NCBI GenBank assembly: GCA_030066015.1
Contig: JASJCL010000020.1
Coordinates: 1-64,000 of the forward strand
Source of the DNA: Desulfosarcinaceae bacterium
GTDB lineage: Bacteria; Desulfobacterota; Desulfobacteria; Desulfobacterales; Desulfosarcinaceae
Direction: 5' to 3'
Length of the DNA: 64,000 bases
The position numbers were made by a program, and so were the translations under genes. Below, piece after piece: positions 1 through 64,000 of the stretch. Below the pieces are notes generated by a model, which saw only the letters and a list, made by a program, of their open reading frames with translations, ran no database searches and was not told where the DNA came from. Positions within the stretch are counted from its first letter, which is position 1. The number at the start of each line of letters is the position of its first letter.

Positions 1-143
1 GCGAGGCGTCTGCATTTGATGAATTATATCAGCGCCTAAGCTTGCGCTCAAGGTATAATTCCAGCGGGCGTCCATTGCTGGCGAAAGGTGCCCTTAGATG
101 CAAGGTCTTACCAGCCCCAATGATGAACGGCGTGCGAATCCGT

Positions 144-818
144 CTAAAATTTAAAACTGATACCGCCGTAATATTGCCAACCGTCCACATCGACTTGGCC
201 CACGGTCTCTTCAAAGCTGAGGCTCGTCTCCGAAAACCGAACGCCGGCGCTAATTCCGAAAATGTCGGTGAACAGAATGTCGAGACCGGCCCGGACGTAG
301 ACACCGGCGCCCAGCTCGGATTCGGATTGGGTGGCGTCGTCATCGTCGGCCGACGCCTCACGCTCCGTCTCCCGGCTGCCCCAGATGAGCAGGGGGCCGG
401 CGCCGGCGTATAACCGCAACCAATCGGCGGGCGCGATGCCGACGAAGCCACCAACAAAATAGTCGACCAGCACGAAATTGAAACTCACGGCAACGGCCAG
501 GCTGCCGCCACCGCCACCGGCGGCCGCGCGCGCCCGCCGATCTTCGGTTTCAACGCTCAGGAGGGCGCCGGTTTCATAGCCGTAGCTGAGTAGACCTGAC
601 CGCAGCCGCTTCTGGACATCGACACCGAAGAGATTGATATCGTAACTCCCGCCGTCCACGTTGGGATCATCGTTTTCGATCACCATCTGTCCGTAGTAGG
701 CATGGCCGATGAGGGGCGCTTCGACCTCCTGCGAGCAGGCATCTTCTGACCATACGATGGCGAAAAAAAGGCCGATGAACAGCACCGGACACGCCCTGGT
801 TAACGCGGATCGCTTCAT
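144..818 (-). CDS. putative outer-membrane beta-barrel protein
   Basis: A 224-residue protein of unknown specific role. I start it at the ATG at 818, which has a GGGACCGCAGG purine-rich stretch just upstream and opens a signal peptide (basic Met-Lys-Arg, then a hydrophobic run to about residue 22). A longer upstream extension in the same frame overlaps the lipoprotein gene and has no protein-like character. The mature part has alternating hydrophobic/polar segments rich in Gly and aromatics, an acidic loop (EASADDDDATQSESE) and a terminal Phe (SFKF), the usual C-terminal signature of barrel proteins assembled by BAM. A glycine run (AAAGGGGGS) lies near the middle. It is downstream of the DUF4136 lipoprotein gene in the same direction, so the two may be co-transcribed. 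Confidence 0.6.
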   Translation of the reverse strand: MKRSALTRACPVLFIGLFFAIVWSEDACSQEVEAPLIGHAYYGQMVIENDDPNVDGGSYDINLFGVDVQKRLRSGLLSYGYETGALLSVETEDRRARAAAGGGGGSLAVAVSFNFVLVDYFVGGFVGIAPADWLRLYAGAGPLLIWGSRETEREASADDDDATQSESELGAGVYVRAGLDILFTDIFGISAGVRFSETSLSFEETVGQVDVDGWQYYGGISFKF

Positions 819-895
819 TCCTGCGGTCCCTCCATCGGTAAGCGGACCCTGGGCTGCCGGCGTTCTTGCGGGTTGTTGGCGGATAAAGCCCACTA

Positions 896-1423
896 TCACG
901 GCAGCTTTCTGAACAGCTGTGTGACGGCATAATCCAGGCGTGCTCTGACCGTTGCTGTGTCCGGGCTGTCTTGAACTTCCGCCGTCGCTATGCCGGCCCA
1001 AATGACGAAGCCCGAGGCATTGTCCATCAAGACAACTGCCAAGCCGCCTTGGGGGACATTTTCGACCGGTTCGATCTGGCTGTTCGGATCCACCTTGAGG
1101 TCCAGGGCCGCCATATCGATGCCCGCTGCATAGGCGACCACCATATCCGGATTGACCGCCCGCTGGGACATCCCGCGTTTGCGCAGCTCCCGATCGATGA
1201 GCAATACCATTTCGGCGTCCGCGTCGAACGCCGGGGGTTCCCACTGGCCATAAGGGTCATTGACAATGGCGGCCGCTCCCAGCCAGTCATAGGTCTTATA
1301 CCCACTGAAATTCACCTTGGGATCGGCCTGGGCCTCGACCTTGATATCTCCGGTGGGGATCGACGCACAGCCAGCCAGAAGTAGGAGGACACTGATCAGA
1401 ATAGTCAATCGTATTTTCGTCAT
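896..1423 (-). CDS. DUF4136-type lipoprotein
   Basis: A 175-residue predicted lipoprotein. A signal peptide ends in a good lipobox, LLAGC, with the lipidated Cys at residue 19. The mature sequence has the DUF4136 pattern: an early YKTYDW motif, a middle helix around IDRELRKRGM, a conserved VVAYAAG strand and a C-terminal segment ending LFRKLP. The family is common in Gram-negative envelopes and its function is unknown. It lies 77 bases upstream of the barrel gene on the same strand, which suggests a small envelope unit. The ATG at 1423 is the only start that keeps the whole signal peptide. Confidence 0.75.
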   Translation of the reverse strand: MTKIRLTILISVLLLLAGCASIPTGDIKVEAQADPKVNFSGYKTYDWLGAAAIVNDPYGQWEPPAFDADAEMVLLIDRELRKRGMSQRAVNPDMVVAYAAGIDMAALDLKVDPNSQIEPVENVPQGGLAVVLMDNASGFVIWAGIATAEVQDSPDTATVRARLDYAVTQLFRKLP

Positions 1424-1505
1424 AACCCGCCTTTCTATTTTACTTCATTAAGACACCACCATGATAAAGCGGTAACCTTCATCGCGTCAATGCGGTGTCA
1501 AATCA

Positions 1506-2306
1506 TCAGAAGGACAGACGAAGGTATGCTTGCAGGCCGAAGTAATCGAACTCCAGGTTTCCCTTGAGGTCAATGGAGGGGTAGTCTTCTCCATCGGCTT
1601 CCACCCGTAGTTTAAAAGAATGGGCCCCCAGCCCGAATCCCACATGCGTCCAGGGCCGATACTCGATGGCCGTATGGGCAGTGAGCAAAGAGCCCTTGAA
1701 CTGCTCATACTCCAAATAGAAGAGTTGGCTGCCACTACGGAAATACCATCTGGGCGTCAAGGCGATGTCCAGCCGCAACCCAAGTGTCGGCAACGGGGCG
1801 ATGAAATCTTGCTGGCCTTCCTCATCGACCACGCCGGCTACCGTGATGCCAAGGTCGAGGGGCATGATGAACAGGCCCAGCACAGCGGCGAAATCCACGC
1901 GCTCATCCTGGAGAAAAGAGTAGCTGTAGGCCAGTTGATAGATGTCGATGTCGAAAAAGGCATCCACCTCGGTGCCCGCGTCGACACTTAATCTTACGCC
2001 CTCTTTATTCTCGAATTCAAAATCCTGGCCGACCGTTCGGGAGCCGCTGCGGCGAAAGGCGAACCAGGAGAGATCCACCCGGTGGCGTCGGTTATCGCTG
2101 AAGCGCCACAGCCCACCGATGCGAAAGACCGTGTTGGTAGAATCCTGCCCCAGGAGTTCCTCGGCATCCAGGTCCACTCCGACGCCGGTGCCCAGGCGAA
2201 AGGCAGTGTTGATGTCCGATATGAAAACACCCCCGCTGAGGCCGTCGGTTTCCCAGGGAGAGTTCGCACTCTTACCAAAACTCGGTTGAATTTTGGCGTA
2301 GTTCGT
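1506..2306 (-). pseudogene. outer-membrane beta-barrel protein lacking its 5' end
   Basis: The frame is open from the stop at 1506 back to an in-frame TGA at 2307-2309. It encodes barrel-like sequence throughout, with alternating strands and a C-terminal AYLRLSF. The first available conventional start is a GTG at 2177 (223 residues), but the 43 codons before it still read like mature barrel sequence (for example SANSPWETDG, GGVFISDINTAF, FRLGTGVG). No ATG, GTG or TTG precedes them and no signal peptide is encoded in any frame up to about 2420. I read this as a gene that lost its start and signal peptide. A rare start codon or a sequencing error upstream would be the alternatives. Family unknown. 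Confidence 0.5.
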
Positions 2307-2523
2307 TCACAGGTCAATTCGCTCCTGATCTCCAGAGCGACGTTTCCGTTCCGCGGTTGACCCGTTCTGAGGAGCAGATTTATACTTGTCGCTAAATCCT
2401 TAGTCGGTTCTGATGAGTCGTGTGAAAATGCGTGTCACCGGCATCTTCCGGTGGCCCCCCGCAGGTGTGGCATGCCACCATCGGGGATTCATCCTTAATG
2501 CCAAGTCGAAATTAGGGGGCCCA

Positions 2524-3222
2524 ATGACGAAATCCATTATCGGCGTGGTAGCGGCCGTGCGGGAGGGCCGCTTTCTCTATCTGCTCCTCACCCTCCTCTG
2601 CTATTTACTCTTTACCCCCTATCTACAGGGGTTCTTTCGTCTGCGGCTGCTCTACTATATTTTCCTGACCATCACACTGGTGGCCGGCATCCTTGCGATT
2701 CGCGTCAACCGGGCCCAGACCGTTTTCGCTGTGGGTCTGGCGATTCCCATGATCATCTCCATCTGGATCGCCTACGCGCGGCCATCGCCCTTCTGGATGC
2801 TGGTCACCGGTGTGATAACCCTGCTGTTTCTGATCTTCATTACCGTCTCGATCCTGCACTTTGTCTTCACCACCCAAGCGGTCACCCACCACGTGATCTT
2901 CGCCGCCGTCAGCGGTTACCTGCTCATGGGGTTCACCTGGTCGATCCTGTACGCCCTATTGGAGCTCCTGACGCCGGGCGCCTTCTCCAAGGCGCCAACG
3001 ATCCCCATGGCGCAGCCAGGTTTTTTTATCTACTTCAGCTTCGTCACCCTCACCACTCTGGGCTACGGTGACATCACCCCCCTCACCCCGGAGGCCGAGG
3101 CCATGGTCGTCGGCGAGGCCCTCATCGGGCAGATCTACATGACCGTGCTCATGGCCTGGCTGATGGGGCTCTATGTCTCGCGCAAGTTGAGCGAGGCCAG
3201 CCGCGAGGATTCGAGCGGATAG
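2524..3222 (+). CDS. two-pore-type potassium channel family membrane protein
   Basis: A 232-residue integral membrane protein. The selectivity-filter motif TTLGYGD at residues 177-183 is diagnostic of K+ channel pore domains (Ion_trans_2 type). It sits between a helix at about 124-150 and a last helix at about 197-217. Four to five further hydrophobic helices lie in residues 15-115, so the topology is roughly six segments with one pore loop. The start at 2524 follows a GGGGG purine run; an in-frame ATG at 2413 would add 37 residues without membrane character. There is no regulatory RCK domain; the protein ends soon after the last helix with a charged tail. It is transcribed away from the truncated barrel gene. 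Role inferred: K+ or cation flux across the inner membrane. Confidence 0.75.
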   Translation: MTKSIIGVVAAVREGRFLYLLLTLLCYLLFTPYLQGFFRLRLLYYIFLTITLVAGILAIRVNRAQTVFAVGLAIPMIISIWIAYARPSPFWMLVTGVITLLFLIFITVSILHFVFTTQAVTHHVIFAAVSGYLLMGFTWSILYALLELLTPGAFSKAPTIPMAQPGFFIYFSFVTLTTLGYGDITPLTPEAEAMVVGEALIGQIYMTVLMAWLMGLYVSRKLSEASREDSSG

Positions 3223-3251
3223 AAAAGGAAGATAGAGGAAGATAGGAAGAT

Positions 3252-3313
3252 AGGGACGGTCATAAAATTATGCGTTTCTATCCATAGAAACGCATAATTT
3301 TATGACCGTCCCT
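3252..3313. repeat. perfect 62-bp palindrome (REP/MITE-like, possible terminator)
   Basis: Two perfectly complementary 30-base arms (3252-3281 and 3284-3313) flank a 2-base loop. The outer ends read AGGGACGG and CCGTCCCT. A T-run and short repeats of TTTTAACT follow at about 3313-3347. It lies between the converging channel gene and acyltransferase operon, so it may terminate transcription. The length and perfection are more than a terminator needs and resemble non-autonomous REP elements moved by IS200-like (RAYT) transposases. No transposase gene is present in the window. Confidence 0.75.
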
Positions 3314-3353
3314 TTTAACTCGTCCCTTTTAACTTTTAACTTTTAACCTTAAT

Positions 3354-4745
3354 TTACAGTGCTCCCCGTTGCCGGTAGGCGAAGGCGACCGCGACGGCGC
3401 AGGAGGCCAGGCGGGCCTCCGCCGAGTCTGCCCGGCTGGTGAGAATGATGGGGACGCGGGCGCCCAGAACGATGCCGGCCGAATCCGCTCTTCCCAGAAA
3501 TGAGAGCTGTTTGGCCAGGATATTGCCGGCTTCCAGGTCGGGCACCAGAAGAATATCGGCCTCACCCGCCACGGGTGACTGGATGCCCTTGATCAGGGCA
3601 GCCTCCTTGCTGATGGCGTTGTCGAAGGCCAGGGGGCCGTCGATGAGGCCCCCTTGTATCTGGCCGCGGTCCGCCATTTTGCATAGGGCAGCGGCCTCGA
3701 GGGTAGCGGGGATCTTGGGGTTCACGGTTTCCACCGCCGAGAGGATGGCCACCTTGGGCTGGTCGATATCCAGGGCGTGGGCCAATTGGATGGCGTTGTT
3801 GAGGATATCGATCTTGTCGTCCAGATCGGGGTAGATGTTGATGGCCGCATCGGTGATGAACAGGGGCCGTGGATAGGTGGGCACATCCATGACAAACACG
3901 TGGCTGATGCGCCGTTCGGTGCGCAGTCCGGTTTTGGACGACACCACTGCCCCCAGCAATTCGTCGGTGTGCAGGCTGCCCTTCATCAGCGCCTCGGCTT
4001 CACCGGAGCGACACAGAGCCACGGCCTGCTGCGCCGAATCGTGGCTGTGGCGCGTGTCCACCAGACGATAGGGACCGATATCCAGATGATGGCGATCGGC
4101 CAGTTCCCGGATTTTGGCTTCGGGCCCCAAGAGGATCGGTTCGATCAGATCGGTGGTGGCGGCATCGAGAGCGCCTTCCAGTGCCGTTTTACTGCAGGGA
4201 TGGCAGACGGCGGTGGGGATTCTGGGCCACTCCTTGACATGGTCGATCAATTGTTTGAAGACAATTTTACGCCGCAGCAAGGTAGTGGTGATGGGGGAAT
4301 CCGTATCGCTGATCTTCCGGGTGGGCGCCTTGACGCTGGCCGCCCCCGTGATGATGATCTCGTCGCGCTGATTGACCACCCGACAATCCAATTCGACCGT
4401 GCCGTCCGAGGCCGCTTTGGCCGTTACCGTCACCGTGACGGTCAGTTCATCCCCCAGCTCGACCGGATGGTGAAATTCAAACTGCTGAGATTTGTAAACC
4501 GTACCAGGGCCCGGCAGATCGTTGCCCAAGAGGCTGGAGATCAGGGCGCCGCCCCACAGGCTGTGCCCGATCAGCTCATGACGGTCCAGCAGCAGTTGGG
4601 CATAGCTGTCGCTGAAGTGGGTGGGATTCATGTCGCCGGTGAGAAAGCCGAACAGGTCGATATCCTGTTTGGTTAAGGTCCGCGTCAGGCGGGCGCTGTC
4701 GCCCACCCGTATCTCTTCGAAGGTCTTGTTGGTGATCATCGTCAT
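3354..4745 (-). CDS. MaoC-like hydratase / phosphate acetyl-butyryltransferase fusion
   Basis: A 463-residue two-domain enzyme. Residues about 10-130 form a MaoC-type hot-dog domain with the (R)-specific enoyl-CoA hydratase motif GDMNPTH (Asp38, His43). Residues about 160-460 are a phosphate acetyl/butyryltransferase domain, which exchanges CoA and phosphate on acyl groups. Known family chemistry suggests hydration of enoyl-CoA and acyl-CoA/acyl-phosphate interconversion. The start ATG at 4745 overlaps the stop of the upstream DUF3141 gene by 4 bases (ATGA), so translation is probably coupled. It is the last gene of the ackA-fabI-DUF3141 operon. Acyl chain length cannot be read from the sequence. 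Confidence 0.88.
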   Translation of the reverse strand: MTMITNKTFEEIRVGDSARLTRTLTKQDIDLFGFLTGDMNPTHFSDSYAQLLLDRHELIGHSLWGGALISSLLGNDLPGPGTVYKSQQFEFHHPVELGDELTVTVTVTAKAASDGTVELDCRVVNQRDEIIITGAASVKAPTRKISDTDSPITTTLLRRKIVFKQLIDHVKEWPRIPTAVCHPCSKTALEGALDAATTDLIEPILLGPEAKIRELADRHHLDIGPYRLVDTRHSHDSAQQAVALCRSGEAEALMKGSLHTDELLGAVVSSKTGLRTERRISHVFVMDVPTYPRPLFITDAAINIYPDLDDKIDILNNAIQLAHALDIDQPKVAILSAVETVNPKIPATLEAAALCKMADRGQIQGGLIDGPLAFDNAISKEAALIKGIQSPVAGEADILLVPDLEAGNILAKQLSFLGRADSAGIVLGARVPIILTSRADSAEARLASCAVAVAFAYRQRGAL

Positions 4746-6958
4746 TGGGTCTTCTCGGCTTTCTGGCCGGTTTTGGCGGGCTTTTTGCGGCGCTTTTTGG
4801 GGGTTGCTGGGGGTGGAACGAGTGCTTCCAATTTGGCCATCCGACGCTTGCCCTCCTCGCCCAGCGGCTTGGCGGCGGTGACGATCTTGCGGATATCCTC
4901 TAGCATCTTCGGCCAGTCCGCTTCATAGCCTTTCAGCATCTGCGGTATCAGAGCGATCGCCCGCTCCTCGTCCAAGCGCAGCATGAAGTACTGCTCACGC
5001 AGATCCTCCTTGAATTCGTCCAGCGGTATTTTGGCGCCGTGGGCCGCCCGGATGCGACGGAGCATCTCATATCCCCGCTCGTCGACCGCCCGCGCTGGCA
5101 GGCGCGCATAGATCAGAGCGCGCAGGGCCGCTTCGCGGGGCCCCCCGTCCGCCATTCTTTGGCGCAGATCTTCCATGCGCCGATCGACGAGGGCCATATG
5201 ATCGCCGTCCAGGCCGGGGTGTTGCCGGGGCGCCTGGTCGGATGCCCGCAGCCCCAAGAGGGCCTGCAGCCAGGGCTGTTCGTAGACGGCGAAAAAGGTC
5301 TGTTCCGTCCAATAATCCCGCCAGGCACCATAGGCCTCCAGGCTGGTCTGCATCCAGCCCGAGAAGAGCTTCTCCCACTGTAGAAAAAGGTTATCGTCCG
5401 ACACCGGTTGGCGCTGGCCGGCTACCCGCTCCGCAGCGGCGGTCAGCGGCCCCATGGCGGGATTGTTGTCGGAAAAGATCTCATAGCCCAGCCGCTGCGG
5501 GTGCAGGCGCTGCAACCACTCGGCCCCTTGCTGGGTGGCCATGGCGCGGACAGCGGGCTGCAGCGTGGACTTGTACAGCCCGTGGGTGACTTCCGACAAG
5601 CGGGCCACGGCCGCAAAGCAGCGCTCCTCTTCCGGGGTGTTGCCGCCCAGGGCACGGATATCCTTCAGGGCGCGGGCCTCGAAACGGGAGATGTGGTTGC
5701 CGCTCACCAGATCTTTGGAATCGGCATTCTCCGTTTTGGGTTGGATCACGGCCTCGTAGAGACCGGGGGGCAGGCAGTCGATGAGATCGATATTTTCGGC
5801 AAACTCCTGATGCTCTTTTTGGGCCACACTGCCCGACACGAAGATGCCCAGATGTCCCACCGACTCATGGACACAATAGACAATGGTCTGACCGGCGGCC
5901 AGGATATCTCTCGTGTTGCGGTAGAGATCGGTAATCCAGCCCAGGGCCTGCTGGGGCGGCGTGATGTTGTCGCCCTTGGAGCACAGCACGACGATGGGCG
6001 ACCGGATCTTGCGCGGATCGATACGGACCCCGTCGCTGGTGACGATCTCGGCGGTGCTGAGTTTGTTGCCCACGAAGAGATTATCGACGATGTACTGCAT
6101 CTCCTCGCCGGCGAGGAGCACATGCCCCCCCCACCAGCGCTCGAAGCCCAGATAGCGGGGCGCCTCCGTATCGATCTTGGCATACAGGTTGTATTGCTTC
6201 GACCAGAGGGTATTGGCCGGATTCAGGTTTTCGAAGTTCTGCACCAGCCAGGCGCCGTCGAAGATCCCGCCGCCCATGTCGCTGGTCAGGGCGGTCAGCC
6301 AACTGCCCCCCAGCATGCCGCCGGTGTAGCGCATGGGATTGACCCCGCGGACGCCCGCCCAGTAGGAAAGCGGCGACCCGGCCAGGATCAGCGGCCCGCA
6401 GAGATCGGGGTATTTGGCCGCCAGCATCATCAGGGCCCAGCCCGCCTGGCAATTGCCGATCACCACTGGTTGGCCCTCCGACTCTGGGTGCCGTTCCCTT
6501 ACCCGCTCGATGAAGACGGCCCAGGCCTCGATCACGGCCTCGATGGTCTGGCCCGGTTCGGGCCGTGGTGTAAACCCGATAAAGTAACAGGGATGGCCCG
6601 CCTGCATCGCTTCACCAATCTCACTGTCCGCTTTGAAACCGCCAATGCCAGGTCCATGGCCCGCACGCGGGTCGATCACCACAAAGGGCCGCTTCCGGTC
6701 GTCGATAACGGTGCCCTCCAGGGGGTGAATTTTGACCATGCCGTAGTTGACCGGCTGGGGCAGTTTCCGGCCGGTGATGACCAGTTCGCAATCGAAGTTC
6801 AGCACGTTGGGCACGGTTTCGGCCATGTGTTCCAGGTATTGATTGCCGCGCTGACGCAGGACGTCCCAGAAGAGCACCGTGCGCTGTCCGGCGTCGAGCA
6901 TATATTCGGCCAGTTGGCTGCTGGCAAACACGGGGTTGAACCAGTTGGTAGCGGTCAT
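4742..6958 (-). CDS. DUF3141 protein, PHA-synthase-like alpha/beta hydrolase
   Basis: A 738-residue protein. I start it at the ATG at 6958, preceded by AAGGAGACCCCA. The N-terminal ~400 residues form an alpha/beta-hydrolase-like domain. GNCQAG at 168-173 gives a Cys170 nucleophile in a lipase-box position, as in polyhydroxyalkanoate synthases (G-x-C-x-G-G). Asp330 (SKGDNITPP) and His369 (VGHLGIF) complete a likely triad. The Cys-to-Asp spacing of 160 is close to that in class I PhaC (Cys319-Asp480 in the best-studied enzyme). The C-terminal half is helical and charged, ending in a Pro/Lys tail (about 715-738) with KKRRKK. DUF3141 has no settled function. It sits between fabI and the MaoC-Pta fusion, which points to acyl-CoA metabolism. 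Synthase, thioesterase or depolymerase activity are all possible. Confidence 0.82.
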   Translation of the reverse strand: MTATNWFNPVFASSQLAEYMLDAGQRTVLFWDVLRQRGNQYLEHMAETVPNVLNFDCELVITGRKLPQPVNYGMVKIHPLEGTVIDDRKRPFVVIDPRAGHGPGIGGFKADSEIGEAMQAGHPCYFIGFTPRPEPGQTIEAVIEAWAVFIERVRERHPESEGQPVVIGNCQAGWALMMLAAKYPDLCGPLILAGSPLSYWAGVRGVNPMRYTGGMLGGSWLTALTSDMGGGIFDGAWLVQNFENLNPANTLWSKQYNLYAKIDTEAPRYLGFERWWGGHVLLAGEEMQYIVDNLFVGNKLSTAEIVTSDGVRIDPRKIRSPIVVLCSKGDNITPPQQALGWITDLYRNTRDILAAGQTIVYCVHESVGHLGIFVSGSVAQKEHQEFAENIDLIDCLPPGLYEAVIQPKTENADSKDLVSGNHISRFEARALKDIRALGGNTPEEERCFAAVARLSEVTHGLYKSTLQPAVRAMATQQGAEWLQRLHPQRLGYEIFSDNNPAMGPLTAAAERVAGQRQPVSDDNLFLQWEKLFSGWMQTSLEAYGAWRDYWTEQTFFAVYEQPWLQALLGLRASDQAPRQHPGLDGDHMALVDRRMEDLRQRMADGGPREAALRALIYARLPARAVDERGYEMLRRIRAAHGAKIPLDEFKEDLREQYFMLRLDEERAIALIPQMLKGYEADWPKMLEDIRKIVTAAKPLGEEGKRRMAKLEALVPPPATPKKRRKKPAKTGQKAEKTQ

Positions 6959-7017
6959 TGGGGTCTCCTTCCGATCACGGTTCTGCAAACGGCCCAGTTC
7001 GTGCGGCGCGTGGTTTC

Positions 7018-7800
7018 TTATGCCATGATATTGGCCCCACCGTCGACATACAGGGTCTGACCGGTGAGGCGCCGTCCATAGGGGGTCGCCAGGTAGGCGC
7101 AGGCAAAGCCCACGTCCATGATGTCCACCAGTTCCCCCACCGGCGCACGCTCCACGGCATCGTTCAACAGCCGGTCGAAGTCTTTCAACCCTGAGGCGGC
7201 GCGGGTCTTGAGGGGCCCCGGTGAGATGGGATGGACGCGGATCTTTTTCGGGCCGAGTTCGAAGGCCAGGTAGCGGCAGACCGCCTCCAGGGCCGCCTTG
7301 ACCGGCCCCATGAGATTGTAGTTGGCGACCACCTTCTGCGCCCCGTGGTAGCTCATGGCAAACAGGGTGCCGCCGTCCGTCATCAGCGGGACGGCCAGTC
7401 GCGCCATGCGGATGAAAGAGTGGCAGGAGATGTCCATGGCCGTGGCAAAGCCCTCGGCCGAGCAGTTCAACAGCCCCCCCTGCAGGTCCGCTTTGGGGGC
7501 GAAGGCGATGGAGTGCACCAGGATGTCCAGGTGTCCCCACTGGCGGGTGATGCGGTCGAAAACAGCCTCCAGTTGACCGGGCTTGGCGACATCCAGGGGC
7601 AAAAAAATCGGTGCTCCCAGCTCCTTGGCCAGAGGTTCGACATACGGCCTGGCCTTGTCGTTGAGATAGGTGATGGCCAGATCGGCCCCCAACTCACGAA
7701 ACGCCTTGGCGCACCCATAGGCGATGGAGTGATCGTTGGCGATGCCGACCACCAAGGCCTTTTGACCCTTGAGCACCGGCAGTGGAACCATTGTCGTCAT
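7018..7800 (-). CDS. fabI: enoyl-[acyl-carrier-protein] reductase (FabI-type SDR)
   Basis: A 260-residue NAD(P)H-dependent reductase for the last step of a fatty acid elongation cycle. The Rossmann nucleotide motif GIANDHSIAYG is at residues 19-29. The FabI active-site pattern is present: SYHGA, then Tyr ten residues on (ANYNLMGPVK), with Lys seven after that. The C-terminal YVDGGANIMA is typical. The start ATG at 7800 follows AAGGAG. It lies inside the ackA/DUF3141/pta operon rather than a fab cluster, so it may be a second, dedicated enoyl-thioester reductase, perhaps acting on CoA esters. That specialisation is inference; length and motifs are those of an ordinary FabI. Confidence 0.88.
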   Translation of the reverse strand: MTTMVPLPVLKGQKALVVGIANDHSIAYGCAKAFRELGADLAITYLNDKARPYVEPLAKELGAPIFLPLDVAKPGQLEAVFDRITRQWGHLDILVHSIAFAPKADLQGGLLNCSAEGFATAMDISCHSFIRMARLAVPLMTDGGTLFAMSYHGAQKVVANYNLMGPVKAALEAVCRYLAFELGPKKIRVHPISPGPLKTRAASGLKDFDRLLNDAVERAPVGELVDIMDVGFACAYLATPYGRRLTGQTLYVDGGANIMA

Positions 7801-8011
7801 GTTTCATCTCCTTGGCGGTAGCGCTTTGCATCAAAAACCAACTTCAAGGGCCCTGCCGTCGGTCATTCGCGGATGGTAGTTCCTTCCAGGACCTACGACT
7901 GAATTGCAGATCAATGAAACGCACGGGAAAGGGTGGATCGACCGCAGCGCCATCCGACGCCAAATACAGTTTTCACACCAAATGTGGTGCCTGGGTACGG
8001 CTGGCGACCCA

Positions 8012-9196
8012 TCACCCGAGTATGCGCCGGGTATGGCGTGCGATCATGCGTTCTTCGTCGGTTGGGATGACCCACACGTTGACACGGCTGGCAGCGGTGC
8101 TGATATGGCAGGGGCGTCTGGCGCTGGCATTCGCCCCAGCGTCGATGTCGACGCCCAGCCACGCGGCGTCCTGGCAGACACGGCTGCGAATGGGGGCGGC
8201 GTTTTCACCGATGCCGCCGGTGAAGACGATGGCATCCACTCCGCCCAGGGCCGCCGCCAACGACCCGAGCTCACGATTGATGCGGTAGCAGAAGAGGTCC
8301 ACCGCGAGCCTGGCCCGTGGATCCTCGCTGGCCAGCAGGGTCCGCATGTCGTTGGAGATCCCGGAAACCCCCAATAGCCCGGACGCTTTGTACAGGAGGG
8401 TTTCAATCGCCTTGGCGTCCATGCCGCGCTGTTCCAGCAGGTAGAGGACCACACCGGGGTCCAGCGACCCGCTGCGCGTGCCCATGGGCAGCCCCTCCAG
8501 CGCCGTGAACCCCATGGTGCTGGCGATGCTTTGCCCATTCGCCAGGGCGCACATGCTGGCCCCGTTTCCCAGATGCAGTACAATGGTTCTGCCCGTTGCC
8601 GCGGCGGGATCGAGTTCGGGCAGGGTGGATGCGATGTATTCGTAGGACAAGCCGTGAAACCCGTAGCGCAGGATGCCCGCTTCGCGCAGGTCCGCCGGGA
8701 GGGCAAACATCTGGGCCACCTCGGGTTGGGTGCGGTGAAAAGCGGTGTCGAAACAGGCAATTTGGGGCACCTCGGGCGTGCGCTTCAGCGCCTGACGGAT
8801 GGGTGTGAGATTGTGCGGCTGATGAAGGGGGGCCAGCGGGGTGAAGCTCTCCAGCACCTGTAGAACCGGCCCATCCACCCGCACCGGCGCTGAGTAGATC
8901 GGGCCCCCGTGAACCACCCGGTGTCCGATGCCGATCAGACGGTCGTCCGCCAACTCGGCCTCCAAATGGCGGATCAAATGGTCGAGCGCCGCTGCGTGTC
9001 CAAGCGGTACCCCCTCCGGCCAGGACCTTTCGGCGATGACGCCGCCATCGGACGCGGTTGAGATGAAACGCGCCGTGGTGTAAAGCCCATCGACCTTCCC
9101 GCGCACATCCAGGGTCAACCCTTGGTCACGCTCGACAAAGAGGGAAAACTTGATGCTCGACGATCCGGCATTGAGCACCGCGATGGCGTTGTGCAC
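8012..9196 (-). CDS. ackA: acetate kinase (acetate/propionate kinase family)
   Basis: A 394-residue ASKHA-fold kinase, the usual length for AckA. It makes ATP from acetyl phosphate (or a related acyl phosphate) and ADP, or the reverse. Signatures: NAGSSSIKF at residues 9-17, HLGNGASM in the middle, the GLPMGTRSGSLDPG loop and FTGGIGEN near the C-terminus. The start codon is GTG at 9196, with GGAG about 8 bases upstream. It is the first gene of the minus-strand operon and pairs with the phosphotransacetylase domain in the last gene. A 211-base gap separates it from fabI, so an internal promoter cannot be excluded. Confidence 0.93.
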   Translation of the reverse strand: MHNAIAVLNAGSSSIKFSLFVERDQGLTLDVRGKVDGLYTTARFISTASDGGVIAERSWPEGVPLGHAAALDHLIRHLEAELADDRLIGIGHRVVHGGPIYSAPVRVDGPVLQVLESFTPLAPLHQPHNLTPIRQALKRTPEVPQIACFDTAFHRTQPEVAQMFALPADLREAGILRYGFHGLSYEYIASTLPELDPAAATGRTIVLHLGNGASMCALANGQSIASTMGFTALEGLPMGTRSGSLDPGVVLYLLEQRGMDAKAIETLLYKASGLLGVSGISNDMRTLLASEDPRARLAVDLFCYRINRELGSLAAALGGVDAIVFTGGIGENAAPIRSRVCQDAAWLGVDIDAGANASARRPCHISTAASRVNVWVIPTDEERMIARHTRRILG

Positions 9197-9686
9197 GGCA
9201 TTCTCCTGATCACGCCGACGGTGGCGCTTGGTTATACGCCGTCGGTCAGTCGGCGTCCGCCGTCAAGGGTACAAGGATGTGGCTGCTGCCCATTTCGCGC
9301 CGCTCGGTGGGGGTCGATTGCGGTCAGATTAGCGGGCAACGCGGGCGCGAAAAGCGGGCTGATCGAATATTATCAGAAGATAGGCGATTGACCGATAGCA
9401 TGAGGACTATAGGGGGGCGGCCCCTGGGTGTCAACGATGGTGGCGCCACATGGTGTCTAGGCGCAGAGGTCCGCTGGGGTGAATCCCCATGCCCGTATTG
9501 TGCACCCCCGCTGCAGCACCGCAGGGTTGCGGGCAATCGCCCTGGACCGACCCGATGCCGGCTTTGACCAAGCGCACCGCCTCACCAACCGAGGGCCCGC
9601 CCAGCCCCTACATTTTGTTACAAACTGTTACCGAATCCCTCATGTATTCGCGGCGAAAAAAATGTAACCAGATCTCCCGATAGGGT
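9197..9686. other. gene-free region between divergent ackA operon and marR
   Basis: About 490 bases without a convincing gene. It must hold the ackA operon promoter on the minus strand. A GATAAT-like box near 9367-9377 is the only -10 candidate I see, and it lacks a good -35. Small open frames here have no protein-like content. A short GGGGTGAATCCCC hairpin near 9476-9488 has no recognisable riboswitch context. Confidence 0.4.
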
Positions 9687-9715
9687 TTGACAGCCATCTG
9701 AATCTGTTTTATTTA
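9687..9715 (+). promoter_or_regulatory. sigma-70 promoter of the marR-RND operon
   Basis: TTGACA at 9687-9692 (perfect -35), a 17-base spacer, and TATTTA at 9710-9715 as -10. It points to the MarR gene and the pump genes behind it, with a leader of about 70 bases. Confidence 0.7.
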
Positions 9716-9727
9716 GGGCGCCTAAAT
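9711..9727. promoter_or_regulatory. putative MarR operator overlapping the -10 box
   Basis: ATTTAGG-GCG-CCTAAAT is a perfect 7-base inverted repeat with a 3-base spacer, the size and shape of MarR-family operators. It covers the -10 element of the promoter at 9687-9715. Binding by the adjacent MarR product would block RNA polymerase and give autorepression of the operon. The regulator-operator match is inferred from position. Confidence 0.65.
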
Positions 9728-9794
9728 ATTATGCTAACAAAATAGCTATCGCCGAATGGAAACGTCCAACGCAATTCACAATCAAAGGGGTGCC

Positions 9795-10268
9795 ATGCAG
9801 GAACCCACCACCCAGGATCTGGCCCGTTATATCTACACCAACGGCAAGCTGATCCACGACCGGATCCTCAAGATCCACACCGCATGTCTGCAGAACTGTT
9901 GTCAGGGGCCCGGATCCATCGGAGACCTGAGCTTCAATCAGATCAACGCCATCATGGCAGTGCGCCGGCGAGGGGAGGTGCACATGACCGAGTTGTCCGC
10001 CCTCCTCGGGGTGACCCCCGCATCCGCCTCTGGGATGGTGGATCGCCTGGTGGAGAAGGGGATTCTGGTCCGAGAGCACTGCCGGGAGGATCGCCGGCGG
10101 GTGAAGGTGAGTGTCTCTCCCGGGGCCATCGACCAGATTCGCCAGATCGAGGAGGCGGTCTTACAGAGCTTTTTCGACCTCGTGGAGCGGCTGGGCAAAC
10201 AGACCGCCCAGCAGTGGTGCGAGATCCTGGGCAAGATCAAAAAAGTGCTGGACGCCGAACAATCATAA
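9795..10268 (+). CDS. MarR family transcriptional regulator
   Basis: A 157-residue winged-helix regulator. The DNA-binding core runs from about residue 50 (LSFNQINAI) through the recognition helix ASASGMVDRLVEKG to the wing REDRRRVKV. Dimerisation helices are at both ends. I choose the ATG at 9795 because AAAGGGG lies 5 bases upstream; an in-frame ATG at 9756 has no ribosome site. A CQNCC-like cysteine pair (CLQNCC at about 36-41) could make it redox or metal responsive, as in some MarR proteins; that is speculation. It is followed directly by the RND pump genes, with the stop 10 bases before the next start. The dyad over its promoter suggests autorepression. Confidence 0.88.
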   Translation: MQEPTTQDLARYIYTNGKLIHDRILKIHTACLQNCCQGPGSIGDLSFNQINAIMAVRRRGEVHMTELSALLGVTPASASGMVDRLVEKGILVREHCREDRRRVKVSVSPGAIDQIRQIEEAVLQSFFDLVERLGKQTAQQWCEILGKIKKVLDAEQS

Positions 10269-10278
10269 AGGAAGAGAG

Positions 10279-11673
10279 ATGATGGAAGGCAAACGCGTGC
10301 CCAAGCGCAAGACATCGCTGGGCAACATCCTGATCCGGGTGGGTATCTGCACCCTCGTGCTGATGCTGGGCTTATTCGGCATGTCCCGACTGGCCAGCCT
10401 CAAGAAACCGCCTGCCGAAGCGCAGCAGAGCGAGCGCCCCCTGCGGGTGTCGGTGGTCAAGGCGGTTCCCGAAAGTATCCCCGTCACCATCAGCGGGTAT
10501 GGTGAGATCCGAGCGCTGAACACAGTGGCGCTCTCGCCGGAGGTGGCCGGCCGCATCGTGGCCATCCACCCCCGTCTGGAGACCGGTGAACAGGTTTCCG
10601 AAGGCGAGGTGCTCATCAAAATCGACCCGGCCAATTACCGCACAGCGGTCCTCGAGGCCGAGGCCGCCGTGGCCCAGACGGCGGTGACCATCGCCCGGCT
10701 GGAGAAGCAGCAATCCATCGACACGGACCGATTGGCCACCATCGAGCGCAACCGCGATCTGGCCGAGGCGGAGTTCAAACGGGTCCGCCGCCTGTTCAAA
10801 CGGGACAAGGTGGGCACGCGCTCCGGTGTGGAGCGGGCCGAGCAGGCCTACAACGCCGCCGTGGACCAGGCCGATCAGCTGGGTCAGGCCGTCTCCCTCT
10901 ATCCCCTGCAGATCAATGAGGCCAAGAGCGCCCATGCGGCGGCGCGCGCCCGCCTGGATCTGGCGCGCACCAACCTGGCCCGCTGTATCGTCAGGGCTCC
11001 CTTTAATGGGCGCATCAAAACCGTGGCCGTGGAGAAGGATCAGTATGTCAACCCCGGCAGTATGGCCGTGACCCTGGCCGATGACAGCCAGCTCGAAATC
11101 CATGTGCCCCTGGACAGCCGGGATGCCCGCCAGTGGCTGCGCTTCCAAGCGTCGGCCGGGGAGGGCGGCAGGGCGGCCGCCACCGCCTGGTTTGGCGAAT
11201 TGGAGCCCCTGGCGTGCACCATCCGCTGGACCGAACAGGCCGACCACCAGCATTGGCGGGGCTATCTGCATCGGGTGGTGCAGTTCGATCCCCAGACCCG
11301 CACGGTGACGGTGGCGGTGCGGATCGACGCCGCGGCAGCGGCCCCGCCCGAGCCGAGCGGGCTGCCCCTGGTGGAGGGGATGTTCTGCCGTGTCGATATC
11401 CCCGGTCGCACCCTGAATCAGGTGGTGCGTCTGCCCCGCTGGGCGGTGAGCTACGAGGGCAAGGCGTTCGTCGTTCGCGATCAGCGCCTTCAGACCACCA
11501 CCGTGCGGGTGGACCATACCGAAGGTGATTTCAGCTTCATCGGCGAGGGGATCGCCCCGGGTGACATCGTCATCACCACCCGCCTCATCGATCCGCTCGA
11601 GAACAGCCTGGTGGAGTTTCTCGAGGCACCGGTGGCTTCCAAAGACCTTCTGGCGACAATGAACAGGGGCTAG
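10279..11673 (+). CDS. RND efflux periplasmic adaptor (HlyD/MFP family)
   Basis: A 464-residue membrane-fusion protein linking an RND permease to a TolC channel. One N-terminal membrane segment lies at about residues 17-36. The lipoyl half-motifs are VALSPEVAGRIVAI (about 84-97) and the later CIVRAPFNGRIKTV. Between them is a coiled-coil hairpin of about 100 residues, and the beta-barrel and membrane-proximal domains follow. The start ATG at 10279 follows AAAGGAAGAG; a longer open frame runs back into marR but lacks a ribosome site. It is transcribed with marR upstream and the permease downstream. Confidence 0.9.
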   Translation: MMEGKRVPKRKTSLGNILIRVGICTLVLMLGLFGMSRLASLKKPPAEAQQSERPLRVSVVKAVPESIPVTISGYGEIRALNTVALSPEVAGRIVAIHPRLETGEQVSEGEVLIKIDPANYRTAVLEAEAAVAQTAVTIARLEKQQSIDTDRLATIERNRDLAEAEFKRVRRLFKRDKVGTRSGVERAEQAYNAAVDQADQLGQAVSLYPLQINEAKSAHAAARARLDLARTNLARCIVRAPFNGRIKTVAVEKDQYVNPGSMAVTLADDSQLEIHVPLDSRDARQWLRFQASAGEGGRAAATAWFGELEPLACTIRWTEQADHQHWRGYLHRVVQFDPQTRTVTVAVRIDAAAAAPPEPSGLPLVEGMFCRVDIPGRTLNQVVRLPRWAVSYEGKAFVVRDQRLQTTTVRVDHTEGDFSFIGEGIAPGDIVITTRLIDPLENSLVEFLEAPVASKDLLATMNRG

Positions 11674-11793
11674 GCGCCCATTCGCCTTCTTGAATCGGAC
11701 CTGGGCCAAAGCGTCCCCTGACCGGGCACAGGGCCGATGCCAGCATCTCCAGAGGGCCTCGACGGGTGTGGGACACACGTAAAAAACCGGTCC

Positions 11794-11813
11794 CCCGCGG
11801 TCTTCGCCGCGGG
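11794..11813 (+). other. GC hairpin in the adaptor-permease gap
   Basis: CCCGCGG-tcttcg-CCGCGGG, a 7-bp perfect stem with a 6-base loop, 36 bases before the permease start. No T-run follows, so it is not a classical terminator. It could stabilise the mRNA or tune expression of the second gene. Function unproven. Confidence 0.35.
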
Positions 11814-11849
11814 CGAACCACGATGTTTCATAAATGACGGAAAGAAGCC

Positions 11850-14800
11850 ATGCGTAACATTCTGGCCGCATTTGCCAAGAATACGGTGTTCGCCAATATC
11901 GTCCTGGTGCTGATCTTCATTTCGGGTGGATTGGCGGTGACCTCCATGATCCGGGAGAACTTCCCCGAATTCTCCCTCGACATGATCACCATCTCGGTCC
12001 CCTTCCCCGGTGCCGATCCCGAAGAGGTGGAGGAGGGCATCAGCGCCAAGGTAGAGGAGGCGGTGGAGAGCATCGAAGGGATCAAGCTCTACACCACCGA
12101 GTCGCGCGAGAACGTGGGAACCGCCATCATCGAAGTCAAGGAGAACTATGAGGTGGACGTGGTTCTCGAAGATGTGCGCACCGCCATCGGCGCCATCTCC
12201 ACCTTCCCCGTGGACGCCGAGAAACCGGTGATTCAGGAGCTGACCCTGAAAGATCCGGTCATGCTGCTCTACCTCTCCGGAGAGATGTCGGAGCGGCGGC
12301 TCAAGGAGTGGTCCGAAGAGATCAAGGATGAGATCCAGCAGATCGACAAGGTCTCCCAGGTGGAGATTTTCGGTACGCGCAACTACGAGATCGGTATCGA
12401 GGTCTCCGAGGAGCGGTTGCGGGAGTACGGGCTGACCTTCGATCAGGTGGCCGCCGCCGTCCGGCGCAGCAACCTGAACCTGGCCGGGGGCACCATCCGC
12501 AGCCCGGGGGAGGAGATCCGCGTGCGCACCATGGGCCGCAAGTACACCGCCCGCGAAATGGCCGATGTGGTGGTGCTGGCGCGGCCCGAAGGGGAGATCA
12601 TCACCCTGGACCGCATCGCCACCATCAAGGACGACTTCGAAGAGGATCCCATCCAGGCCAAAATCAACGGCGAACCCTCGCTGCTGGTGATCGTCTACAA
12701 GACCAGCGAGGAGGACGCCCTGGCCATCTCGGAGGCGGTCAGCCGCTACGTGGCGGACAAGCAGGGACTGCTGCCGACCGGCATTCACCTCAAGGTGCTC
12801 TACGACAACACCGACATGCTCCAGGACCGCATCGATCTCCTGGTCAAAAATGGCAGCATCGGCCTGATGATTGTCTTCATCCTGTTGTGGGCCTTTCTCA
12901 ACATGCGGCTCAGTTTCTGGGTCGGGATGGGGATCCCTATCAGCGTGGCCGGGGCCCTGGCCATTCTCTGGGCCATTGGGGGCACCATCAATATGATCTC
13001 CCTTTTCGGGTTCATCATGGTGTTGGGGATCGTGGTGGACGATGCCATCGTGGTGGGCGAATCGATCTACGTGCACCGCAAGCGGGGGCTGCCGCCCCTG
13101 CGCGCGGCGGTGGACGGAAGCATCGAGGTGGGCATGCCGGTGCTGGCCGCCGTGGTGACCAGCGTGGTGGCCTTCATCCCCTTGGCCTATGTGGGCGGCG
13201 TCATGGGCAAGTTCATCGCCATCTTGCCGGCGGTGGTGATCGCCTGTCTGCTGGTTTCCCTGATCGAATGCCTGATTCTCTTGCCGGCCCACCTCAGCCA
13301 CCTGCCCGACCTCAACCAGGACACCCGTGACCGCCATCTCTTCGTGCGCATGGTGGAGAAAGTTCACCACACCACCAGCCGTGGCCTGGAGTGGTTCGTC
13401 GAGCGGGTCTACACCCCCTTTCTCAGCAAGGCCCTCTACTGGCGCTACATCAGCTTCTGTACCGCCATCGCCATCCTGCTGCTCACCCTCGGCCTGGTGC
13501 GGGGGGGACTGCTCAAATTCGAGGTGATGCCCGATATCGACGGCTTCATCATGACCAGTACGGTGACCTTCCCCGACGGAACCCCGCCGGAGGTCACCGC
13601 CGACGCCATCGCCCAGATGGACGCCGCCCTCCTGCGCCTGGCCGAGCGGACCGAAACCCTCACCGGCGAACACATGCTGGTGGACCGCCTTAGCCTGGTG
13701 GGCCAGACCCTGGAGGACATCCCCCAGCAGGGCCCCTACGTGGGGTCCGTCCAGGCCATTTTGCTGGCCTCCGAGCGCCGCGGGGTCCACAGCAAGGAGC
13801 TGATGGTGCAGTGGGAGCGGGAGATCGGCACCATTCCCGGTGTGAAATCGCTGACCTTTACGGGCCTCAATGCCGGCCCGCCCGGCGCCCCCATCGAAAT
13901 CTGGCTCCAGGGCCAGGAGATGGACACCATTCTGGCCGCTTCGGAAGCGCTGCAGAAACGGCTGCAACGTTTCGAGGGCGTCTACCAGATCCGCAGCGAC
14001 TTCTCGCCCGGCAAGAACGAGATGCGGCTGCGGCTCAAGCCCGAGGCCCGCAGTCTGGGACTCACCGTGGACGACCTGGCCCGCCAGGTCTACGGCGGCT
14101 TTTACGGTCAGGAGGCGGTGCGCCTCCAGCGTGGCCGCGATGACGTGCGCGTCAAGGTGCGCTACACCGCCGAGGAGCGCCGCCGCATCAGCGATCTGGA
14201 GCGGATCCGCATCCGTACCCCGGCGGGCCGCGAAGTGCCCCTGCTTTCGGTAACCGACATCGACTTCGCGCCGGGCTACTCCACCATCACCCGCACCAAC
14301 GGCTTGCGGCGCGTGGCCGTCAGCGCCGATGTGGACAATACCAAGGCCAACACCAACGAGATCCTCTCCGATCTGGCCGGCACCTTTTTTCCCGAACTCC
14401 AGCGGCGGCACCCCGGACTCATGGTGGCGGTCCAGGGCGAACAGAAAAAGATGCGCGAGAGCTTCTCCAGCCTCAAGGTGGGCTTTCCCCTGGCCATCAT
14501 CGGGATCTTCATCATCATCGCCACCATGTTCAGAAGTTATGCCCAGCCCTTTGTGATCCTCTTCACCGTGCCCTTCGGCATCATCGGCGCTATCTTGGGG
14601 CACCTGCTGATGGGCTTCAACCTCAGCATGATGAGCATCTTCGGCATGGTGGCCCTTACCGGTGTGGTGGTCAACGACGCTATCATCCTCATCGAGCGGG
14701 TCAACGAGAACCTCGCCGAGGGGATGCCCTTTTTCGAGGCGATTCTCCAGGGCGGTGCGCGGCGTTTCCGGGCCATCATCCTGACCACCTTCAGTACCAT

Positions 14801-15110
14801 CGGCGGGCTGGCCCCCATGATCATGGAGACGGACCTGCAGGCCCGCTTCCTCATCCCCATGGCCATCAGCCTGGCTGCCGGAGTGGCCTTCGCCACCCTC
14901 CTGACGCTGGTGTTGATTCCCAGCCTGCTGGCCATCCTCAGCGATTTTCGCCTGCTCGCCCACCGGTTGCGCCACGGCCAGTGGGTTCGACGGGTAATGG
15001 TGGAGCCGGCCCGTGACCGCCATGTGGATCTTTTGGGCACCGATCCCACCACCACTGCCGATACCGCGTCCCCGCAAGAGACGGCGGCGGACGCCCCACA
15101 GCCGACCTAA
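11850..15110 (+). CDS. RND efflux permease (AcrB/HAE family)
   Basis: A 1086-residue inner-membrane proton antiporter, the pump of the first tripartite system. One membrane helix lies at about 14-33, then a large periplasmic domain, five helices from about 335 to 490, a second periplasmic domain and five helices from about 880 to 1030: the duplicated RND plan. The TM4 proton relay has both aspartates (VVDDAIVV, Asp397-Asp398), as in AcrB. The start at 11850 follows GGAAAGAAG. The substrate is unknown. The next gene encodes the outer-membrane factor. A 1135-codon open frame on the opposite strand is a codon-bias shadow. Confidence 0.93.
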   Translation: MRNILAAFAKNTVFANIVLVLIFISGGLAVTSMIRENFPEFSLDMITISVPFPGADPEEVEEGISAKVEEAVESIEGIKLYTTESRENVGTAIIEVKENYEVDVVLEDVRTAIGAISTFPVDAEKPVIQELTLKDPVMLLYLSGEMSERRLKEWSEEIKDEIQQIDKVSQVEIFGTRNYEIGIEVSEERLREYGLTFDQVAAAVRRSNLNLAGGTIRSPGEEIRVRTMGRKYTAREMADVVVLARPEGEIITLDRIATIKDDFEEDPIQAKINGEPSLLVIVYKTSEEDALAISEAVSRYVADKQGLLPTGIHLKVLYDNTDMLQDRIDLLVKNGSIGLMIVFILLWAFLNMRLSFWVGMGIPISVAGALAILWAIGGTINMISLFGFIMVLGIVVDDAIVVGESIYVHRKRGLPPLRAAVDGSIEVGMPVLAAVVTSVVAFIPLAYVGGVMGKFIAILPAVVIACLLVSLIECLILLPAHLSHLPDLNQDTRDRHLFVRMVEKVHHTTSRGLEWFVERVYTPFLSKALYWRYISFCTAIAILLLTLGLVRGGLLKFEVMPDIDGFIMTSTVTFPDGTPPEVTADAIAQMDAALLRLAERTETLTGEHMLVDRLSLVGQTLEDIPQQGPYVGSVQAILLASERRGVHSKELMVQWEREIGTIPGVKSLTFTGLNAGPPGAPIEIWLQGQEMDTILAASEALQKRLQRFEGVYQIRSDFSPGKNEMRLRLKPEARSLGLTVDDLARQVYGGFYGQEAVRLQRGRDDVRVKVRYTAEERRRISDLERIRIRTPAGREVPLLSVTDIDFAPGYSTITRTNGLRRVAVSADVDNTKANTNEILSDLAGTFFPELQRRHPGLMVAVQGEQKKMRESFSSLKVGFPLAIIGIFIIIATMFRSYAQPFVILFTVPFGIIGAILGHLLMGFNLSMMSIFGMVALTGVVVNDAIILIERVNENLAEGMPFFEAILQGGARRFRAIILTTFSTIGGLAPMIMETDLQARFLIPMAISLAAGVAFATLLTLVLIPSLLAILSDFRLLAHRLRHGQWVRRVMVEPARDRHVDLLGTDPTTTADTASPQETAADAPQPT

Positions 15111-15143
15111 CCGCCTTCCAGCGGAGTAGAGAGAGAGATAACG

Positions 15144-16637
15144 ATGACGATAGGACGACCAACGCCCGCACCATCATACAGGAGAAACCGGCAAGCGCCA
15201 TTAGCCCGCCGCCGGATGCGGATCATCCGCTACCGGAGGTGGATCCTTACCGGGTGGCTGCTCTTGCTCGCCGGCACCACCCCGGCCCCCGTCGCGGCCG
15301 ACGTCGACGTGGCCGCCGAGCTGGCAAAGGTGGAGACGCTGGACCTTCAGACCGCGGCGCGCCTGGCCGTGGCCGGGAATCCCAATCTCAAGGCCGCCAC
15401 CGAGCGGCTGCGACAGGCCAAGGCGCGTCTCGAGCAGGCCCGCGCGGCCTGGTTTCCCCGTCTGGACGCAAATGCCAGCGGCACGCGCGTCGATCTCGCC
15501 GAGAACGACTATGAGAGCGCCGTGAACCAGGCGCGGCTGTTCAGCCCCAACGCCTCGGTGGACGATCCCCAGGATACCTACGCCGCCGGACTCACCGCCA
15601 GTTGGGTGGTGTTCAACGGCTTCGAACGCAAGTTCACCCAGGCGGCGGCCCGCTATGGCCTCGATGAGAGCGACGCCGCCCGCATCGATGTCCGCCGCCT
15701 GCTGCTGGGCAGCGTGGTGACCGCCTATTATGGCGCCCAGCTGGCCGCCCAGAACCAAGCCATCGCCGAGGCAGACAAGGCCTTTTTCGAGCGGCAGCTC
15801 AACGAGGCCGAGGCCCGCTACCGCGCCGGTACCGGCGCCCTGAGCGACATCCTCAACTTCAAGATCCGGGTCAACGCCGCCCGGGCCGATCTGATCACGG
15901 CCCAGCGCAGCCAAAAGGTGGCCCGCCATGCCCTGGCGGCACTCTTGGGATTGAGGGCGGCCAATCTGCCGCCGGACCTGGCGCTGGCGCCCATGGCACC
16001 TGAGACGGCCGATGAGATGGCGCCCCAGGAGATCGACCGCCTCATCACCCGGGCGGCGGAACGGCGACCCGATCTGCGCCAGCAGCGCGCTACCGTTCAG
16101 CGCCAGTCGGCCGGCGTGGGCGTGGCCCGATCCGGTTATTGGCCCATCGTCAGTCTCGACGGTGCCGTCGAGGGGGACAGGGCCGATGATGCCGGGTTTG
16201 AGGAGGACGATTTCGGCAGCCGCATCGGTCTCAACCTGACGATCAACCTCTTCGCCGGCGGTGCCACCCGGGCCCGGGTGCGCGAGGCCGAAGCGGCCGT
16301 GGCGGAGAGCGAGCAACAGCTCGTCGATCTGGAGCTCCAGATACGGCGGTCGATCCGCAACGCCGCCACCGCCGTTGAAAGCGCCGGTGAACAGCTGGTC
16401 CTCCAGCGCGCCAACGCCGACCTGGTGCGCGAAAACAGAGATCTTGTGGAGAAGGAGTACCAGGCGGGGCAGGGGTCCCTGGTGCGACTGAACGAGGCCC
16501 AGCGCGATCTCAGCGCGGCCCAGAGCCGCCTGGCCCTGGCCTTGGTGACCCTGCGGCAGGCCTGGTACGATCTTCAAGCCGAGACCGGCGTCCTGGCCGC
16601 CGCGCTGGGGGTTGCCCAGGAGATGGCAGCTCCCTGA
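15144..16637 (+). CDS. TolC family outer-membrane factor (first RND system)
   Basis: A 497-residue outer-membrane/periplasmic tunnel protein. An N-terminal basic stretch and hydrophobic segment (about 33-53) act as signal sequence. Two OEP repeats follow, each with a long coiled-coil pair; signatures include LDLQTAARLAVAGNPNLK, the AQRSQKVARHALAALLG segment and the RLNEAQRDLSAAQSRLALA helix. The start at 15144 follows GAGAGAGATAACG. An internal ATG at 15216 would give a shorter signal peptide but has no ribosome site. Last gene of the marR-adaptor-permease-OMF operon; the gap to the permease is 33 bases. Confidence 0.9.
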   Translation: MTIGRPTPAPSYRRNRQAPLARRRMRIIRYRRWILTGWLLLLAGTTPAPVAADVDVAAELAKVETLDLQTAARLAVAGNPNLKAATERLRQAKARLEQARAAWFPRLDANASGTRVDLAENDYESAVNQARLFSPNASVDDPQDTYAAGLTASWVVFNGFERKFTQAAARYGLDESDAARIDVRRLLLGSVVTAYYGAQLAAQNQAIAEADKAFFERQLNEAEARYRAGTGALSDILNFKIRVNAARADLITAQRSQKVARHALAALLGLRAANLPPDLALAPMAPETADEMAPQEIDRLITRAAERRPDLRQQRATVQRQSAGVGVARSGYWPIVSLDGAVEGDRADDAGFEEDDFGSRIGLNLTINLFAGGATRARVREAEAAVAESEQQLVDLELQIRRSIRNAATAVESAGEQLVLQRANADLVRENRDLVEKEYQAGQGSLVRLNEAQRDLSAAQSRLALALVTLRQAWYDLQAETGVLAAALGVAQEMAAP

Positions 16638-16996
16638 GCTAACCGCCGAAGTGTACCGGTATTTTTAATTAACCTATTTAATATACGATAAAATAGAATC
16701 GCATGATTGACCCTCGAACCCAATTACGACCGCCTGCGCTTTGGCGCTTGACAAGCCTGAGCGGTTGACTTAATTACTGACCGACTGGTCAGTATTGATG
16801 TCTGCATGGTGCCGGAGACGCCGAGGCGCGTATGTCAGCGCCAAATTGACCAAGGGCCATGAAGAGGATTGACCTTTACGATTTAACCTGAGATGGATAT
16901 GGGTTCACGGTACATGCTCCCCGAATCATTCGCTGCAGCCAATCCGACCCCATTCGACCGATCCCGAAACGCGAGCCCCATCGGAGGAAGCTATCC
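16638..16996 (+). promoter_or_regulatory. intergenic control region of the second efflux operon
   Basis: About 360 bases without a gene. An AT-rich stretch at about 16660-16700 follows the first pump operon, with a short TACCGGTA palindrome and T-run that could be a weak terminator. The best promoter is TTGACA at 16748-16753, a 17-base spacer and TAATTA at 16771-16776. An operator-like dyad follows at 16775-16794. The leader to the next gene is about 200 bases, and I see no riboswitch fold in it. Confidence 0.5.
16775..16794. promoter_or_regulatory. TetR-type operator dyad
   Basis: TACTGACC-GACT-GGTCAGTA, a perfect 8-base inverted repeat with a 4-base spacer, placed at the 3' edge of the -10 box of the promoter at 16748-16776. 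The sequence and spacing are typical of TetR/AcrR-family operators. No TetR gene is adjacent. The TetR gene at 26066 has a different operator, so the regulator is probably encoded elsewhere. Confidence 0.65.
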
Positions 16997-18340
16997 ATGA
17001 ATATCCTGCCATCTAACAGCGGTCTGCGGACCCGGGTGGCCGTGCTGGCCACCATCGTCACCGTGATGATGGCCGCCCCCACCGCTGCCGACACCGTCCC
17101 GCATTACCGCCTCAGCGATCTATACCGGCGCGCCGTGGAGAGCGCCGAGCAGATTCAGCAGGCCCGCGAAGCGGTGTTCATCACCCGCCAGACCAAGGAC
17201 CAGGCCCTCAGTGTGCTCCAACCCAGTGTGACCGCCTTCGGCGATGCGACGCGCTACACCCGCAAGAAAACCTTCATGGACAGTCGCATTCGCCCCGAGT
17301 CCGAGGTGAACTGGGGGGTGCGCATGGACCAGTCCTTCACCCTCAACGGCAAGGAGCTGATCGCCTACCAGATCGCCAAAACCGACATCGAGCGCAGTGA
17401 ATACGATCTGGATGCGGCCACCGAGGCGTACCTCTTCCAGATCGCCAGCGCTTTTTACGACGTGCTGAAGGCGGAAGAGGCCGTGGCGATTTCCCAGGCC
17501 AACGTCCAGCGTCTGGAGACCCAGGTCAATTCGGTGCGAACCCGCCTCAACCTCGAGGAGGTGGCCAAGACCGAATTGTTCCGAACCAATGCTGAATTGT
17601 CCGGCGCCAAGCGGGACGTGATCGTCGCCCAGAACCTCCTGCGCCTGGCCAAAGCCGTGCTGGCGCGTTTGGTGGACCTCCCGGAGACCTACACGCTCTT
17701 GCCGCCCCCCGTTGGAGATGAAAGCGTGGCGCCGGGCGACCTGGAGACCCTTAAGCTCAGGGCGCTGGACAACCGTGCGGAGATGAAGGCCCTCAATCTT
17801 TCGGTGGACCTGGCCCGCGACGAGGTGCGCTTCACGCGGGGCGATTACTGGCCCAGCGTGGGCGTCTCGGGCATTTATGCCAACAGCGACGCCACACCCG
17901 CCGAACCCTACGAACCCTTAGAGAGCCTGTCGGTGGGGGTCAACCTGACCTTTCAGATTTACGATGGCGGACTGCGGCGGGCCAACGTGGCCCAGGCCAA
18001 CGCCCGGCTGCGCCAGGCCGAACAGGCCAAGCGCGACACGGCCCGAGCCATCATCGTCGAGGTGGAGCGCGCCTATCTCAACCTCTCCACCCGTCAGAGC
18101 ACCCTCACTGCCCTCAAGGACCAGCTGCGGTTTGCCCGCGAGAACTATACTGCCGTCGAGCGTCAGTTCAACTTCGGCCTCGCCAACAGCGTGGATGTGG
18201 TGGATGCCAATACACTGCTGACCACCGCTGAGCGCCAGTTGGCCGACGCCCGCCTGAGCCTGGCGTTGAGCCGGCTTGAATTGGAGCGCGCCTTGGGCAC
18301 CTTCCTGGTGACCCACGGTCCGAAGCCGCCAACGCCCTGA
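16997..18340 (+). CDS. TolC family outer-membrane factor (second RND system)
   Basis: A 447-residue outer-membrane channel with a signal peptide (hydrophobic 14-32, cleavage near AAPTAADT). Two OEP repeats follow, with long alpha-helical hairpins; recognisable stretches are YRLSDLYRRAVESAEQ, the DYWPSVGVSG strand after the first repeat and a final VVDANTLLTTAERQLADARL helix. The start at 16997 is preceded by GGAGGAAG. It is the first gene of the second efflux operon (OMF-adaptor-permease), the reverse position from the first system. Substrate unknown. Confidence 0.9.
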   Translation: MNILPSNSGLRTRVAVLATIVTVMMAAPTAADTVPHYRLSDLYRRAVESAEQIQQAREAVFITRQTKDQALSVLQPSVTAFGDATRYTRKKTFMDSRIRPESEVNWGVRMDQSFTLNGKELIAYQIAKTDIERSEYDLDAATEAYLFQIASAFYDVLKAEEAVAISQANVQRLETQVNSVRTRLNLEEVAKTELFRTNAELSGAKRDVIVAQNLLRLAKAVLARLVDLPETYTLLPPPVGDESVAPGDLETLKLRALDNRAEMKALNLSVDLARDEVRFTRGDYWPSVGVSGIYANSDATPAEPYEPLESLSVGVNLTFQIYDGGLRRANVAQANARLRQAEQAKRDTARAIIVEVERAYLNLSTRQSTLTALKDQLRFARENYTAVERQFNFGLANSVDVVDANTLLTTAERQLADARLSLALSRLELERALGTFLVTHGPKPPTP

Positions 18341-18347
18341 GCCAATC

Positions 18348-18373
18348 CGCCTGCAGCATGCCGTCAGCAGGCG
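18348..18373 (+). other. intercistronic hairpin
   Basis: CGCCTGC and GCAGGCG form a perfect 7-bp stem around a 12-base loop, between the OMF and adaptor genes. There is no T-run, so it is not a typical terminator. It may shape processing or relative expression; this is inference from base pairing only. Confidence 0.3.
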
Positions 18374-18402
18374 AACGGCACCGCATGAAAGAGGAAAGAC
18401 CG

Positions 18403-19569
18403 ATGCATAGCGAATCCAAGACCCCTACCGAGAACCCATCCGCCGCCCCGGCCGCCAAGAAGCGCAAGTGGCTGTGGCGTCTGATTCCGGTGAGTTTCCT
18501 GCTCCTCCTGGCCTTGGCCATCGTTCTCATGGGGGGCAAGATCAAATCGGAAGCGGAAGCCCTTCAGGAGGAGAAGGCCGCGGCGATGCAGCAGAAACAA
18601 CCGGACATCAACGTGGTGTCCTTGGCCCTGGCCCCCAGTGCCATCAAGGACCGCATCAGCCTGCCCGCCTCGGTGATGCCCTGGGTCAACCTCACCGTCC
18701 TCACCGAGGTGCGCGGCAAGGTGACCACCCTGAAGGTGCGCGAGGGGCAGCGCGTGTCGAGAGGCGATATCATCGCCCACATCGACCACCGTGACTATGA
18801 GAACACGCTGCGCTCCACACGCGCCTCCCTCTCCGCGGCCAAGGCCAATCTCAAGCGCCTCAGCGAGCTGCAGCGCGAGCGGCTCTCCACCCGCAGCCAG
18901 CTCGACGATGCCGTGGCCCAGGTGGAGAGCCTCCAGGCCGCCATGGACACGGCCGCCCTCAACCTGGAGCGCTGCGCCATCACGGCCCCCATGGACGGGA
19001 TCATCAACAAGCGCCACATCGAGAAGGGCCAATACCTCAATGTGGCCGACCCGGTCGCCGAGATCCTGCAGATCGATCGGGTCAAGATCATCGTGGGCAT
19101 CCCCGAGTCCGATGTGGAGGCGGTGCGCCGGCTGGACCGCTTCAGCGTCACCATTGATGCCCTGGGCGGCCAAACCTTCACGGCCAAGAAGTACTTTCTG
19201 TCGCACACCGCCGACAGTCAGGCGCGGGTCTTCCCCCTGGAACTGGCCCTGGACAATCGCAACCACGAAATTCTGCCCGACATGTTCGCCCGGGTGGAGA
19301 TAATAAAAAACGAGATCCCGGACGGCTTGGCGGTGCCCCTCTATGCCATCATCTCCCGCAACGATCAGCATCTGGTCTATGTGGTGGAGGATAACCTGGC
19401 CAAAGCCCGCCGCATCGATCTGGGCATCCAGGAGGGGTGGCGCATCCAGGCCAAATCGGGCCTCCAGGCGGGCGACCAGGTCATCGTGGTGGGCCAGCGC
19501 AGCGTCAACGACGGCACCGCCGTCAAGGTGGTGCGCGCCATCAGCGACATCAAGGAACTCAACGAGTAG
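18403..19569 (+). CDS. RND efflux periplasmic adaptor (second system)
   Basis: A 388-residue membrane-fusion protein. A cytoplasmic Lys/Pro-rich N-terminus is followed by one membrane helix at about residues 28-46. The first lipoyl half (TEVRGKVTTLKVREGQ) is followed by a short coiled coil, then the second half (CAITAPMDGIINKRHIEKGQ) and beta-barrel domains. I start at the ATG at 18403 because AGAGGAAAG lies just upstream; in-frame ATGs at 18358 and 18385 have none. It works with the OMF upstream and the permease downstream. Confidence 0.9.
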   Translation: MHSESKTPTENPSAAPAAKKRKWLWRLIPVSFLLLLALAIVLMGGKIKSEAEALQEEKAAAMQQKQPDINVVSLALAPSAIKDRISLPASVMPWVNLTVLTEVRGKVTTLKVREGQRVSRGDIIAHIDHRDYENTLRSTRASLSAAKANLKRLSELQRERLSTRSQLDDAVAQVESLQAAMDTAALNLERCAITAPMDGIINKRHIEKGQYLNVADPVAEILQIDRVKIIVGIPESDVEAVRRLDRFSVTIDALGGQTFTAKKYFLSHTADSQARVFPLELALDNRNHEILPDMFARVEIIKNEIPDGLAVPLYAIISRNDQHLVYVVEDNLAKARRIDLGIQEGWRIQAKSGLQAGDQVIVVGQRSVNDGTAVKVVRAISDIKELNE

Positions 19570-19690
19570 CGTTTCGTGCACTGGTGAATCGGTGCGCCGG
19601 GAAACCCGGGCGCCCAATTTGCCCGTTAGCGCAGCCGCCGTGCACACACGTCGGTAGCTTCAACGCCATCATCAAGCGGGAAATAGACCC

Positions 19691-22600
19691 ATGCTTCTAT
19701 CCGATACCGCCATCAAGAATCGTATCAGCGTGGTGGTGCTGACCATCATCATCGTCATCGCCGGGATCTACTGCTACCTCTCCCTGCCCCGCGAGAACGA
19801 ACCGGACATCACCATCCCCAATGTCTTCGTCTCCACCGACTACAAAGGCGTGGCCTCAGAGGATATTGAGACCAGCATCACCATTCCCATCGAGAAGAAG
19901 CTCAAGGGCATCGACGGGGTCAAAAAGCTCAAGTCGATCAGCAGCGAGGGGCAGAGCCAAATCAACATCGAGTTCGTCACCGACGCCGATATCGACGAGG
20001 CCCTGCGCAAGGTCAAGGACAAGGTGGACGAGGCCCTGGGCGACTTGCCCAGCGACCTGGAGAACGACCCAGTGGTCTTCGAGGTCAACTTCAGCGAATT
20101 GCCCATCATGGTGTTCTCTTTGGCAGGCACCTGCGGAAACCCCTGTCTCAAGGAGCTGGCCGACGATCTGGCCGACGACATCGAAACCATCACAGGCGTG
20201 CTGGAGGTGGAGGTCACCGGTGGCCTGGAACGGGAGATCCAAGTGGAGGTTCAGCCCGACAAGCTGGCCTACTACAACATCCCCATAACCGCCCTGCAGC
20301 GGGCGGTCTACAGCGAAAACCAGAACACCAGCGGCGGCACCATCACCCTGGGCGATGGCCGCTACCAGTTGCGGGTTCCCGGCGAGTTCGAGACCCCCGA
20401 CGAGATTTTCAACCTCGTGGTCAGTACCCACCAGGGCCGGCCGGTCTATCTCAAAGACGTGGCCCACGTCAAAGACACCTTCAAGGAGGAGTCGAGCCGT
20501 TCACGCCTCAACGGCGTTTCGGCGGTCAACATCTCCGTGAAGAAGCGCACTGGGGAGAATATCCTGGCCATCAGCGACCAGGTGGACGCCATGGTGGAGC
20601 GCCACAAAGAGACCTGGCCCACGGGCACCGAAATCACCAAGCTGATGAACAAGGCCAGGGATGTGCGCCTCATGGTGGCCGACTTGGAGAACAACATTCT
20701 CACCGGTCTGGTGCTGGTGGTGATCGTGCTGCTCTTCGCGCTCGGCATCCGCAACGCCATCCTGGTGGGCATGGCCATCCCCTTCTCGATGTTTCTGAGC
20801 TTCATCGTGCTCTACGCCCTGGAGATCACCCTCAATATCGTGGTGCTCTTCTCCCTCACTCTGGCGCTGGGGATGCTGGTGGACAACGCCATTGTCATCG
20901 TGGAGAACATCTACCGCTACATGGAGCAGGGGGTGCCCCGCATCCAGGCCGCCATGAAGGCCACCGGCGAGGTGGCGTGGCCCGTTATCGGGTCGACCTT
21001 CACCACTCTGGCGGCCTTTTTTCCCATGGTCTTCTGGTCGGGCATCATGGGGGAGTTCATGAAGTGGCTGCCCATCACCCTCATCGTCACCCTGACCTCG
21101 AGTCTCTTCGTGGCACTGGTCATCAACCCGGCCCTCACCAGCATCTTCATGCGGGTCAAGAGCGCCGCCGCAGGGGGGACCGGTGCGTCCACGGACGAGC
21201 GTCCAGCGTCGGAATTCGCAAACGGCGGGGAGGCACCGGTGGCCATCGAGGGCCCCATTCTCAGAACCTACACCCGGCTGCTGCGCATGGCCCTGAACCA
21301 CCGCATGACGGTGTTGCTCAGCGGATTCGGCTTCCTCATCCTGCTCTACCAGCTGTGGTATCTCACGGTGGGACTGCGTACCCCGGTGGAGTTTTTTCCC
21401 AGCCTGGATCCCAACAGCGCATATGTCAACGTGGAGCTGCCCGAGGGAGCCGACTTGGAGTACATCGACCGCATCCTCAAGAAGATAGAGGTGGCCCTCA
21501 CCGGTGGGCGGCCGCCGGAAGCGGGCGCCGATCCGCTGGACAAGGCCACCTACACCCGTACCTATGTGCCCAGATCGCATCAGCGCGCCGACGGCAGCAC
21601 CTATGAGGGACCGGGCGATTTCGACAATCTGGAGTATGTCTATGCCAAGGCGGTGGAGACCGCCGGCTCGCTCAACTTCGATGCCAACGCCCCCAACCAC
21701 ATCGGGGTGCAGTTCATCGATTTCGATCAGCGGATCCACCCCTCCGCACGGGATCTGGAGGAGATCCGCCGTCGCATCGGGGAGATCCCGGGTGCCCAGA
21801 TCACCGTGGCCAAAGCAGAGGAGGGACCACCCACCGGGGCGCCCATCAACATCGAGATCTCCGGCGACGACTTCAAGACCCTGGGCAGAATCGCCGCCCA
21901 GGTGAAGACGTTCGTGGAGAAGGTGCCCTTCGTGGAGGATGTTCAGGACGACTATGTGGAGGGGTTGCCGTCGATCCAGGTGGACATCGACCGTCAGAAG
22001 GCCGCACTCTTCGGCCTGAGCACCAACGATATCGGCTTCGCCCTCAAAACCGCGTACAATGGCCTGGATGTCTCCACCTACCATGAGGGTGACGAGGATT
22101 ACGACATCACCATCATCCTGCCGCCGGAGGAGCGGGCGGTGACCGACGTCCTCCACCGGTTGATGATCCCCTCTCCCTCGGGACAGCTGGTGCCCCTGAC
22201 CACGCTGGGCCGTATCGTCTACACGGGCACCATCGGCGACATCGTGCGCATCAACAACGACCGCGTGGTGACGGTCGAGGCCAATGTGGACGAGACCAAG
22301 GTGCCGGGACCGGTGGCCCGCCAACAGGCGGAAGATCTACTCAAGGAGTATGTCCTGCCGCCCGGCTATCGGATCAAGTTTACCGGCGAGTTCGAATTCC
22401 AGAAGGAGTCGGAAGAGTTTCTCACGCGCGCGTTCATGATCGCCGTCTTCCTCATCTTTCTCATTCTGGTGACCCTCTTCAACTCGGTGGCCCAGCCCTT
22501 GATCATCCTCACATCGGTGATCCTCAGCCTGGGCGGCGTCTTTTTAGGGCTGGCCGTCATGAAGATGCCCTTCGGCATCATCATGTCGGGAGTGGGGGTG

Positions 22601-23041
22601 ATCTCCCTGGCGGGGGTGGTGGTCAACAACGCCATCGTTCTCATCGACTACACCAACAAGCTCATCGCCCGCGGCATGAGCCTCACCGAAGCCGTGGTGG
22701 CGGCGGGGGCCACCCGTCTGCGGCCGGTGCTGCTCACCGCGGTGACGACGGTCCTCGGACTGCTGCCCATGGTCACGGGGGTGAGTTTCGATTTCCACGC
22801 CATGCAGATTTCGTGGGTCTCGGACACGGCCCAGTGGTGGCGCAGCATGGCGGTAGTGGTGATCTTCGGCCTGATGCTGGCCACTTTGCTCACCCTCGTG
22901 GTGGTGCCCTCGCTCTACGCCATGCTCTACACGACGCGGGAAACCCTCAAGCGCTTCATCGACCGTCTGCGGCCCTCTCGGTCGACGTTGCCACCGGGAC
23001 CCCCGGCCCCTGCGGCGGTGGCCGATGCATCCCCGCGCTGA
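19691..23041 (+). CDS. RND efflux permease (second system)
   Basis: A 1116-residue inner-membrane RND transporter with the duplicated layout: helix at about 12-30, periplasmic domain, helices about 340-480, second periplasmic domain, helices about 915-1075. The TM4 relay reads LVDNAIVIVEN: Asp398 is followed by Asn399 where AcrB has a second Asp. An insertion of about 25 residues after the first helix bundle (about 495-520, Ala/Gly/Glu-rich) is a cytoplasmic linker. A cysteine pair (TCGNPC, about 149-154) in the porter domain could form a disulfide. The Pro/Ala-rich C-terminal tail is disordered. GGGAAA precedes the start. Proton coupling is presumed. Confidence 0.92.
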   Translation: MLLSDTAIKNRISVVVLTIIIVIAGIYCYLSLPRENEPDITIPNVFVSTDYKGVASEDIETSITIPIEKKLKGIDGVKKLKSISSEGQSQINIEFVTDADIDEALRKVKDKVDEALGDLPSDLENDPVVFEVNFSELPIMVFSLAGTCGNPCLKELADDLADDIETITGVLEVEVTGGLEREIQVEVQPDKLAYYNIPITALQRAVYSENQNTSGGTITLGDGRYQLRVPGEFETPDEIFNLVVSTHQGRPVYLKDVAHVKDTFKEESSRSRLNGVSAVNISVKKRTGENILAISDQVDAMVERHKETWPTGTEITKLMNKARDVRLMVADLENNILTGLVLVVIVLLFALGIRNAILVGMAIPFSMFLSFIVLYALEITLNIVVLFSLTLALGMLVDNAIVIVENIYRYMEQGVPRIQAAMKATGEVAWPVIGSTFTTLAAFFPMVFWSGIMGEFMKWLPITLIVTLTSSLFVALVINPALTSIFMRVKSAAAGGTGASTDERPASEFANGGEAPVAIEGPILRTYTRLLRMALNHRMTVLLSGFGFLILLYQLWYLTVGLRTPVEFFPSLDPNSAYVNVELPEGADLEYIDRILKKIEVALTGGRPPEAGADPLDKATYTRTYVPRSHQRADGSTYEGPGDFDNLEYVYAKAVETAGSLNFDANAPNHIGVQFIDFDQRIHPSARDLEEIRRRIGEIPGAQITVAKAEEGPPTGAPINIEISGDDFKTLGRIAAQVKTFVEKVPFVEDVQDDYVEGLPSIQVDIDRQKAALFGLSTNDIGFALKTAYNGLDVSTYHEGDEDYDITIILPPEERAVTDVLHRLMIPSPSGQLVPLTTLGRIVYTGTIGDIVRINNDRVVTVEANVDETKVPGPVARQQAEDLLKEYVLPPGYRIKFTGEFEFQKESEEFLTRAFMIAVFLIFLILVTLFNSVAQPLIILTSVILSLGGVFLGLAVMKMPFGIIMSGVGVISLAGVVVNNAIVLIDYTNKLIARGMSLTEAVVAAGATRLRPVLLTAVTTVLGLLPMVTGVSFDFHAMQISWVSDTAQWWRSMAVVVIFGLMLATLLTLVVVPSLYAMLYTTRETLKRFIDRLRPSRSTLPPGPPAPAAVADASPR

Positions 23042-23060
23042 AGCCTACTACGATCCTGAA

Positions 23061-23774
23061 ATGGCCCGCCTCAAGGCCAGGAAACGGCGCACCCGGGGGG
23101 GCCGCCCCAACCGGCGGAGCCCCGCCCGCCTCCTGATCATCCTTGTGACGCTGCCCTGTCTGGTGTCTCTGCTGGCGGTGGTGCCCCTGCGCTGGCTGAA
23201 TCCGCCCACGACCAGCTTCATCCTCCAGGACGGGGCCGCCGTTGACAAGTGGGTCTACCGCCGCTGGACGCCGCTGGCGGAGATCTCGGCCCATCTCCCG
23301 CTGGCCGTCATCGCCGCCGAGGATCAGAAGTTCCCTCTGCACCACGGATTCGACCTGCAGGCCATTCAGAGCGCATTGGAAGAGAAGGGCCGCCGACGGG
23401 GGGCCAGTACCATCAGCCAGCAGCTGGCCAAGAACCTCTACCTGTGGCCCGGCCGCAGCTGGGTGCGCAAAGGGCTCGAGGCCTGGCTGACCCTGCTCAT
23501 GGAGATCAGCTGGCCCAAGCGCCGCATCCTGGAGATCTACCTCAACACGGTGGAGTTCGGCCCAGGGGTCTATGGCGCCACCGCTGCCAGCCGGCGGTTC
23601 TACGGCCGTTCCCCGGGCCACCTGGATGCCCGTCAGGCCGCTCTGCTGGCCGCCGTCCTGCCCAGTCCCAAGCGCATGTCGGCCCATTCGCCCTCACCCT
23701 ATGTGAATCAGCGGGCGACTACGATCATGGGGTGGATGGAGAAGTTGGGGGGGAGGCGCTATCTGCCGCGCTAG
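23061..23774 (+). CDS. mtgA: monofunctional biosynthetic peptidoglycan transglycosylase
   Basis: A glycosyltransferase family 51 enzyme that polymerises lipid II into glycan strands at the inner membrane. About 237 residues, the usual length for MtgA. A basic N-terminus and one membrane anchor (about 22-42) precede the catalytic domain. Family motifs: VIAAEDQKFPLHHGFD (catalytic Glu), RGASTISQQLAKNLYLW, KRRILEIYLNTVEFG and AALLAAVLPSPKR. The start is uncertain: ATG at 23061 lies 20 bases after the permease stop, and an in-frame ATG at 23025 would overlap that gene by 17 bases. Neither has a strong ribosome site. It is probably transcribed with the second pump operon, an unusual neighbour for a cell-wall enzyme. 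Confidence 0.9.
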   Translation: MARLKARKRRTRGGRPNRRSPARLLIILVTLPCLVSLLAVVPLRWLNPPTTSFILQDGAAVDKWVYRRWTPLAEISAHLPLAVIAAEDQKFPLHHGFDLQAIQSALEEKGRRRGASTISQQLAKNLYLWPGRSWVRKGLEAWLTLLMEISWPKRRILEIYLNTVEFGPGVYGATAASRRFYGRSPGHLDARQAALLAAVLPSPKRMSAHSPSPYVNQRATTIMGWMEKLGGRRYLPR

Positions 23775-23900
23775 TCGAATTGGGTGGGCTGGCGGCCCTT
23801 GTTCAACGACAGAAGACGCTGTCCCGAGCGGTTCGGCTGGATGAAGCGATGGGCGGTCTGCCGCCACCATCAGGATCGGCGTTAAACGGGGGGGGCCGGC

Positions 23901-24506
23901 ATGACGGCTGACCAGGACTTCAGTGACATCTACGACACCTTCCATCCGCGGATTCTCCGGTACCTGACGCGTATGGTCGGCCCAGATGAGGCCGAAGATC
24001 TCTCTCAGGAGGTGTTCGACAAGATTCATAGAGGGCTGACCCGTTTCCAGGGCAGAGCCAGGCTCTCCACCTGGATCTATCGCATCGCCACCAACACCGC
24101 GATCGACAAATTCCGTTCTCCGGCCACCAAGTATGACCAGCTGCATACCTCCCTGGAGGACGAGGATCATCCAGCGTCAGCGGAAGTTTCGGCTGCGCAG
24201 GACGTCGCGGCCGCTGATCAGCTTGTGATCCGCAAGGAGATGCGCGGTTGCATCAATGAATTCATCGACAAATTACCGACCGACTACAAAACCGTTCTCA
24301 TTCTCGCCGAACTGGAAGGATTCGCCAACAAAGAGATTGCATCCATCCTCGATATATCGTTGGCCAATGTGAAAATCCGGCTCCATCGCGCCAGGGTCCG
24401 GCTCAAACAAAGCCTGCAGGCGGGCTGTGATTTTTACTACGCAGACGGCCAAACGCTGGCCTGCGATCGCAAGCAGGTCCAGATCTCTTCCAAGCCCCCC
24501 AAATAG
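23901..24506 (+). CDS. ECF-type RNA polymerase sigma factor
   Basis: A 201-residue sigma-70-family factor of the extracytoplasmic-function group. Region 2 spans about 10-72 (EAEDLSQEVFDKIH, then RLSTWIYRIATNTAIDKFR). Region 4 spans about 120-172 (LPTDYKTVLILAELEGFANKEIA, then a helix-turn-helix ending NVKIRLHRARVRLKQ). A C-terminal extension (173-201) carries Cys176 and Cys188, and Cys117 opens region 4. A GGGGGGG run precedes the ATG at 23901. No anti-sigma gene is adjacent; the downstream genes encode small cysteine-motif proteins. The sigma factor may sense redox or metal itself through its cysteines; that is inference. Confidence 0.9.
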   Translation: MTADQDFSDIYDTFHPRILRYLTRMVGPDEAEDLSQEVFDKIHRGLTRFQGRARLSTWIYRIATNTAIDKFRSPATKYDQLHTSLEDEDHPASAEVSAAQDVAAADQLVIRKEMRGCINEFIDKLPTDYKTVLILAELEGFANKEIASILDISLANVKIRLHRARVRLKQSLQAGCDFYYADGQTLACDRKQVQISSKPPK

Positions 24507-24766
24507 GCACAGGCCGGCGCCTTACGCCGCGCCGAAGTAACCGCCTCCTCCGGCCGTCCCTAAAAAATCCGCGCGACGGCGTATCCTTTTGACGCGCCAA
24601 TCCGTCTACGCAATCAACAGCGTTATTTGCTGCAAGGTACCAGCCGCTGCTTGCGCCTTCTCTCCCAACCGTTCAACGGGCTGAGCGTGCGGCGGCGGTT
24701 GAGAAGGAGATGCGCTTCTGCGGGGAATGGGGTCATCCGATCCGGTCGCAGTTAGGGAGGTGGAAA

Positions 24767-25291
24767 ATGCCAGTCTATTCAAGAGCTGCCAATGATCTCG
24801 AGAAACTTGCCCAATTTGAATCGGTCCTCATCACTCCTTGCCGATTCTGTCCGGCGGCCAGCCTTGCCGTCAGAAGCCGTGCCCCCTACATTGCGTTTTT
24901 TCGGCACCTGCTGCAGACGGCGGTCTATGAGCGCGCCATCGAAACGATGCAGTCCGAGCTGCGATCCAAAGGGGTGCGGGCAGATGTGTTCCGGAGCCGA
25001 TGGCTTCACCAGTTCGTCCTGTGCATGTGGACGCGGAGACGTCGCATGAGGCTGATGAAACGTGCTCAGGCCTATGATGCCGTGGTGGTGCTGGGCTGTG
25101 AGGCTGCCGCTGAAACGGTTTTGAATGCCGTTGGCGCGGCAAATGTTCGGGTCGTGCTGGGGATGCGGTCTGAAGGGATAATGAGTATTGTGCCGCGATT
25201 CCAATGGCCGGGAAGCATTACGCTCCAGCTCAACACCATCTCCCCGCTTATTCATGGGGAAGCGGGATCGCGAGAGTGGAGCTACCTTTGA
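24767..25291 (+). CDS. uncharacterised CxxC protein in the ECF sigma cluster
   Basis: A 174-residue cytoplasmic-looking protein I do not recognise. A CRFC motif is at 25-28, and a single Cys111 follows a hydrophobic strand (YDAVVVLGCEAAAET). The second half alternates strands and helices (NVRVVLGMRSEGI), like a small nucleotide- or cofactor-binding fold. A basic stretch (TRRRRMRLMKR) lies in the middle. The start at 24767 is fixed by GGGAGGT just upstream; an in-frame ATG at 24710 is weaker. It lies between the ECF sigma gene and the carboxymuconolactone-decarboxylase-like gene and is likely part of the sigma regulon. Zinc or disulfide chemistry is possible but not shown. Confidence 0.65.
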   Translation: MPVYSRAANDLEKLAQFESVLITPCRFCPAASLAVRSRAPYIAFFRHLLQTAVYERAIETMQSELRSKGVRADVFRSRWLHQFVLCMWTRRRRMRLMKRAQAYDAVVVLGCEAAAETVLNAVGAANVRVVLGMRSEGIMSIVPRFQWPGSITLQLNTISPLIHGEAGSREWSYL

Positions 25292-25353
25292 TCCATTTTG
25301 AGGCGGTAGTGGTCGGGTTTGTAACTGGCAGTCACAACAAGGAGGCGTAAGCC

Positions 25354-25647
25354 ATGGAAACAAGAGATGCCAAGCAAGACACGGTTCTGGGAGAGAGAAC
25401 GGCTGTTCTGATTGCAATGGGGGCGGCCACGGCATTGAATTGCATCCCTTGCGTGGAGCACATCTACGAAAAGGCCATCACTTCGGGCGTCACAACGACA
25501 GACATGCAGCGAGCGGCTGAGATCGCCGGCCAGGTGAAAAATGGCGCCCACAGGGCCATATCCGATAGCATCGAAGAGCTCATCGGTTCGAAGCCGACCG
25601 ATAGCGCATCCTGCCTGAATCCAACGGCCGGTGCCTGTCGTTGCTAA
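25354..25647 (+). CDS. carboxymuconolactone decarboxylase/AhpD-like thiol protein
   Basis: A 97-residue all-helical protein of the CMD/AhpD superfamily. The redox motif NCIPCVEH at 29-36 gives Cys30, Cys33 and His36. Members of this superfamily act as alkylhydroperoxidases or disulfide reductants. The C-terminal tail adds three cysteines (Cys87, Cys95, Cys97), which could bind metal or serve as a resolving thiol. AAGGAGG lies just upstream of the ATG. It follows the 174-residue CxxC gene by 62 bases and precedes another small CxxC protein. Together with the ECF sigma factor this looks like a thiol-stress response unit. Confidence 0.82.
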   Translation: METRDAKQDTVLGERTAVLIAMGAATALNCIPCVEHIYEKAITSGVTTTDMQRAAEIAGQVKNGAHRAISDSIEELIGSKPTDSASCLNPTAGACRC

Positions 25648-25693
25648 TGGCATCGACAAAACAGAATCCACCCTAAACGCAGGGAGGCGCAAA

Positions 25694-25876
25694 ATGCGAA
25701 GGTGCGAACAGTGTGTGTTCCGAAGGGCTTTCGATCGGAATCCCGCATCGGTGCTCGGAAGAATTTGGAAATGGCACATCGGCTGGTGTCCTGGATGGAG
25801 ATCCTATCTCTCCTCCTTACCGGACAATGGTCGGCGGCAGCTCCTCGAACAATACGGTCGTACGTCTGCCAATTGA
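25694..25876 (+). CDS. small cysteine-motif protein (60 residues)
   Basis: A 60-residue basic protein with CEQC at residues 4-7, a Trp-rich core (GRIWKWHIGWCPGWRSYL, with Cys32) and a helical end (NGRRQLLEQYG). The ribosome site GGGAGGCG sits 5 bases before the ATG at 25694, stronger than for most genes here. That, its place behind the CMD-like gene and its composition support it as real. The Trp/Cys core looks conserved-family-like, and I recall similar small proteins in sulfate reducers, but I cannot name a family. It may bind zinc. An overlapping 95-codon frame (25702-25989) is a shadow. Confidence 0.6.
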   Translation: MRRCEQCVFRRAFDRNPASVLGRIWKWHIGWCPGWRSYLSSLPDNGRRQLLEQYGRTSAN

Positions 25877-26006
25877 GATCCGGATTCTTCATCGCCTGCA
25901 ATGCGATGGTGATCCATTCGCACGCGACCTTACAACGGACGTGCCTGGTTCATAAACCATATATCTACAGAGCGTTAAATGGCCAATAACCAATTGAGGT
26001 GTATTT

Positions 26007-26055
26007 GTAAGTGCTTACTAACTTAAAGCTTGACAGTAAGTTAGTAAGCACTTAC
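26007..26055. promoter_or_regulatory. 19-bp perfect inverted-repeat operator of the TetR operon
   Basis: Arms at 26007-26025 and 26037-26055 are perfectly complementary over 19 bases around an 11-base spacer. Each arm contains a TAAGTGCTTACT-like core that is itself partly palindromic, so two regulator dimers may bind side by side. The -35 box lies in the spacer and the -10 begins in the right arm, so occupancy would block the promoter. A related sequence recurs at 26866-26886. Confidence 0.75.
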
Positions 26056-26058
26056 TAT
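26030..26058 (+). promoter_or_regulatory. sigma-70 promoter of the tetR-RND operon
   Basis: TTGACA at 26030-26035, a 17-base spacer and TACTAT at 26053-26058. The expected transcription start is at about 26064-26066, at or next to the ATG at 26066, so the mRNA may be leaderless. No ribosome-binding site can be seen before that ATG. Confidence 0.7.
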
Positions 26059-26065
26059 ACATCCC

Positions 26066-26824
26066 ATGAAAGCAAAACCACCCCATAGATCCGATCGGCA
26101 ACGCTTGACTGCCGAGGAGCGGCGAGAAGCCATCACCCGGGCCGTCATTCCGGTGTTTGCCAAAAAGGGTTTCGCCGCCACCACCACCAAGGATCTGGCC
26201 AAGGCTTCCCGTGTCTCCGAGGCGCTGCTCTATCGCCATTTTCCCAGCAAAGAGTCGTTATTTGGCCATATTCAGGATCAGATCTGCAGCACCGAAAGTT
26301 CCATCCACCAGTTCGTGCATGACCTGGAACCGGGCTCCGAAAGCATCGTCAAGATGATCTACCTGATTTTCAGAATTCTGTTCGAAACCCAACAGGCGCA
26401 CCCATTGGGCAATGCGGTGTACCGGTTGCAGATTCAAAGCCTGCTGGAAGACGGGGTGTTCACCCGAACCTTCAACGAACCGCGCTTCAACCAGATGCTG
26501 GACCACATGGCTGCCTTTGCAGACGCCGCCATCGCCGCTGGGGAGATGGTTCCCGGTCCGCTGACCCATTATGAACGCCAATGGTTTGCCCACCACCTGG
26601 CCGTCTCGTTGCGGCTGGCCGTGCTTCCACCGGAAGCGGTCTTTGAATATCAATCCAATCCCATCGACCGGCTCGTGCACGGCGTATGGTTTTCCCTGCG
26701 CGGCATGGGCATGAAGGACGCGGTCATCGACCGCTATCTGCGGCCGGACAAACTGGATCCCCTGATCGAAGACGTCCTCGCCCGGGCGGGCATGCGCGCC
26801 GATCCCCAACAATCCCTCTACTAA
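26066..26824 (+). CDS. TetR/AcrR family transcriptional repressor
   Basis: A 252-residue regulator. The N-terminal TetR helix-turn-helix domain spans about 12-62: AITRAVIPVFAKKGFAATT, then TKDLAKASRVSEALLYRHFPSKESLF. The C-terminal ligand-binding domain (about 80-250) is alpha-helical and long for the family. It is the first gene of the third efflux operon and lies directly behind a promoter buried in a 19-bp inverted repeat, so autorepression and control of the pump are very likely. The ATG at 26066 probably coincides with the transcription start, giving leaderless translation. Confidence 0.92.
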   Translation: MKAKPPHRSDRQRLTAEERREAITRAVIPVFAKKGFAATTTKDLAKASRVSEALLYRHFPSKESLFGHIQDQICSTESSIHQFVHDLEPGSESIVKMIYLIFRILFETQQAHPLGNAVYRLQIQSLLEDGVFTRTFNEPRFNQMLDHMAAFADAAIAAGEMVPGPLTHYERQWFAHHLAVSLRLAVLPPEAVFEYQSNPIDRLVHGVWFSLRGMGMKDAVIDRYLRPDKLDPLIEDVLARAGMRADPQQSLY

Positions 26825-26865
26825 TCGCCAACCTTCATGGAGATCGCATGCGGCCGCCCAATATG

Positions 26866-26886
26866 TAAGTAAGTGTTTATTTAATA
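26866..26886. promoter_or_regulatory. possible second TetR operator before the adaptor gene
   Basis: GTAAGTAAGTGTTTATTTAA resembles one arm of the operator at 26007-26055 (shared GTAAGTG-TTA core). It lies between tetR and the adaptor gene, so it could allow separate control of the pump genes. The match is partial. Confidence 0.4.
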
Positions 26887-26904
26887 AGCCCCAAGGAGTG
26901 CAAA

Positions 26905-28134
26905 ATGAAGATAGACGCACCCAAACTCATAGACTCTCTTAGAGAGCTGATATTGAAAAGAAGATACCGGCCACTGCTGTTGACGGCCGCCGTTCCGCTG
27001 ATCACCCTCATCGTCGTTCCGCAGCTGTCCGGTATCGGCAGGACGGCGGTTCCGGCGCAGATCCGCCCCAACCGCGTGCTTGCGGTGGCTGTCCAGCCAG
27101 TGGCGCAACAGGATGGCTATCTGCGGTCACGCTCCTACCTGGGCAAAGTTGAATCTCAGCGCACCAGCCGACTCGGGTTCGAAGTGGCCGGTATGCTGGA
27201 AGCGATCTATATCCGCGAGGGCGAACGGGTCGAAAAACACCAGCTTCTGGCCCAACTGGATACCGACCGACTCGAAGCCGCCAAAAAAGAGGCCGCCGCC
27301 CAGCTCCTGGAGGCACAGGCGGCCATGAAACTGGCCGCTGCCACCCTAGAGCGAACCCAAAAGGCCCATCGGCTCAAAGCCGTGTCGGCCCAACAGCTCG
27401 ATGAGGCGGCCAGCACCATGGAGCGTCAGCGGGCGAGGGTGGTTCGGGTCAAAGCCCAGCTGGACCGCATCAATGTCGACCTGAAGAAGTCGGAACTTTA
27501 CGCCCCCTACGCTGGGACGCTCGCCGCGCGCATGAGTGATGAGGGCACCGTGCTGTCGCCCGGCCAGCCCGTCCTCGAAATCACCGAGACTGCCCAGACT
27601 GAAATCCGTATCGGTTTCGACCGCGATATTGCCGAAACCCTGACGCCGGGCACCCAGGTGGATGCCGTTGTCAGAGGGCAACCCATTGCCCTGCGCATTG
27701 ACCGCATTCTGCCCGGTCGGGAGAGAATCACACGGGTAGTCCAGGTGATGGCCACACCGGTCCAACCGGAAATGCGCTTGCGCGAGGACGATCTGGTGGA
27801 GGTAACCCTCCAGCAGTCGGTCCGACGGCCCGGGATTTGGCTGCCCGTGTCCGCACTCACCGAAAATGCCCGCGGCCTCTGGTCCTGCCTGGTGGCCCAG
27901 CCCCTCGATGCGGTGCATGCGCAGTCCGGCGCGACGCACCGACTGCAGCGGAGGGAGTTGCAGATCGTGTCCCTGGAGGGCGAGCGCGCCTATGTGAGCG
28001 GCCGGTTTCAGCCCGGTGAGCAAGTGGTCGTGGACGGTCTTCATCGCGTGGTACCCCACCAGCGCGTTCGTCTGGTCGCCGGCGACTTGGCCGACCAGCG
28101 CTCTCGGTCAACCGACGATGAGAGGGTGTTCTGA
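26905..28134 (+). CDS. RND efflux periplasmic adaptor (third system)
   Basis: A 409-residue membrane-fusion protein. A membrane helix near residues 25-45 is followed by lipoyl half GFEVAGMLEAIYIREGERV, a short coiled coil (about 115-190) with alanine-rich helices, the second lipoyl half (ELYAPYAGTLAARMSDEGT) and beta-barrel domains. AAGGAG precedes the ATG at 26905. Its stop overlaps the permease start by one base (TGATG), indicating coupled translation. Controlled by the TetR gene upstream. Confidence 0.9.
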   Translation: MKIDAPKLIDSLRELILKRRYRPLLLTAAVPLITLIVVPQLSGIGRTAVPAQIRPNRVLAVAVQPVAQQDGYLRSRSYLGKVESQRTSRLGFEVAGMLEAIYIREGERVEKHQLLAQLDTDRLEAAKKEAAAQLLEAQAAMKLAAATLERTQKAHRLKAVSAQQLDEAASTMERQRARVVRVKAQLDRINVDLKKSELYAPYAGTLAARMSDEGTVLSPGQPVLEITETAQTEIRIGFDRDIAETLTPGTQVDAVVRGQPIALRIDRILPGRERITRVVQVMATPVQPEMRLREDDLVEVTLQQSVRRPGIWLPVSALTENARGLWSCLVAQPLDAVHAQSGATHRLQRRELQIVSLEGERAYVSGRFQPGEQVVVDGLHRVVPHQRVRLVAGDLADQRSRSTDDERVF

Positions 28135-31100
28135 TGAAGAGCCGACCCTCCCAACCGACCCCGGCCACCTACATGATGCGCAACCCCCATCTATTGGTGT
28201 TGACGGTCGTCATCCTCCTGGTGGGCGGCTATTCGGCCTTGCAGTCCATGCCCCGCTTGGAGGACCCGATCATCACCAACCGCAATACCCTCATCATCAC
28301 CCAGTTGCCCGGTGCATCGGCGGAACGGGTGGAAGCCCAGATCACCGAGAAGATCGAGAACGCCCTCAAGGAGGTGCCCGAAATCAAGGAGGTGGACAGC
28401 ACCTCGCGGGCCGGTATTTCAGTGATTGCCATCGGCCTGGCGGACGAGGTCACCCGGCGGACCAACCGGGAAATCTTCTCCCGTATCCGCGACAAGCTGG
28501 ATGATGCGGTACGCGAATTCCCGGCGGATGCCCTGGAGCCGGTCTTTGACGACAAGCGCGGCGCATCGGCCTTCAGCCTCATAGCCGGTTTGACGTGGGC
28601 GGCGGACGGCCCCCTCCCGTTGACGCTCCTGACCCGGCACGCGGAAAATCTGGCCGATGCCCTGCGAAATGTGCCGGGCACCGACATCGTACGGATCTAC
28701 GGTGCGCCCACGGAGCAGGTGCTGGTGGCGGTCGATCCGGCCGAAATGTCGGATCTGGGGCTCACCATCGAAGGCATCGCCGCCGCGCTGACGGCAGCGG
28801 ACGTAAAGGTTCCCGCCGGGGCGCTCAACGGCAGCCGCCGCGACTTTCTGGTGGAGGTGGCCGGGGAGCTGGATACCATCGGCCGTGTGTCCCGGGTGCC
28901 GGTCATCACCGGTGCCGCTGGTGACATCGTGCGCCTGGCCGACATCGCCCGGGTATCGCGCAGTGTTGTCGAACCACCCGTTGAAATGGCGCGTTCCGGT
29001 CAGAGACGTGCCATCTACGTGGCGGCCAGAGTGCTGGAAACACGACGGGTGGATACCTGGTCCCGATTGGCACGTCAGACCATCGCCGACTTCAGCGGCG
29101 CCATCGACCCAGCCATCGGGGTTCATACGGTTTTTGACCAGAATGCATACACCTCGGCGCGTCTGGGTGAACTGGCTTTCAACCTGCTTCTTGGCGGCGT
29201 GGTGATTCTGATCGTCATCTTCTGCGTGATGGGCTGGCGCGCCAGCTGGATTGTGGGCACTGCCCTGCCGCTAACGGCGGCCATGACGCTCTTCCTCGTC
29301 GCCCTGACAGGCGGCAAGCTTCACCAGATGTCGATCTTCGGTATGATCATCGCCTTGGGCCTGCTCATCGACAACGCCATCGTGGTGACCGACGAAGTGA
29401 TCAAGCACCGACGCCAAGGCAAATCGGGCAGCGCGTCGGTATCCTCGGCCCTGAAGCACCTGTCCACCCCGCTGCTCTCATCCACCCTAACGACGGTCCT
29501 GGCCTTCGCCCCCATCTTGTTACTGCCCGGCAACGCCGGTGATTTCGTCAGCGCCATCGGCGGCAGCGTCATCATCGCCCTGGTCAGCTCCTTCTTCATC
29601 GCCATGACCGTTATCGCCAGCCTCGCCGGTCTGTTCGGCGGCCACTCCAAGCGGCAAGCCCAGAGGCGGCGCTGGTACACCAGCGGTGTCCGGATTGAAT
29701 GGCTGAGCCAGGCCTTCGGCCGAATTCTGCAGACGGCCTTCAGGCGGCCCCTAGTCACCGTGATTCTCGCCGCGGTAATTCCCTTGGCAGGGTTTAAAGC
29801 GGCGTCCACCTTGGGCGTGCAATTTTTTCCGCGGACCGACCGCAACATGTTCGAACTGCAACTCTGGATGCCCACTGCCACCAACATTTATCACACGGCC
29901 GCGATTACGCGGGCCATCGAAGATCGCCTGCGCCGTCACGATGGGATCACCGAGGTGCACTGGCTCCATGGGGGCAGCTTCCCGTCGGTGTATTACAACC
30001 TGATCATGAACAAAGACCGGTCCTCGCACTATGCCCAGGCGATCGTCGAAGCCACTGACTTCAATACGGTCAAACAGTTGATACCGTTGATCCAAGCGGA
30101 TGCGGATCGCCACTTTCCCCAGGCGCAGATCGTGATTACCCAGTTTGCCCAAGGGCCTCCTTCCGAGGCGGATGTCGAGTTCCGGGTTGTGGGCCCGAAC
30201 ATCCGCCAACTGCAGAATATCGGCGATACTATCCGCCTTGTATTGGCGGAGCATCCGGACATCCTCCACACCCAAGTCTCCATGCCGCGCGGCGAGCCCA
30301 AGGTATGGTTCCAGGCCAGCGAAGAGGAGGTCCATCTGGCCGGCCTGCGCCTGACCCATCTGGCCAGACAGATGCAGGGCAACCTTCAAGGTCTCGTTGG
30401 CGGCACGGTCATTGAAGATGTGGAGGAGTTGCCCGTGCGGATACGCTATGCCGATTCCCTGCGTAGGACCTTCGATGACCTGCGCACGACGCGGTTTGTC
30501 GCTGGCGCCAATCCCTCCTCCTGGATACCGCTGAATGCCCTGGGCGACCTCGATTTGCGGGCCGCCTCGGGCGGCATCACCCGCAGGAACGGCCAGCGCG
30601 TCAACATCATTCGCGGTTACACCCAAAATGAGGCGCTGCCCATCGAGGTGACCCGATTTGTCCGCGATGCCCTCGAGAAAGCGGCCTTCACCCTTCCCGC
30701 CGGGTATTCGCTTCAGGTTGGCGGCGATCAGGAGAACCAGTCCGAGGCCGTGGGCAACCTGATGCTCTATCTGCCCGTGCTTTCCATTATGACCGCAGCG
30801 ATTCTGATCCTCTCCTTCAAAAGCGTGGTGATTGCCATGATCCTCGGCACGGTCGCCCTCCTCTCCGCCGGCGTGGGGCTTCTGGCTACCTGGGCCGCTG
30901 ATCTGCCGCTCAGTTTCAACACGATTCTGGGTTCCCTTGGACTGGTGGGGCTGGCGTTTAATAGCAGCATCGTGGTGCTCGCCGCGATTCACACCAAGGA
31001 AGCCGCCCGCCTTGGCGATCCCAAGGCGATGGCCCAGCAGGTGATGGGATCGGCCCGCCACTTGATGTCCACCACCCTGACCACCATCGGCAGCTTCATG

Positions 31101-31286
31101 CCGCTGCTGATTTTTATCGGCGGCGATTTCTGGCCCCCGCTGGCCGTCGTTCTGGCCGGCGGCGTGGGCGGGGCCACCATCCTGGCGATGGTGTTCACAC
31201 CCTCGGCCTACGGCCTGATGACCCGGCTGCGTCCATGGGCGAGTCGCCGAACAACCGCTGCCTCTCAGCACAATCCAGTGGGGTAA
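28134..31286 (+). CDS. RND efflux permease (third system)
   Basis: A 1050-residue RND transporter with the duplicated helix/periplasmic-domain layout: N-terminal helix at about 20-38, helix bundles about 345-510 and 870-1035. The TM4 relay is LLIDNAIVVTDEV, with Asp413 followed by Asn414, so the second AcrB aspartate is absent. Porter-domain signatures PRLEDPIITNRNTLIITQLPG and FFPRTDRNMFELQLW fit the AcrB/HAE superfamily subgroup that often travels with NodT-type OMFs. It overlaps the adaptor gene by one base and is followed by the OMF after 4 bases. Substrate unknown. Confidence 0.92.
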   Translation: MKSRPSQPTPATYMMRNPHLLVLTVVILLVGGYSALQSMPRLEDPIITNRNTLIITQLPGASAERVEAQITEKIENALKEVPEIKEVDSTSRAGISVIAIGLADEVTRRTNREIFSRIRDKLDDAVREFPADALEPVFDDKRGASAFSLIAGLTWAADGPLPLTLLTRHAENLADALRNVPGTDIVRIYGAPTEQVLVAVDPAEMSDLGLTIEGIAAALTAADVKVPAGALNGSRRDFLVEVAGELDTIGRVSRVPVITGAAGDIVRLADIARVSRSVVEPPVEMARSGQRRAIYVAARVLETRRVDTWSRLARQTIADFSGAIDPAIGVHTVFDQNAYTSARLGELAFNLLLGGVVILIVIFCVMGWRASWIVGTALPLTAAMTLFLVALTGGKLHQMSIFGMIIALGLLIDNAIVVTDEVIKHRRQGKSGSASVSSALKHLSTPLLSSTLTTVLAFAPILLLPGNAGDFVSAIGGSVIIALVSSFFIAMTVIASLAGLFGGHSKRQAQRRRWYTSGVRIEWLSQAFGRILQTAFRRPLVTVILAAVIPLAGFKAASTLGVQFFPRTDRNMFELQLWMPTATNIYHTAAITRAIEDRLRRHDGITEVHWLHGGSFPSVYYNLIMNKDRSSHYAQAIVEATDFNTVKQLIPLIQADADRHFPQAQIVITQFAQGPPSEADVEFRVVGPNIRQLQNIGDTIRLVLAEHPDILHTQVSMPRGEPKVWFQASEEEVHLAGLRLTHLARQMQGNLQGLVGGTVIEDVEELPVRIRYADSLRRTFDDLRTTRFVAGANPSSWIPLNALGDLDLRAASGGITRRNGQRVNIIRGYTQNEALPIEVTRFVRDALEKAAFTLPAGYSLQVGGDQENQSEAVGNLMLYLPVLSIMTAAILILSFKSVVIAMILGTVALLSAGVGLLATWAADLPLSFNTILGSLGLVGLAFNSSIVVLAAIHTKEAARLGDPKAMAQQVMGSARHLMSTTLTTIGSFMPLLIFIGGDFWPPLAVVLAGGVGGATILAMVFTPSAYGLMTRLRPWASRRTTAASQHNPVG

Positions 31287-31290
31287 CACC

Positions 31291-32745
31291 ATGCGACACC
31301 AACCAGCCCGTCCGCATCCAATGGCCATCGTCCTGATGCTCCTGCTGCTCACCGGATGCGCAGTCGGCCCGAACTACACCTCTCCGGCGTTGCCCGTGCC
31401 CGCTGCCTTCGATCCCCATTTACCCCCGGACACCCGGATAGATCCGGTCCCACCGGCACCGGAAACCTGGTGGGCCCTGCTGGGTGACAAGATCCTGAAC
31501 GACTTGATCAAGAAGGCGGTAGGGGCCAATTTGGACATCCGCATCGCCAAGGCCCGTCTGCGGGAAAGCCGCGCCGGGCGAAACGCCGCCCGTGCCGGCC
31601 TTTTTCCCGCCATCGACGCCAGCGGCAGCGTCATCACCCAGCGACAAAGCGAAAACAGCCCCTCCACGCTGCGGCTTCCGCCGCCCCTGCCCTCGCCGTC
31701 CCTCACCTCAGATCTCTATGAGATTGGGTTCGATGCCGCCTGGGAGATCGACGTGTTTGGCGGCGTGCGCCGTTCAGCAGAGGCTGCAGACGCCCGTCTG
31801 GCGGCCGTCCGGGCCAATCGTGACGACGTGATCCGGATCGTGCTGGCCGAGGTGGCCCTCAACTATATCGAGCTGCGCGGTCTGCAGCGACGAAAGGCCG
31901 TCCTGGAGCGCAACATCCGTGTGCAGCAGGACACCCTGGCCTTCACCCGTAACCGGCTGGCCAGCGGATTGGGCGCTGCCCTCGAGGTTTCCCAGGCGCG
32001 GGCCCAACTGCTTGCCACCGAAGCGGCCCTGCCGGGTATCGATGCCGGCATTCAGCTGCGCCTGTTTCAGATCAACACGCTTTTGGGAGAGCATCCCGGT
32101 GATCGGCGCACAGCGCTCATGGTCCATAAGGCGCTGCCGGCCCTGCCGGACGCACTTTTCAGCGACATTCCTTCCGAAGTGCTGCGTCGTCGACCGGACG
32201 TGCGGTCTGCTGAACGACGGCTGGCCGCGGAAATCGCCGATATCGGCGTGGCCACCGCCGATCTGTTTCCCAAGTTTTCCCTCCTGGGTGGCATTGGGCT
32301 GGCGTCTGCCAGCGGCGGCGATCTGTTCGAAAGCGCCAGCCGATTCTGGCGTTTGGGACCCTCCATGCGGTGGTCCCTGTTTCAAGGCGGTAGAATTCGC
32401 GCCAATATCGAGGCCCAGAAAGCGCAATCCGAGGCATCCCTGGCCCAATACGAAAAAACGGTCCTGACCGTCCTCCAGGAGGTCAACACCGCCCTGGTGG
32501 ATCACGGCCACGAGCGCAAGACGGCCGCCTCACTGAAAACCGCCATGGCCGAAAGCCAGCGAAGCGTCGACCTGTCCACCGCCCTCTACCAAGAGGGCTT
32601 GAGCGATATCCTCACCGTTCTCAATACCGAATCGCGTCTGCTGACGGTGGAAGATGAATATGCGCGCAGCCTTACGCGAGAATGGACCAGTCTGATCCGC
32701 CTTTACAAAGCCCTTGGGGGCGGATGGTCAGCCGGTCCAGGCTGA
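31291..32745 (+). CDS. NodT-type outer-membrane efflux lipoprotein
   Basis: A 484-residue RND outer-membrane factor. The N-terminus is a lipoprotein signal with lipobox LLTGC (Cys23) followed by AVGPNYTSP, the classic NodT/OprM start. Two OEP repeats follow with long coiled coils (ANLDIRIAKARLRESRAG; then the second around RRPDVRSAERRLAAEIADIGVA). The ATG at 31291 lies 4 bases after the permease stop with GTGGGG upstream; ATG at 31321 would still keep the lipobox. It completes the third tripartite pump and, unlike the two TolC-type proteins earlier, is lipid-anchored. Confidence 0.92.
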   Translation: MRHQPARPHPMAIVLMLLLLTGCAVGPNYTSPALPVPAAFDPHLPPDTRIDPVPPAPETWWALLGDKILNDLIKKAVGANLDIRIAKARLRESRAGRNAARAGLFPAIDASGSVITQRQSENSPSTLRLPPPLPSPSLTSDLYEIGFDAAWEIDVFGGVRRSAEAADARLAAVRANRDDVIRIVLAEVALNYIELRGLQRRKAVLERNIRVQQDTLAFTRNRLASGLGAALEVSQARAQLLATEAALPGIDAGIQLRLFQINTLLGEHPGDRRTALMVHKALPALPDALFSDIPSEVLRRRPDVRSAERRLAAEIADIGVATADLFPKFSLLGGIGLASASGGDLFESASRFWRLGPSMRWSLFQGGRIRANIEAQKAQSEASLAQYEKTVLTVLQEVNTALVDHGHERKTAASLKTAMAESQRSVDLSTALYQEGLSDILTVLNTESRLLTVEDEYARSLTREWTSLIRLYKALGGGWSAGPG

Positions 32746-32911
32746 TCTGATCCGGGAGGACCACAACCCGCTCACACCCACAACACCTGTGCCCTTGCAA
32801 CAATCCCTGAACGCCCAGTGCCAAAGAACGGTCGGATTCTCTTCCGGCGGGAAAAGCGGCGGAAGGCGGCCGGCGGAGCAGAGGGGCACCTTGCCAATAG
32901 AGGAGAAACCC

Positions 32912-33703
32912 ATGAACGAACAGCGTTTTACAGAAAAATATGGGCCCTGGGCCCTTGTTACCGGCGCATCTTCCGGACTTGGTAGAGAGCTTGCCTACCG
33001 GTTGGGTGCGGCCGGCCTGAACCTCATCCTGCAGGGGCGGGACGAGGTGAGACTTCAAGCGGTATCGGAACGGCTAACCACTATGGGGGCTGAGACGGTG
33101 ACGATTCCAATCGATTTTTCCAAGGTGGGCGCTGTAGATGACCTCCTTGCAAAGATCGAAACCTGGGAGATCGGATGTTTTGTGGGTGCCGCGGGATATG
33201 GCACCTCTGGGGCGTTCATCCGCAATGCCGTCGATGATGAGGCGGATATGGTGGACGTCAACTGCCGCGCTGTCGTCAAGATGACCCATCATTTTGCACG
33301 GCGTTTTACTGCCCAAAAGCGGGGCGGCATCATTTTGTTCGGCTCCCTAGTGGGATTTCAGGGAACACCGTTCGCTTCAAACTATGCCGCCACCAAGGCC
33401 TATATCCAGATCCTCGGCGAGGGATTGCATCACGAACTCAAGCCCAATGGGGTCGATGTTCTCTGCGTGGCGCCCGGTCCGGTAGCAACGGGGTTTGGTG
33501 CGCGCGCCGATATGCAGATGGAGGGTGCGGCCGATCCAGTTCCCCTCGCCCCCGTGATCCTCAAGGCGCTGGGGCGCAAAACAACGGTTAAGCCCGGCTT
33601 CTTGAGCAAATTCCTGCTCTTCAGTCTCGCGCTGCTGCCGCGCTGGGGGCGTATCATGGTTATGGCCAACGTGATGGGCAATATGACCAAGCATCAGTCG
33701 TAA
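32912..33703 (+). CDS. short-chain dehydrogenase/reductase
   Basis: A 263-residue Rossmann-fold oxidoreductase. The nucleotide motif TGASSGLG is near the N-terminus and the active-site SDR pattern is complete: Ser in FGSLVGFQG and the YAATK pair (Tyr-x-x-x-Lys). Substrate unknown; the closest general class is the classical SDR family acting on carbonyls. The start at 32912 follows AGAGGAGAAAC; a longer in-frame ATG at 32714 overlaps the OMF gene and is unlikely. It lies 166 bases after the third pump, so it may belong to the TetR regulon or have its own promoter. Confidence 0.85.
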   Translation: MNEQRFTEKYGPWALVTGASSGLGRELAYRLGAAGLNLILQGRDEVRLQAVSERLTTMGAETVTIPIDFSKVGAVDDLLAKIETWEIGCFVGAAGYGTSGAFIRNAVDDEADMVDVNCRAVVKMTHHFARRFTAQKRGGIILFGSLVGFQGTPFASNYAATKAYIQILGEGLHHELKPNGVDVLCVAPGPVATGFGARADMQMEGAADPVPLAPVILKALGRKTTVKPGFLSKFLLFSLALLPRWGRIMVMANVMGNMTKHQS

Positions 33704-33970
33704 GTCTGCACCACCCCATCCCTACCCCGCCGCAGTGTATTGGGGAGTGGTGGGTGCTGTGATGGGTCTCAGTGATCCCCGGCTTGATTGTTGGGAAGGC
33801 ACCAAAGAAGATTGGGAGTGGCTCCCTTCGGGGCCCGCCCGCCCCCAAATCGGCAACCGCCATCGGGAGTCTCACCACGGCCACTGCCAGGGTAACTCTT
33901 CATGAGTGCGGACGATCACCCCTTGGCAAATACCCCTGCATAGCTGCACAAATTAGACGCCGTGGCAGCG

Positions 33971-34981
33971 TCAGGATTTTACGCCCATCAATATCCCCGA
34001 TTCATTGGGCAGATCCACTGCCACCCGCTCGATCTGCGCCAGACCGGCGGCGGTCATCATTTCCCGCAGCTCTCCGTCCGTATAAGCGCGCCCCTTTTCG
34101 GTACCGATGAGCATGTTGAGGGAGAAGAGGGTGGCGAAGAGCGGGCCTCGCCGGTCGTCGTCGAGGATGAACTCATGGATGGCCAGGCGCCCGCCCGGGG
34201 CGAGCGCATCGGCGGCCTTGGCCACGAGGGTGCGGCAGTCGTCGGGGCCCTCGCCATGAAGGATGTGGGACATCCACACGGCATCGTAAAGTGGATCGGT
34301 CGCGAGGGCATCTTGGAGAAAGTCGCCGGCCTGGAATTGGACCCGATCGGCGAGGCCGTGTTCGCCGATCACCTTTTCGGCAAAGGGTCTTGTGGTGGGC
34401 AGGTCGAACACCGTGGCCCTGAGCCGGGGATAGTGACGGCAGAAGAAAATGGCATAGGTGCCCGGTCCCCCACCCAGATCAAGGAGGCGCCGACAGCCGC
34501 TCAGATCGACGGCCGGGGCGATGCGGGGCGCGATGAGGCGGCTGTTGTTGTACATCCCCATCAGAAACGCCTCCCGACTGGCGGGGTCGTTGCGGCTGCT
34601 GCGGTCGCGCACCGGCCCGCCGCTTGCGACCGCCTCCGTCAACCGGCTCCAGCCGGGTACCAAGTGATAGTGATGGCGTATCATGAACCCGATGTAGTCT
34701 GGAGAGGTGGCCACGAGGAACTGGTCGGCCGCCGGCGTGTTGGTGAAGCGATCGCCATGCGTCTCCACCAATTGCAGGGCCGCCAGGGCATTTAGCAAGC
34801 GGGCGGTGGCATCCACGCTCAGGTCCGCCGCCGCGGCAACCTCGGCAGCGGTCTGAGAACCATTCGCCAGGTGGGTGAAGAGATCAAGCGCCACGCCGGC
34901 ATGCAGGGCGCAGGTCTGCCAGAAACTGCCCGAGAGGGCCAGAAGCGTTCCGGGATGCCAGGGGGGGGCGGACGGGGTCAT
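33971..34981 (-). CDS. SAM-dependent O-methyltransferase-like protein
   Basis: A 336-residue methyltransferase with the class I SAM site DLGGGPGTYA (about 166-175). It has an N-terminal winged-helix dimerisation domain (about 15-90: TAAEVAAAADLSVDATARLLNAL), the plan of O-methyltransferase family 2, which acts on phenols, polyketides or related small molecules. The conserved catalytic His/Asp region is around MSHILHGEG. The ATG at 34981 follows GGGAGGAGACC. The neighbour upstream on the same strand is a CDP-alcohol phosphatidyltransferase. Substrate cannot be read. Confidence 0.82.
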   Translation of the reverse strand: MTPSAPPWHPGTLLALSGSFWQTCALHAGVALDLFTHLANGSQTAAEVAAAADLSVDATARLLNALAALQLVETHGDRFTNTPAADQFLVATSPDYIGFMIRHHYHLVPGWSRLTEAVASGGPVRDRSSRNDPASREAFLMGMYNNSRLIAPRIAPAVDLSGCRRLLDLGGGPGTYAIFFCRHYPRLRATVFDLPTTRPFAEKVIGEHGLADRVQFQAGDFLQDALATDPLYDAVWMSHILHGEGPDDCRTLVAKAADALAPGGRLAIHEFILDDDRRGPLFATLFSLNMLIGTEKGRAYTDGELREMMTAAGLAQIERVAVDLPNESGILMGVKS

Positions 34982-35079
34982 GGTCTCCTCCCAAGGGGGG
35001 TCAGGGCGATAGGTGGTAGGGTACCTGCTTCGATCCAGGGTAAGCCGAGTGGGCCGCAGCGGTCAATAGCGAAGCCTCC

Positions 35080-35688
35080 TCAACCGCCGCGACGCACATG
35101 CAGAATACGCTGAACGACGGTGGTGGCGGTGAGGGCCAGGTAGAGCAGGGCGCCCGCGCAGAGCAGAAGGGTACGGATGGCCGGCATTAGGGCGAGGCAG
35201 AGGGCCCAGGCGCAGAGCAGCACGATGCGGGCGGCGCGTTCCATCAGCCCGACCGCACAATCGCCGCCCAATGCTTCGGCGCGGGCCTTGACATAGCTGA
35301 TCATGAGGGTGGCGATAAGGGCCGGCCACAAGAGCACGACACCCAGCAGGGGGTGGCCCGCCTGCCAGAAGAGGATCCAAAAACCCAGCAGATAACAGCC
35401 GTCCGAAAGGCGGTCGAGGGAGCTGTCGAGAAACGCGCCCCATGGGGTCGCCGACGCTTTCTCCCGGGCCAGAAGGCCATCCACGGCGTCGGCGCTGCCC
35501 GAGAGCAGGATGAGCAGGAAGCCGGCCATGGGGTGCAGGATGAACCCCAGCGGCACCGCGCAGGCGATCAGAACCCCAATGACCGTCAGCTGGTCGGGCC
35601 GGAGCCGCCGCCGCCGCGCCCAGGGCAACACGGTGGTCTGAAGAAAGCGGTAGTAAGCTTGGGCCAGGGGTTGGTCACGCAGCGCCAT
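35080..35688 (-). CDS. CDP-alcohol phosphatidyltransferase family protein
   Basis: A 202-residue membrane enzyme of phospholipid synthesis. The family signature DxxDGxxARx8GxxxDxxxD is perfect (DAVDGLLAR ... GAFLDSSLD), with all catalytic and metal-binding aspartates. Five to six hydrophobic helices follow the usual plan. The ATG at 35688 starts just before the first amphipathic helix (ALRDQPLAQAYYRF); the frame continues upstream to 35853 but that part lacks membrane character. Alcohol acceptor unknown; pgsA-like or other phosphatidyl transfer possible. Located upstream of the methyltransferase on the minus strand. Confidence 0.85.
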   Translation of the reverse strand: MALRDQPLAQAYYRFLQTTVLPWARRRRLRPDQLTVIGVLIACAVPLGFILHPMAGFLLILLSGSADAVDGLLAREKASATPWGAFLDSSLDRLSDGCYLLGFWILFWQAGHPLLGVVLLWPALIATLMISYVKARAEALGGDCAVGLMERAARIVLLCAWALCLALMPAIRTLLLCAGALLYLALTATTVVQRILHVRRGG

Positions 35689-35903
35689 GATTGGGTTCCT
35701 CTCTTCGCCAGGAGCGGCAGTCGGCCTCCAGCGATCCTTCATAGACCACCCCGGCCTTGCAATCAAGACTGCTGAACCGCCCCCACCGCCCTCTGGCCGT
35801 TCGCTTGACAACCGGTCAGCGCCTGGCATAATCGACATCAAGCCCAGCCCCATCTTTGCGCAGAGACGTCCGGTTCCCCCAACCCATCTCCAGGAGGAAC
35901 GCC

Positions 35904-37751
35904 ATGGCCCAGCGCATCGCCGATCTCCAGGATGTAACCTTCGCCCTATATGATCAAATGCAGGTCGAGGCGCTGCTGCGCCATGAGCGGTACCAGGATC
36001 TGAATCGCAAAACCATGGATCTGATCCTTCGGGAAGCGCGTCATTTCGGCACCAAGGAGGTCTTGCCCACCCGGGCCCAAGGGGAGGTGGAGGGGCTGCG
36101 GTTTGATGGCGGGGAAGTGCGGGTGCCGGCCTGCTATCGCCGGGTGCATCGGCTGCTTCTCGCTGCGGAGCTCACCAGCCCCACCGAAGATCCCGCCGTG
36201 GGCGGCCAGGGCCTGCCCCATCTGCTCGCCCGGGCTGCCGGTGAATATTTAACTGGCGCCAACTGGTCATTGGTCGCCTACGCCGTCACCGGGCACGGCA
36301 CCGGCAAGATGATCGAACTTTACGGCAGTGTCGCCCAGAAGGCGCTTTTTCTGAAGAAGCTCTACACCGGCACTTGGGCCGGCACCATGGTACTCACCGA
36401 ACCATCGGCCGGTTCCGATGTGGGGGCCATCACCACTACCGCCCGCGACAACGGGGACGGGTCCTATCTCATTCGGGGCGACAAGATCTTTATCACCAAC
36501 GGCGAACACGATCTGTCGGAGAATATCATCCATCCGGTGCTGGCCCGTATCGAAGGGGATCCGATGGGCACCAAGGGGATCTCCATCTTCATTGTGCCCA
36601 AATTCTGGGTTGGCCCGGACGGCAGTATGGGGGATCACAACGACGTGGTGTGCACCGGTGTGGAGAAGAAGATGGGCATCAAGGGCAGCGCTACCTGCAC
36701 CATGTCCTTCGGCGCCCAAGGCCGCTGCCGGGGCCTGCTCTTGGGGCGTCCCCGACAGGGGATGGAGATCATGTTCCACATGATGAACGAGGCGCGGCTG
36801 GACGTGGGCTTCATGGGCTTGTGCCACGCCAGCGCCGCCTATCTGCATGCCATCGATTACGCCCGTCAGCGCATCCAGGGGCGCGAACTGGGCAGCGCCT
36901 CCAGGGACAGTGTGCCCATCATCCGCCACCCCGATGTGCGCCGCATGCTGCTCTGGATGAAGGCCCACGTGGACGGTATGCGCAGCCTGGTCTACTACGT
37001 GTCGCGCTGCCAGGACGAAGCGGCACTGACCGACGTGGAGGTCGCGGTCAGCGGCCACAACGACCGCATCGCTCTCTTGACGCCGGTGGTGAAAGCGTAC
37101 TGCGCGCAGCGCGGTTTCGAAGTTTGCTCCATGGCCATGCAGGTTTACGGTGGTTCCGGCTATATTCGTGACTACCCGGTGGAGCAGCTCACCCGGGACT
37201 GCCGGATCGCCTCCATCTTCGAGGGCACCGACGGCATCCAGGCCATGGATCTGCTGGGGCGCAAGCTGGGCATGGATGGGGGGCGGGTCTTCATCCAACT
37301 CCTCGCTGAGATCCAGGCCACCGTCCAGGCTGCCAGGGCCCATGCCGATCTTGCGGCACTGGCCGACGCGCTGGAGGCGGCCGTCCGTCACCTGGCCACC
37401 ACGGCGCAGGCGCTGGGCGAAAGGGCGCGCTCCGCAGAGGTCAAGAGCGCGTTTGCCCACGCCCATCCCTTCCTCATCTCCTTCGGCGATGTGATCATGG
37501 CCTGGATGCTGCTTTGGCGGGCGAACACCGCCACTCCCCTCCTTGAGAAGCGCCTCGCCAAGGTCGCACCCGAAGCGCGCGCCCAGAAAATCAATACCGA
37601 CAAAAAAGCGGCCTTCTACGAGGGCCAGCGTCAGACGGCCTGTTTTTTCATCCAAAACGTCCTGCCCGAGACGCGGGGCCGCATGCGGTCCATTCAGGCC
37701 GGCGACGCCGCCGCCCTTAAAATCAGCGAAGCGGGCTTTGGTGGGCTGTGA
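35904..37751 (+). CDS. acyl-CoA dehydrogenase, DmdC-like long form
   Basis: A 615-residue flavoenzyme that oxidises an acyl-CoA to its 2-enoyl-CoA. It is longer than ordinary acyl-CoA dehydrogenases (~380). It has the N-terminal extension and C-terminal domain of the DmdC (methylmercaptopropionyl-CoA dehydrogenase)-like subgroup. Motifs: VLTEPSAGSDVG for FAD/substrate, GGSGYIRDYPVEQL and RDCRIASIFEGTDGIQAMDL near the catalytic Glu. The ATG at 35904 has AGGAGGAAC upstream. A thiolase gene follows 141 bases downstream, so the pair probably serves beta-oxidation. A specific sulfur substrate is not implied. Confidence 0.9.
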   Translation: MAQRIADLQDVTFALYDQMQVEALLRHERYQDLNRKTMDLILREARHFGTKEVLPTRAQGEVEGLRFDGGEVRVPACYRRVHRLLLAAELTSPTEDPAVGGQGLPHLLARAAGEYLTGANWSLVAYAVTGHGTGKMIELYGSVAQKALFLKKLYTGTWAGTMVLTEPSAGSDVGAITTTARDNGDGSYLIRGDKIFITNGEHDLSENIIHPVLARIEGDPMGTKGISIFIVPKFWVGPDGSMGDHNDVVCTGVEKKMGIKGSATCTMSFGAQGRCRGLLLGRPRQGMEIMFHMMNEARLDVGFMGLCHASAAYLHAIDYARQRIQGRELGSASRDSVPIIRHPDVRRMLLWMKAHVDGMRSLVYYVSRCQDEAALTDVEVAVSGHNDRIALLTPVVKAYCAQRGFEVCSMAMQVYGGSGYIRDYPVEQLTRDCRIASIFEGTDGIQAMDLLGRKLGMDGGRVFIQLLAEIQATVQAARAHADLAALADALEAAVRHLATTAQALGERARSAEVKSAFAHAHPFLISFGDVIMAWMLLWRANTATPLLEKRLAKVAPEARAQKINTDKKAAFYEGQRQTACFFIQNVLPETRGRMRSIQAGDAAALKISEAGFGGL

Positions 37752-37892
37752 CGGTATCTGGCTGGCGCGATACCCTTCATGCGTCGATTCGTTCACCAGC
37801 TCGGCATTGGGCGTGCCCATTGGAAGGGCACGGCACCTGGTGACGAGTGGATCTGGTCACGATTCAGCAAATAACGGAAAGAGGAGGAAGAT

Positions 37893-39140
37893 ATGCGTGA
37901 CGTTGTCATTGCATCCGCCTGCCGCACGGCCATCGCCGGTTTCGGCGCCACCCTGAAGGAGAGCTCTGCGGCCGCGATCGCCGCTGTCGTGATGCAGGCG
38001 GCGGTGGAAAAGGCCGGGATTGCGGCCGAACAAGTGGACGACGTTCGTTTCGGTTGCTGCATGGAGCCCGCCGACACGCTCAACGTCACCCGTGTGGGCG
38101 CCCTGCTGGCCGGCATACCCGATACGGTGCCGGCGGTGACCATCAACCGGGTCTGCATCTCCGGCATGGAGGCCGTCATCTCGGGCATGGCCATGATTCA
38201 GGCCGGCATGGCCGATGTTGTTCTTGCCGGGGGCGTGGAGCACATGTCGGGTGTGGCCTACTCGGTGCCCGGTGCCCGGTGGGGGTGCCGGCTCCAGGAC
38301 CAGGTCTTCGTGGACAGCCTGATCCGTGCTCTCCACTGCGGCTCCCACCTCATTCCCCACCCCGAGGCGGGGCCGGTGGACGCAACCCAGGAGCCCCTGC
38401 GCAGCTTCGTCGGCAAACCATACCTTATGGGCCATACGGCCGAGTTCGTGGCCCAACACCTGGGGATCGAGCGGGCCGAAATGGATGTCGTGGCCCTGCG
38501 CAGCCACAACAACGCCGAACGGGCCACCGAGGCCGGTGACTTCGCAGCGGAGATCGTTCCCATGGAGATCCCCCGGCGCAAGCAGCCGCCCCTGCCTTTC
38601 GTCCGCGACGAACACTTCCGCCCGGGAATGACCCTGGCCGACCTGGAGAAGCTCAAACCGGCTTTTGTGCCCAACGGCACCGTTACCGTGGGCAACAGCA
38701 GTGGCATCAACGACGGCGCGGCCGCCCTCGTTATCCTGGGTGCCGATACGGCCCAATCGCTCGGTGTCCAGCCCATGGCGCGGATCACGGCCGTGGGCAA
38801 GGGTGCCTGCCACCCCTCCATAATGGGCCTCAGCCCCGTACCGGCGGTCGACGATCTGAGGGAGAGGAGCGGCCTGAGCATCGCCGACTTCGACCTGGTG
38901 GAGGTCAACGAGGCCTTCGCCGCCCAGTATATCGGCTGCGAGCGTGAGTTGAATCTCGACCGCGAGAAGACCAACGTCAATGGTTCCGGCATCGGGTTGG
39001 GGCACCCTGTGGGGGCCACCGGGGCCCGCATTCTCACCACCCTGCTCCACGCCCTGCGCCGCCGGGGGAGCTCCCTCGGCCTGGCCACCCTCTGCGGCGG
39101 CGGCGGGGTCTCCATGGCCTGCGCCATCGAGACGCTTTAG
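37893..39140 (+). CDS. acetyl-CoA acetyltransferase (thiolase)
   Basis: A 415-residue thiolase that cleaves 3-ketoacyl-CoA to acyl-CoA and acetyl-CoA, or condenses two acetyl-CoA. Active-site residues are in place: Cys88 (NRVCISGMEAV), His371 (GLGHPVGATGAR) and Cys401 (LCGGGGVSMA). GAGGAGGAAG precedes the ATG. It follows the acyl-CoA dehydrogenase in the same direction, which supports a role in fatty acid degradation; the hydratase and hydroxyacyl dehydrogenase steps are not encoded next to it. Chain-length preference unknown. Confidence 0.92.
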   Translation: MRDVVIASACRTAIAGFGATLKESSAAAIAAVVMQAAVEKAGIAAEQVDDVRFGCCMEPADTLNVTRVGALLAGIPDTVPAVTINRVCISGMEAVISGMAMIQAGMADVVLAGGVEHMSGVAYSVPGARWGCRLQDQVFVDSLIRALHCGSHLIPHPEAGPVDATQEPLRSFVGKPYLMGHTAEFVAQHLGIERAEMDVVALRSHNNAERATEAGDFAAEIVPMEIPRRKQPPLPFVRDEHFRPGMTLADLEKLKPAFVPNGTVTVGNSSGINDGAAALVILGADTAQSLGVQPMARITAVGKGACHPSIMGLSPVPAVDDLRERSGLSIADFDLVEVNEAFAAQYIGCERELNLDREKTNVNGSGIGLGHPVGATGARILTTLLHALRRRGSSLGLATLCGGGGVSMACAIETL

Positions 39141-39265
39141 CTTGCGCTGCGCAGGGGCACCGTTCGCTCCTCCAATCGGCACCGCCGTCGACCCGTAAAC
39201 CGGCGTCACGGCCCAGACGCAGCGAACCGACAACTTGGCGATTAGACGACACACAGGCGCCACAA

Positions 39266-39301
39266 AAAAAGGCGTTGGGAAGTGATTCCCAACGCCTTTT
39301 T
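39266..39301. terminator. bidirectional Rho-independent terminator
   Basis: A 16-bp perfect stem (39266-39281 with 39286-39301) and a GTGA loop. A-runs on one side and T-runs on the other make it work in both directions. It lies between the thiolase gene (plus) and the convergent repeat-protein gene (minus) and serves both. Confidence 0.9.
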
Positions 39302-39324
39302 CGTGTCTTGTGGGGAGACTAGGA

Positions 39325-42300
39325 TCAGGGTGTCACGGTGATGATCACCGTGGCCGCATCGAAGCGGCCGGTGCCGTCGCCCACGGTATAGTCGAAACGG
39401 TCGGTGCCGCTGAACCCTGATGGCGGTGCATAGGAGATCCGGCCGTCACCGAAGATCTCCACCTCGCCGCCCTGATCGGTCGTCTGGGTGCCGGTCGTCG
39501 AAACGGTGAGGGCATTCCCGTCCGGGTCGTTGTCGTTGGCCAGCAGACCGCCCGCGGCGCTGGCCGTGAAGGGGGTATCGCTCCCAATGGTGAAGAAGTC
39601 GTCACCAGCCAGGGGCGCATCGGCGAGGGCGGTGACAGTGATCCGCACCAGGCCGGTGACCGTCTGGCCACTGCCGCTGAGCTGATAGGTAAAGCTGTCG
39701 GTACCCGTGAAGTTGGGGGGCGGTGTGTAGCTGAACCCGCCGCCGGCGCTCAGGCTGACGCTGCCGCCGAAACGGCTCGTGCTGCCGGCGGAGGCCGCGG
39801 TACCGCCACTGTCGTTTCCGCGCACCCCGCTGCCGCCCACCGTCAGCGTCGAATCCTCGGCCGTGGTATAGGAATCCGCCGCGGCGAAGGGGACCGCAAC
39901 CGCATCGTATACCAGGGTGACGTCGGCCGATTGAGATCCGCCGCCGCTCACCGTATAGCTGAAGCTTTCACTGCCGGCAGCGCCCAATGGCGCCTGATAG
40001 GTGAAGGCGCCGTTGGCCTGCACCGTGAGGGTGCCCGATAGGCCGCTGTCATCGACGGCACTGACCGTCAGGCTGGACCCTTCCAGATCGATGTCATTTT
40101 GCAGCAGGCCCGGTCCGGCGGGCACGTCGAGGATGCCGCCGGCGGCGACGGCGTAGCGGTCGGCTTGGGCCAGCGGCGCGTCGTTGACGGGATCCACCGT
40201 CACCACGGCCCGCCCTGCCGCCGGCGGATTGTTGCCAGTTGCGGAGAAGCCGAAGCTGTCGCTACCGCTGAAGTTGGGGGGCGGCGTATAGCTGAAGCCG
40301 CCATTCCCATTGACGGTGGCGCTGCCGCCGAAAAGGGTCTCCACCGTTCCCGTGCTGTTCACGGACCATACCGACCCCGCCGCGGACAGCACGCCATTGT
40401 TGGCGTTCACGCTCAGGGAGAGGTCCTCGTCCGTCTGGTAGCCGGGCGAACTGGAGAGGGTGGTGGCATCGTCGCTGAAGATGCTGTAGCCCCACAACAC
40501 CGTGGCATTCGCCGAGGTCGCGCCGACGCTGTCCGCGATGCTGTAGGTAAGGCTGTCACTGAGGGGGCAGCCGAAGAAACCGGTACGGTTCAGCGACATC
40601 TCACCATCGGCCGAGACGAGGACGGTTCCGCAGATCACGGTGATGGTGACGTCGTTCAGATTGGTCGGAATAGTAAAGCTGTCGGTCCCGTAGGTGACCT
40701 GGGTCACGCGGGTGCCGCTGGATCCGTTCCAGGGAATCAATTGCTCGCCGTCGCTGTCGTTGTCCATGACGTTGATCTGAACGAACCCGCCGATACTGAT
40801 AGTACCGAGGGTGTCGTTGCTGGCCACCGGCGCGACGTTGGTCACCGTGACGGTGACGGTGGCGGTGTCGGTGGCGCCGTCCCGGTCCTGAACGACGTAG
40901 GTGAAACGGTCGGTGCCGACAAAGTCGTCATTGGGCGTATAGGTCACGCTCCTGTTGTTGGGGTTGATGGCCACGCTGCCGTTGGCGCCAACGGTATCCA
41001 CCGATTGAACGGTCAGGTTCTCGCCCTGATCCAGGTCGACGTCGTTATCCACCACGTTAATGGCGACGGGGGTTTCCTCCTGGGTGGCGGCCGTGTCGTC
41101 CACTGCCGTGGGCGGGTCGTTCACGCTATTGACCGTCACCGTTACCGTGGCCCTGTCCTCGCGGTCGCCGTCGGAGACGCGGTAGCTGAAGCTGTCCGTC
41201 CCCTCGAAGTCGTCATCGGGGGTGTAGGTTATGGTCCGGCGGCCACTGTTGATCGTCACCCGCCCGAAATCGCCGTTTTCCGCCGAACTGATGGTCAGTG
41301 AATCCCCGTCCACGTCGAAGTCGTTGGCGAGCACGTCGATGACGGCCGCCTCGTCTTCTTCTACCTGAATGTTGAGATCATCGACGCCCACGGGTGGGTC
41401 TGGCAGGCCGGATACGCTGAGGCTGACGGTGGCGGGGGTGAGGCCGCCGCGGCCGTCCTTGACCGTATACTCAAAACTGTCCGAACCGAAGAAATCATTG
41501 GCCGGCGTGTAGCTGAATCCGCCGTCGGCGCCCAAGGTCGCCGAGCCGCCCTGGACGGTGGCAACGGTTTCCGTGACCACCTCCAGGTCGTCGTTGTCGA
41601 TATCGGAATCGTTGATCAGCAGACCCTGGGCGGCCGCGATCCCCAGAGTGGTGTCCTCCTCAGAGCTGTAGCTGTCGTTAACCGCCGTGGGGGCGTCGTT
41701 GACGCTGTCCACCGTCAAGGAGACGGTCCCCTGGGCCGACGCGCCGGCGGCATCCGTCAACGCGTAGGTGAAACTGTCGCTGCCGTTGAAGTTTGGCACC
41801 GGGGTGTAGGTGAAGCCGCCGTTGGCCTGCATCTCCACCGATCCGCCCTGCGCGGTGGTCAAGGTGCCGGCGGTGGCGGCCAGATCGGCCTGGGCATCGT
41901 CAACATCCTCGTCATTGCTGAGCACCCCTGTCGCCGCTGCGACGGTGATGGCCTGGTCCTCATTGCCGCCATAATTGTCTGCGATCGCCACCGGCGCATC
42001 GTTCACCGGGGCGACGGTGACGGTGACGGTGGCCGATGATTCCTCACCGGCGGTGTCGGTGATGACGTAGGTGAAGCTGTCTTCGCCGAAATAGTCGGCC
42101 GCCGGCGTATAGGTGACTTCGCCGGTGTCATCGTCGGCGGTTACTTCGCCGTTTCCGGGCTGGGTCACCGACACGAGACGTATGCTGTCGTTGAGGTCGA
42201 GTTCCGTATCGTTACCCAAAGGCGAGATGGTGACGGCTGCGTCCTCGTCGGTGGTGGTCTCGTCGTTGTTCGCGGTCGGCGGATCGTTGCTGCCCGCCAC

Positions 42301-42696
42301 CTCGAAGAGGATGATGTAATCCCCTTCGCCGCCGGTGTCGCTGGCCACATTGATGGTCAAATAGTCTGGGCCCTCGAAATCCTCCGCCGGCGTGTAGACG
42401 AAGGACCCGTCACTCTGCATCTCGACGCTGCCCTCCTCATCGCTGGTAAGGACGCCGGTCGAGGTGACGGCCCAGGTATCGGGATCGGCTTCTTCGATCT
42501 GGACGAGCACGCCATTCTCGGCGGCCACGGTGAGGACGGCATCCTCGCTGGCGTTGAAGGTCACGTCGGGCTGGATGGCGCGGCCCGGTGTCTCGGAACC
42601 TTCCGGATTGCCGGCGCAGGAGAGGGCGGTCACTGTCAGCAACAGGGCCAGCAGGACCGACCAACGGTGGCGGTACGATGGGAGTGTCGTTGGCAT
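39325..42696 (-). CDS. cadherin/Ig-like multidomain surface lipoprotein
   Basis: A 1123-residue repetitive exported protein. I start at the ATG at 42696, which opens a signal peptide (hydrophobic 12-26) ending near ALSCAG, a plausible but imperfect lipobox. About eleven modules of 80-110 residues follow, each ending in strand patterns such as NDAPVAIADNY, SFTYTPVPNFNG, GSDSFTYA and GTVSLTV. They match bacterial cadherin-like/Big_9 (VCBS-related) domains, which bind calcium through acidic residues. Module 7 (around GFFGCPLSD, two Cys) is irregular. No type I secretion tail or LPxTG motif is visible; the protein ends after the last repeat (VIITVTP). Probable role: adhesion or surface structure. 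Confidence 0.85.
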   Translation of the reverse strand: MPTTLPSYRHRWSVLLALLLTVTALSCAGNPEGSETPGRAIQPDVTFNASEDAVLTVAAENGVLVQIEEADPDTWAVTSTGVLTSDEEGSVEMQSDGSFVYTPAEDFEGPDYLTINVASDTGGEGDYIILFEVAGSNDPPTANNDETTTDEDAAVTISPLGNDTELDLNDSIRLVSVTQPGNGEVTADDDTGEVTYTPAADYFGEDSFTYVITDTAGEESSATVTVTVAPVNDAPVAIADNYGGNEDQAITVAAATGVLSNDEDVDDAQADLAATAGTLTTAQGGSVEMQANGGFTYTPVPNFNGSDSFTYALTDAAGASAQGTVSLTVDSVNDAPTAVNDSYSSEEDTTLGIAAAQGLLINDSDIDNDDLEVVTETVATVQGGSATLGADGGFSYTPANDFFGSDSFEYTVKDGRGGLTPATVSLSVSGLPDPPVGVDDLNIQVEEDEAAVIDVLANDFDVDGDSLTISSAENGDFGRVTINSGRRTITYTPDDDFEGTDSFSYRVSDGDREDRATVTVTVNSVNDPPTAVDDTAATQEETPVAINVVDNDVDLDQGENLTVQSVDTVGANGSVAINPNNRSVTYTPNDDFVGTDRFTYVVQDRDGATDTATVTVTVTNVAPVASNDTLGTISIGGFVQINVMDNDSDGEQLIPWNGSSGTRVTQVTYGTDSFTIPTNLNDVTITVICGTVLVSADGEMSLNRTGFFGCPLSDSLTYSIADSVGATSANATVLWGYSIFSDDATTLSSSPGYQTDEDLSLSVNANNGVLSAAGSVWSVNSTGTVETLFGGSATVNGNGGFSYTPPPNFSGSDSFGFSATGNNPPAAGRAVVTVDPVNDAPLAQADRYAVAAGGILDVPAGPGLLQNDIDLEGSSLTVSAVDDSGLSGTLTVQANGAFTYQAPLGAAGSESFSYTVSGGGSQSADVTLVYDAVAVPFAAADSYTTAEDSTLTVGGSGVRGNDSGGTAASAGSTSRFGGSVSLSAGGGFSYTPPPNFTGTDSFTYQLSGSGQTVTGLVRITVTALADAPLAGDDFFTIGSDTPFTASAAGGLLANDNDPDGNALTVSTTGTQTTDQGGEVEIFGDGRISYAPPSGFSGTDRFDYTVGDGTGRFDAATVIITVTP

Positions 42697-43020
42697 CTGT
42701 CTCACACTTTCCTTGGCAGCGCATTTTCGGAATGCGCCGTCGGTGCACATTCAATGTCGGAAACGGCGGGCCGCGTCAACGCCGGCAGCCTTGAGGTGTA
42801 GTGCGCCTCACCTTGGATGCGGGGAAGGTGGTGGGCGTCAGGGTCGATGGCGATACTATAGCAAAATCCGTGCTCGATTCCTACTAAGGTCGTAACCATC
42901 TAAATTTAAATAATTTTTGGCTATGTAAGCGCCAGGTCGGAGACGGTGTCGGTAATTAATTCCACATAATTATGGATCATTATACCAGAAATAAGAAATA
43001 ATTTACCCTTTTTAAACAGC
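42697..43020 (-). promoter_or_regulatory. AT-rich upstream region of the repeat-protein gene
   Basis: 324 bases without a gene. Two extended -10 elements read toward the repeat-protein gene: TGG-TATAAT at 42984-42979 and TGC-TATAGT at 42860-42855, neither with a strong -35. The segment 42895-43015 is much more AT-rich than its surroundings, typical of a promoter region. I see no terminator for the Bat operon that ends at 43021. Confidence 0.4.
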
Positions 43021-43794
43021 TCAAATGGGGCCCACCTCGGAAGCGGGGACCCAGCCGATCTTGTCGCGACCGAAGGCGATGCGCAGGTGATCTCCCTGGC
43101 GGGCTTGCACCGCCACCCTGGTGCCGGCGTGGAGGACAAAGAGCTCGGTGGCGCCAGGCGTGCGGCCGGCTCGCACGGAGAGCTGTTCGGGCAGGACGAT
43201 GGCCTGCTGATGGTAGCGGTCTGCATAGTGACTGTAGGCCGCCGTGGCGGTGAACAGAAGGGCCGGCAGCGCCAGTGTGAGGAGCCAGGGCCGGTAAGGG
43301 CGCCGGCCCAGCAGACGTCGGACCATCAGGGTGCACCAGAAGGCGAGATTGAAACCCACCGCCAACCACTCGATCTGGGTGGTGTGGAGCTGGTAGCGCC
43401 AGAAGAAGAGCACCTTGGCCAAGGGCTGTGTCGCCGTTTCGGGCTGGTCCTTCATCAAGCTGCGGGCATACTGGCGGTTGAAATTCAGATCCGGATCTCC
43501 GGGGATGAGGCGCTGGGCCTTTTCATACCACCAGACGGCATGCCCCAGACGGTCGGCCTTTAGGTAGGCGTTGCCCAGATTGTAGTAGAGATCACCGCTG
43601 GACAATCCGCTCTCCGCCAGCCGCTGGAAGCGCTGTATGGCCGTGTCATAGTCCCCTTTTTTGTAGGCCGTCAGACCCTCCACGAAGAGCTGGGCTGCCT
43701 GAGGCGCCTCGGCCGATATCCTCAAGGGCATGACGGCCAGCAGAAGCATCGGCGCCAGCAATAGGAGGGGATGTGCCAGGAAACGGTTTCTCAT
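43021..43794 (-). CDS. batE: BatE-like TPR/SH3 protein
   Basis: A 257-residue membrane protein. A signal/anchor segment at about 8-27 is followed by TPR repeats (YKKGDYDTAIQRFQRLAESG; SGDLYYNLGNAYLKADRLG), two membrane helices (about 135-160 and 170-190) and an SH3-like domain at 200-257 ending KIGWVPASEVGPI. This is the BatE architecture of Bacteroides-type aerotolerance operons. The start overlaps the BatD stop by 4 bases (ATGA). Last gene of the MoxR/Bat operon. Molecular role unknown; protein-interaction scaffold is likely. Confidence 0.75.
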   Translation of the reverse strand: MRNRFLAHPLLLLAPMLLLAVMPLRISAEAPQAAQLFVEGLTAYKKGDYDTAIQRFQRLAESGLSSGDLYYNLGNAYLKADRLGHAVWWYEKAQRLIPGDPDLNFNRQYARSLMKDQPETATQPLAKVLFFWRYQLHTTQIEWLAVGFNLAFWCTLMVRRLLGRRPYRPWLLTLALPALLFTATAAYSHYADRYHQQAIVLPEQLSVRAGRTPGATELFVLHAGTRVAVQARQGDHLRIAFGRDKIGWVPASEVGPI

Positions 43795-45563
43795 CTGAAG
43801 ACCTTCTTGATGAGGGATCCCAGCCGTCGGCGCAGATCCTCGCGGGCATCATCCCCAAGTGATGCGCCGCTGTAGTGGTAGCCATCGATCTCTTCCAGCA
43901 GGCGAGCCGCCTCGCCGGCCGTCTCGCCAGAGAAGCCGCCCTGCTCCAGTCGCAGCTCAACTTCACTGGCTGTAAGGGCCGCTCCGCTGCCGCCGGTCGC
44001 CCCCATGACGGCCGCCACCAATGCCCGCCGTAGTGCGGTGAGAAACCGGTCGGCAGGGGCGTTCGCGGCGGCCGAGCGCAGCGCCTGGCGGGCCTCGCGT
44101 CGCATGCGCGAACGTCCGTCGGCAGCGGGTTTGAGCAGTCGCATGGCGCCGCCTAGAAGGGCGAATCCCAGGGCTGGCAGCAGGAGCAGTGCCCAAAACA
44201 GGTGGCGGCCCAGGCGCGGCGATGGCTTCAGCGCATCGAGACCCTCCTTGAGGGGCAGGATGTCTTTTCCGGTGAAGGCGACCTTCTGTTTGTTCCCGTC
44301 GGTCTGCTGGCCCGGTGTTGCCATGACGGCCACAGTGGTCTCCGTTCCGGGTTCGCCTGCGGTGACGGCCAGCTCGATGACGTCGGTGCGGACCTCCCGG
44401 AACGCCTCCGCGAAGGGGTCAAAGTAGACCAGGCGACTTTCGGGCAATTGAAATGTGCCCGTGGTCACCGGTACCAGGGCGGTGCGGAAAATCTTGTTGC
44501 CGCTGAACCCGCGGCCATCCATCTGAATCTCCGCCGATGGCGTGTCCGTATACGTCTTGAAGTCCTGGGGTATCGCCAGGGGCGGGGCGACAGCGTCACG
44601 AATATTGCCGCGTCCGCTGATGCGCACGGTCAGCGTGGTGGATTCGCCCACTGTCAGAGCTGTCTGGGCCACCTCGCGTCGCAAGCTGAATTGGCCCACC
44701 AAGCCGGAGAAGACGCCATCGCCCCTATAGGCGGGCAGGGGCCGCACGGATACCTGGAGCGCTTTGCTGGTGAGCAGGCGTGGCTCTACCTGGGTGCGGC
44801 TGAAGCTGAAGAAGTTGTCGTTAAAAAAGTCATCCAGGCTGCCCGAGCGTTTGCGCCGATGTCGTTGCACCAACCCGAAACTGAGCCGCGCCGGCGCGAT
44901 GGTGACAGGCCCGGGCGCCAGGGGAATCAGGAGGTAGACCACTTCGGTCACCAGATATTCCCGCCCGCTAACCACGGTGCGGCGCGTGGGGCGCTCCTCA
45001 AACTCGTGGGCCTCGAACCCGCTGAAATCGGGTTGCTCCAGGCGTCCGTCGGTGATTTGAACCCCTTGATAGAGGGTGAAGGTGTAGCGAATTTGCTGCC
45101 CCACATATGGCTGATCCTCGGAGAGGTCGACCTCCACGAAGATATCCTGGGCGCTCTCGGTAGTATCGGTTCGCGCGGCCACCGTGATCTGAATTGGCTG
45201 GGTGCGCAGGCGGGTGCCGTTCACGTCCACTGTCAGGGCGGGGATGGTCAGGGATCCGGTCCTGCGTGGAATGAGCTGGTAGGTGTGGGTCACTTCGCGG
45301 GTGGTCCGCCGATTGATCATGGAGATCTGGGTAGCGGTGCCCTGACTGTGGATCTCGAAGTCGGTGAGCGGAGACAGGTCCACGACGCCATCTTCTCCGC
45401 CGACCACCACCCTGAGACGCAGGCTCTCTCCGGGCTGGACCTGGTTGCGGTCCACCAGCGCCCTCACCGTGATGCCGCCCTCTGCGGCGTCAGCGTGGCC
45501 GGTTCCTCCCCAAGCACCCATCAGCAGGAGCAGGGCGCCTATGAGCAGGCGCATCGGCTTCAC
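43791..45563 (-). CDS. batD: BatD family protein
   Basis: A 590-residue envelope protein of the BatD (oxygen-tolerance) family. A signal peptide ends near GHADA. The bulk is beta-rich: two Ig-like modules with signatures VRALVDRNQVQPGESLRLRV and VEVDLSEDQPYVGQQIRYTF, a later VGESTTLTVRISGRGNIRD stretch, and a membrane helix at about 455-475 with a basic cytoplasmic tail. Overlaps batE and the upstream BatB/C gene by 4 bases each. In Bat systems BatD is thought to form complexes with the VWA proteins; no enzymatic motif is seen. Confidence 0.85.
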   Translation of the reverse strand: MKPMRLLIGALLLLMGAWGGTGHADAAEGGITVRALVDRNQVQPGESLRLRVVVGGEDGVVDLSPLTDFEIHSQGTATQISMINRRTTREVTHTYQLIPRRTGSLTIPALTVDVNGTRLRTQPIQITVAARTDTTESAQDIFVEVDLSEDQPYVGQQIRYTFTLYQGVQITDGRLEQPDFSGFEAHEFEERPTRRTVVSGREYLVTEVVYLLIPLAPGPVTIAPARLSFGLVQRHRRKRSGSLDDFFNDNFFSFSRTQVEPRLLTSKALQVSVRPLPAYRGDGVFSGLVGQFSLRREVAQTALTVGESTTLTVRISGRGNIRDAVAPPLAIPQDFKTYTDTPSAEIQMDGRGFSGNKIFRTALVPVTTGTFQLPESRLVYFDPFAEAFREVRTDVIELAVTAGEPGTETTVAVMATPGQQTDGNKQKVAFTGKDILPLKEGLDALKPSPRLGRHLFWALLLLPALGFALLGGAMRLLKPAADGRSRMRREARQALRSAAANAPADRFLTALRRALVAAVMGATGGSGAALTASEVELRLEQGGFSGETAGEAARLLEEIDGYHYSGASLGDDAREDLRRRLGSLIKKVFR

Positions 45564-47428
45564 CAGTCCTTCTCCACTTTGCGACCTTGGTAAGCGGGTA
45601 TCATGGCCCTGCCCGGTTGGTCCTCCAGCCGGTTGAGCATCTGCTCGGCCAATCGGGGATCGATCTCCGGCGCCGCCGGCTGGGAGGGGGCGGGCCCGGA
45701 TGGGTCTTCTGCGCCCCTGGACGGGGGCTCGGCCGCGTCCGCCTGCCGTTCGTCGGCATTGTCCATCTGCTCGCCAAATTTGCTGCCCGCCGTCCTTTGG
45801 GGGGCATCCTGGTTCGTACCACCGCTGCTCGGCTGGTCCTGCTCCCCTTGGGCGTCCTGGGACGAACGGTCTGGGCCCGCGGCGGCATCCGCCTTCTGTT
45901 CGCCTGAGGCCGGATCCCTCTCGCTGCGCTGCTGTGCGTCCTGCTCTTGCGGCGGCTGCGCGTTTTGCCCCTGCCCAGCCTGATCCTGGTTGGGCGGTGG
46001 TGGCTGCGCCATCACCCGTTTGACATATTCAAGGTTCTCCTTGGCCTGAATATCGTCGGGATTGAGTGCGAGAGCGCGTTCATAACTCGCGATGGCCTGA
46101 GCGTACTGACCGCCCCTGTATTGGGCGTTGCCCAAGTTGTAGTGCAGCCGGGCCGCCAGATCGGCGGCGGCGGTGTCGGTCAGCTGATCGAGGGCGTCCG
46201 CATAGTGTTGGCCGGCGGCGGCGAAGTCTCCGGTTTTATAGTAGGCGTTGCCGACGTTGTAAAGCACCTCAGGGTTATCCGGATCCCTCAACTGCTGATC
46301 GATAAAGCCCTTCAAGGCGGTCGCGTAGTCACCGGTCGCATACTTCTCGATCGCCTCCTTGGCGTCCGCTGCCCAACTCTGCGGGGGCAGCCACAGGGCG
46401 CCGGCCGCCAGGACGATGACGAGCACACCACCCGTCTGCGGCCGTCTGCGGGCAGGCAGGAGCATCTCGGTCACCAACAGCGCCAGGGCCAGTCCGAGGA
46501 TCCATTGGTAACGGTCCTCCCATACCTGCCGCCGACGGGTGGTGAGGGTCCGGGACGTCATCTCCTTGCGAATCTGCTGTCGATACACGGCGTCCAGGTC
46601 CATGTCGCCGGCAACCGATCGTACATATCCCCCGCCGGTGGCCAGCGCCATCTGCTTGAGCCCCGTCTCGTCCAGACGAGAAAGCACGATCTTGCCGCTG
46701 CGATCTTTCTTGAAGCCGCCGCCGGCTGCCGGAATGGGCACCCCTCCCTCGCCGCCCACGCCAATACAGAAGAGCTTTATCTTGGATGCCGTCGCGGATG
46801 CCAGTGCGGCCTGCAGGTCTCCCGGAGCGGTATGCCCGCCGTCGGTTATGAGGATCACGGCTTTGTCGCTGGCCACTTCAGGATCGAAGCTCTCTGTGGC
46901 GACGGTCAGGGCGGCGGCGAGATCGGTACCGCCCACGGGCAGAAAGTCGGGTCCCAGGTGGTTCAAGAAGAGGTGAAAGGCGGCGTAATCCACGGTGAGA
47001 GGACACTGCAAAAAGGCGGTGCCGGCAAACGCCACCAGCCCCACCCGGTCCCCCTCCAGCATGCCCAACAGATCGATGATCTCCCGCTTGGCGCGGTCCA
47101 GGCGGGTCGGCGCGATGTCTTGTGCCAGCATGCTGCGGGAGCAGTCCAGGGCGATCACCAGGTCCACGCCGCGGCGTTCCACTTCCCGCCAGCGGTAGCC
47201 GTATTGGGGTCCGGCCATGGCGATGGCCACTAGGGTGAGGACGAGCAGCGCCAGGATGGCCCGTGTCCCCCGGCGCGGCAGGGCCTTTGGCAGGATGACG
47301 GCCAGCCCCGGCGGTTTGGCGAAACGTTTCAGCACCCGCTGACGGCGCTGTTGACCGTACCAGAAGAGACCGGCCGCCAGCGGGACCAGCCAGATGAGGT
47401 AGAGCATGGGGGCCTGGGCGAATTTCAC
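45560..47428 (-). CDS. BatB-BatC fusion (VWA plus TPR protein)
   Basis: A 622-residue membrane protein. The GTG start at 47428 is fixed by a 4-base overlap (GTGA) with batA and a GGAGG site. Residues 1-85 include two membrane helices. A von Willebrand A domain follows with MIDAS motif DCSRS near residue 97 and GGTDL later, ending at a helix of about 305-325. From about 370 it becomes TPR (EVLYNVGNAYYKTGDFAAAG; YNLGNAQYRGGQYAQAIASY), then a disordered Gln/Pro/Asp/Ala-rich tail from about 505. This joins BatB (VWA) and BatC (TPR), which are separate genes in classic Bat operons. Part of the aerotolerance-type cluster; function of the complex is unresolved. Confidence 0.85.
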   Translation of the reverse strand: MKFAQAPMLYLIWLVPLAAGLFWYGQQRRQRVLKRFAKPPGLAVILPKALPRRGTRAILALLVLTLVAIAMAGPQYGYRWREVERRGVDLVIALDCSRSMLAQDIAPTRLDRAKREIIDLLGMLEGDRVGLVAFAGTAFLQCPLTVDYAAFHLFLNHLGPDFLPVGGTDLAAALTVATESFDPEVASDKAVILITDGGHTAPGDLQAALASATASKIKLFCIGVGGEGGVPIPAAGGGFKKDRSGKIVLSRLDETGLKQMALATGGGYVRSVAGDMDLDAVYRQQIRKEMTSRTLTTRRRQVWEDRYQWILGLALALLVTEMLLPARRRPQTGGVLVIVLAAGALWLPPQSWAADAKEAIEKYATGDYATALKGFIDQQLRDPDNPEVLYNVGNAYYKTGDFAAAGQHYADALDQLTDTAAADLAARLHYNLGNAQYRGGQYAQAIASYERALALNPDDIQAKENLEYVKRVMAQPPPPNQDQAGQGQNAQPPQEQDAQQRSERDPASGEQKADAAAGPDRSSQDAQGEQDQPSSGGTNQDAPQRTAGSKFGEQMDNADERQADAAEPPSRGAEDPSGPAPSQPAAPEIDPRLAEQMLNRLEDQPGRAMIPAYQGRKVEKDW

Positions 47429-48432
47429 GGGACCTCCAGAAAGCGGGTGTTGACCAGCACGGTCCAGAGGATCAACACACACAGGGCCGGCAAGAGCAGG
47501 TATCGGTAGAGATCATTGTACTGGTCATAGGTCTTCAGCTCCACCTCGGTCGTCTCCATCTCGTCGATGGTGGCGTAGATCTTGCGCAAGCCCTCGGTAT
47601 CTTCGGCCCGGAAGTACAATCCATCGGTTGCCGCGGCAATGGCCGCGAGGGCGTTCTCGTCGATATCCACCCGTTGGTAGACGATGCGCTCCCCGAACAA
47701 GGGGCTTTGCACCCGGAACGGAACCTTGCCCCGCGATCCCACGCCGATCGTATAGACCTTTACCCCCTTGGCCTTGGCCGCTTGAGCGGCGGCTTGCGGG
47801 CTGAGACTGCCGCTGTTGCTACGGCCGTCGGTGAGAAGCACAATGAGGTTGGCTTCGCTGGCGATATCGGCCAGGCGTTTGACGCTGATCCCCAAAGCAT
47901 CCCCGATGGCTGTGCTTTTGCCGGCCGCTCCGATCTCCAGCCGATCGAGCACCCGCAACAGGGTGTCGTAATCCCGGGTCAGGGGCAGCTGGGTGTACGC
48001 CTGGGAACCGAAGACCACCATGCCGATGCGGTCGCCGCTGCGCTCGGCGGCGCGGCTGGCGATAAATTCGGCCACCACCGCTTTGACCGCCGCCAGGCGG
48101 TTGACCACCTTGCCTTCGGCCTTAAAGTCCAGCGCGGCCATGCTCTCGGACAGATCGACCGCCAAGACGATATTGATCCCCTCGCTGAGAATCGTGGTCT
48201 GCCGAACCCCCCACTGGGGCCGCGCCAAGGCAACCACCATGAGCACGAGGGCCAGCCATTTGAGCCAGGGGAGGACCCGGCACAGGCGGACGGCCAGGGT
48301 GGGCCTGAGCCCGACCACGGCGGTCAGGCCGGAGTGGTCCAGGGCCGCCCCCGGCTGTCGGCTGCGCCACCAGACCATCAGGGGCAATAATCCCAGGAGC
48401 AGTAATGCGGTGGGAGAGGCGAATCGAAACAT
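47425..48432 (-). CDS. batA: BatA-like VWA membrane protein
   Basis: A 335-residue VWA protein. Two N-terminal helices (about 8-22 and 55-72) are followed by the VWA domain with MIDAS DLSES at 91-95, a conserved LTDGRSNSG (about 208-216), and a C-terminal membrane helix at about 312-330. The layout is that of BatA. It overlaps the BatB/C gene by 4 bases. The upstream DUF4381 gene ends 3 bases before its ATG. Likely partner of MoxR, as in characterised MoxR/VWA pairs. Confidence 0.87.
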   Translation of the reverse strand: MFRFASPTALLLLGLLPLMVWWRSRQPGAALDHSGLTAVVGLRPTLAVRLCRVLPWLKWLALVLMVVALARPQWGVRQTTILSEGINIVLAVDLSESMAALDFKAEGKVVNRLAAVKAVVAEFIASRAAERSGDRIGMVVFGSQAYTQLPLTRDYDTLLRVLDRLEIGAAGKSTAIGDALGISVKRLADIASEANLIVLLTDGRSNSGSLSPQAAAQAAKAKGVKVYTIGVGSRGKVPFRVQSPLFGERIVYQRVDIDENALAAIAAATDGLYFRAEDTEGLRKIYATIDEMETTEVELKTYDQYNDLYRYLLLPALCVLILWTVLVNTRFLEVP

Positions 48433-48435
48433 GGA

Positions 48436-49176
48436 TCAGACCGCCCTCTCCCGGTGCGCCGGCGCGGCCAAAGCGTCTGTGGTCACCGTGACGAAGTGGC
48501 GTACATGGGCGAGATCTTCGGCCATATGGGCCTCCTGAGCCGGTCGGCCGGCAAATTTGATGGGCTCGCTGCGCGACCAGAACTGATCCAGGAGGTTCAA
48601 TTGTCCGGTGGGCAGGTCGAGATGCGCCACCAGCGGCCGAAGTTCCTCGGGCGTCATCTCGGGGGCACCGATGGCGTAGCGTTCGAGCAGATAGCGGCGC
48701 AGGATCTCCGAGAGGCGAAAATAAAACCGGCGGCCATCGGCGAGACGGTCGCCCTCCAGGGCGTTTAAGGCCAGTCGGGCATTCTCTTCGGGTGACAGCT
48801 CCGGCGTGAGGGTGGGAATCTCCTCCGCCCCTCGCCGCTTTTGCAGCAGGTGGCGGCCCAGCATCAGGAGCACGAGCAGCAGCAACGCCGAACCGGTGAG
48901 CCAGACGGCCTTCCACGGGAAAGCGTTGGGGGCGATGATGGGTTTGATGTCGTGGATATCGGCCATCGCGTCCGCGCTGGCGGTGCCGGGGTCATAGCCC
49001 GGGGGGGTGCCCTCGGCACTCCCCGGCCCCGTCGAATCGAGGATTGGTTGGTTCGACCCTATGCTGGCGGCAACCGGTGCCGGTGGTTGGGCACCGGCGC
49101 AGATCGTCGCCGGCATCAGCCAGAGGAGCAGCGCCAGCGGCGGCGCGAGTCGTTCTATGTGCAAAGCCCCTTTCAT
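48436..49176 (-). CDS. DUF4381 family protein
   Basis: A 246-residue membrane protein. A signal peptide (about 1-28) is followed by a Pro/Gly-rich periplasmic stretch, a membrane helix at about 92-110 (WLTGSALLLLVLLMLG) and a cytoplasmic helical domain with RRYLLERYAIGAPEMTPEEL. DUF4381 genes usually lie between a DUF58 gene and BatA-type VWA genes, exactly as here. Its start overlaps the DUF58 stop by 4 bases (ATGA). Function unknown; membrane linker of the MoxR/VWA system inferred. Confidence 0.75.
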   Translation of the reverse strand: MKGALHIERLAPPLALLLWLMPATICAGAQPPAPVAASIGSNQPILDSTGPGSAEGTPPGYDPGTASADAMADIHDIKPIIAPNAFPWKAVWLTGSALLLLVLLMLGRHLLQKRRGAEEIPTLTPELSPEENARLALNALEGDRLADGRRFYFRLSEILRRYLLERYAIGAPEMTPEELRPLVAHLDLPTGQLNLLDQFWSRSEPIKFAGRPAQEAHMAEDLAHVRHFVTVTTDALAAPAHRERAV

Positions 49177-50063
49177 CGTTTGCGACGCTCCCGTATGCGA
49201 AAGTAGCGAACTAGGGCATCGGCCGCGTCCCCCGCGGTGCTCAGATCCACTGTGTCCATCTTGAGGCTGGCCAGTTGGTCCTTGGTGGCCCTGCGGGCGT
49301 CCTGCTGAAGGCGCGCGAATGCGGCGCGACTGCGGGGATCGGCAGCGTCGAAGGTGAGCTGCCGGCCGCTCTCCAGGTCCGCCAGAGCGACGAGTCCGCC
49401 CCGCGGCAGCACTACTTCTCCGGGATCGGACACCATCAGGGCGATGAGCTCATGGCGGCGCCCGCCGGAGCGCAGCCGTCGCCGCAGGGCATCGTCCATG
49501 GCGGGGACGATGAAATCGGAGATGAGGAAACTGACGCTCTGTTTGCGGCATACGCGCCCCAGAAACCCCACCGCCGTACCGATATCGGTCCCCCTGCCCG
49601 TCGGCCTGAAGCTGAAAATCTCGCGCAGCACCCGCCACACATGGGCGGACCCCTTTTTGGGAGGAATATAGTGCTCCACCTGGTCGGTGAAGAGGATGGC
49701 GCCTACCTTGTCGTTGTTGCGAATGGCGTTGAAGGCCAGAATGGCCGCCGCCTCCGCGATGGTATCGCGTTTGGTGGCCTGAGTGGTGCCGAATCGATTG
49801 GAGGCACTCAGGTCGATCAGGAGCATGACGATGAGTTCGCGCTCCTCCCGGTAGCGTTTGACGAAGGGGCGCCCCAGGCGGGCGCTCACCTTCCAGTCGA
49901 TGCGCTTCACCTCGTCGCCGGGCGTGTATTCACGCACCTCCTCGAACTCGATCCCGCTGCCCCGGAACACTGAGCGGTACTGACCGGCCATGAGGGTGTT
50001 GACCTGGCGGCCGCTTTTAATGTGGACCTTTTTGATTTTGGCGATGATCTCTGGCGAGAGCAT
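49173..50063 (-). CDS. DUF58 family protein
   Basis: A 296-residue soluble protein with a VWA-like fold. The signature GIEFEEVREYTPGDEVKRIDWKVSARLG is at the N-terminus, followed by KRYREERELIVMLLIDLSASN, which holds the MIDAS-like DLSAS, and later SFLISDFIVP. DUF58 genes almost always follow moxR in such operons. Its gene lies 35 bases after the MoxR stop and overlaps the DUF4381 gene by 4 bases. No enzymatic activity is known; it probably binds MoxR. Confidence 0.9.
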   Translation of the reverse strand: MLSPEIIAKIKKVHIKSGRQVNTLMAGQYRSVFRGSGIEFEEVREYTPGDEVKRIDWKVSARLGRPFVKRYREERELIVMLLIDLSASNRFGTTQATKRDTIAEAAAILAFNAIRNNDKVGAILFTDQVEHYIPPKKGSAHVWRVLREIFSFRPTGRGTDIGTAVGFLGRVCRKQSVSFLISDFIVPAMDDALRRRLRSGGRRHELIALMVSDPGEVVLPRGGLVALADLESGRQLTFDAADPRSRAAFARLQQDARRATKDQLASLKMDTVDLSTAGDAADALVRYFRIRERRKR

Positions 50064-50098
50064 GTCGGGTAGACCTGATGGTTACGATGAGCTTTCGC

Positions 50099-51082
50099 TC
50101 AGGGTACGGGCACGGCCTCAAAGATGCTGGTAATGATCTCATCGGTGGTGAGATCTTCCGCTTCGGCCTCGTATGTCAGGAGGATGCGGTGACGCAGCAC
50201 GTTCGGCGCCACGGTTTTCACGTCCTGGGGGGTCACGAAGGCGCGCCCCTGGAGAAAGGCATAGGCCCGCGCCGCCAGGCTGAGAAAGATGGTGGCCCGG
50301 GGCGAGGCGCCAAACTGGATGTAATTGGCGATATCGATGCCGTAGTCGGCCGGTTTTCGCGAGGCGAAGACCAGGTCGACGATGTAATCACGCAGCTTCT
50401 CGTCCATGTAGATGCTGCGGATCAGGCGGTGAATCTCATCCAATTCCCCGGGGGTCAGCACTCTACTGATCTGCGGATCGTCGGTGAACCCCACCCGCTG
50501 CATAATCTCCTTCTCCTCCGCCTTGTTGGGATAATCCATGAGGAGTTTGAGCATGAAGCGATCCACCTGTGCTTCGGGCAGCGGGTAGGTGCCCTCTTGT
50601 TCGATGGGGTTCTGGGTGGCCAGCACGAGGAAGGGGGGCGCCAAAGGGAAGGTGGCGTCGCCGATCGTGACCTGCGCCTCCTGCATCGCTTCCAGCAGTG
50701 CCGACTGCACCTTGGAGGGGGCCCGATTGATCTCGTCGGCGAGAATGATGTTGTTGAAGATCGGCCCCTTCTTTATCGTGAAATCGCCGGTTTTGGGGCG
50801 GTAGACTTCGGTGCCGATAAGGTCTGCCGGCAGAAGGTCGGGTGTGAACTGGATCCGTTTGAATTCCGCTTGCACCGTGTCGGCAAGGGCCTTGACGGCA
50901 CTGGTTTTGGCAAGGCCGGGAACCCCTTCGATGAGGATGTGGCCCTTGGTGAAGAGGCCGATGAGGAGCCCCTCGACCAGCCCCTCCTGGCCCACCAGCA
51001 ATTTGGCGATCTCCGCCTTGATGGCATTGACGCGGTGATGCTTGGCGACAATCTCTTCCCGGAGTGCTTCCAATGCTGTCAT
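50099..51082 (-). CDS. MoxR family AAA+ ATPase
   Basis: A 327-residue AAA+ ATPase. Walker A is GVPGLAKTS (about 54-62) and Walker B/sensor is ILADEINRAPSKVQSALLEAMQE (about 112-134). A sensor-1 region LATQNPIEQEG and an RFMLKL arginine-containing segment follow. MoxR proteins act as chaperones that insert metals or assemble complexes together with VWA proteins. It is the first gene of the minus-strand operon moxR-DUF58-DUF4381-batA-batBC-batD-batE. The promoter must lie in 51083-51200; I see no clear consensus boxes there. Confidence 0.92.
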   Translation of the reverse strand: MTALEALREEIVAKHHRVNAIKAEIAKLLVGQEGLVEGLLIGLFTKGHILIEGVPGLAKTSAVKALADTVQAEFKRIQFTPDLLPADLIGTEVYRPKTGDFTIKKGPIFNNIILADEINRAPSKVQSALLEAMQEAQVTIGDATFPLAPPFLVLATQNPIEQEGTYPLPEAQVDRFMLKLLMDYPNKAEEKEIMQRVGFTDDPQISRVLTPGELDEIHRLIRSIYMDEKLRDYIVDLVFASRKPADYGIDIANYIQFGASPRATIFLSLAARAYAFLQGRAFVTPQDVKTVAPNVLRHRILLTYEAEAEDLTTDEIITSIFEAVPVP

Positions 51083-51358
51083 CGATCAACCTTCGTCCTG
51101 CGTTTGCGCTGAGACCCATTGCGAAACGGGCGGACACCCGGCAGGGCCGGTGCGAACGTGGTGGTCACATGTTGCACAGGGGTGATACGGGGAAATTTGA
51201 GATGGGAGAATATGCGCCTCGCCAGATCTTGTCAAGATGACCGCGGGACCCGCTATCGGCCGATTTATCGCTTGCATGGTGCGCGCGATCCGGTTATGAA
51301 CGGTGTCACTGTCTGAATGGCTGTTCATTTTCAACCGTTCATCATCATCCGGGTCGAG

Positions 51359-52399
51359 ATGAGACAACGCCCTGCACTGCAGCCCGCTAAGCCCGCCATC
51401 GCCATAGGCGCCATCGCCGATCGCATCGCCCGCACACAATTGGCGAGCGGCGCGATTCCGTGGTCCGAGGGAGACAAAACCGACCCCTGGGACCATGTGG
51501 AATCGACCATGGGTCTGGCCGTGGCCGGCCGAACGGCAGCGGCGCGGCGGGCCTTCCAATGGCTGCGGGAGATGCAGCTGCCCGATGGCAGCTGGTATGC
51601 CGGTTACAAAATCGACGGCCCCTCTGACAAGACCCGCGAAACCAACATGGCCGCCTATGTGGCGGTGGGGCTTTGGCAATACTACCTGATCACCGGCGAC
51701 CTCGCGCTGCTGGAGGTGATGTGGCCCACCCTGCAGCGGGCCATCGACTTCGCTCTGCGTCTCCAGACCGGCGAGGGGGAGATCTATTGGGCCATCAGCC
51801 CCGAGGGGCGGGTGGACAAGATGGCGCTGCTCACTGGCTGCAGTTCCATCTATATGAGTCTGAAATGCGCCATCGCTGTGGGTCGCCTGCTGGGGCGGGT
51901 GCCGACCGCCTGGCAATGTGGTCTGTCGCGTCTGGGCGAAGCCCTCCAAAATAAACCCCACCGCTTCAACATGACCAAAGCGCGTTTCTCCATGGATTGG
52001 TTCTACCCCATTCTCTGCGGTGTGGTGAAAGGGGAGGCGGCCCGTATGCGCATCGACCGCGGCTGGAAAAAGTTCGTTGTGGAGGGGCTTGGCGTCCGTT
52101 GTGTATCGGATCAGCCCTGGGTGACCATCGCCGAGAGCAGCGAGCTGGTGTTGACCCTGGCCGCCATGGGCAACAGCGATCTGGCACGCATCGTCTTCAA
52201 TTGGACCTGCGACCACACATATGGGGACGGCACTTTCTGGTGCGGCTTCACTTTTCCCGACATGATCATCTGGCCGGAGGAGAAAATCGCTTGGACCAAT
52301 GCCGTCGTGCTCCTCGCTGCCGACGCCCTCTATGGACTGACGCCGGCCGCTGAGCTGTTCAGCCATCGCTTCTGGGATGAGATGGGTATCGGCATCTAA
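51359..52399 (+). CDS. prenyltransferase/squalene-oxidase-like alpha-barrel protein
   Basis: A 346-residue protein that appears to fold as an alpha/alpha toroid. Repeated helices with aromatic/Gly turns (QLPDGSWYAGYKIDG; WEMRWP-like LEVMWPTLQRAID; WTCDHTYGDGTFWCGF) resemble terpene cyclase/prenyltransferase or glucoamylase-like barrels. No DxDD cyclase motif is evident, so the activity is open. I start at ATG 51359, which has GGGTCGAG upstream; ATG 51317 adds 14 residues without a ribosome site. An acyltransferase gene follows after 11 bases, so the two products probably act on one substrate. Confidence 0.6.
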   Translation: MRQRPALQPAKPAIAIGAIADRIARTQLASGAIPWSEGDKTDPWDHVESTMGLAVAGRTAAARRAFQWLREMQLPDGSWYAGYKIDGPSDKTRETNMAAYVAVGLWQYYLITGDLALLEVMWPTLQRAIDFALRLQTGEGEIYWAISPEGRVDKMALLTGCSSIYMSLKCAIAVGRLLGRVPTAWQCGLSRLGEALQNKPHRFNMTKARFSMDWFYPILCGVVKGEAARMRIDRGWKKFVVEGLGVRCVSDQPWVTIAESSELVLTLAAMGNSDLARIVFNWTCDHTYGDGTFWCGFTFPDMIIWPEEKIAWTNAVVLLAADALYGLTPAAELFSHRFWDEMGIGI

Positions 52400-52410
52400 G
52401 GAGTGCCTAC

Positions 52411-53130
52411 ATGCGCAAAGATCATCGCCCCTGGGCGATCAAACGCGCCTTCATCAAACTGGAAAAACACTACACGCGTCACTTCATTGCGCCGCAGCTG
52501 ACACGCCTTGGCCGAGGAGACCGGTTTATGCGGCCCTGGCATGTGAAGCTTTTCGGTGCCCCCATCGAAATCGGCCGCTGCGCGACAGTGATCGCCGCTT
52601 CGGACGCCAAGGTGCGGCTTTCCGTCTGGCCCCAGGCGGTCGGCCAGGGGCGCATCGCCATCGGCGACTATGGTCTGCTCTGTCCCGGCGTACGCGTCAG
52701 CTCGGCCTGCGCCGTCACCATCGGCAACAATTGCATGCTGGCCAACGGGGTTTATGTCACCGACAGCGATTGGCACGATATCTACAACCGTCTGGCCATG
52801 GGGCGGGCCGAAGCGGTGAGCGTCGGGGACAATGTCTGGATCGGTGACGGGGCAACCGTTTGCAAAGGGGTCCAGATCGGTGAGAACAGCATTATTGGGG
52901 CCGGCAGCGTGGTGGTGCGCGAAATTCCCGCCAACTCGGTGGCGGCGGGCAACCCCGCCCGGGTGGTCAAAACGCTGGACACGACCAATGCTTTCGTCAC
53001 CCGCCAAAGCTGGTTCGACCAGGCCCACAACCTGGCAGACGAATTCAAGGCCTGGGACCAGGCGCTCCTGAATGGCAACTCGCTTTTGGGGTGGCTGCGG
53101 GCCAGCCTCTTTCCCACCCGGGATGATTGA
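52411..53130 (+). CDS. hexapeptide-repeat (left-handed beta-helix) acyltransferase
   Basis: A 239-residue acetyl/acyltransferase-like protein. From about residue 70 it shows hexapeptide turns (IAIGDYGLLCPGVRVSSACAVTIGNNCMLANGV; VWIGDGATVCKGVQIGENSIIGAGSVV), the left-handed beta-helix of the CatB/WbbJ group. The catalytic His is likely in YVTDSDWHDIYN. It ends with a C-terminal helix. TAAGGAG precedes the ATG at 52411, 11 bases after the barrel-protein stop. Acyl donor (usually acetyl-CoA) and acceptor unknown. Confidence 0.82.
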   Translation: MRKDHRPWAIKRAFIKLEKHYTRHFIAPQLTRLGRGDRFMRPWHVKLFGAPIEIGRCATVIAASDAKVRLSVWPQAVGQGRIAIGDYGLLCPGVRVSSACAVTIGNNCMLANGVYVTDSDWHDIYNRLAMGRAEAVSVGDNVWIGDGATVCKGVQIGENSIIGAGSVVVREIPANSVAAGNPARVVKTLDTTNAFVTRQSWFDQAHNLADEFKAWDQALLNGNSLLGWLRASLFPTRDD

Positions 53131-53141
53131 TCCTCTCCAGT

Positions 53142-54299
53142 TCAGGCCGCACCGGTCGAAGGGCCGCGCTGCCTCCAGATAAGGGCGCCCCCCAGAAAGG
53201 CGGCGACGCTGCTGGCCAAAAAAAGGTCGCGGGTTCCCCCCAGAAGCTCATATCCCCAACCGCTCAGAAAGAATCCCACCATTAACCCCAGGCCATAGGT
53301 AACGGCGTTGTTGATGGCCTGGCCGAGGGTTTTCACCTCGGGGGGCGACAGCTGGTCGATGTACAGGATGCTGGCGATGTGGAAGCTGCCGTAGGTAAAT
53401 GCGTGCAGTACCTGGACGGCCAGGAGGCCGGGAGCCGAGGTGACCTGCCATAGCAGCAACCAGCGAACAATGGCCATGACGAAAGAGAACCGCAGCACAC
53501 CGGGATAGGAAAACGCGCTCAGGATCCGGTCGGAATTGAGCATGACGAAGATCTCGGCGGTGGCCGCCAGCGCCCAGGAAGCTCCGATGAGGCTGCGGGG
53601 CATGCCCAATTCCTCTAGGTGAATGGAGAAGAATCCATAATATGCGCCATGACTGACCAGCATGAGGAAGGCCGCGGTGAGAAAGACGATCACCCGCGGT
53701 CGCAGCAGGTGGCGAAAGCCAGTGCCGAAACGGCGACCGCCGCTGGCCGGGCTTGCCGGTATCCAGAGGGCCATGAGCGATTGGATGACAAGGCCTGCCA
53801 GGATGAGAATGACGACCCAGCGCAGGGGCTGTTCCTCGAGGAAACGTCCCAGCACCAGGACCACCAGGATAAAGGCCAGGGAACCCCAGACGCGCATGCG
53901 GCCATAGCGCCGTTTTTCAGGGCCCAGGGTGTCCATGGTAAAGGCCTCCAGGAAGGAGACCAGCGGCGCGTAGAAGATGGTGAATGCCACCATGACCGCC
54001 GCCATGGCGCCGAAACTGTGCACTCCCAAGACAAGGCTCCAAGACAGGGCGCTGACCACATTGCAGAGGATGAAGAGTCCCCGCCGGGCCTGGAAGCGGT
54101 CCGCCAGGGCACCCCAGGCCAGTGGCAGCAGGACCAGTACCACGGAGCGCAGTGCCGAGAGGGCACCGATTTGCGTGCCGCTAAAGCCCAGATGATAACA
54201 GTAGAGATTGAAATAGGGTAGAAAGATGCCAACGCCGCCGAAGTAGACAAAGTACTGGGCAGCCAGAATGCGACGGGTTGCGGTGGCGGGTGGATGCAT
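53142..54299 (-). CDS. MFS transporter
   Basis: A 385-residue major facilitator superfamily permease with twelve predicted helices. It fits the HcaT/LacY-like MFS_1-like group: the first helix reads QYFVYFGGVGIFLPYFNLYC and the loop 2-3 signature LAWGALADRFQARRG is present. Helix 7 contains LRFSFVMAIVRWLLLW and the middle loop is short. Substrate unknown; relatives carry sugars, aromatic acids or lipids. It converges with the acyltransferase gene, whose stop is 12 bases away, so no terminator is needed between them. Confidence 0.85.
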   Translation of the reverse strand: MHPPATATRRILAAQYFVYFGGVGIFLPYFNLYCYHLGFSGTQIGALSALRSVVLVLLPLAWGALADRFQARRGLFILCNVVSALSWSLVLGVHSFGAMAAVMVAFTIFYAPLVSFLEAFTMDTLGPEKRRYGRMRVWGSLAFILVVLVLGRFLEEQPLRWVVILILAGLVIQSLMALWIPASPASGGRRFGTGFRHLLRPRVIVFLTAAFLMLVSHGAYYGFFSIHLEELGMPRSLIGASWALAATAEIFVMLNSDRILSAFSYPGVLRFSFVMAIVRWLLLWQVTSAPGLLAVQVLHAFTYGSFHIASILYIDQLSPPEVKTLGQAINNAVTYGLGLMVGFFLSGWGYELLGGTRDLFLASSVAAFLGGALIWRQRGPSTGAA

Positions 54300-54432
54300 G
54301 GGGCGCCACCATAGTGGAAAAGGGGGGCAGACGCAATGTATCGGTGGACCGGTTTTTCACTTCACCACATCACCAGAGACATCGGACTCGCCCCACTAGC
54401 GGGTTGGCCCCTCTGTGAACAAGTGACCGGAA

Positions 54433-54882
54433 TCAGTCGATGTTTACCTTCACCTGACGGGGAAGATCCTCCTCGGGGTGGGGCAGGCTGACCTTGAGGA
54501 CGCCGTCTTTGAAGGTGGCTTTGATCTTTTCCGGACTGATGGGCGCCTGGAGCGTGAACGCTCGCAGGAAACTGCCGCAGGTTCGTTCGCGTCTGTAGTA
54601 ACGGCTCTCGGGTATGTCGGGATCTTCCCTGCGTTCGCCGCTCAGGGTCAGCAGATTGTCCTTGACCTCCACCGATACATCCTCTTTGCGGACGCCGGGA
54701 AGGTCCACCTTTAGAATAACGCCGCTCTCAACCTCGTAGATGTCGACGTCGGGGCGCCATGCACATATCGCCATATCGTCTTCAACCCGTTGAGAGTGGG
54801 GGAAGGAGTCTTCGAAAAGGCGGTTGATGCGTTCCTGCAAGGTGGCCACGTTGCGGAAAGGATCCCATTTGACCAGCGGCAT
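54433..54882 (-). CDS. small heat shock protein (Hsp20 family)
   Basis: A 149-residue alpha-crystallin chaperone that holds unfolding proteins. I start at MPLVKWDPF (54882) because AGGAGG lies just upstream; the longer frame to 54939 is less likely. The crystallin domain runs about 45-135 with PDVDIYEVESGVILKVDLPGV and the C-terminal KDGVLKVSLPHPEE containing the conserved GVL. A good sigma-70 promoter lies at 55000-55027. It diverges from the second Hsp20 gene at 55246. Confidence 0.93.
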   Translation of the reverse strand: MPLVKWDPFRNVATLQERINRLFEDSFPHSQRVEDDMAICAWRPDVDIYEVESGVILKVDLPGVRKEDVSVEVKDNLLTLSGERREDPDIPESRYYRRERTCGSFLRAFTLQAPISPEKIKATFKDGVLKVSLPHPEEDLPRQVKVNID

Positions 54883-54999
54883 GAGCGACCTCCTGATGTG
54901 GGTGTCTGCCGAACAGCAGCCACCATCCCCATTGGACACGCGTTGCCACGGTCGGCGTGCAGTGGATAGTGGGCGGCTTGGGCGAGGTGGTGTCCCCTC

Positions 55000-55027
55000 A
55001 TTTTAAGCACCGCTGATGGCATGTCAA
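55000..55027 (-). promoter_or_regulatory. sigma-70 promoter of the minus-strand hsp20
   Basis: On the minus strand: TTGACA (55027-55022), a 16-base spacer and TAAAAT (55005-55000). It gives a leader of about 110 bases to the ATG at 54882. A sigma-70 rather than sigma-32 match suggests basal or repressor-based control. Confidence 0.65.
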
Positions 55028-55119
55028 CCGGGCCGAGGCGGGGGTTGATACATGAGGGCTATGCCCAGAAAATAGCCTAATAACAGGCACTTTCACCTCA
55101 ACGTCATCCGTACCCATCC

Positions 55120-55148
55120 TTTACAAAACCGGCCACCGGTGTTACCTT
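55120..55148 (+). promoter_or_regulatory. candidate promoter of the plus-strand hsp20-lon region
   Basis: TTTACA (55120-55125), a 17-base spacer, TACCTT (55143-55148), pointing at the Hsp20 gene at 55246. Weaker than the divergent promoter. No CIRCE element or sigma-32 consensus is visible in the 363-base divergent region. Confidence 0.4.
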
Positions 55149-55245
55149 GAGCCCGGTCAAGCGCTCCTTCGACTGCGGGGCCCCCTAACCGTCGTTGCGA
55201 CGGGGTGGCCCGTAATCCTTCTCTCATCCCCCAGGAGTCGAGAAT

Positions 55246-55698
55246 ATGGACTATATCAAGATCCGGTTCGGCAGCGACTTCGATCCCATCGGTTCGCGCA
55301 TCGAAAAAACGATTGAGGACATCTTCAGACCCCGTCCCATCAGCCCCATGTTCTCATCCCGGGAGCATTGCTGGACACCCCAGATGGACATTTACGACAC
55401 TCCGCAGCAACTGATCGTACGCGCTGAATTGGCAGGTGTCGACAAGGATGATCTGGAAATTGAGATCAACTCCAAGGCCATCCGGATCCACGGTCATCGC
55501 AGGGAGTTGCCACGGGTTCCCGATTCCAGTTATCGCCTGGCCGAAATTCAATATGGCCGTTTCGAGCGGATCATCTACCTGCCATCTCCCGTAGACACCG
55601 AAGTTGTATCCTCCAACTACACCGACGGTTTCCTGGAACTACGGCTTGCCAAACGGCCCCAGGATCTGACCTTCAGTGTGCCCATCACCGAAGAGTAA
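55246..55698 (+). CDS. small heat shock protein (Hsp20 family), second copy
   Basis: A 150-residue alpha-crystallin-type chaperone. The crystallin domain runs about 45-140: TPQMDIYDTPQQLIVRAEL, then the conserved C-terminal YTDGFLELRLAKRP, in which GFL replaces the usual GVL/GIL. The ATG at 55246 follows CAGGAG. It is clearly different in sequence from the divergent copy at 54433-54882, so the two probably form distinct oligomers. The Lon protease gene follows in the same direction after 92 bases, giving a protein-quality-control cluster. Confidence 0.9.
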   Translation: MDYIKIRFGSDFDPIGSRIEKTIEDIFRPRPISPMFSSREHCWTPQMDIYDTPQQLIVRAELAGVDKDDLEIEINSKAIRIHGHRRELPRVPDSSYRLAEIQYGRFERIIYLPSPVDTEVVSSNYTDGFLELRLAKRPQDLTFSVPITEE

Positions 55699-55790
55699 CC
55701 CACTAGACGAACGATATCTCGCCAGGGCGCGCGATCCCCGACGGTGAGTCAACCGCGTTCCCATAAATGCCGCACTTCATGGAGGCCTTC

Positions 55791-58145
55791 ATGCCGGAAG
55801 CAAATACCCAGACTGCACCTGTGGATACAGATAACATGCCGGAAATGCTACCGGTATTACCACTGTACGACGCTGCCCTATTTCCCAAAATGGTTCTGCC
55901 GCTGGTGGTGATGCAGAGCGAATCGATTCAGCTCATCGACGAAGCCATGGCCAAAGACCGCATCATCGGGCTGCTGGTATCCAACAAACAGGACAATGTG
56001 CAGCCCGATCCCGCCACTGACCTTGCCGAGGTGGGCTGCAGTGCCCTCATCCTCAAAATGGCCAAATCGGAAGACAATAAGGCCCAGCTGCTGGTCCAAG
56101 GTCTGGGACGCTTTAGGACCGAAGGCTTTATCGACGGTAAATCCTATCTTCAGGCGCGGGTGACCCATCTCGAGGACGACGAGTCCAAAAGCAACGAGAT
56201 CGAAGCCCTCATGGCCAACGTCATCAAACAGTTCACCCGCATCGTGGAGCTGTCGCCCGGATTGCCCCAGGAGATCGGTGCGATGGCCAATAGTATCAAG
56301 GAACCGGGCACGCTGGCCGACATGGTCGCCTCCACAATCAACTCCAGTACCGAGGAGAAGCAGTCGGTACTGGAGAGCCTCGACGTGATGAAACGCCTCA
56401 AGCGTGTCACCCAACTGGTGACCCATCAGCTGGACATCCTCGAACTGGGGCACAAGATCCAGAACCAGGTCAAAGGAGATATGGACAAACGCCAGCGGGA
56501 GTACTATCTGCGCCAGCAGCTCAAGGCGATCAAAGAGGAACTCGGCGAGACCGATGAATCCAGTGTGGAGGTGGACGAGTACCGCGCCAAGATTGAGCAG
56601 GGCGACCTCCCCGAAGAGGCGGTCAAGGAGGCTGAGCGCGAACTGGAACGCCTGGCCAAGATGCACCCATCATCCGCCGAGTACACCGTGGCGTCGACCT
56701 ACCTGGACTGGCTCACCGAGCTGCCGTGGAGTGAATCGACAGCGGATAATCTGGACATCAAGAAGGCCCGCAAGGTGCTCGACGACGACCATTTCGGCTT
56801 GGAGAAAGCCAAAAAGCGGATTATCGAATATCTGGCGGTGCGCAAACTCAAACCAGACTCCAAAGGGCCCATCCTCTGCTTTGCCGGTCCGCCGGGAACC
56901 GGCAAGACCAGTCTCGGCAATTCCATCGCGCGGGCCCTCGGGCGGAATTTTCACCGCATCTCCTTGGGCGGCGTGCGCGATGAGGCCGAAATCCGGGGCC
57001 ATCGCCGAACTTACGTGGGCGCCCTACCGGGGCGCATCATTCAGGGGATCCGGCGGGCGGGATCCAACAATCCGGTGTTTATGCTGGATGAGATCGACAA
57101 GGTGGGCAGCGATTTTCGCGGCGACCCCTCTTCGGCCCTTCTGGAAGTCCTCGATCCGGAGCAGAATTTCTCCTTTTCAGATCACTATCTCGACGTGCCC
57201 TTTGATCTTTCAAAGGTGATGTTTATCTGCACCGCCAATGTTCTCGACAACATTCCTTCGGCCCTGCGGGATCGCATGGAGGTGCTCCAGCTACTGGGCT
57301 ACACCGAAGACGAGAAGGTTAAAATCGCCAACCGGTACCTGATCCCGCGGCAGCGCCGGGCCCATGGTCTCAAATCGGACCAGATCAACATCACCCGGGG
57401 CGCCGTGCGGCGCATCATCTCCGGATATACCCGCGAGGCCGGTCTCCGCAACCTGGAGCGCGAAATCGCCAATATTTGCCGCGGTGTGGCGGCCGGAATC
57501 GCCTCGGAAGAGATCGAAAAGGCGGTGGTCAAGGTGGTCAACGTGGCCAAGTATCTCGGCCCGGTCCGCTTCACGGCCGAATCCAAGGCCCGCCGTATCA
57601 TCCCCGGCATCGCCATGGGGCTGGCCTGGACCCCTGTCGGCGGCGACCTGCTCTTCATCGAGGCCACCGCCATGCCGGGCAAAAAGGGCCTTACGCTGAC
57701 GGGTCAGCTGGGCGACGTGATGAAGGAGTCTGCCGCTGCCGCGATGAGCTGGATTCGGTCTCATACAAAGCCGCTGAGCATCGACAACGACTTCTTCGAC
57801 AACAACGATATTCACATTCACGTGCCCGCCGGCGCCATCCCCAAAGACGGTCCCTCGGCGGGCGTAACCATGCTCACCGCCCTGGTCTCCCTGATCACCA
57901 ACACGCGAATTCACAAGGATCTTGCCATGACGGGCGAGATCACCCTGCGGGGACAGGTGCTGCCCGTTGGCGGTATCAAAGAGAAAGTATTGGCCGCGCA
58001 CCGGGCCGGGATCAAGACCATCATTCTGCCCAAGTGGAATGAGAAGGACCTGGTGGATATCCCCAAAAAAGTTCAGCGGGAGGTTGAATTCCACTTCGTC
58101 GATCAAATGCAGGATGTACTCAAGCTCGCGATAAAGGCCGATTGA
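55791..58145 (+). CDS. lon: ATP-dependent protease Lon
   Basis: A 784-residue soluble AAA+ serine protease that degrades misfolded and regulatory proteins. I start at ATG 55791 because GGAGG lies 6 bases upstream; ATG 55767 would add 8 residues. The N-terminal substrate domain (about 20-220) begins [21 protein letters not shown] coiled region ([21 protein letters not shown]) precedes the AAA+ module with Walker [10 protein letters not shown] (366-374) and Walker B FMLDEID. The proteolytic dyad Ser689 (PSAGVTM) and Lys732 ([12 protein letters not shown]) is intact with the usual 43-residue spacing. It follows an hsp20 gene. Confidence 0.96.
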
Positions 58146-58146
58146 G

Positions 58147-58887
58147 ATGGGTCGCCATCTACTTCCGTTTTGGTGCTTGACGGCGCTGTTGGCCCTCTTA
58201 GCACTCAGCGCCTGCGCGCCAAGAGATCCCGCCGCCACGGCGCCCGTCCGGCAGCCCAAGCCCTACCGGGTGGACGGCGTGTGGTACCAGCCCATGGCCT
58301 CGGCCGAGGATTTCCGCCAGAGAGGGATCGCCTCCTGGTACGGTAAGGCCTTTCACGGCCGCAAGACCTCCAACGGCGAGACCTACAACATGTACGGTCT
58401 CTCGGCGGCCCACAAAACCCTTCCCCTGGGAACCTGGGTGCGCGTGCGCAATCTGGAGAACGACCGCAGTTTGGAGCTGCGCATCAACGACCGGGGACCC
58501 TTTGTTCGGGGTCGCGTGATCGATCTCTCCTATGGCGCGGCCAAAAAGTTGGGTGTGGTGGGACCGGGTACGGCGAAAGTGGAGGTCGTCGCTCTGGGTG
58601 TCCGCAAACCGGACACGGCCCGGGGGGAGCGCTACACGCCCATCGACTACTACAGCGGGCAGTTCACCTTTCAAGTGGGCGCTTTCGGCGAGCGCCGCAA
58701 CGCTGAACGATTGCGCGACCAGCTGAAAGAGCGTTACGCCAACGCCCACATCGTTCCCTTCGTCAACGGTGATGATATCTTCTATCGTGTTCGGGTGGGG
58801 CGCTGCACCACGCTTGAGGAGGCGGCCCTTTTTGAAGAGCGGCTTGTCCAGGCGGGCTACGGGCAGGCGTTCATCGTGGCCGAATGA
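58147..58887 (+). CDS. rlpA: RlpA family septal lytic transglycosylase-like lipoprotein
   Basis: A 246-residue lipoprotein (lipobox LSAC, Cys23). A double-psi beta-barrel domain at about 58-150 has the RlpA signature GIASWYGKAFHGRKTSNGE and the catalytic-site INDRGPF. A C-terminal SPOR domain at about 168-246 (FTFQVGAFGERRNAERLRDQL) binds denuded glycan at division septa. In studied species RlpA cleaves such glycans. The start is 1 base after the lon stop and its own stop overlaps the gmhB start by 4 bases, so expression is coupled to both. Confidence 0.93.
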   Translation: MGRHLLPFWCLTALLALLALSACAPRDPAATAPVRQPKPYRVDGVWYQPMASAEDFRQRGIASWYGKAFHGRKTSNGETYNMYGLSAAHKTLPLGTWVRVRNLENDRSLELRINDRGPFVRGRVIDLSYGAAKKLGVVGPGTAKVEVVALGVRKPDTARGERYTPIDYYSGQFTFQVGAFGERRNAERLRDQLKERYANAHIVPFVNGDDIFYRVRVGRCTTLEEAALFEERLVQAGYGQAFIVAE

Positions 58888-59480
58888 AGAGTGCTCTCCA
58901 GCACGCAGGGGGGACCCTCAAGGTCGTCTTCCTCGACCGAGACGGGGTTATTAACCGCGATTCACCCGACTACATCAAAAGCTGGCGGGAGTTCGAATTC
59001 ATCTCCGGCAGCCTTTCGGCCATGGCGCGCCTGACCCGTGCCGGTTTTACCCTGATGCTGATCTCCAATCAATCCGCTGTGGGTCGGGAGCTGATCTCCC
59101 GCCCAGGTTTGGCCCGTCTCCATTACCGTCTCGGCATCGCCGCCGCCCAGGCGGGGGGCCGCATCCGCGATATCTTCTTTTGCCCCCACCTTCCGGATTC
59201 CCACTGCCACTGCCGCAAACCCGCTACCGGCATGCTGCAGCAAGCGTCGGCCAAATACGGTCTCGACCTCTCCAAAAGCGTCTTCGTGGGCGACAGCGTC
59301 ACGGACATCCGGTGTGCCCAGGCGGCAGGATGTGATAAATCGATCCTAGTCCTGACCGGCAATGGATCGATCGCTTCCAGAGACTTGACCCGCCAGGCGC
59401 CGGGGCCCGACCATGTGGCCGCCGATCTCGCCGCCGCCGCCGAGTGGATCCTCGATCCGTCACCCTCAAGCGCAGCCTGA
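58884..59480 (+). CDS. gmhB: D-glycero-beta-D-manno-heptose 1,7-bisphosphate 7-phosphatase
   Basis: A 198-residue HAD-superfamily phosphatase in the ADP-heptose pathway for lipopolysaccharide core. The nucleophile motif is FLDRDGVINRD (Asp18, Asp20). Motif II is LISNQSAVG. The GmhB-type zinc loop is CPHLPDSHCHCRKP. The final acidic motif is VFVGDSVTDIRCA. Histidinol-phosphatase-type relatives exist, but the zinc loop and length favour GmhB. It overlaps rlpA by 4 bases (ATGA). The other heptose genes are not in the window. Confidence 0.88.
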   Translation: MKSALQHAGGTLKVVFLDRDGVINRDSPDYIKSWREFEFISGSLSAMARLTRAGFTLMLISNQSAVGRELISRPGLARLHYRLGIAAAQAGGRIRDIFFCPHLPDSHCHCRKPATGMLQQASAKYGLDLSKSVFVGDSVTDIRCAQAAGCDKSILVLTGNGSIASRDLTRQAPGPDHVAADLAAAAEWILDPSPSSAA

Positions 59481-59594
59481 TGCGGGGGGTCTGATGGATG
59501 ACGGCGGCGGGCTGAAAGCGCCCAAGGGTGCGAAGGGGTGCCCGGCTGCGATCAAGTGAGAGGCGGTCAGCGCGGTGCCGCGCCCGCAATTGAG

Positions 59595-61823
59595 ATGAAA
59601 AAACGTCAGATCGACATCACCGGCCGCTTGGAACGGGTGGTCTTCCACAACGAAGAGAGCCACTACACCATCGCCCGCTTTCGGACTGATGAGGTGGATA
59701 CCTCCATCGCCATTGTGGGGCACCTGCCGGACGCCAGAGCTGGCGCTCGCCTCCATCTGCGAGGTTGCTGGGAGCGGCATGCGCGCTGGGGCGATCAGTT
59801 CCGATTCACCGCAGTGGTGGAGATCCTGCCCGCGGCCTTGGAGGAGATCCGTGCATATCTCAACGGCGGCCTCATCCCAGGCATCGGAAAAAAGGGTGGC
59901 GACCTGGTGGACCATTTCGGCACCGCGATTTTCGACATTCTCGACCAATCACCGGAGCGGCTCGCCGAGGTGAAGGGCGTGGGCCCCAAGACGGCCACGA
60001 AAATCGCCGCCGCTTGGCAGGCGCATCACGCCGCCCGTCAGTTGATGGCGTTTCTTAAGGAGAATGCCGTCTCCGCCGCCCACGCCGCACGGCTCATGAA
60101 ATACTACGGCGACGAGGCCCTGGCCGTGCTCAAAAACGACCCCTACCGGGTGGCTGCCGAGATTCCCCTTTTCGGGTTCGAGATCGCCGATGCCATCGTG
60201 CAGCGCTCGGACCTGGCTATCCCGGCAGATCAGCGCGCCCAGGCATGTCTGCTGCACCTTCTCGAGAGGGCCGCGTCCCAGGGGCACTGCTATCTCCCCC
60301 AAGATCAGCTTCTTCGCCTCGGCCACCAGCGCTTCGACCTGGAGGAGGAGCTGGCACGCTCCGCCTTGGCGGCATTGGCTGCCACCCATGAGGTCGTCAC
60401 CGATACCGCCCCTGGATGGGACTCGAACGATCCCAGCGCCCCCCCCAGCCCGGCGATATACCCCGCCTTTCTGCACCATTGCGAAAGCCGAATCGCCCGT
60501 CAATTGGCCGCCTTGGCCCAACTGCCCCGAGTGGATCCGCCGCCCAACGGAGAAAAGCTACGCACGCTGGTGACCCGGGACCTGGCGGTGGCCCTCGCGG
60601 ACGATCAACTGCAGGTGCTGGAGGGGGTTCTGGCCCAGCGTTTGGCCATTATCACCGGCGGACCTGGAACGGGCAAGACCACCCTCATCCGGTCGCTGGC
60701 CACCGTTTGCGATGCACAGGGGCAGGTCGCCGCCCTGGCGGCACCCACCGGCCGGGCGGCCCGCCTCCTTTCGATCGTGACCGGCCGCAGGGCCGACACC
60801 ATTCACCGCCTGCTGGCGTACAGTGTCGCCGAAGGACGCTTCCGTCACGACCGCAGCGATCCGCTGGATCTGGACATCCTCATCCTCGATGAGGCCTCCA
60901 TGCTGGACCTGCCCCTTTTTTACCATCTTCTCGACGCGCTTCCGTTGGCTGCCCGAATCGTCCTCGTGGGCGATGTCTTTCAACTCCCATCCGTGGGACC
61001 GGGGAGTGTGCTGGCCGACCTCATTGCCTCCGGGGCGGTTTCGACATTTCAGCTGGAAAGCGTTTATCGCCAGGCCCGCCACAGCGAGATCGTGGCCAAC
61101 GCCCACCGTATCCGGCGCGGAGAGGCGCCGGCGTTGGAGATACCCGCCTCGGCGACCACCGTGAATCTCATGGACGGCGGAGATTTTTACTTCTTACCCG
61201 CCGAGGGACCGGCACAGAGCGCGGCGCGTATCGTCGACCTGTGCCGGCAGCAGCTGCCGGAATGCTTCGGTCTGGATCCCTTGGCCGATATCCAGGTATT
61301 AACCCCCATGCACAAAGGCGAGGTCGGCACCCTGCAGCTCAACCGGGCACTTCAGGCGGCCCTCAATCCGCCGACAGCGGGTACCGCGTCTGCAGCGCGG
61401 TTTCGCGTCGGCGACAAGGTCCTTCAGATGCGCAACAACTATACCAAGGAGGTCTTCAATGGAGAGGTGGGATCGGTCACCGAACTGGATGCGGCCGAAA
61501 AGCGGACGGTGGTGGTATTTGAGGGCCGCAAGGTGATCTACGAGGGCGATGAAACAGAGGAGCTGAGTCTCGCCTATGCCATCTCCATCCACAAGTCCCA
61601 GGGATCCGAATACCCCGCCGTGGTGGTACCTCTGGTAACCCAGCACTATGTCATGCTGCAACGGAATTTGCTGTACACGGCGATTACGCGGGGGCAGCGG
61701 CTGGTGGTGCTGGTGGGGTCCCCCAAAGCGCTTCGGATCGCCCTGGCCAACGATCGGCCGATGCAGCGGCGGACCGGACTCGCGCTGCGGCTCAAAGCGG
61801 CTGCTTCAGCCGATGCCGAATGA
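59595..61823 (+). CDS. recD2: RecD2-type SF1 DNA helicase
   Basis: A 742-residue 5'-3' DNA helicase of the RecD2 family, which acts in DNA repair without RecBC. An N-terminal OB-like region (VVFHNEESHYTIARF) is followed by a helix-hairpin-helix segment (EVKGVGPKTATKIAAAW, about 131-147), then the helicase core: Walker A ITGGPGTGKTTLIRS, motif II ILDEASMLDLP, and the C-terminal UvrD-like HKSQGSEYPAVVVPL with TAITRGQRLVVLVG. I start at ATG 59595 with TTGAG upstream; GTG 59538 would add 19 residues. It is 114 bases behind gmhB. Confidence 0.9.
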   Translation: MKKRQIDITGRLERVVFHNEESHYTIARFRTDEVDTSIAIVGHLPDARAGARLHLRGCWERHARWGDQFRFTAVVEILPAALEEIRAYLNGGLIPGIGKKGGDLVDHFGTAIFDILDQSPERLAEVKGVGPKTATKIAAAWQAHHAARQLMAFLKENAVSAAHAARLMKYYGDEALAVLKNDPYRVAAEIPLFGFEIADAIVQRSDLAIPADQRAQACLLHLLERAASQGHCYLPQDQLLRLGHQRFDLEEELARSALAALAATHEVVTDTAPGWDSNDPSAPPSPAIYPAFLHHCESRIARQLAALAQLPRVDPPPNGEKLRTLVTRDLAVALADDQLQVLEGVLAQRLAIITGGPGTGKTTLIRSLATVCDAQGQVAALAAPTGRAARLLSIVTGRRADTIHRLLAYSVAEGRFRHDRSDPLDLDILILDEASMLDLPLFYHLLDALPLAARIVLVGDVFQLPSVGPGSVLADLIASGAVSTFQLESVYRQARHSEIVANAHRIRRGEAPALEIPASATTVNLMDGGDFYFLPAEGPAQSAARIVDLCRQQLPECFGLDPLADIQVLTPMHKGEVGTLQLNRALQAALNPPTAGTASAARFRVGDKVLQMRNNYTKEVFNGEVGSVTELDAAEKRTVVVFEGRKVIYEGDETEELSLAYAISIHKSQGSEYPAVVVPLVTQHYVMLQRNLLYTAITRGQRLVVLVGSPKALRIALANDRPMQRRTGLALRLKAAASADAE

Positions 61824-61899
61824 GGGCACGTGGGATGGCCGGTACAAGACTCAATCGCACCGATCGCCGTGACCGGCGCTAAGGCCGATGGAGCGCCTC

Positions 61900-62334
61900 T
61901 TACGTTGAATCGTCCCCGCTGCCGCTTTCAGGGGGTTTGGACGAGCCGGGGAATTTAAAGTAGGGGACCCCCTCCTCGCGCAGCATGCGCTCCTCGCGGT
62001 CGGTGCTCACGCCGCGGATGTTGCGGGGCTCGCTGGCACCATAATGAATCTTGAGCGCTTCGGTGGCGAAATCGGAACCCACGTCGTCGAAGTTGTTTTG
62101 GACGTAATTGACGATTCGGCGTCCCAGGGCTTCGAAATCGATCTTGGGGCGATCCGCTCCGCTGCCCGTGGAGGTCTTGATGGCGAAGGTCGACAACTGG
62201 CGGGTCACCGCCGCGCTGTCGCAGACGGGGCAGGTCACCAGACCCTTGGTCTGCTGGTTTTCAAAGGCGTCGGCATCTTCGAACCAGCCTTCGAAAAGGT
62301 GCCCCTGGTCGCATTTTAGATCATAGGCGATCAT
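61900..62334 (-). CDS. DUF1178 family zinc-ribbon-like protein
   Basis: A 144-residue protein with the DUF1178 start MIAYDLKCDQGHLFEGWF and cysteine pairs (CDQGH, CPVCDSA) that could bind zinc. The middle holds the family's QLSTFAIKT and VGSDFATEALKIHYG segments, and the C-terminus is disordered and Ser/Gly/Pro-rich. The family occurs in proteobacteria and has no known function. It converges with the helicase gene and diverges from the SH3 gene. Confidence 0.85.
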   Translation of the reverse strand: MIAYDLKCDQGHLFEGWFEDADAFENQQTKGLVTCPVCDSAAVTRQLSTFAIKTSTGSGADRPKIDFEALGRRIVNYVQNNFDDVGSDFATEALKIHYGASEPRNIRGVSTDREERMLREEGVPYFKFPGSSKPPESGSGDDST

Positions 62335-62531
62335 TGCTCAAAACCCACCCTCGGATGATTCTCTTGCCGCCAGATACCACAACCATACCATCTGTGAAAG
62401 AAATTATTGACATATTACTGTTTTTGCAAGACAAATGAACCCGTTTTTAGCTAGGGGGGTCAAGCGATAACCTCGATTTTCCTTTGTTGGCGTCCTGCAC
62501 CAACATCGGCCAAACACCCAGGGAGCGGAAC

Positions 62532-63194
62532 ATGTTTCAACCGATCAAGTTGATGATCACCGTGGTCTTGACACTCATCATCGGCACCGTTACGGCCGCG
62601 GCCAGCACGGTTTATGTGACCGAGGATTTCGAGATCACCATGCGCACCGGACCGGGGGTGGATCGTAAGATCATCGCCCTGATCCGCAGCGGTCAACGGG
62701 TAGAGGAGATATCCAAAAGCGAGGAGTGGACCGAAATCCGACTACCGAGCGACAAAACCGGATGGGTGTTGAGTCGCTATCTCTCCCCCAAAGAACCCTG
62801 CGCCCTGGTCAAGGAGCGGCTACAGACGGAGTTCAATCAGCTACAGGCCGAAAAAGCCGAGCTGGAGACCAAAAATTCCGACCTTGAGGCGGAAAACCAG
62901 CGCCTGGAAGCCCAACTGGCCAGCACGCAGGCCAGTTTGGAGCGGGTGACGGGCGATTTCGACAGTCTCAAGGTCGAATCCACCGACTTCCTCAAGCTGA
63001 AGACACAATTCAAAAAAGTTACCGACGAATTGGAGGAAACCAAGACCAAGGCGGATAAATTCGAAGACGAAACCGGGCGCTTGCTGCGCAATCAAAATAT
63101 CAAATGGTTTCTTGCCGGTGCGGGCGTGCTGCTCATTGGCTTCATCATCGGGTTCAGCTCCCGCCGACAAAAGCGTCGCTCCTCGCTGCTATAA
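62532..63194 (+). CDS. TIGR04211-type SH3 membrane protein
   Basis: A 220-residue bitopic membrane protein. Signal segment (about 5-24), an extracellular bacterial SH3 domain (about 28-92: VTEDFEITMRTGPGVDRKI, WTEIRLPSDKTGWVLSRYL), a long coiled coil (about 100-185, heptads of Leu/Glu/Lys) and a C-terminal membrane helix at about 194-214 with RRQKRR tail. The length and order match the TIGR04211 family (YgiM-like). SH3 domains of this type bind peptidoglycan. The ATG at 62532 follows GGGAGCGG. Ordinary but conserved; role unknown. Confidence 0.82.
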   Translation: MFQPIKLMITVVLTLIIGTVTAAASTVYVTEDFEITMRTGPGVDRKIIALIRSGQRVEEISKSEEWTEIRLPSDKTGWVLSRYLSPKEPCALVKERLQTEFNQLQAEKAELETKNSDLEAENQRLEAQLASTQASLERVTGDFDSLKVESTDFLKLKTQFKKVTDELEETKTKADKFEDETGRLLRNQNIKWFLAGAGVLLIGFIIGFSSRRQKRRSSLL

Positions 63195-63304
63195 CGCCGC
63201 GCCGCGCGCATCTTGAATCTCCCCTCGGGCGGCAGGACGCCATGGCGGCGGCCTTCCGCCCGATTCATATCTGGCTCAGCCGCTGGATAAAACAAGGCAG
63301 ACAG

Positions 63305-64000
63305 ATGAAACTAGAGACAGATGTTCTGATCATCGGCAGTGGGGTGGCCGGGCTCCTCTTCGCACTCAAGGTGGCCGATCATGGCAGCGTAACGGTGGTA
63401 ACGAAGAAAGCGGCCGTGGACAGCAACACCAATATGGCCCAGGGTGGGATCGCCTCGGTCTTCGGCGCCGAGGATAGCTTCGAGATGCACATCGAGGACA
63501 CCCTCAAATCGGGAGACGGCCTCTGCAATCCCGATGTGGTGCGCCAGGTGGTCAGCCGCGGGCCCCACATGGTGCGGGAATTGATGGATCTCGGCGTCCG
63601 TTTTTCCCAGGCCAGACCGCACCGCACGGATGCCGTCCCCACCGCGCCGCCGGCCGGTGAATTGGACCTGGGCCGCGAGGGGGGTCATTCCCAGAACCGC
63701 ATCGTCCATGCCCGTGATATGACCGGCCGCGAGGTGGAACGCGCCCTCTTGTCGGTGGTGCGACAGCACCCCAATATCCGCCTTTACGAAAACCATATCG
63801 CCATCGATCTCATTGTCCGCTCCACCCGCATGAAGCGGGGCCTGGTGACGACCACCCACGAAAGCCATTGCTGCGGCGTCTACGTCTTGGAGCGAGATTC
63901 CCAGCAGGTGATCACCTTCGGCGCCAAGCTCACCCTTCTGGCAACCGGCGGTGCGGGGAAGGTTTACCTATACACCAGCAACCCCGATATCGCTTCCGGG
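63305..64000 (+). CDS. nadB: L-aspartate oxidase (partial, cut by window end)
   Basis: The first 232 residues of an FAD enzyme that oxidises aspartate to iminoaspartate in NAD synthesis. The dinucleotide motif IIGSGVAGLLFALKVADHG is at 9-27, then NMAQGGIASVFGAEDSFEMH and the family stretch EGGHSQNRIVHARDMTGREVE. Full-length NadB is about 530 residues; the rest continues past base 64000. The related fumarate reductase/succinate dehydrogenase flavoproteins would have a different QGGI/HSRN context, so NadB is favoured. Confidence 0.9.
   Translation, partial: MKLETDVLIIGSGVAGLLFALKVADHGSVTVVTKKAAVDSNTNMAQGGIASVFGAEDSFEMHIEDTLKSGDGLCNPDVVRQVVSRGPHMVRELMDLGVRFSQARPHRTDAVPTAPPAGELDLGREGGHSQNRIVHARDMTGREVERALLSVVRQHPNIRLYENHIAIDLIVRSTRMKRGLVTTTHESHCCGVYVLERDSQQVITFGAKLTLLATGGAGKVYLYTSNPDIASG

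Follow-up and report, generated by a model that had tools for sequence, protein, structure and literature searches.

Analysis of the window, the whole 64,000-nucleotide stretch of DNA from a Desulfosarcinaceae bacterium, revealed an ECF sigma factor gene followed by three small genes, and comparison with related loci provides good support for a sigma regulon with a dedicated promoter, since the promoter is specific to the clade of this sigma factor and the gene unit is conserved. We consider it fairly probable, from sequence and structural models, that this is a one-component ECF sigma regulon, in which a sigma factor that carries its own sensor would drive the small genes, designated p174, CMD and p60.

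The cassette and its surroundings

All genes of the cassette lie on the + strand. The sigma gene (23901..24506) encodes 201 amino acids, with matches to Pfam sigma-70 region 2 at residues 11-73 and region 4 (r4_2) at 116-168 and nothing between them, the arrangement of sigma2 and sigma4 without sigma3 that marks an ECF sigma factor. Its three cysteine codons are located at 24249-24251 (C117), 24426-24428 (C176) and 24462-24464 (C188). The operon begins with p174 (24767..25291; 174 amino acids), a member of an unnamed family with conserved cysteines, continues with a CMD/AhpD-like protein (25354..25647; PF02627, E 1.4e-5) that has a CxxC motif (NCIPC) and a cysteine-rich C-terminal tail, and ends with p60 (25694..25876), a Cys/Trp-rich protein of 60 amino acids. 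Each of p174, CMD and p60 is preceded by a good Shine-Dalgarno sequence, and the sigma gene by a run of G. The earlier note, which had described these four genes and placed the sigma cysteines at 117, 176 and 188, was correct in its reading frames and coordinates.

Neither p174 nor p60 matched any family in Pfam or NCBIfam. In p174, the CxxC motif reads CRFC, cysteines 25, 28 and 86 are invariant in the family and cysteine 111 is nearly so. The GCEAA motif had led to the guess that p174 is a relative of MTHFR_C, which we rejected following the examination of 23 members, as these gave weak Pfam matches only, the best Foldseek E value was 0.013 and the VIA-align Z scores were below 8; such weak scores leave only a common Rossmann-like arrangement for p174, as its predicted structure suggests. 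A putative selenocysteine codon in the p174 gene of locus L052 was also dismissed, the TGA being the terminal stop.

Upstream of the cassette lies mtgA (monofunctional transglycosylase), and downstream lie a TetR gene and an RND operon; with these flanks, no anti-sigma gene is adjacent in the window, in agreement with the earlier note. Judged from the open reading frames, two RND-type efflux gene sets flank the cassette, one at 16997-23041 (outer-membrane channel, fusion protein and RND pump) and the other at 26066-32745 (TetR, fusion protein, RND pump and outer-membrane channel). Just upstream of the TetR gene (26066), an 18-bp inverted repeat (TAAGTGCTTACTAACTTA / TAAGTTAGTAAGCACTTA; 26008-26054) surrounds a TTGACA promoter-like site and is likely the TetR operator.

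A gene unit conserved across genomes

A second cassette was found in the same genome on contig C118 (locus L021), with the order sigma, SHOCT protein, DGC protein, p174, CMD and p60, an order shared by genome G021. The sigma, p174, CMD and p60 of this cassette are 55-61% identical to the window copies. Unlike L021, the window cassette is without SHOCT and DGC, and no remnants of either were detected in the gap at 24507-24766. Related blocks were observed in other Desulfobacterota, Zixibacteria, Acidobacteriota and Sporomusa. All four genes occur jointly in L021, L026, L027, L029 and L048; p60, 55-58% identical to the copies in L021 and L022, is present too in L027, L029 and L048. Because of this joint recurrence, and because the three sigma cysteines are invariant in 36 homologues, the grouping of sigma, p174, CMD and p60 exceeds chance and, as judged from these comparisons, is a conserved unit. 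The co-occurrence in other genomes on which the earlier note had staked its reading was thus found.

We approached the unit from both ends. Scanning genome contigs with p174 yielded 26 loci (Desulfobacterota, Zixibacteria, Thermoanaerobaculia, a Phycisphaerae bin and Sporomusa), and 14 of these 26, selected by p174 alone, have a sigma-clade gene within about 8 kb. A sigma profile was run on a sample of 297 genomes of the phylum, in which a clear score gap separated the sigma clade from ordinary ECFs. CMD was present in 18 of the 24 loci selected by sigma, as opposed to 0 of 19 control ECF loci (p = 2e-7), and p174 in none of the 18 sigma-selected loci in which it was sought, so that CMD is the core partner, with p174 and p60 accessory.

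The absence of p174 from these loci shows that it is not an obligatory partner and, like the missing SHOCT and DGC genes of the window, would agree with an alternative in which the small genes have no link to the sigma factor beyond sharing a passive genomic island with it. However, the frequency of clade sigma genes near p174, together with a clade-specific promoter standing ahead of p174, CMD, SHOCT or DGC, makes this alternative extremely improbable.

Beside the C118 cassette, a SpoIIE/PP2C-like phosphatase gene (L021:94-885, - strand) contains one in-frame TGA, whose position is shared by all the close homologues that were aligned (57-62% identity; L027:2115-2906, L168, L169 and L170); a further copy, in G382, also has one TGA, and SelB was detected over cut-off in the window's own genome. 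This phosphatase is a candidate selenoprotein. No clear SECIS was recognized behind the TGA: Rfam gave no match, and the z-scores for folding were close to zero. In a separate locus, an in-frame TAG (L034:498-500) breaks the DGC gene where relatives have Glu.

A promoter specific to the sigma clade

By comparing the stretches behind the sigma genes of the window and of L021, we identified GTATCC-N16-CGTCTA, which in the window sits at 24581-24608 (+) between the sigma gene and the p174-CMD-p60 operon. The 5.7 Mb genome contains just three exact matches: a single one in the window and a pair at the C118 cassette. Only exact genome matches were used, because at one mismatch the reversed control (38 matches) outnumbered the motif (16). 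The window site reads CGTATCC and falls within the clade's TGTATCC dialect; where relatives lack TGTATCC, TGTAACC precedes the pair of CMD and sigma genes.

The joint pattern TGTA(A/T)CC-N16-CGTC was found at 52 sites in 37 of the 41 sigma-clade loci, compared to none in 31 control loci (30 ordinary-ECF loci and the genome's own ars locus), and at 8 sites in 7 of 15 loci that had p174 only. When spacers of 15-17 nt were allowed, 57 of 61 sites had one of 16 nt. Among loci selected by sigma alone, 21 of 24 carried the motif, versus 0 of 19 controls (p = 2e-9). For the TATCC half, 23 sites were observed against a mean of 1.65 in first-order Markov simulations. As the joint pattern was written after inspection of the sequences, it is the controls that carry the argument. 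The first gene behind the sites was most commonly CMD (20), followed by SHOCT (11), p174 (4) and DGC (4), the remainder being rhodanese or small cysteine-rich proteins. The earlier note had treated transcription from unrelated promoters as the finding that would count against it; instead, p174, CMD and p60 stand behind an ECF-type promoter specific to the sigma clade.

On the sigma tree, the two -35 dialects require one change, and residue 143 of the sigma factor is N or A in one dialect and H or Q in the other. This single change and the accompanying difference at residue 143 are the main evidence that the sigma factor itself reads the promoter, and we infer such recognition. The C118 copy has an extra site ahead of a Nif11-DUF1638-DUF3786 series preceding the sigma gene, which suggests that sigma may be autoregulated there. 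No clade promoter was found upstream of the window sigma.

Cysteines of the sigma factor and the place of an anti-sigma factor

The window sigma shares 57-66% identity with its paralogue and homologues. Across 36 sigma homologues with 28-66% identity to it, only 11 columns are invariant, and C117, C176 and C188 are among them. The protein extends about 26 residues beyond the last sigma4 helix, and two cysteines, 12 residues apart, lie in this extension. The AlphaFold2 model (mean pLDDT 79, tail 60-76) shows a short hairpin at the C-terminus that bears C176 and C188, and it places C117 within the helix that enters sigma4. In one subclade of the sigma tree (L109-L111), C117 and the tail hairpin are both missing, the L109 protein still ending in CQ; despite this loss, TGTAACC sites are kept near the sigma genes of all three loci. 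The loss is a single evolutionary event and does not amount to a statistical test.

We infer that sensing by the sigma factor's own cysteines is likely, while the invariant cysteines could be structural instead. The self-sensing sigma factor proposed in the earlier note fits the three invariant cysteines, of which two lie in the short extension at the C-terminus, the joint loss of C117 and the hairpin, and the lack of an adjacent anti-sigma gene.

Another explanation would be control by a distinct anti-sigma factor, possibly thiol- or zinc-binding, whose gene lies elsewhere in the genome, with the sigma cysteines serving as structural elements or as a docking surface. A zf-HC2 protein with a cysteine-rich tail is encoded directly after sigma in Zixibacteria (L030, L035, L039, L040 and L043), so an anti-sigma factor may operate in some members of the clade, and the absence of an adjacent anti-sigma gene described in the earlier note holds for the window but not clade-wide. 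Against this explanation, no anti-sigma gene adjoins sigma in the window, L021, L026, L029 or the loci in which CMD and sigma are paired, the zixibacterial sigma factors retain all three cysteines too, and searching the window's own genome with the zixibacterial zf-HC2 protein gave no match, albeit a weak negative. We therefore regard a separate anti-sigma factor as quite unlikely. In the same five Zixibacteria loci and in L050, the zf-HC2 gene stands ahead of small cysteine-rich proteins behind TGTATCC sites, and directly 3' of sigma wherever sigma was detected.

Candidate signals

The gene content of related loci hints that the signal is arsenic or some other thiophilic metal. A gene for ArsM (NF008823, over cut-off) adjoins or lies near sigma in L023, L096, L099, L105 and L108, and one for Acr3 (TIGR00832) in L096 and L103; weak curated matches of the CMD protein also include arsenic-linked families. 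The link to ArsM or Acr3 was present in 6 of 41 loci versus 0 of 19 matched ECF controls, a count that sets aside one weak Acr3-like match in a control and a difference that is not significant (Fisher p = 0.16); measured against 1-4 ArsM genes per genome, a number that we assumed, the link would be significant (P about 1e-6 to 6e-4). A methyltransferase in L026 scored far below the cut-off and was rejected as ArsM. No ars genes lie near the window cassette. The genome's own Acr3 and ArsM genes form an ars operon on contig C152, which was discarded as a sigma target because it has no clade promoter site. That the window cassette has a role connected with arsenic is accordingly a lead and not a result. 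The thiol or metal stress named in the earlier note thus gains some support on the metalloid side from related loci without being settled, and its suggestion of oxygen exposure finds nothing in the neighbourhoods that points to oxygen in particular.

We advance only tentatively, and at low confidence, the more specific proposal that the sigma factor is an arsenite or soft-metalloid sensor acting via C117, C176 and C188, which would run an undescribed thiol-protein detoxification regulon from a promoter whose -35 specificity changed a single time in the family. Another doubtful candidate is a redox switch, in which C117 and the tail cysteines would form a reversible disulphide upon exposure to oxidant or oxygen and a CMD/AhpD-like peroxidase would remove the oxidant. 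The CMD family with its CxxC motif, the inclusion of peroxidase-like and AhpD-domain families among the weak NCBIfam matches of the CMD protein, and the many hosts in lineages of anaerobes are consistent with such a switch, but the partners that could be recognized comprise ArsM, Acr3, ArsR, rhodanese, Fe-S and small cysteine-rich proteins, and oxygen defence is not specifically indicated.

Comparison with known systems

By analogy, the sigma regulon would work like ECF41, CorE and OrbS, while departing from each in defining features that we compared. ECF41 sigma factors have no adjacent anti-sigma, count a neighbouring CMD gene among their main targets and use a dedicated promoter whose spacer is 16 +/- 1 and whose -10 is CGTC (PMC3426412). 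The window cassette resembles them in all three respects, and the ECF41 neighbourhood of a CMD, oxidoreductase or epimerase gene without an anti-sigma recurs here, CMD being present both in the window and in 18 of the 24 sigma-selected loci. By contrast, the C-terminal regulatory extension of ECF41 is large and its -35 reads TGTCACA, whereas the present clade has a short two-cysteine hairpin and GTATCC at the window site, or TGTA(A/T)CC over 61 sites.

CorE and CorE2, of the former ECF44, now ECF238, have no anti-sigma and carry cysteines in a C-terminal extension and at a further site (PMC8999054, PMC10141476), and CorE senses metal on board by its C-terminal cysteines (PMC8999054). The window sigma likewise has C-terminal cysteines, one further cysteine and no adjacent anti-sigma; it differs in having no cysteine in residues 74-116, where CorE has a CxC in the sigma2-sigma4 linker, and only two cysteines in its last 26 residues in place of a C-terminal cysteine-rich domain. 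The iron-starvation sigma factor OrbS (ECF243) has a short C-terminal region with metal-responsive cysteines and no anti-sigma (PMC9023288), much as in the window; its four clustered C-terminal cysteines (196, 199, 203 and 209) respond to Fe(II) and control a siderophore regulon (PMC9023288), compared to two tail cysteines 12 residues apart here.

SigZ (TIGR02959, NF007215) is among the best-scoring curated families for the window sigma, which at 106.8 bits remains below the cut-off of 168.65; a related tail (C.FE.D) is present in a SigZ-like protein encoded in L113. As for ArsR/ArsM/Acr3 operons, six loci have related sigma genes, or pairs of CMD and sigma, within or next to genes of this kind, in contrast to the window cassette, which has no nearby ars gene, and to the genome's own ars operon, which lacks the clade promoter. 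We found no published description of this sigma regulon, although the 2021 ECF classification, which lies outside our comparison, may already number the clade; a look through the literature for ECFs associated with ArsM, with SHOCT plus CMD, or with promoters of the TGTAACC type yielded nothing relevant.

Proposed mechanism and implications

In summary, the gene unit, the invariant cysteines and the tie between promoter and sigma clade are established by comparison across loci, and we propose a model of how they may act together. The sigma factor's own sensor would consist of Cys117, within the helix that enters sigma4, together with the hairpin residues Cys176 and Cys188; when a thiophilic metal or metalloid binds, or the thiols are modified, this would change whether sigma forms active holoenzyme. 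The active holoenzyme would read TGTA(T/A)CC-N16-CGTC and, in the window, transcribe p174, CMD and p60 from 24581-24608. The products, a Rossmann-like protein with four conserved cysteines, an AhpD-like CxxC protein and a Cys/Trp protein, are small thiol proteins that would counter the insult by buffering, reduction or detoxification. Both the direction of the response and the signal are guesses, with arsenite or a different thiophilic metal(loid) as the likeliest signal.

The sigma factor and its promoter, with three exact sites in the genome, represent a testable system whose candidate on-board sensor comprises no more than three cysteines. The loci that have lost C117 and the tail hairpin (L109-L111) provide a natural test of the sensor idea, and two promoter dialects track sigma residue 143. 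If a ligand is confirmed, a compact self-sensing sigma factor would join the few that are known, such as CorE and OrbS, and the unannotated families p174, p60 and the small cysteine-rich proteins would gain their first functional context.
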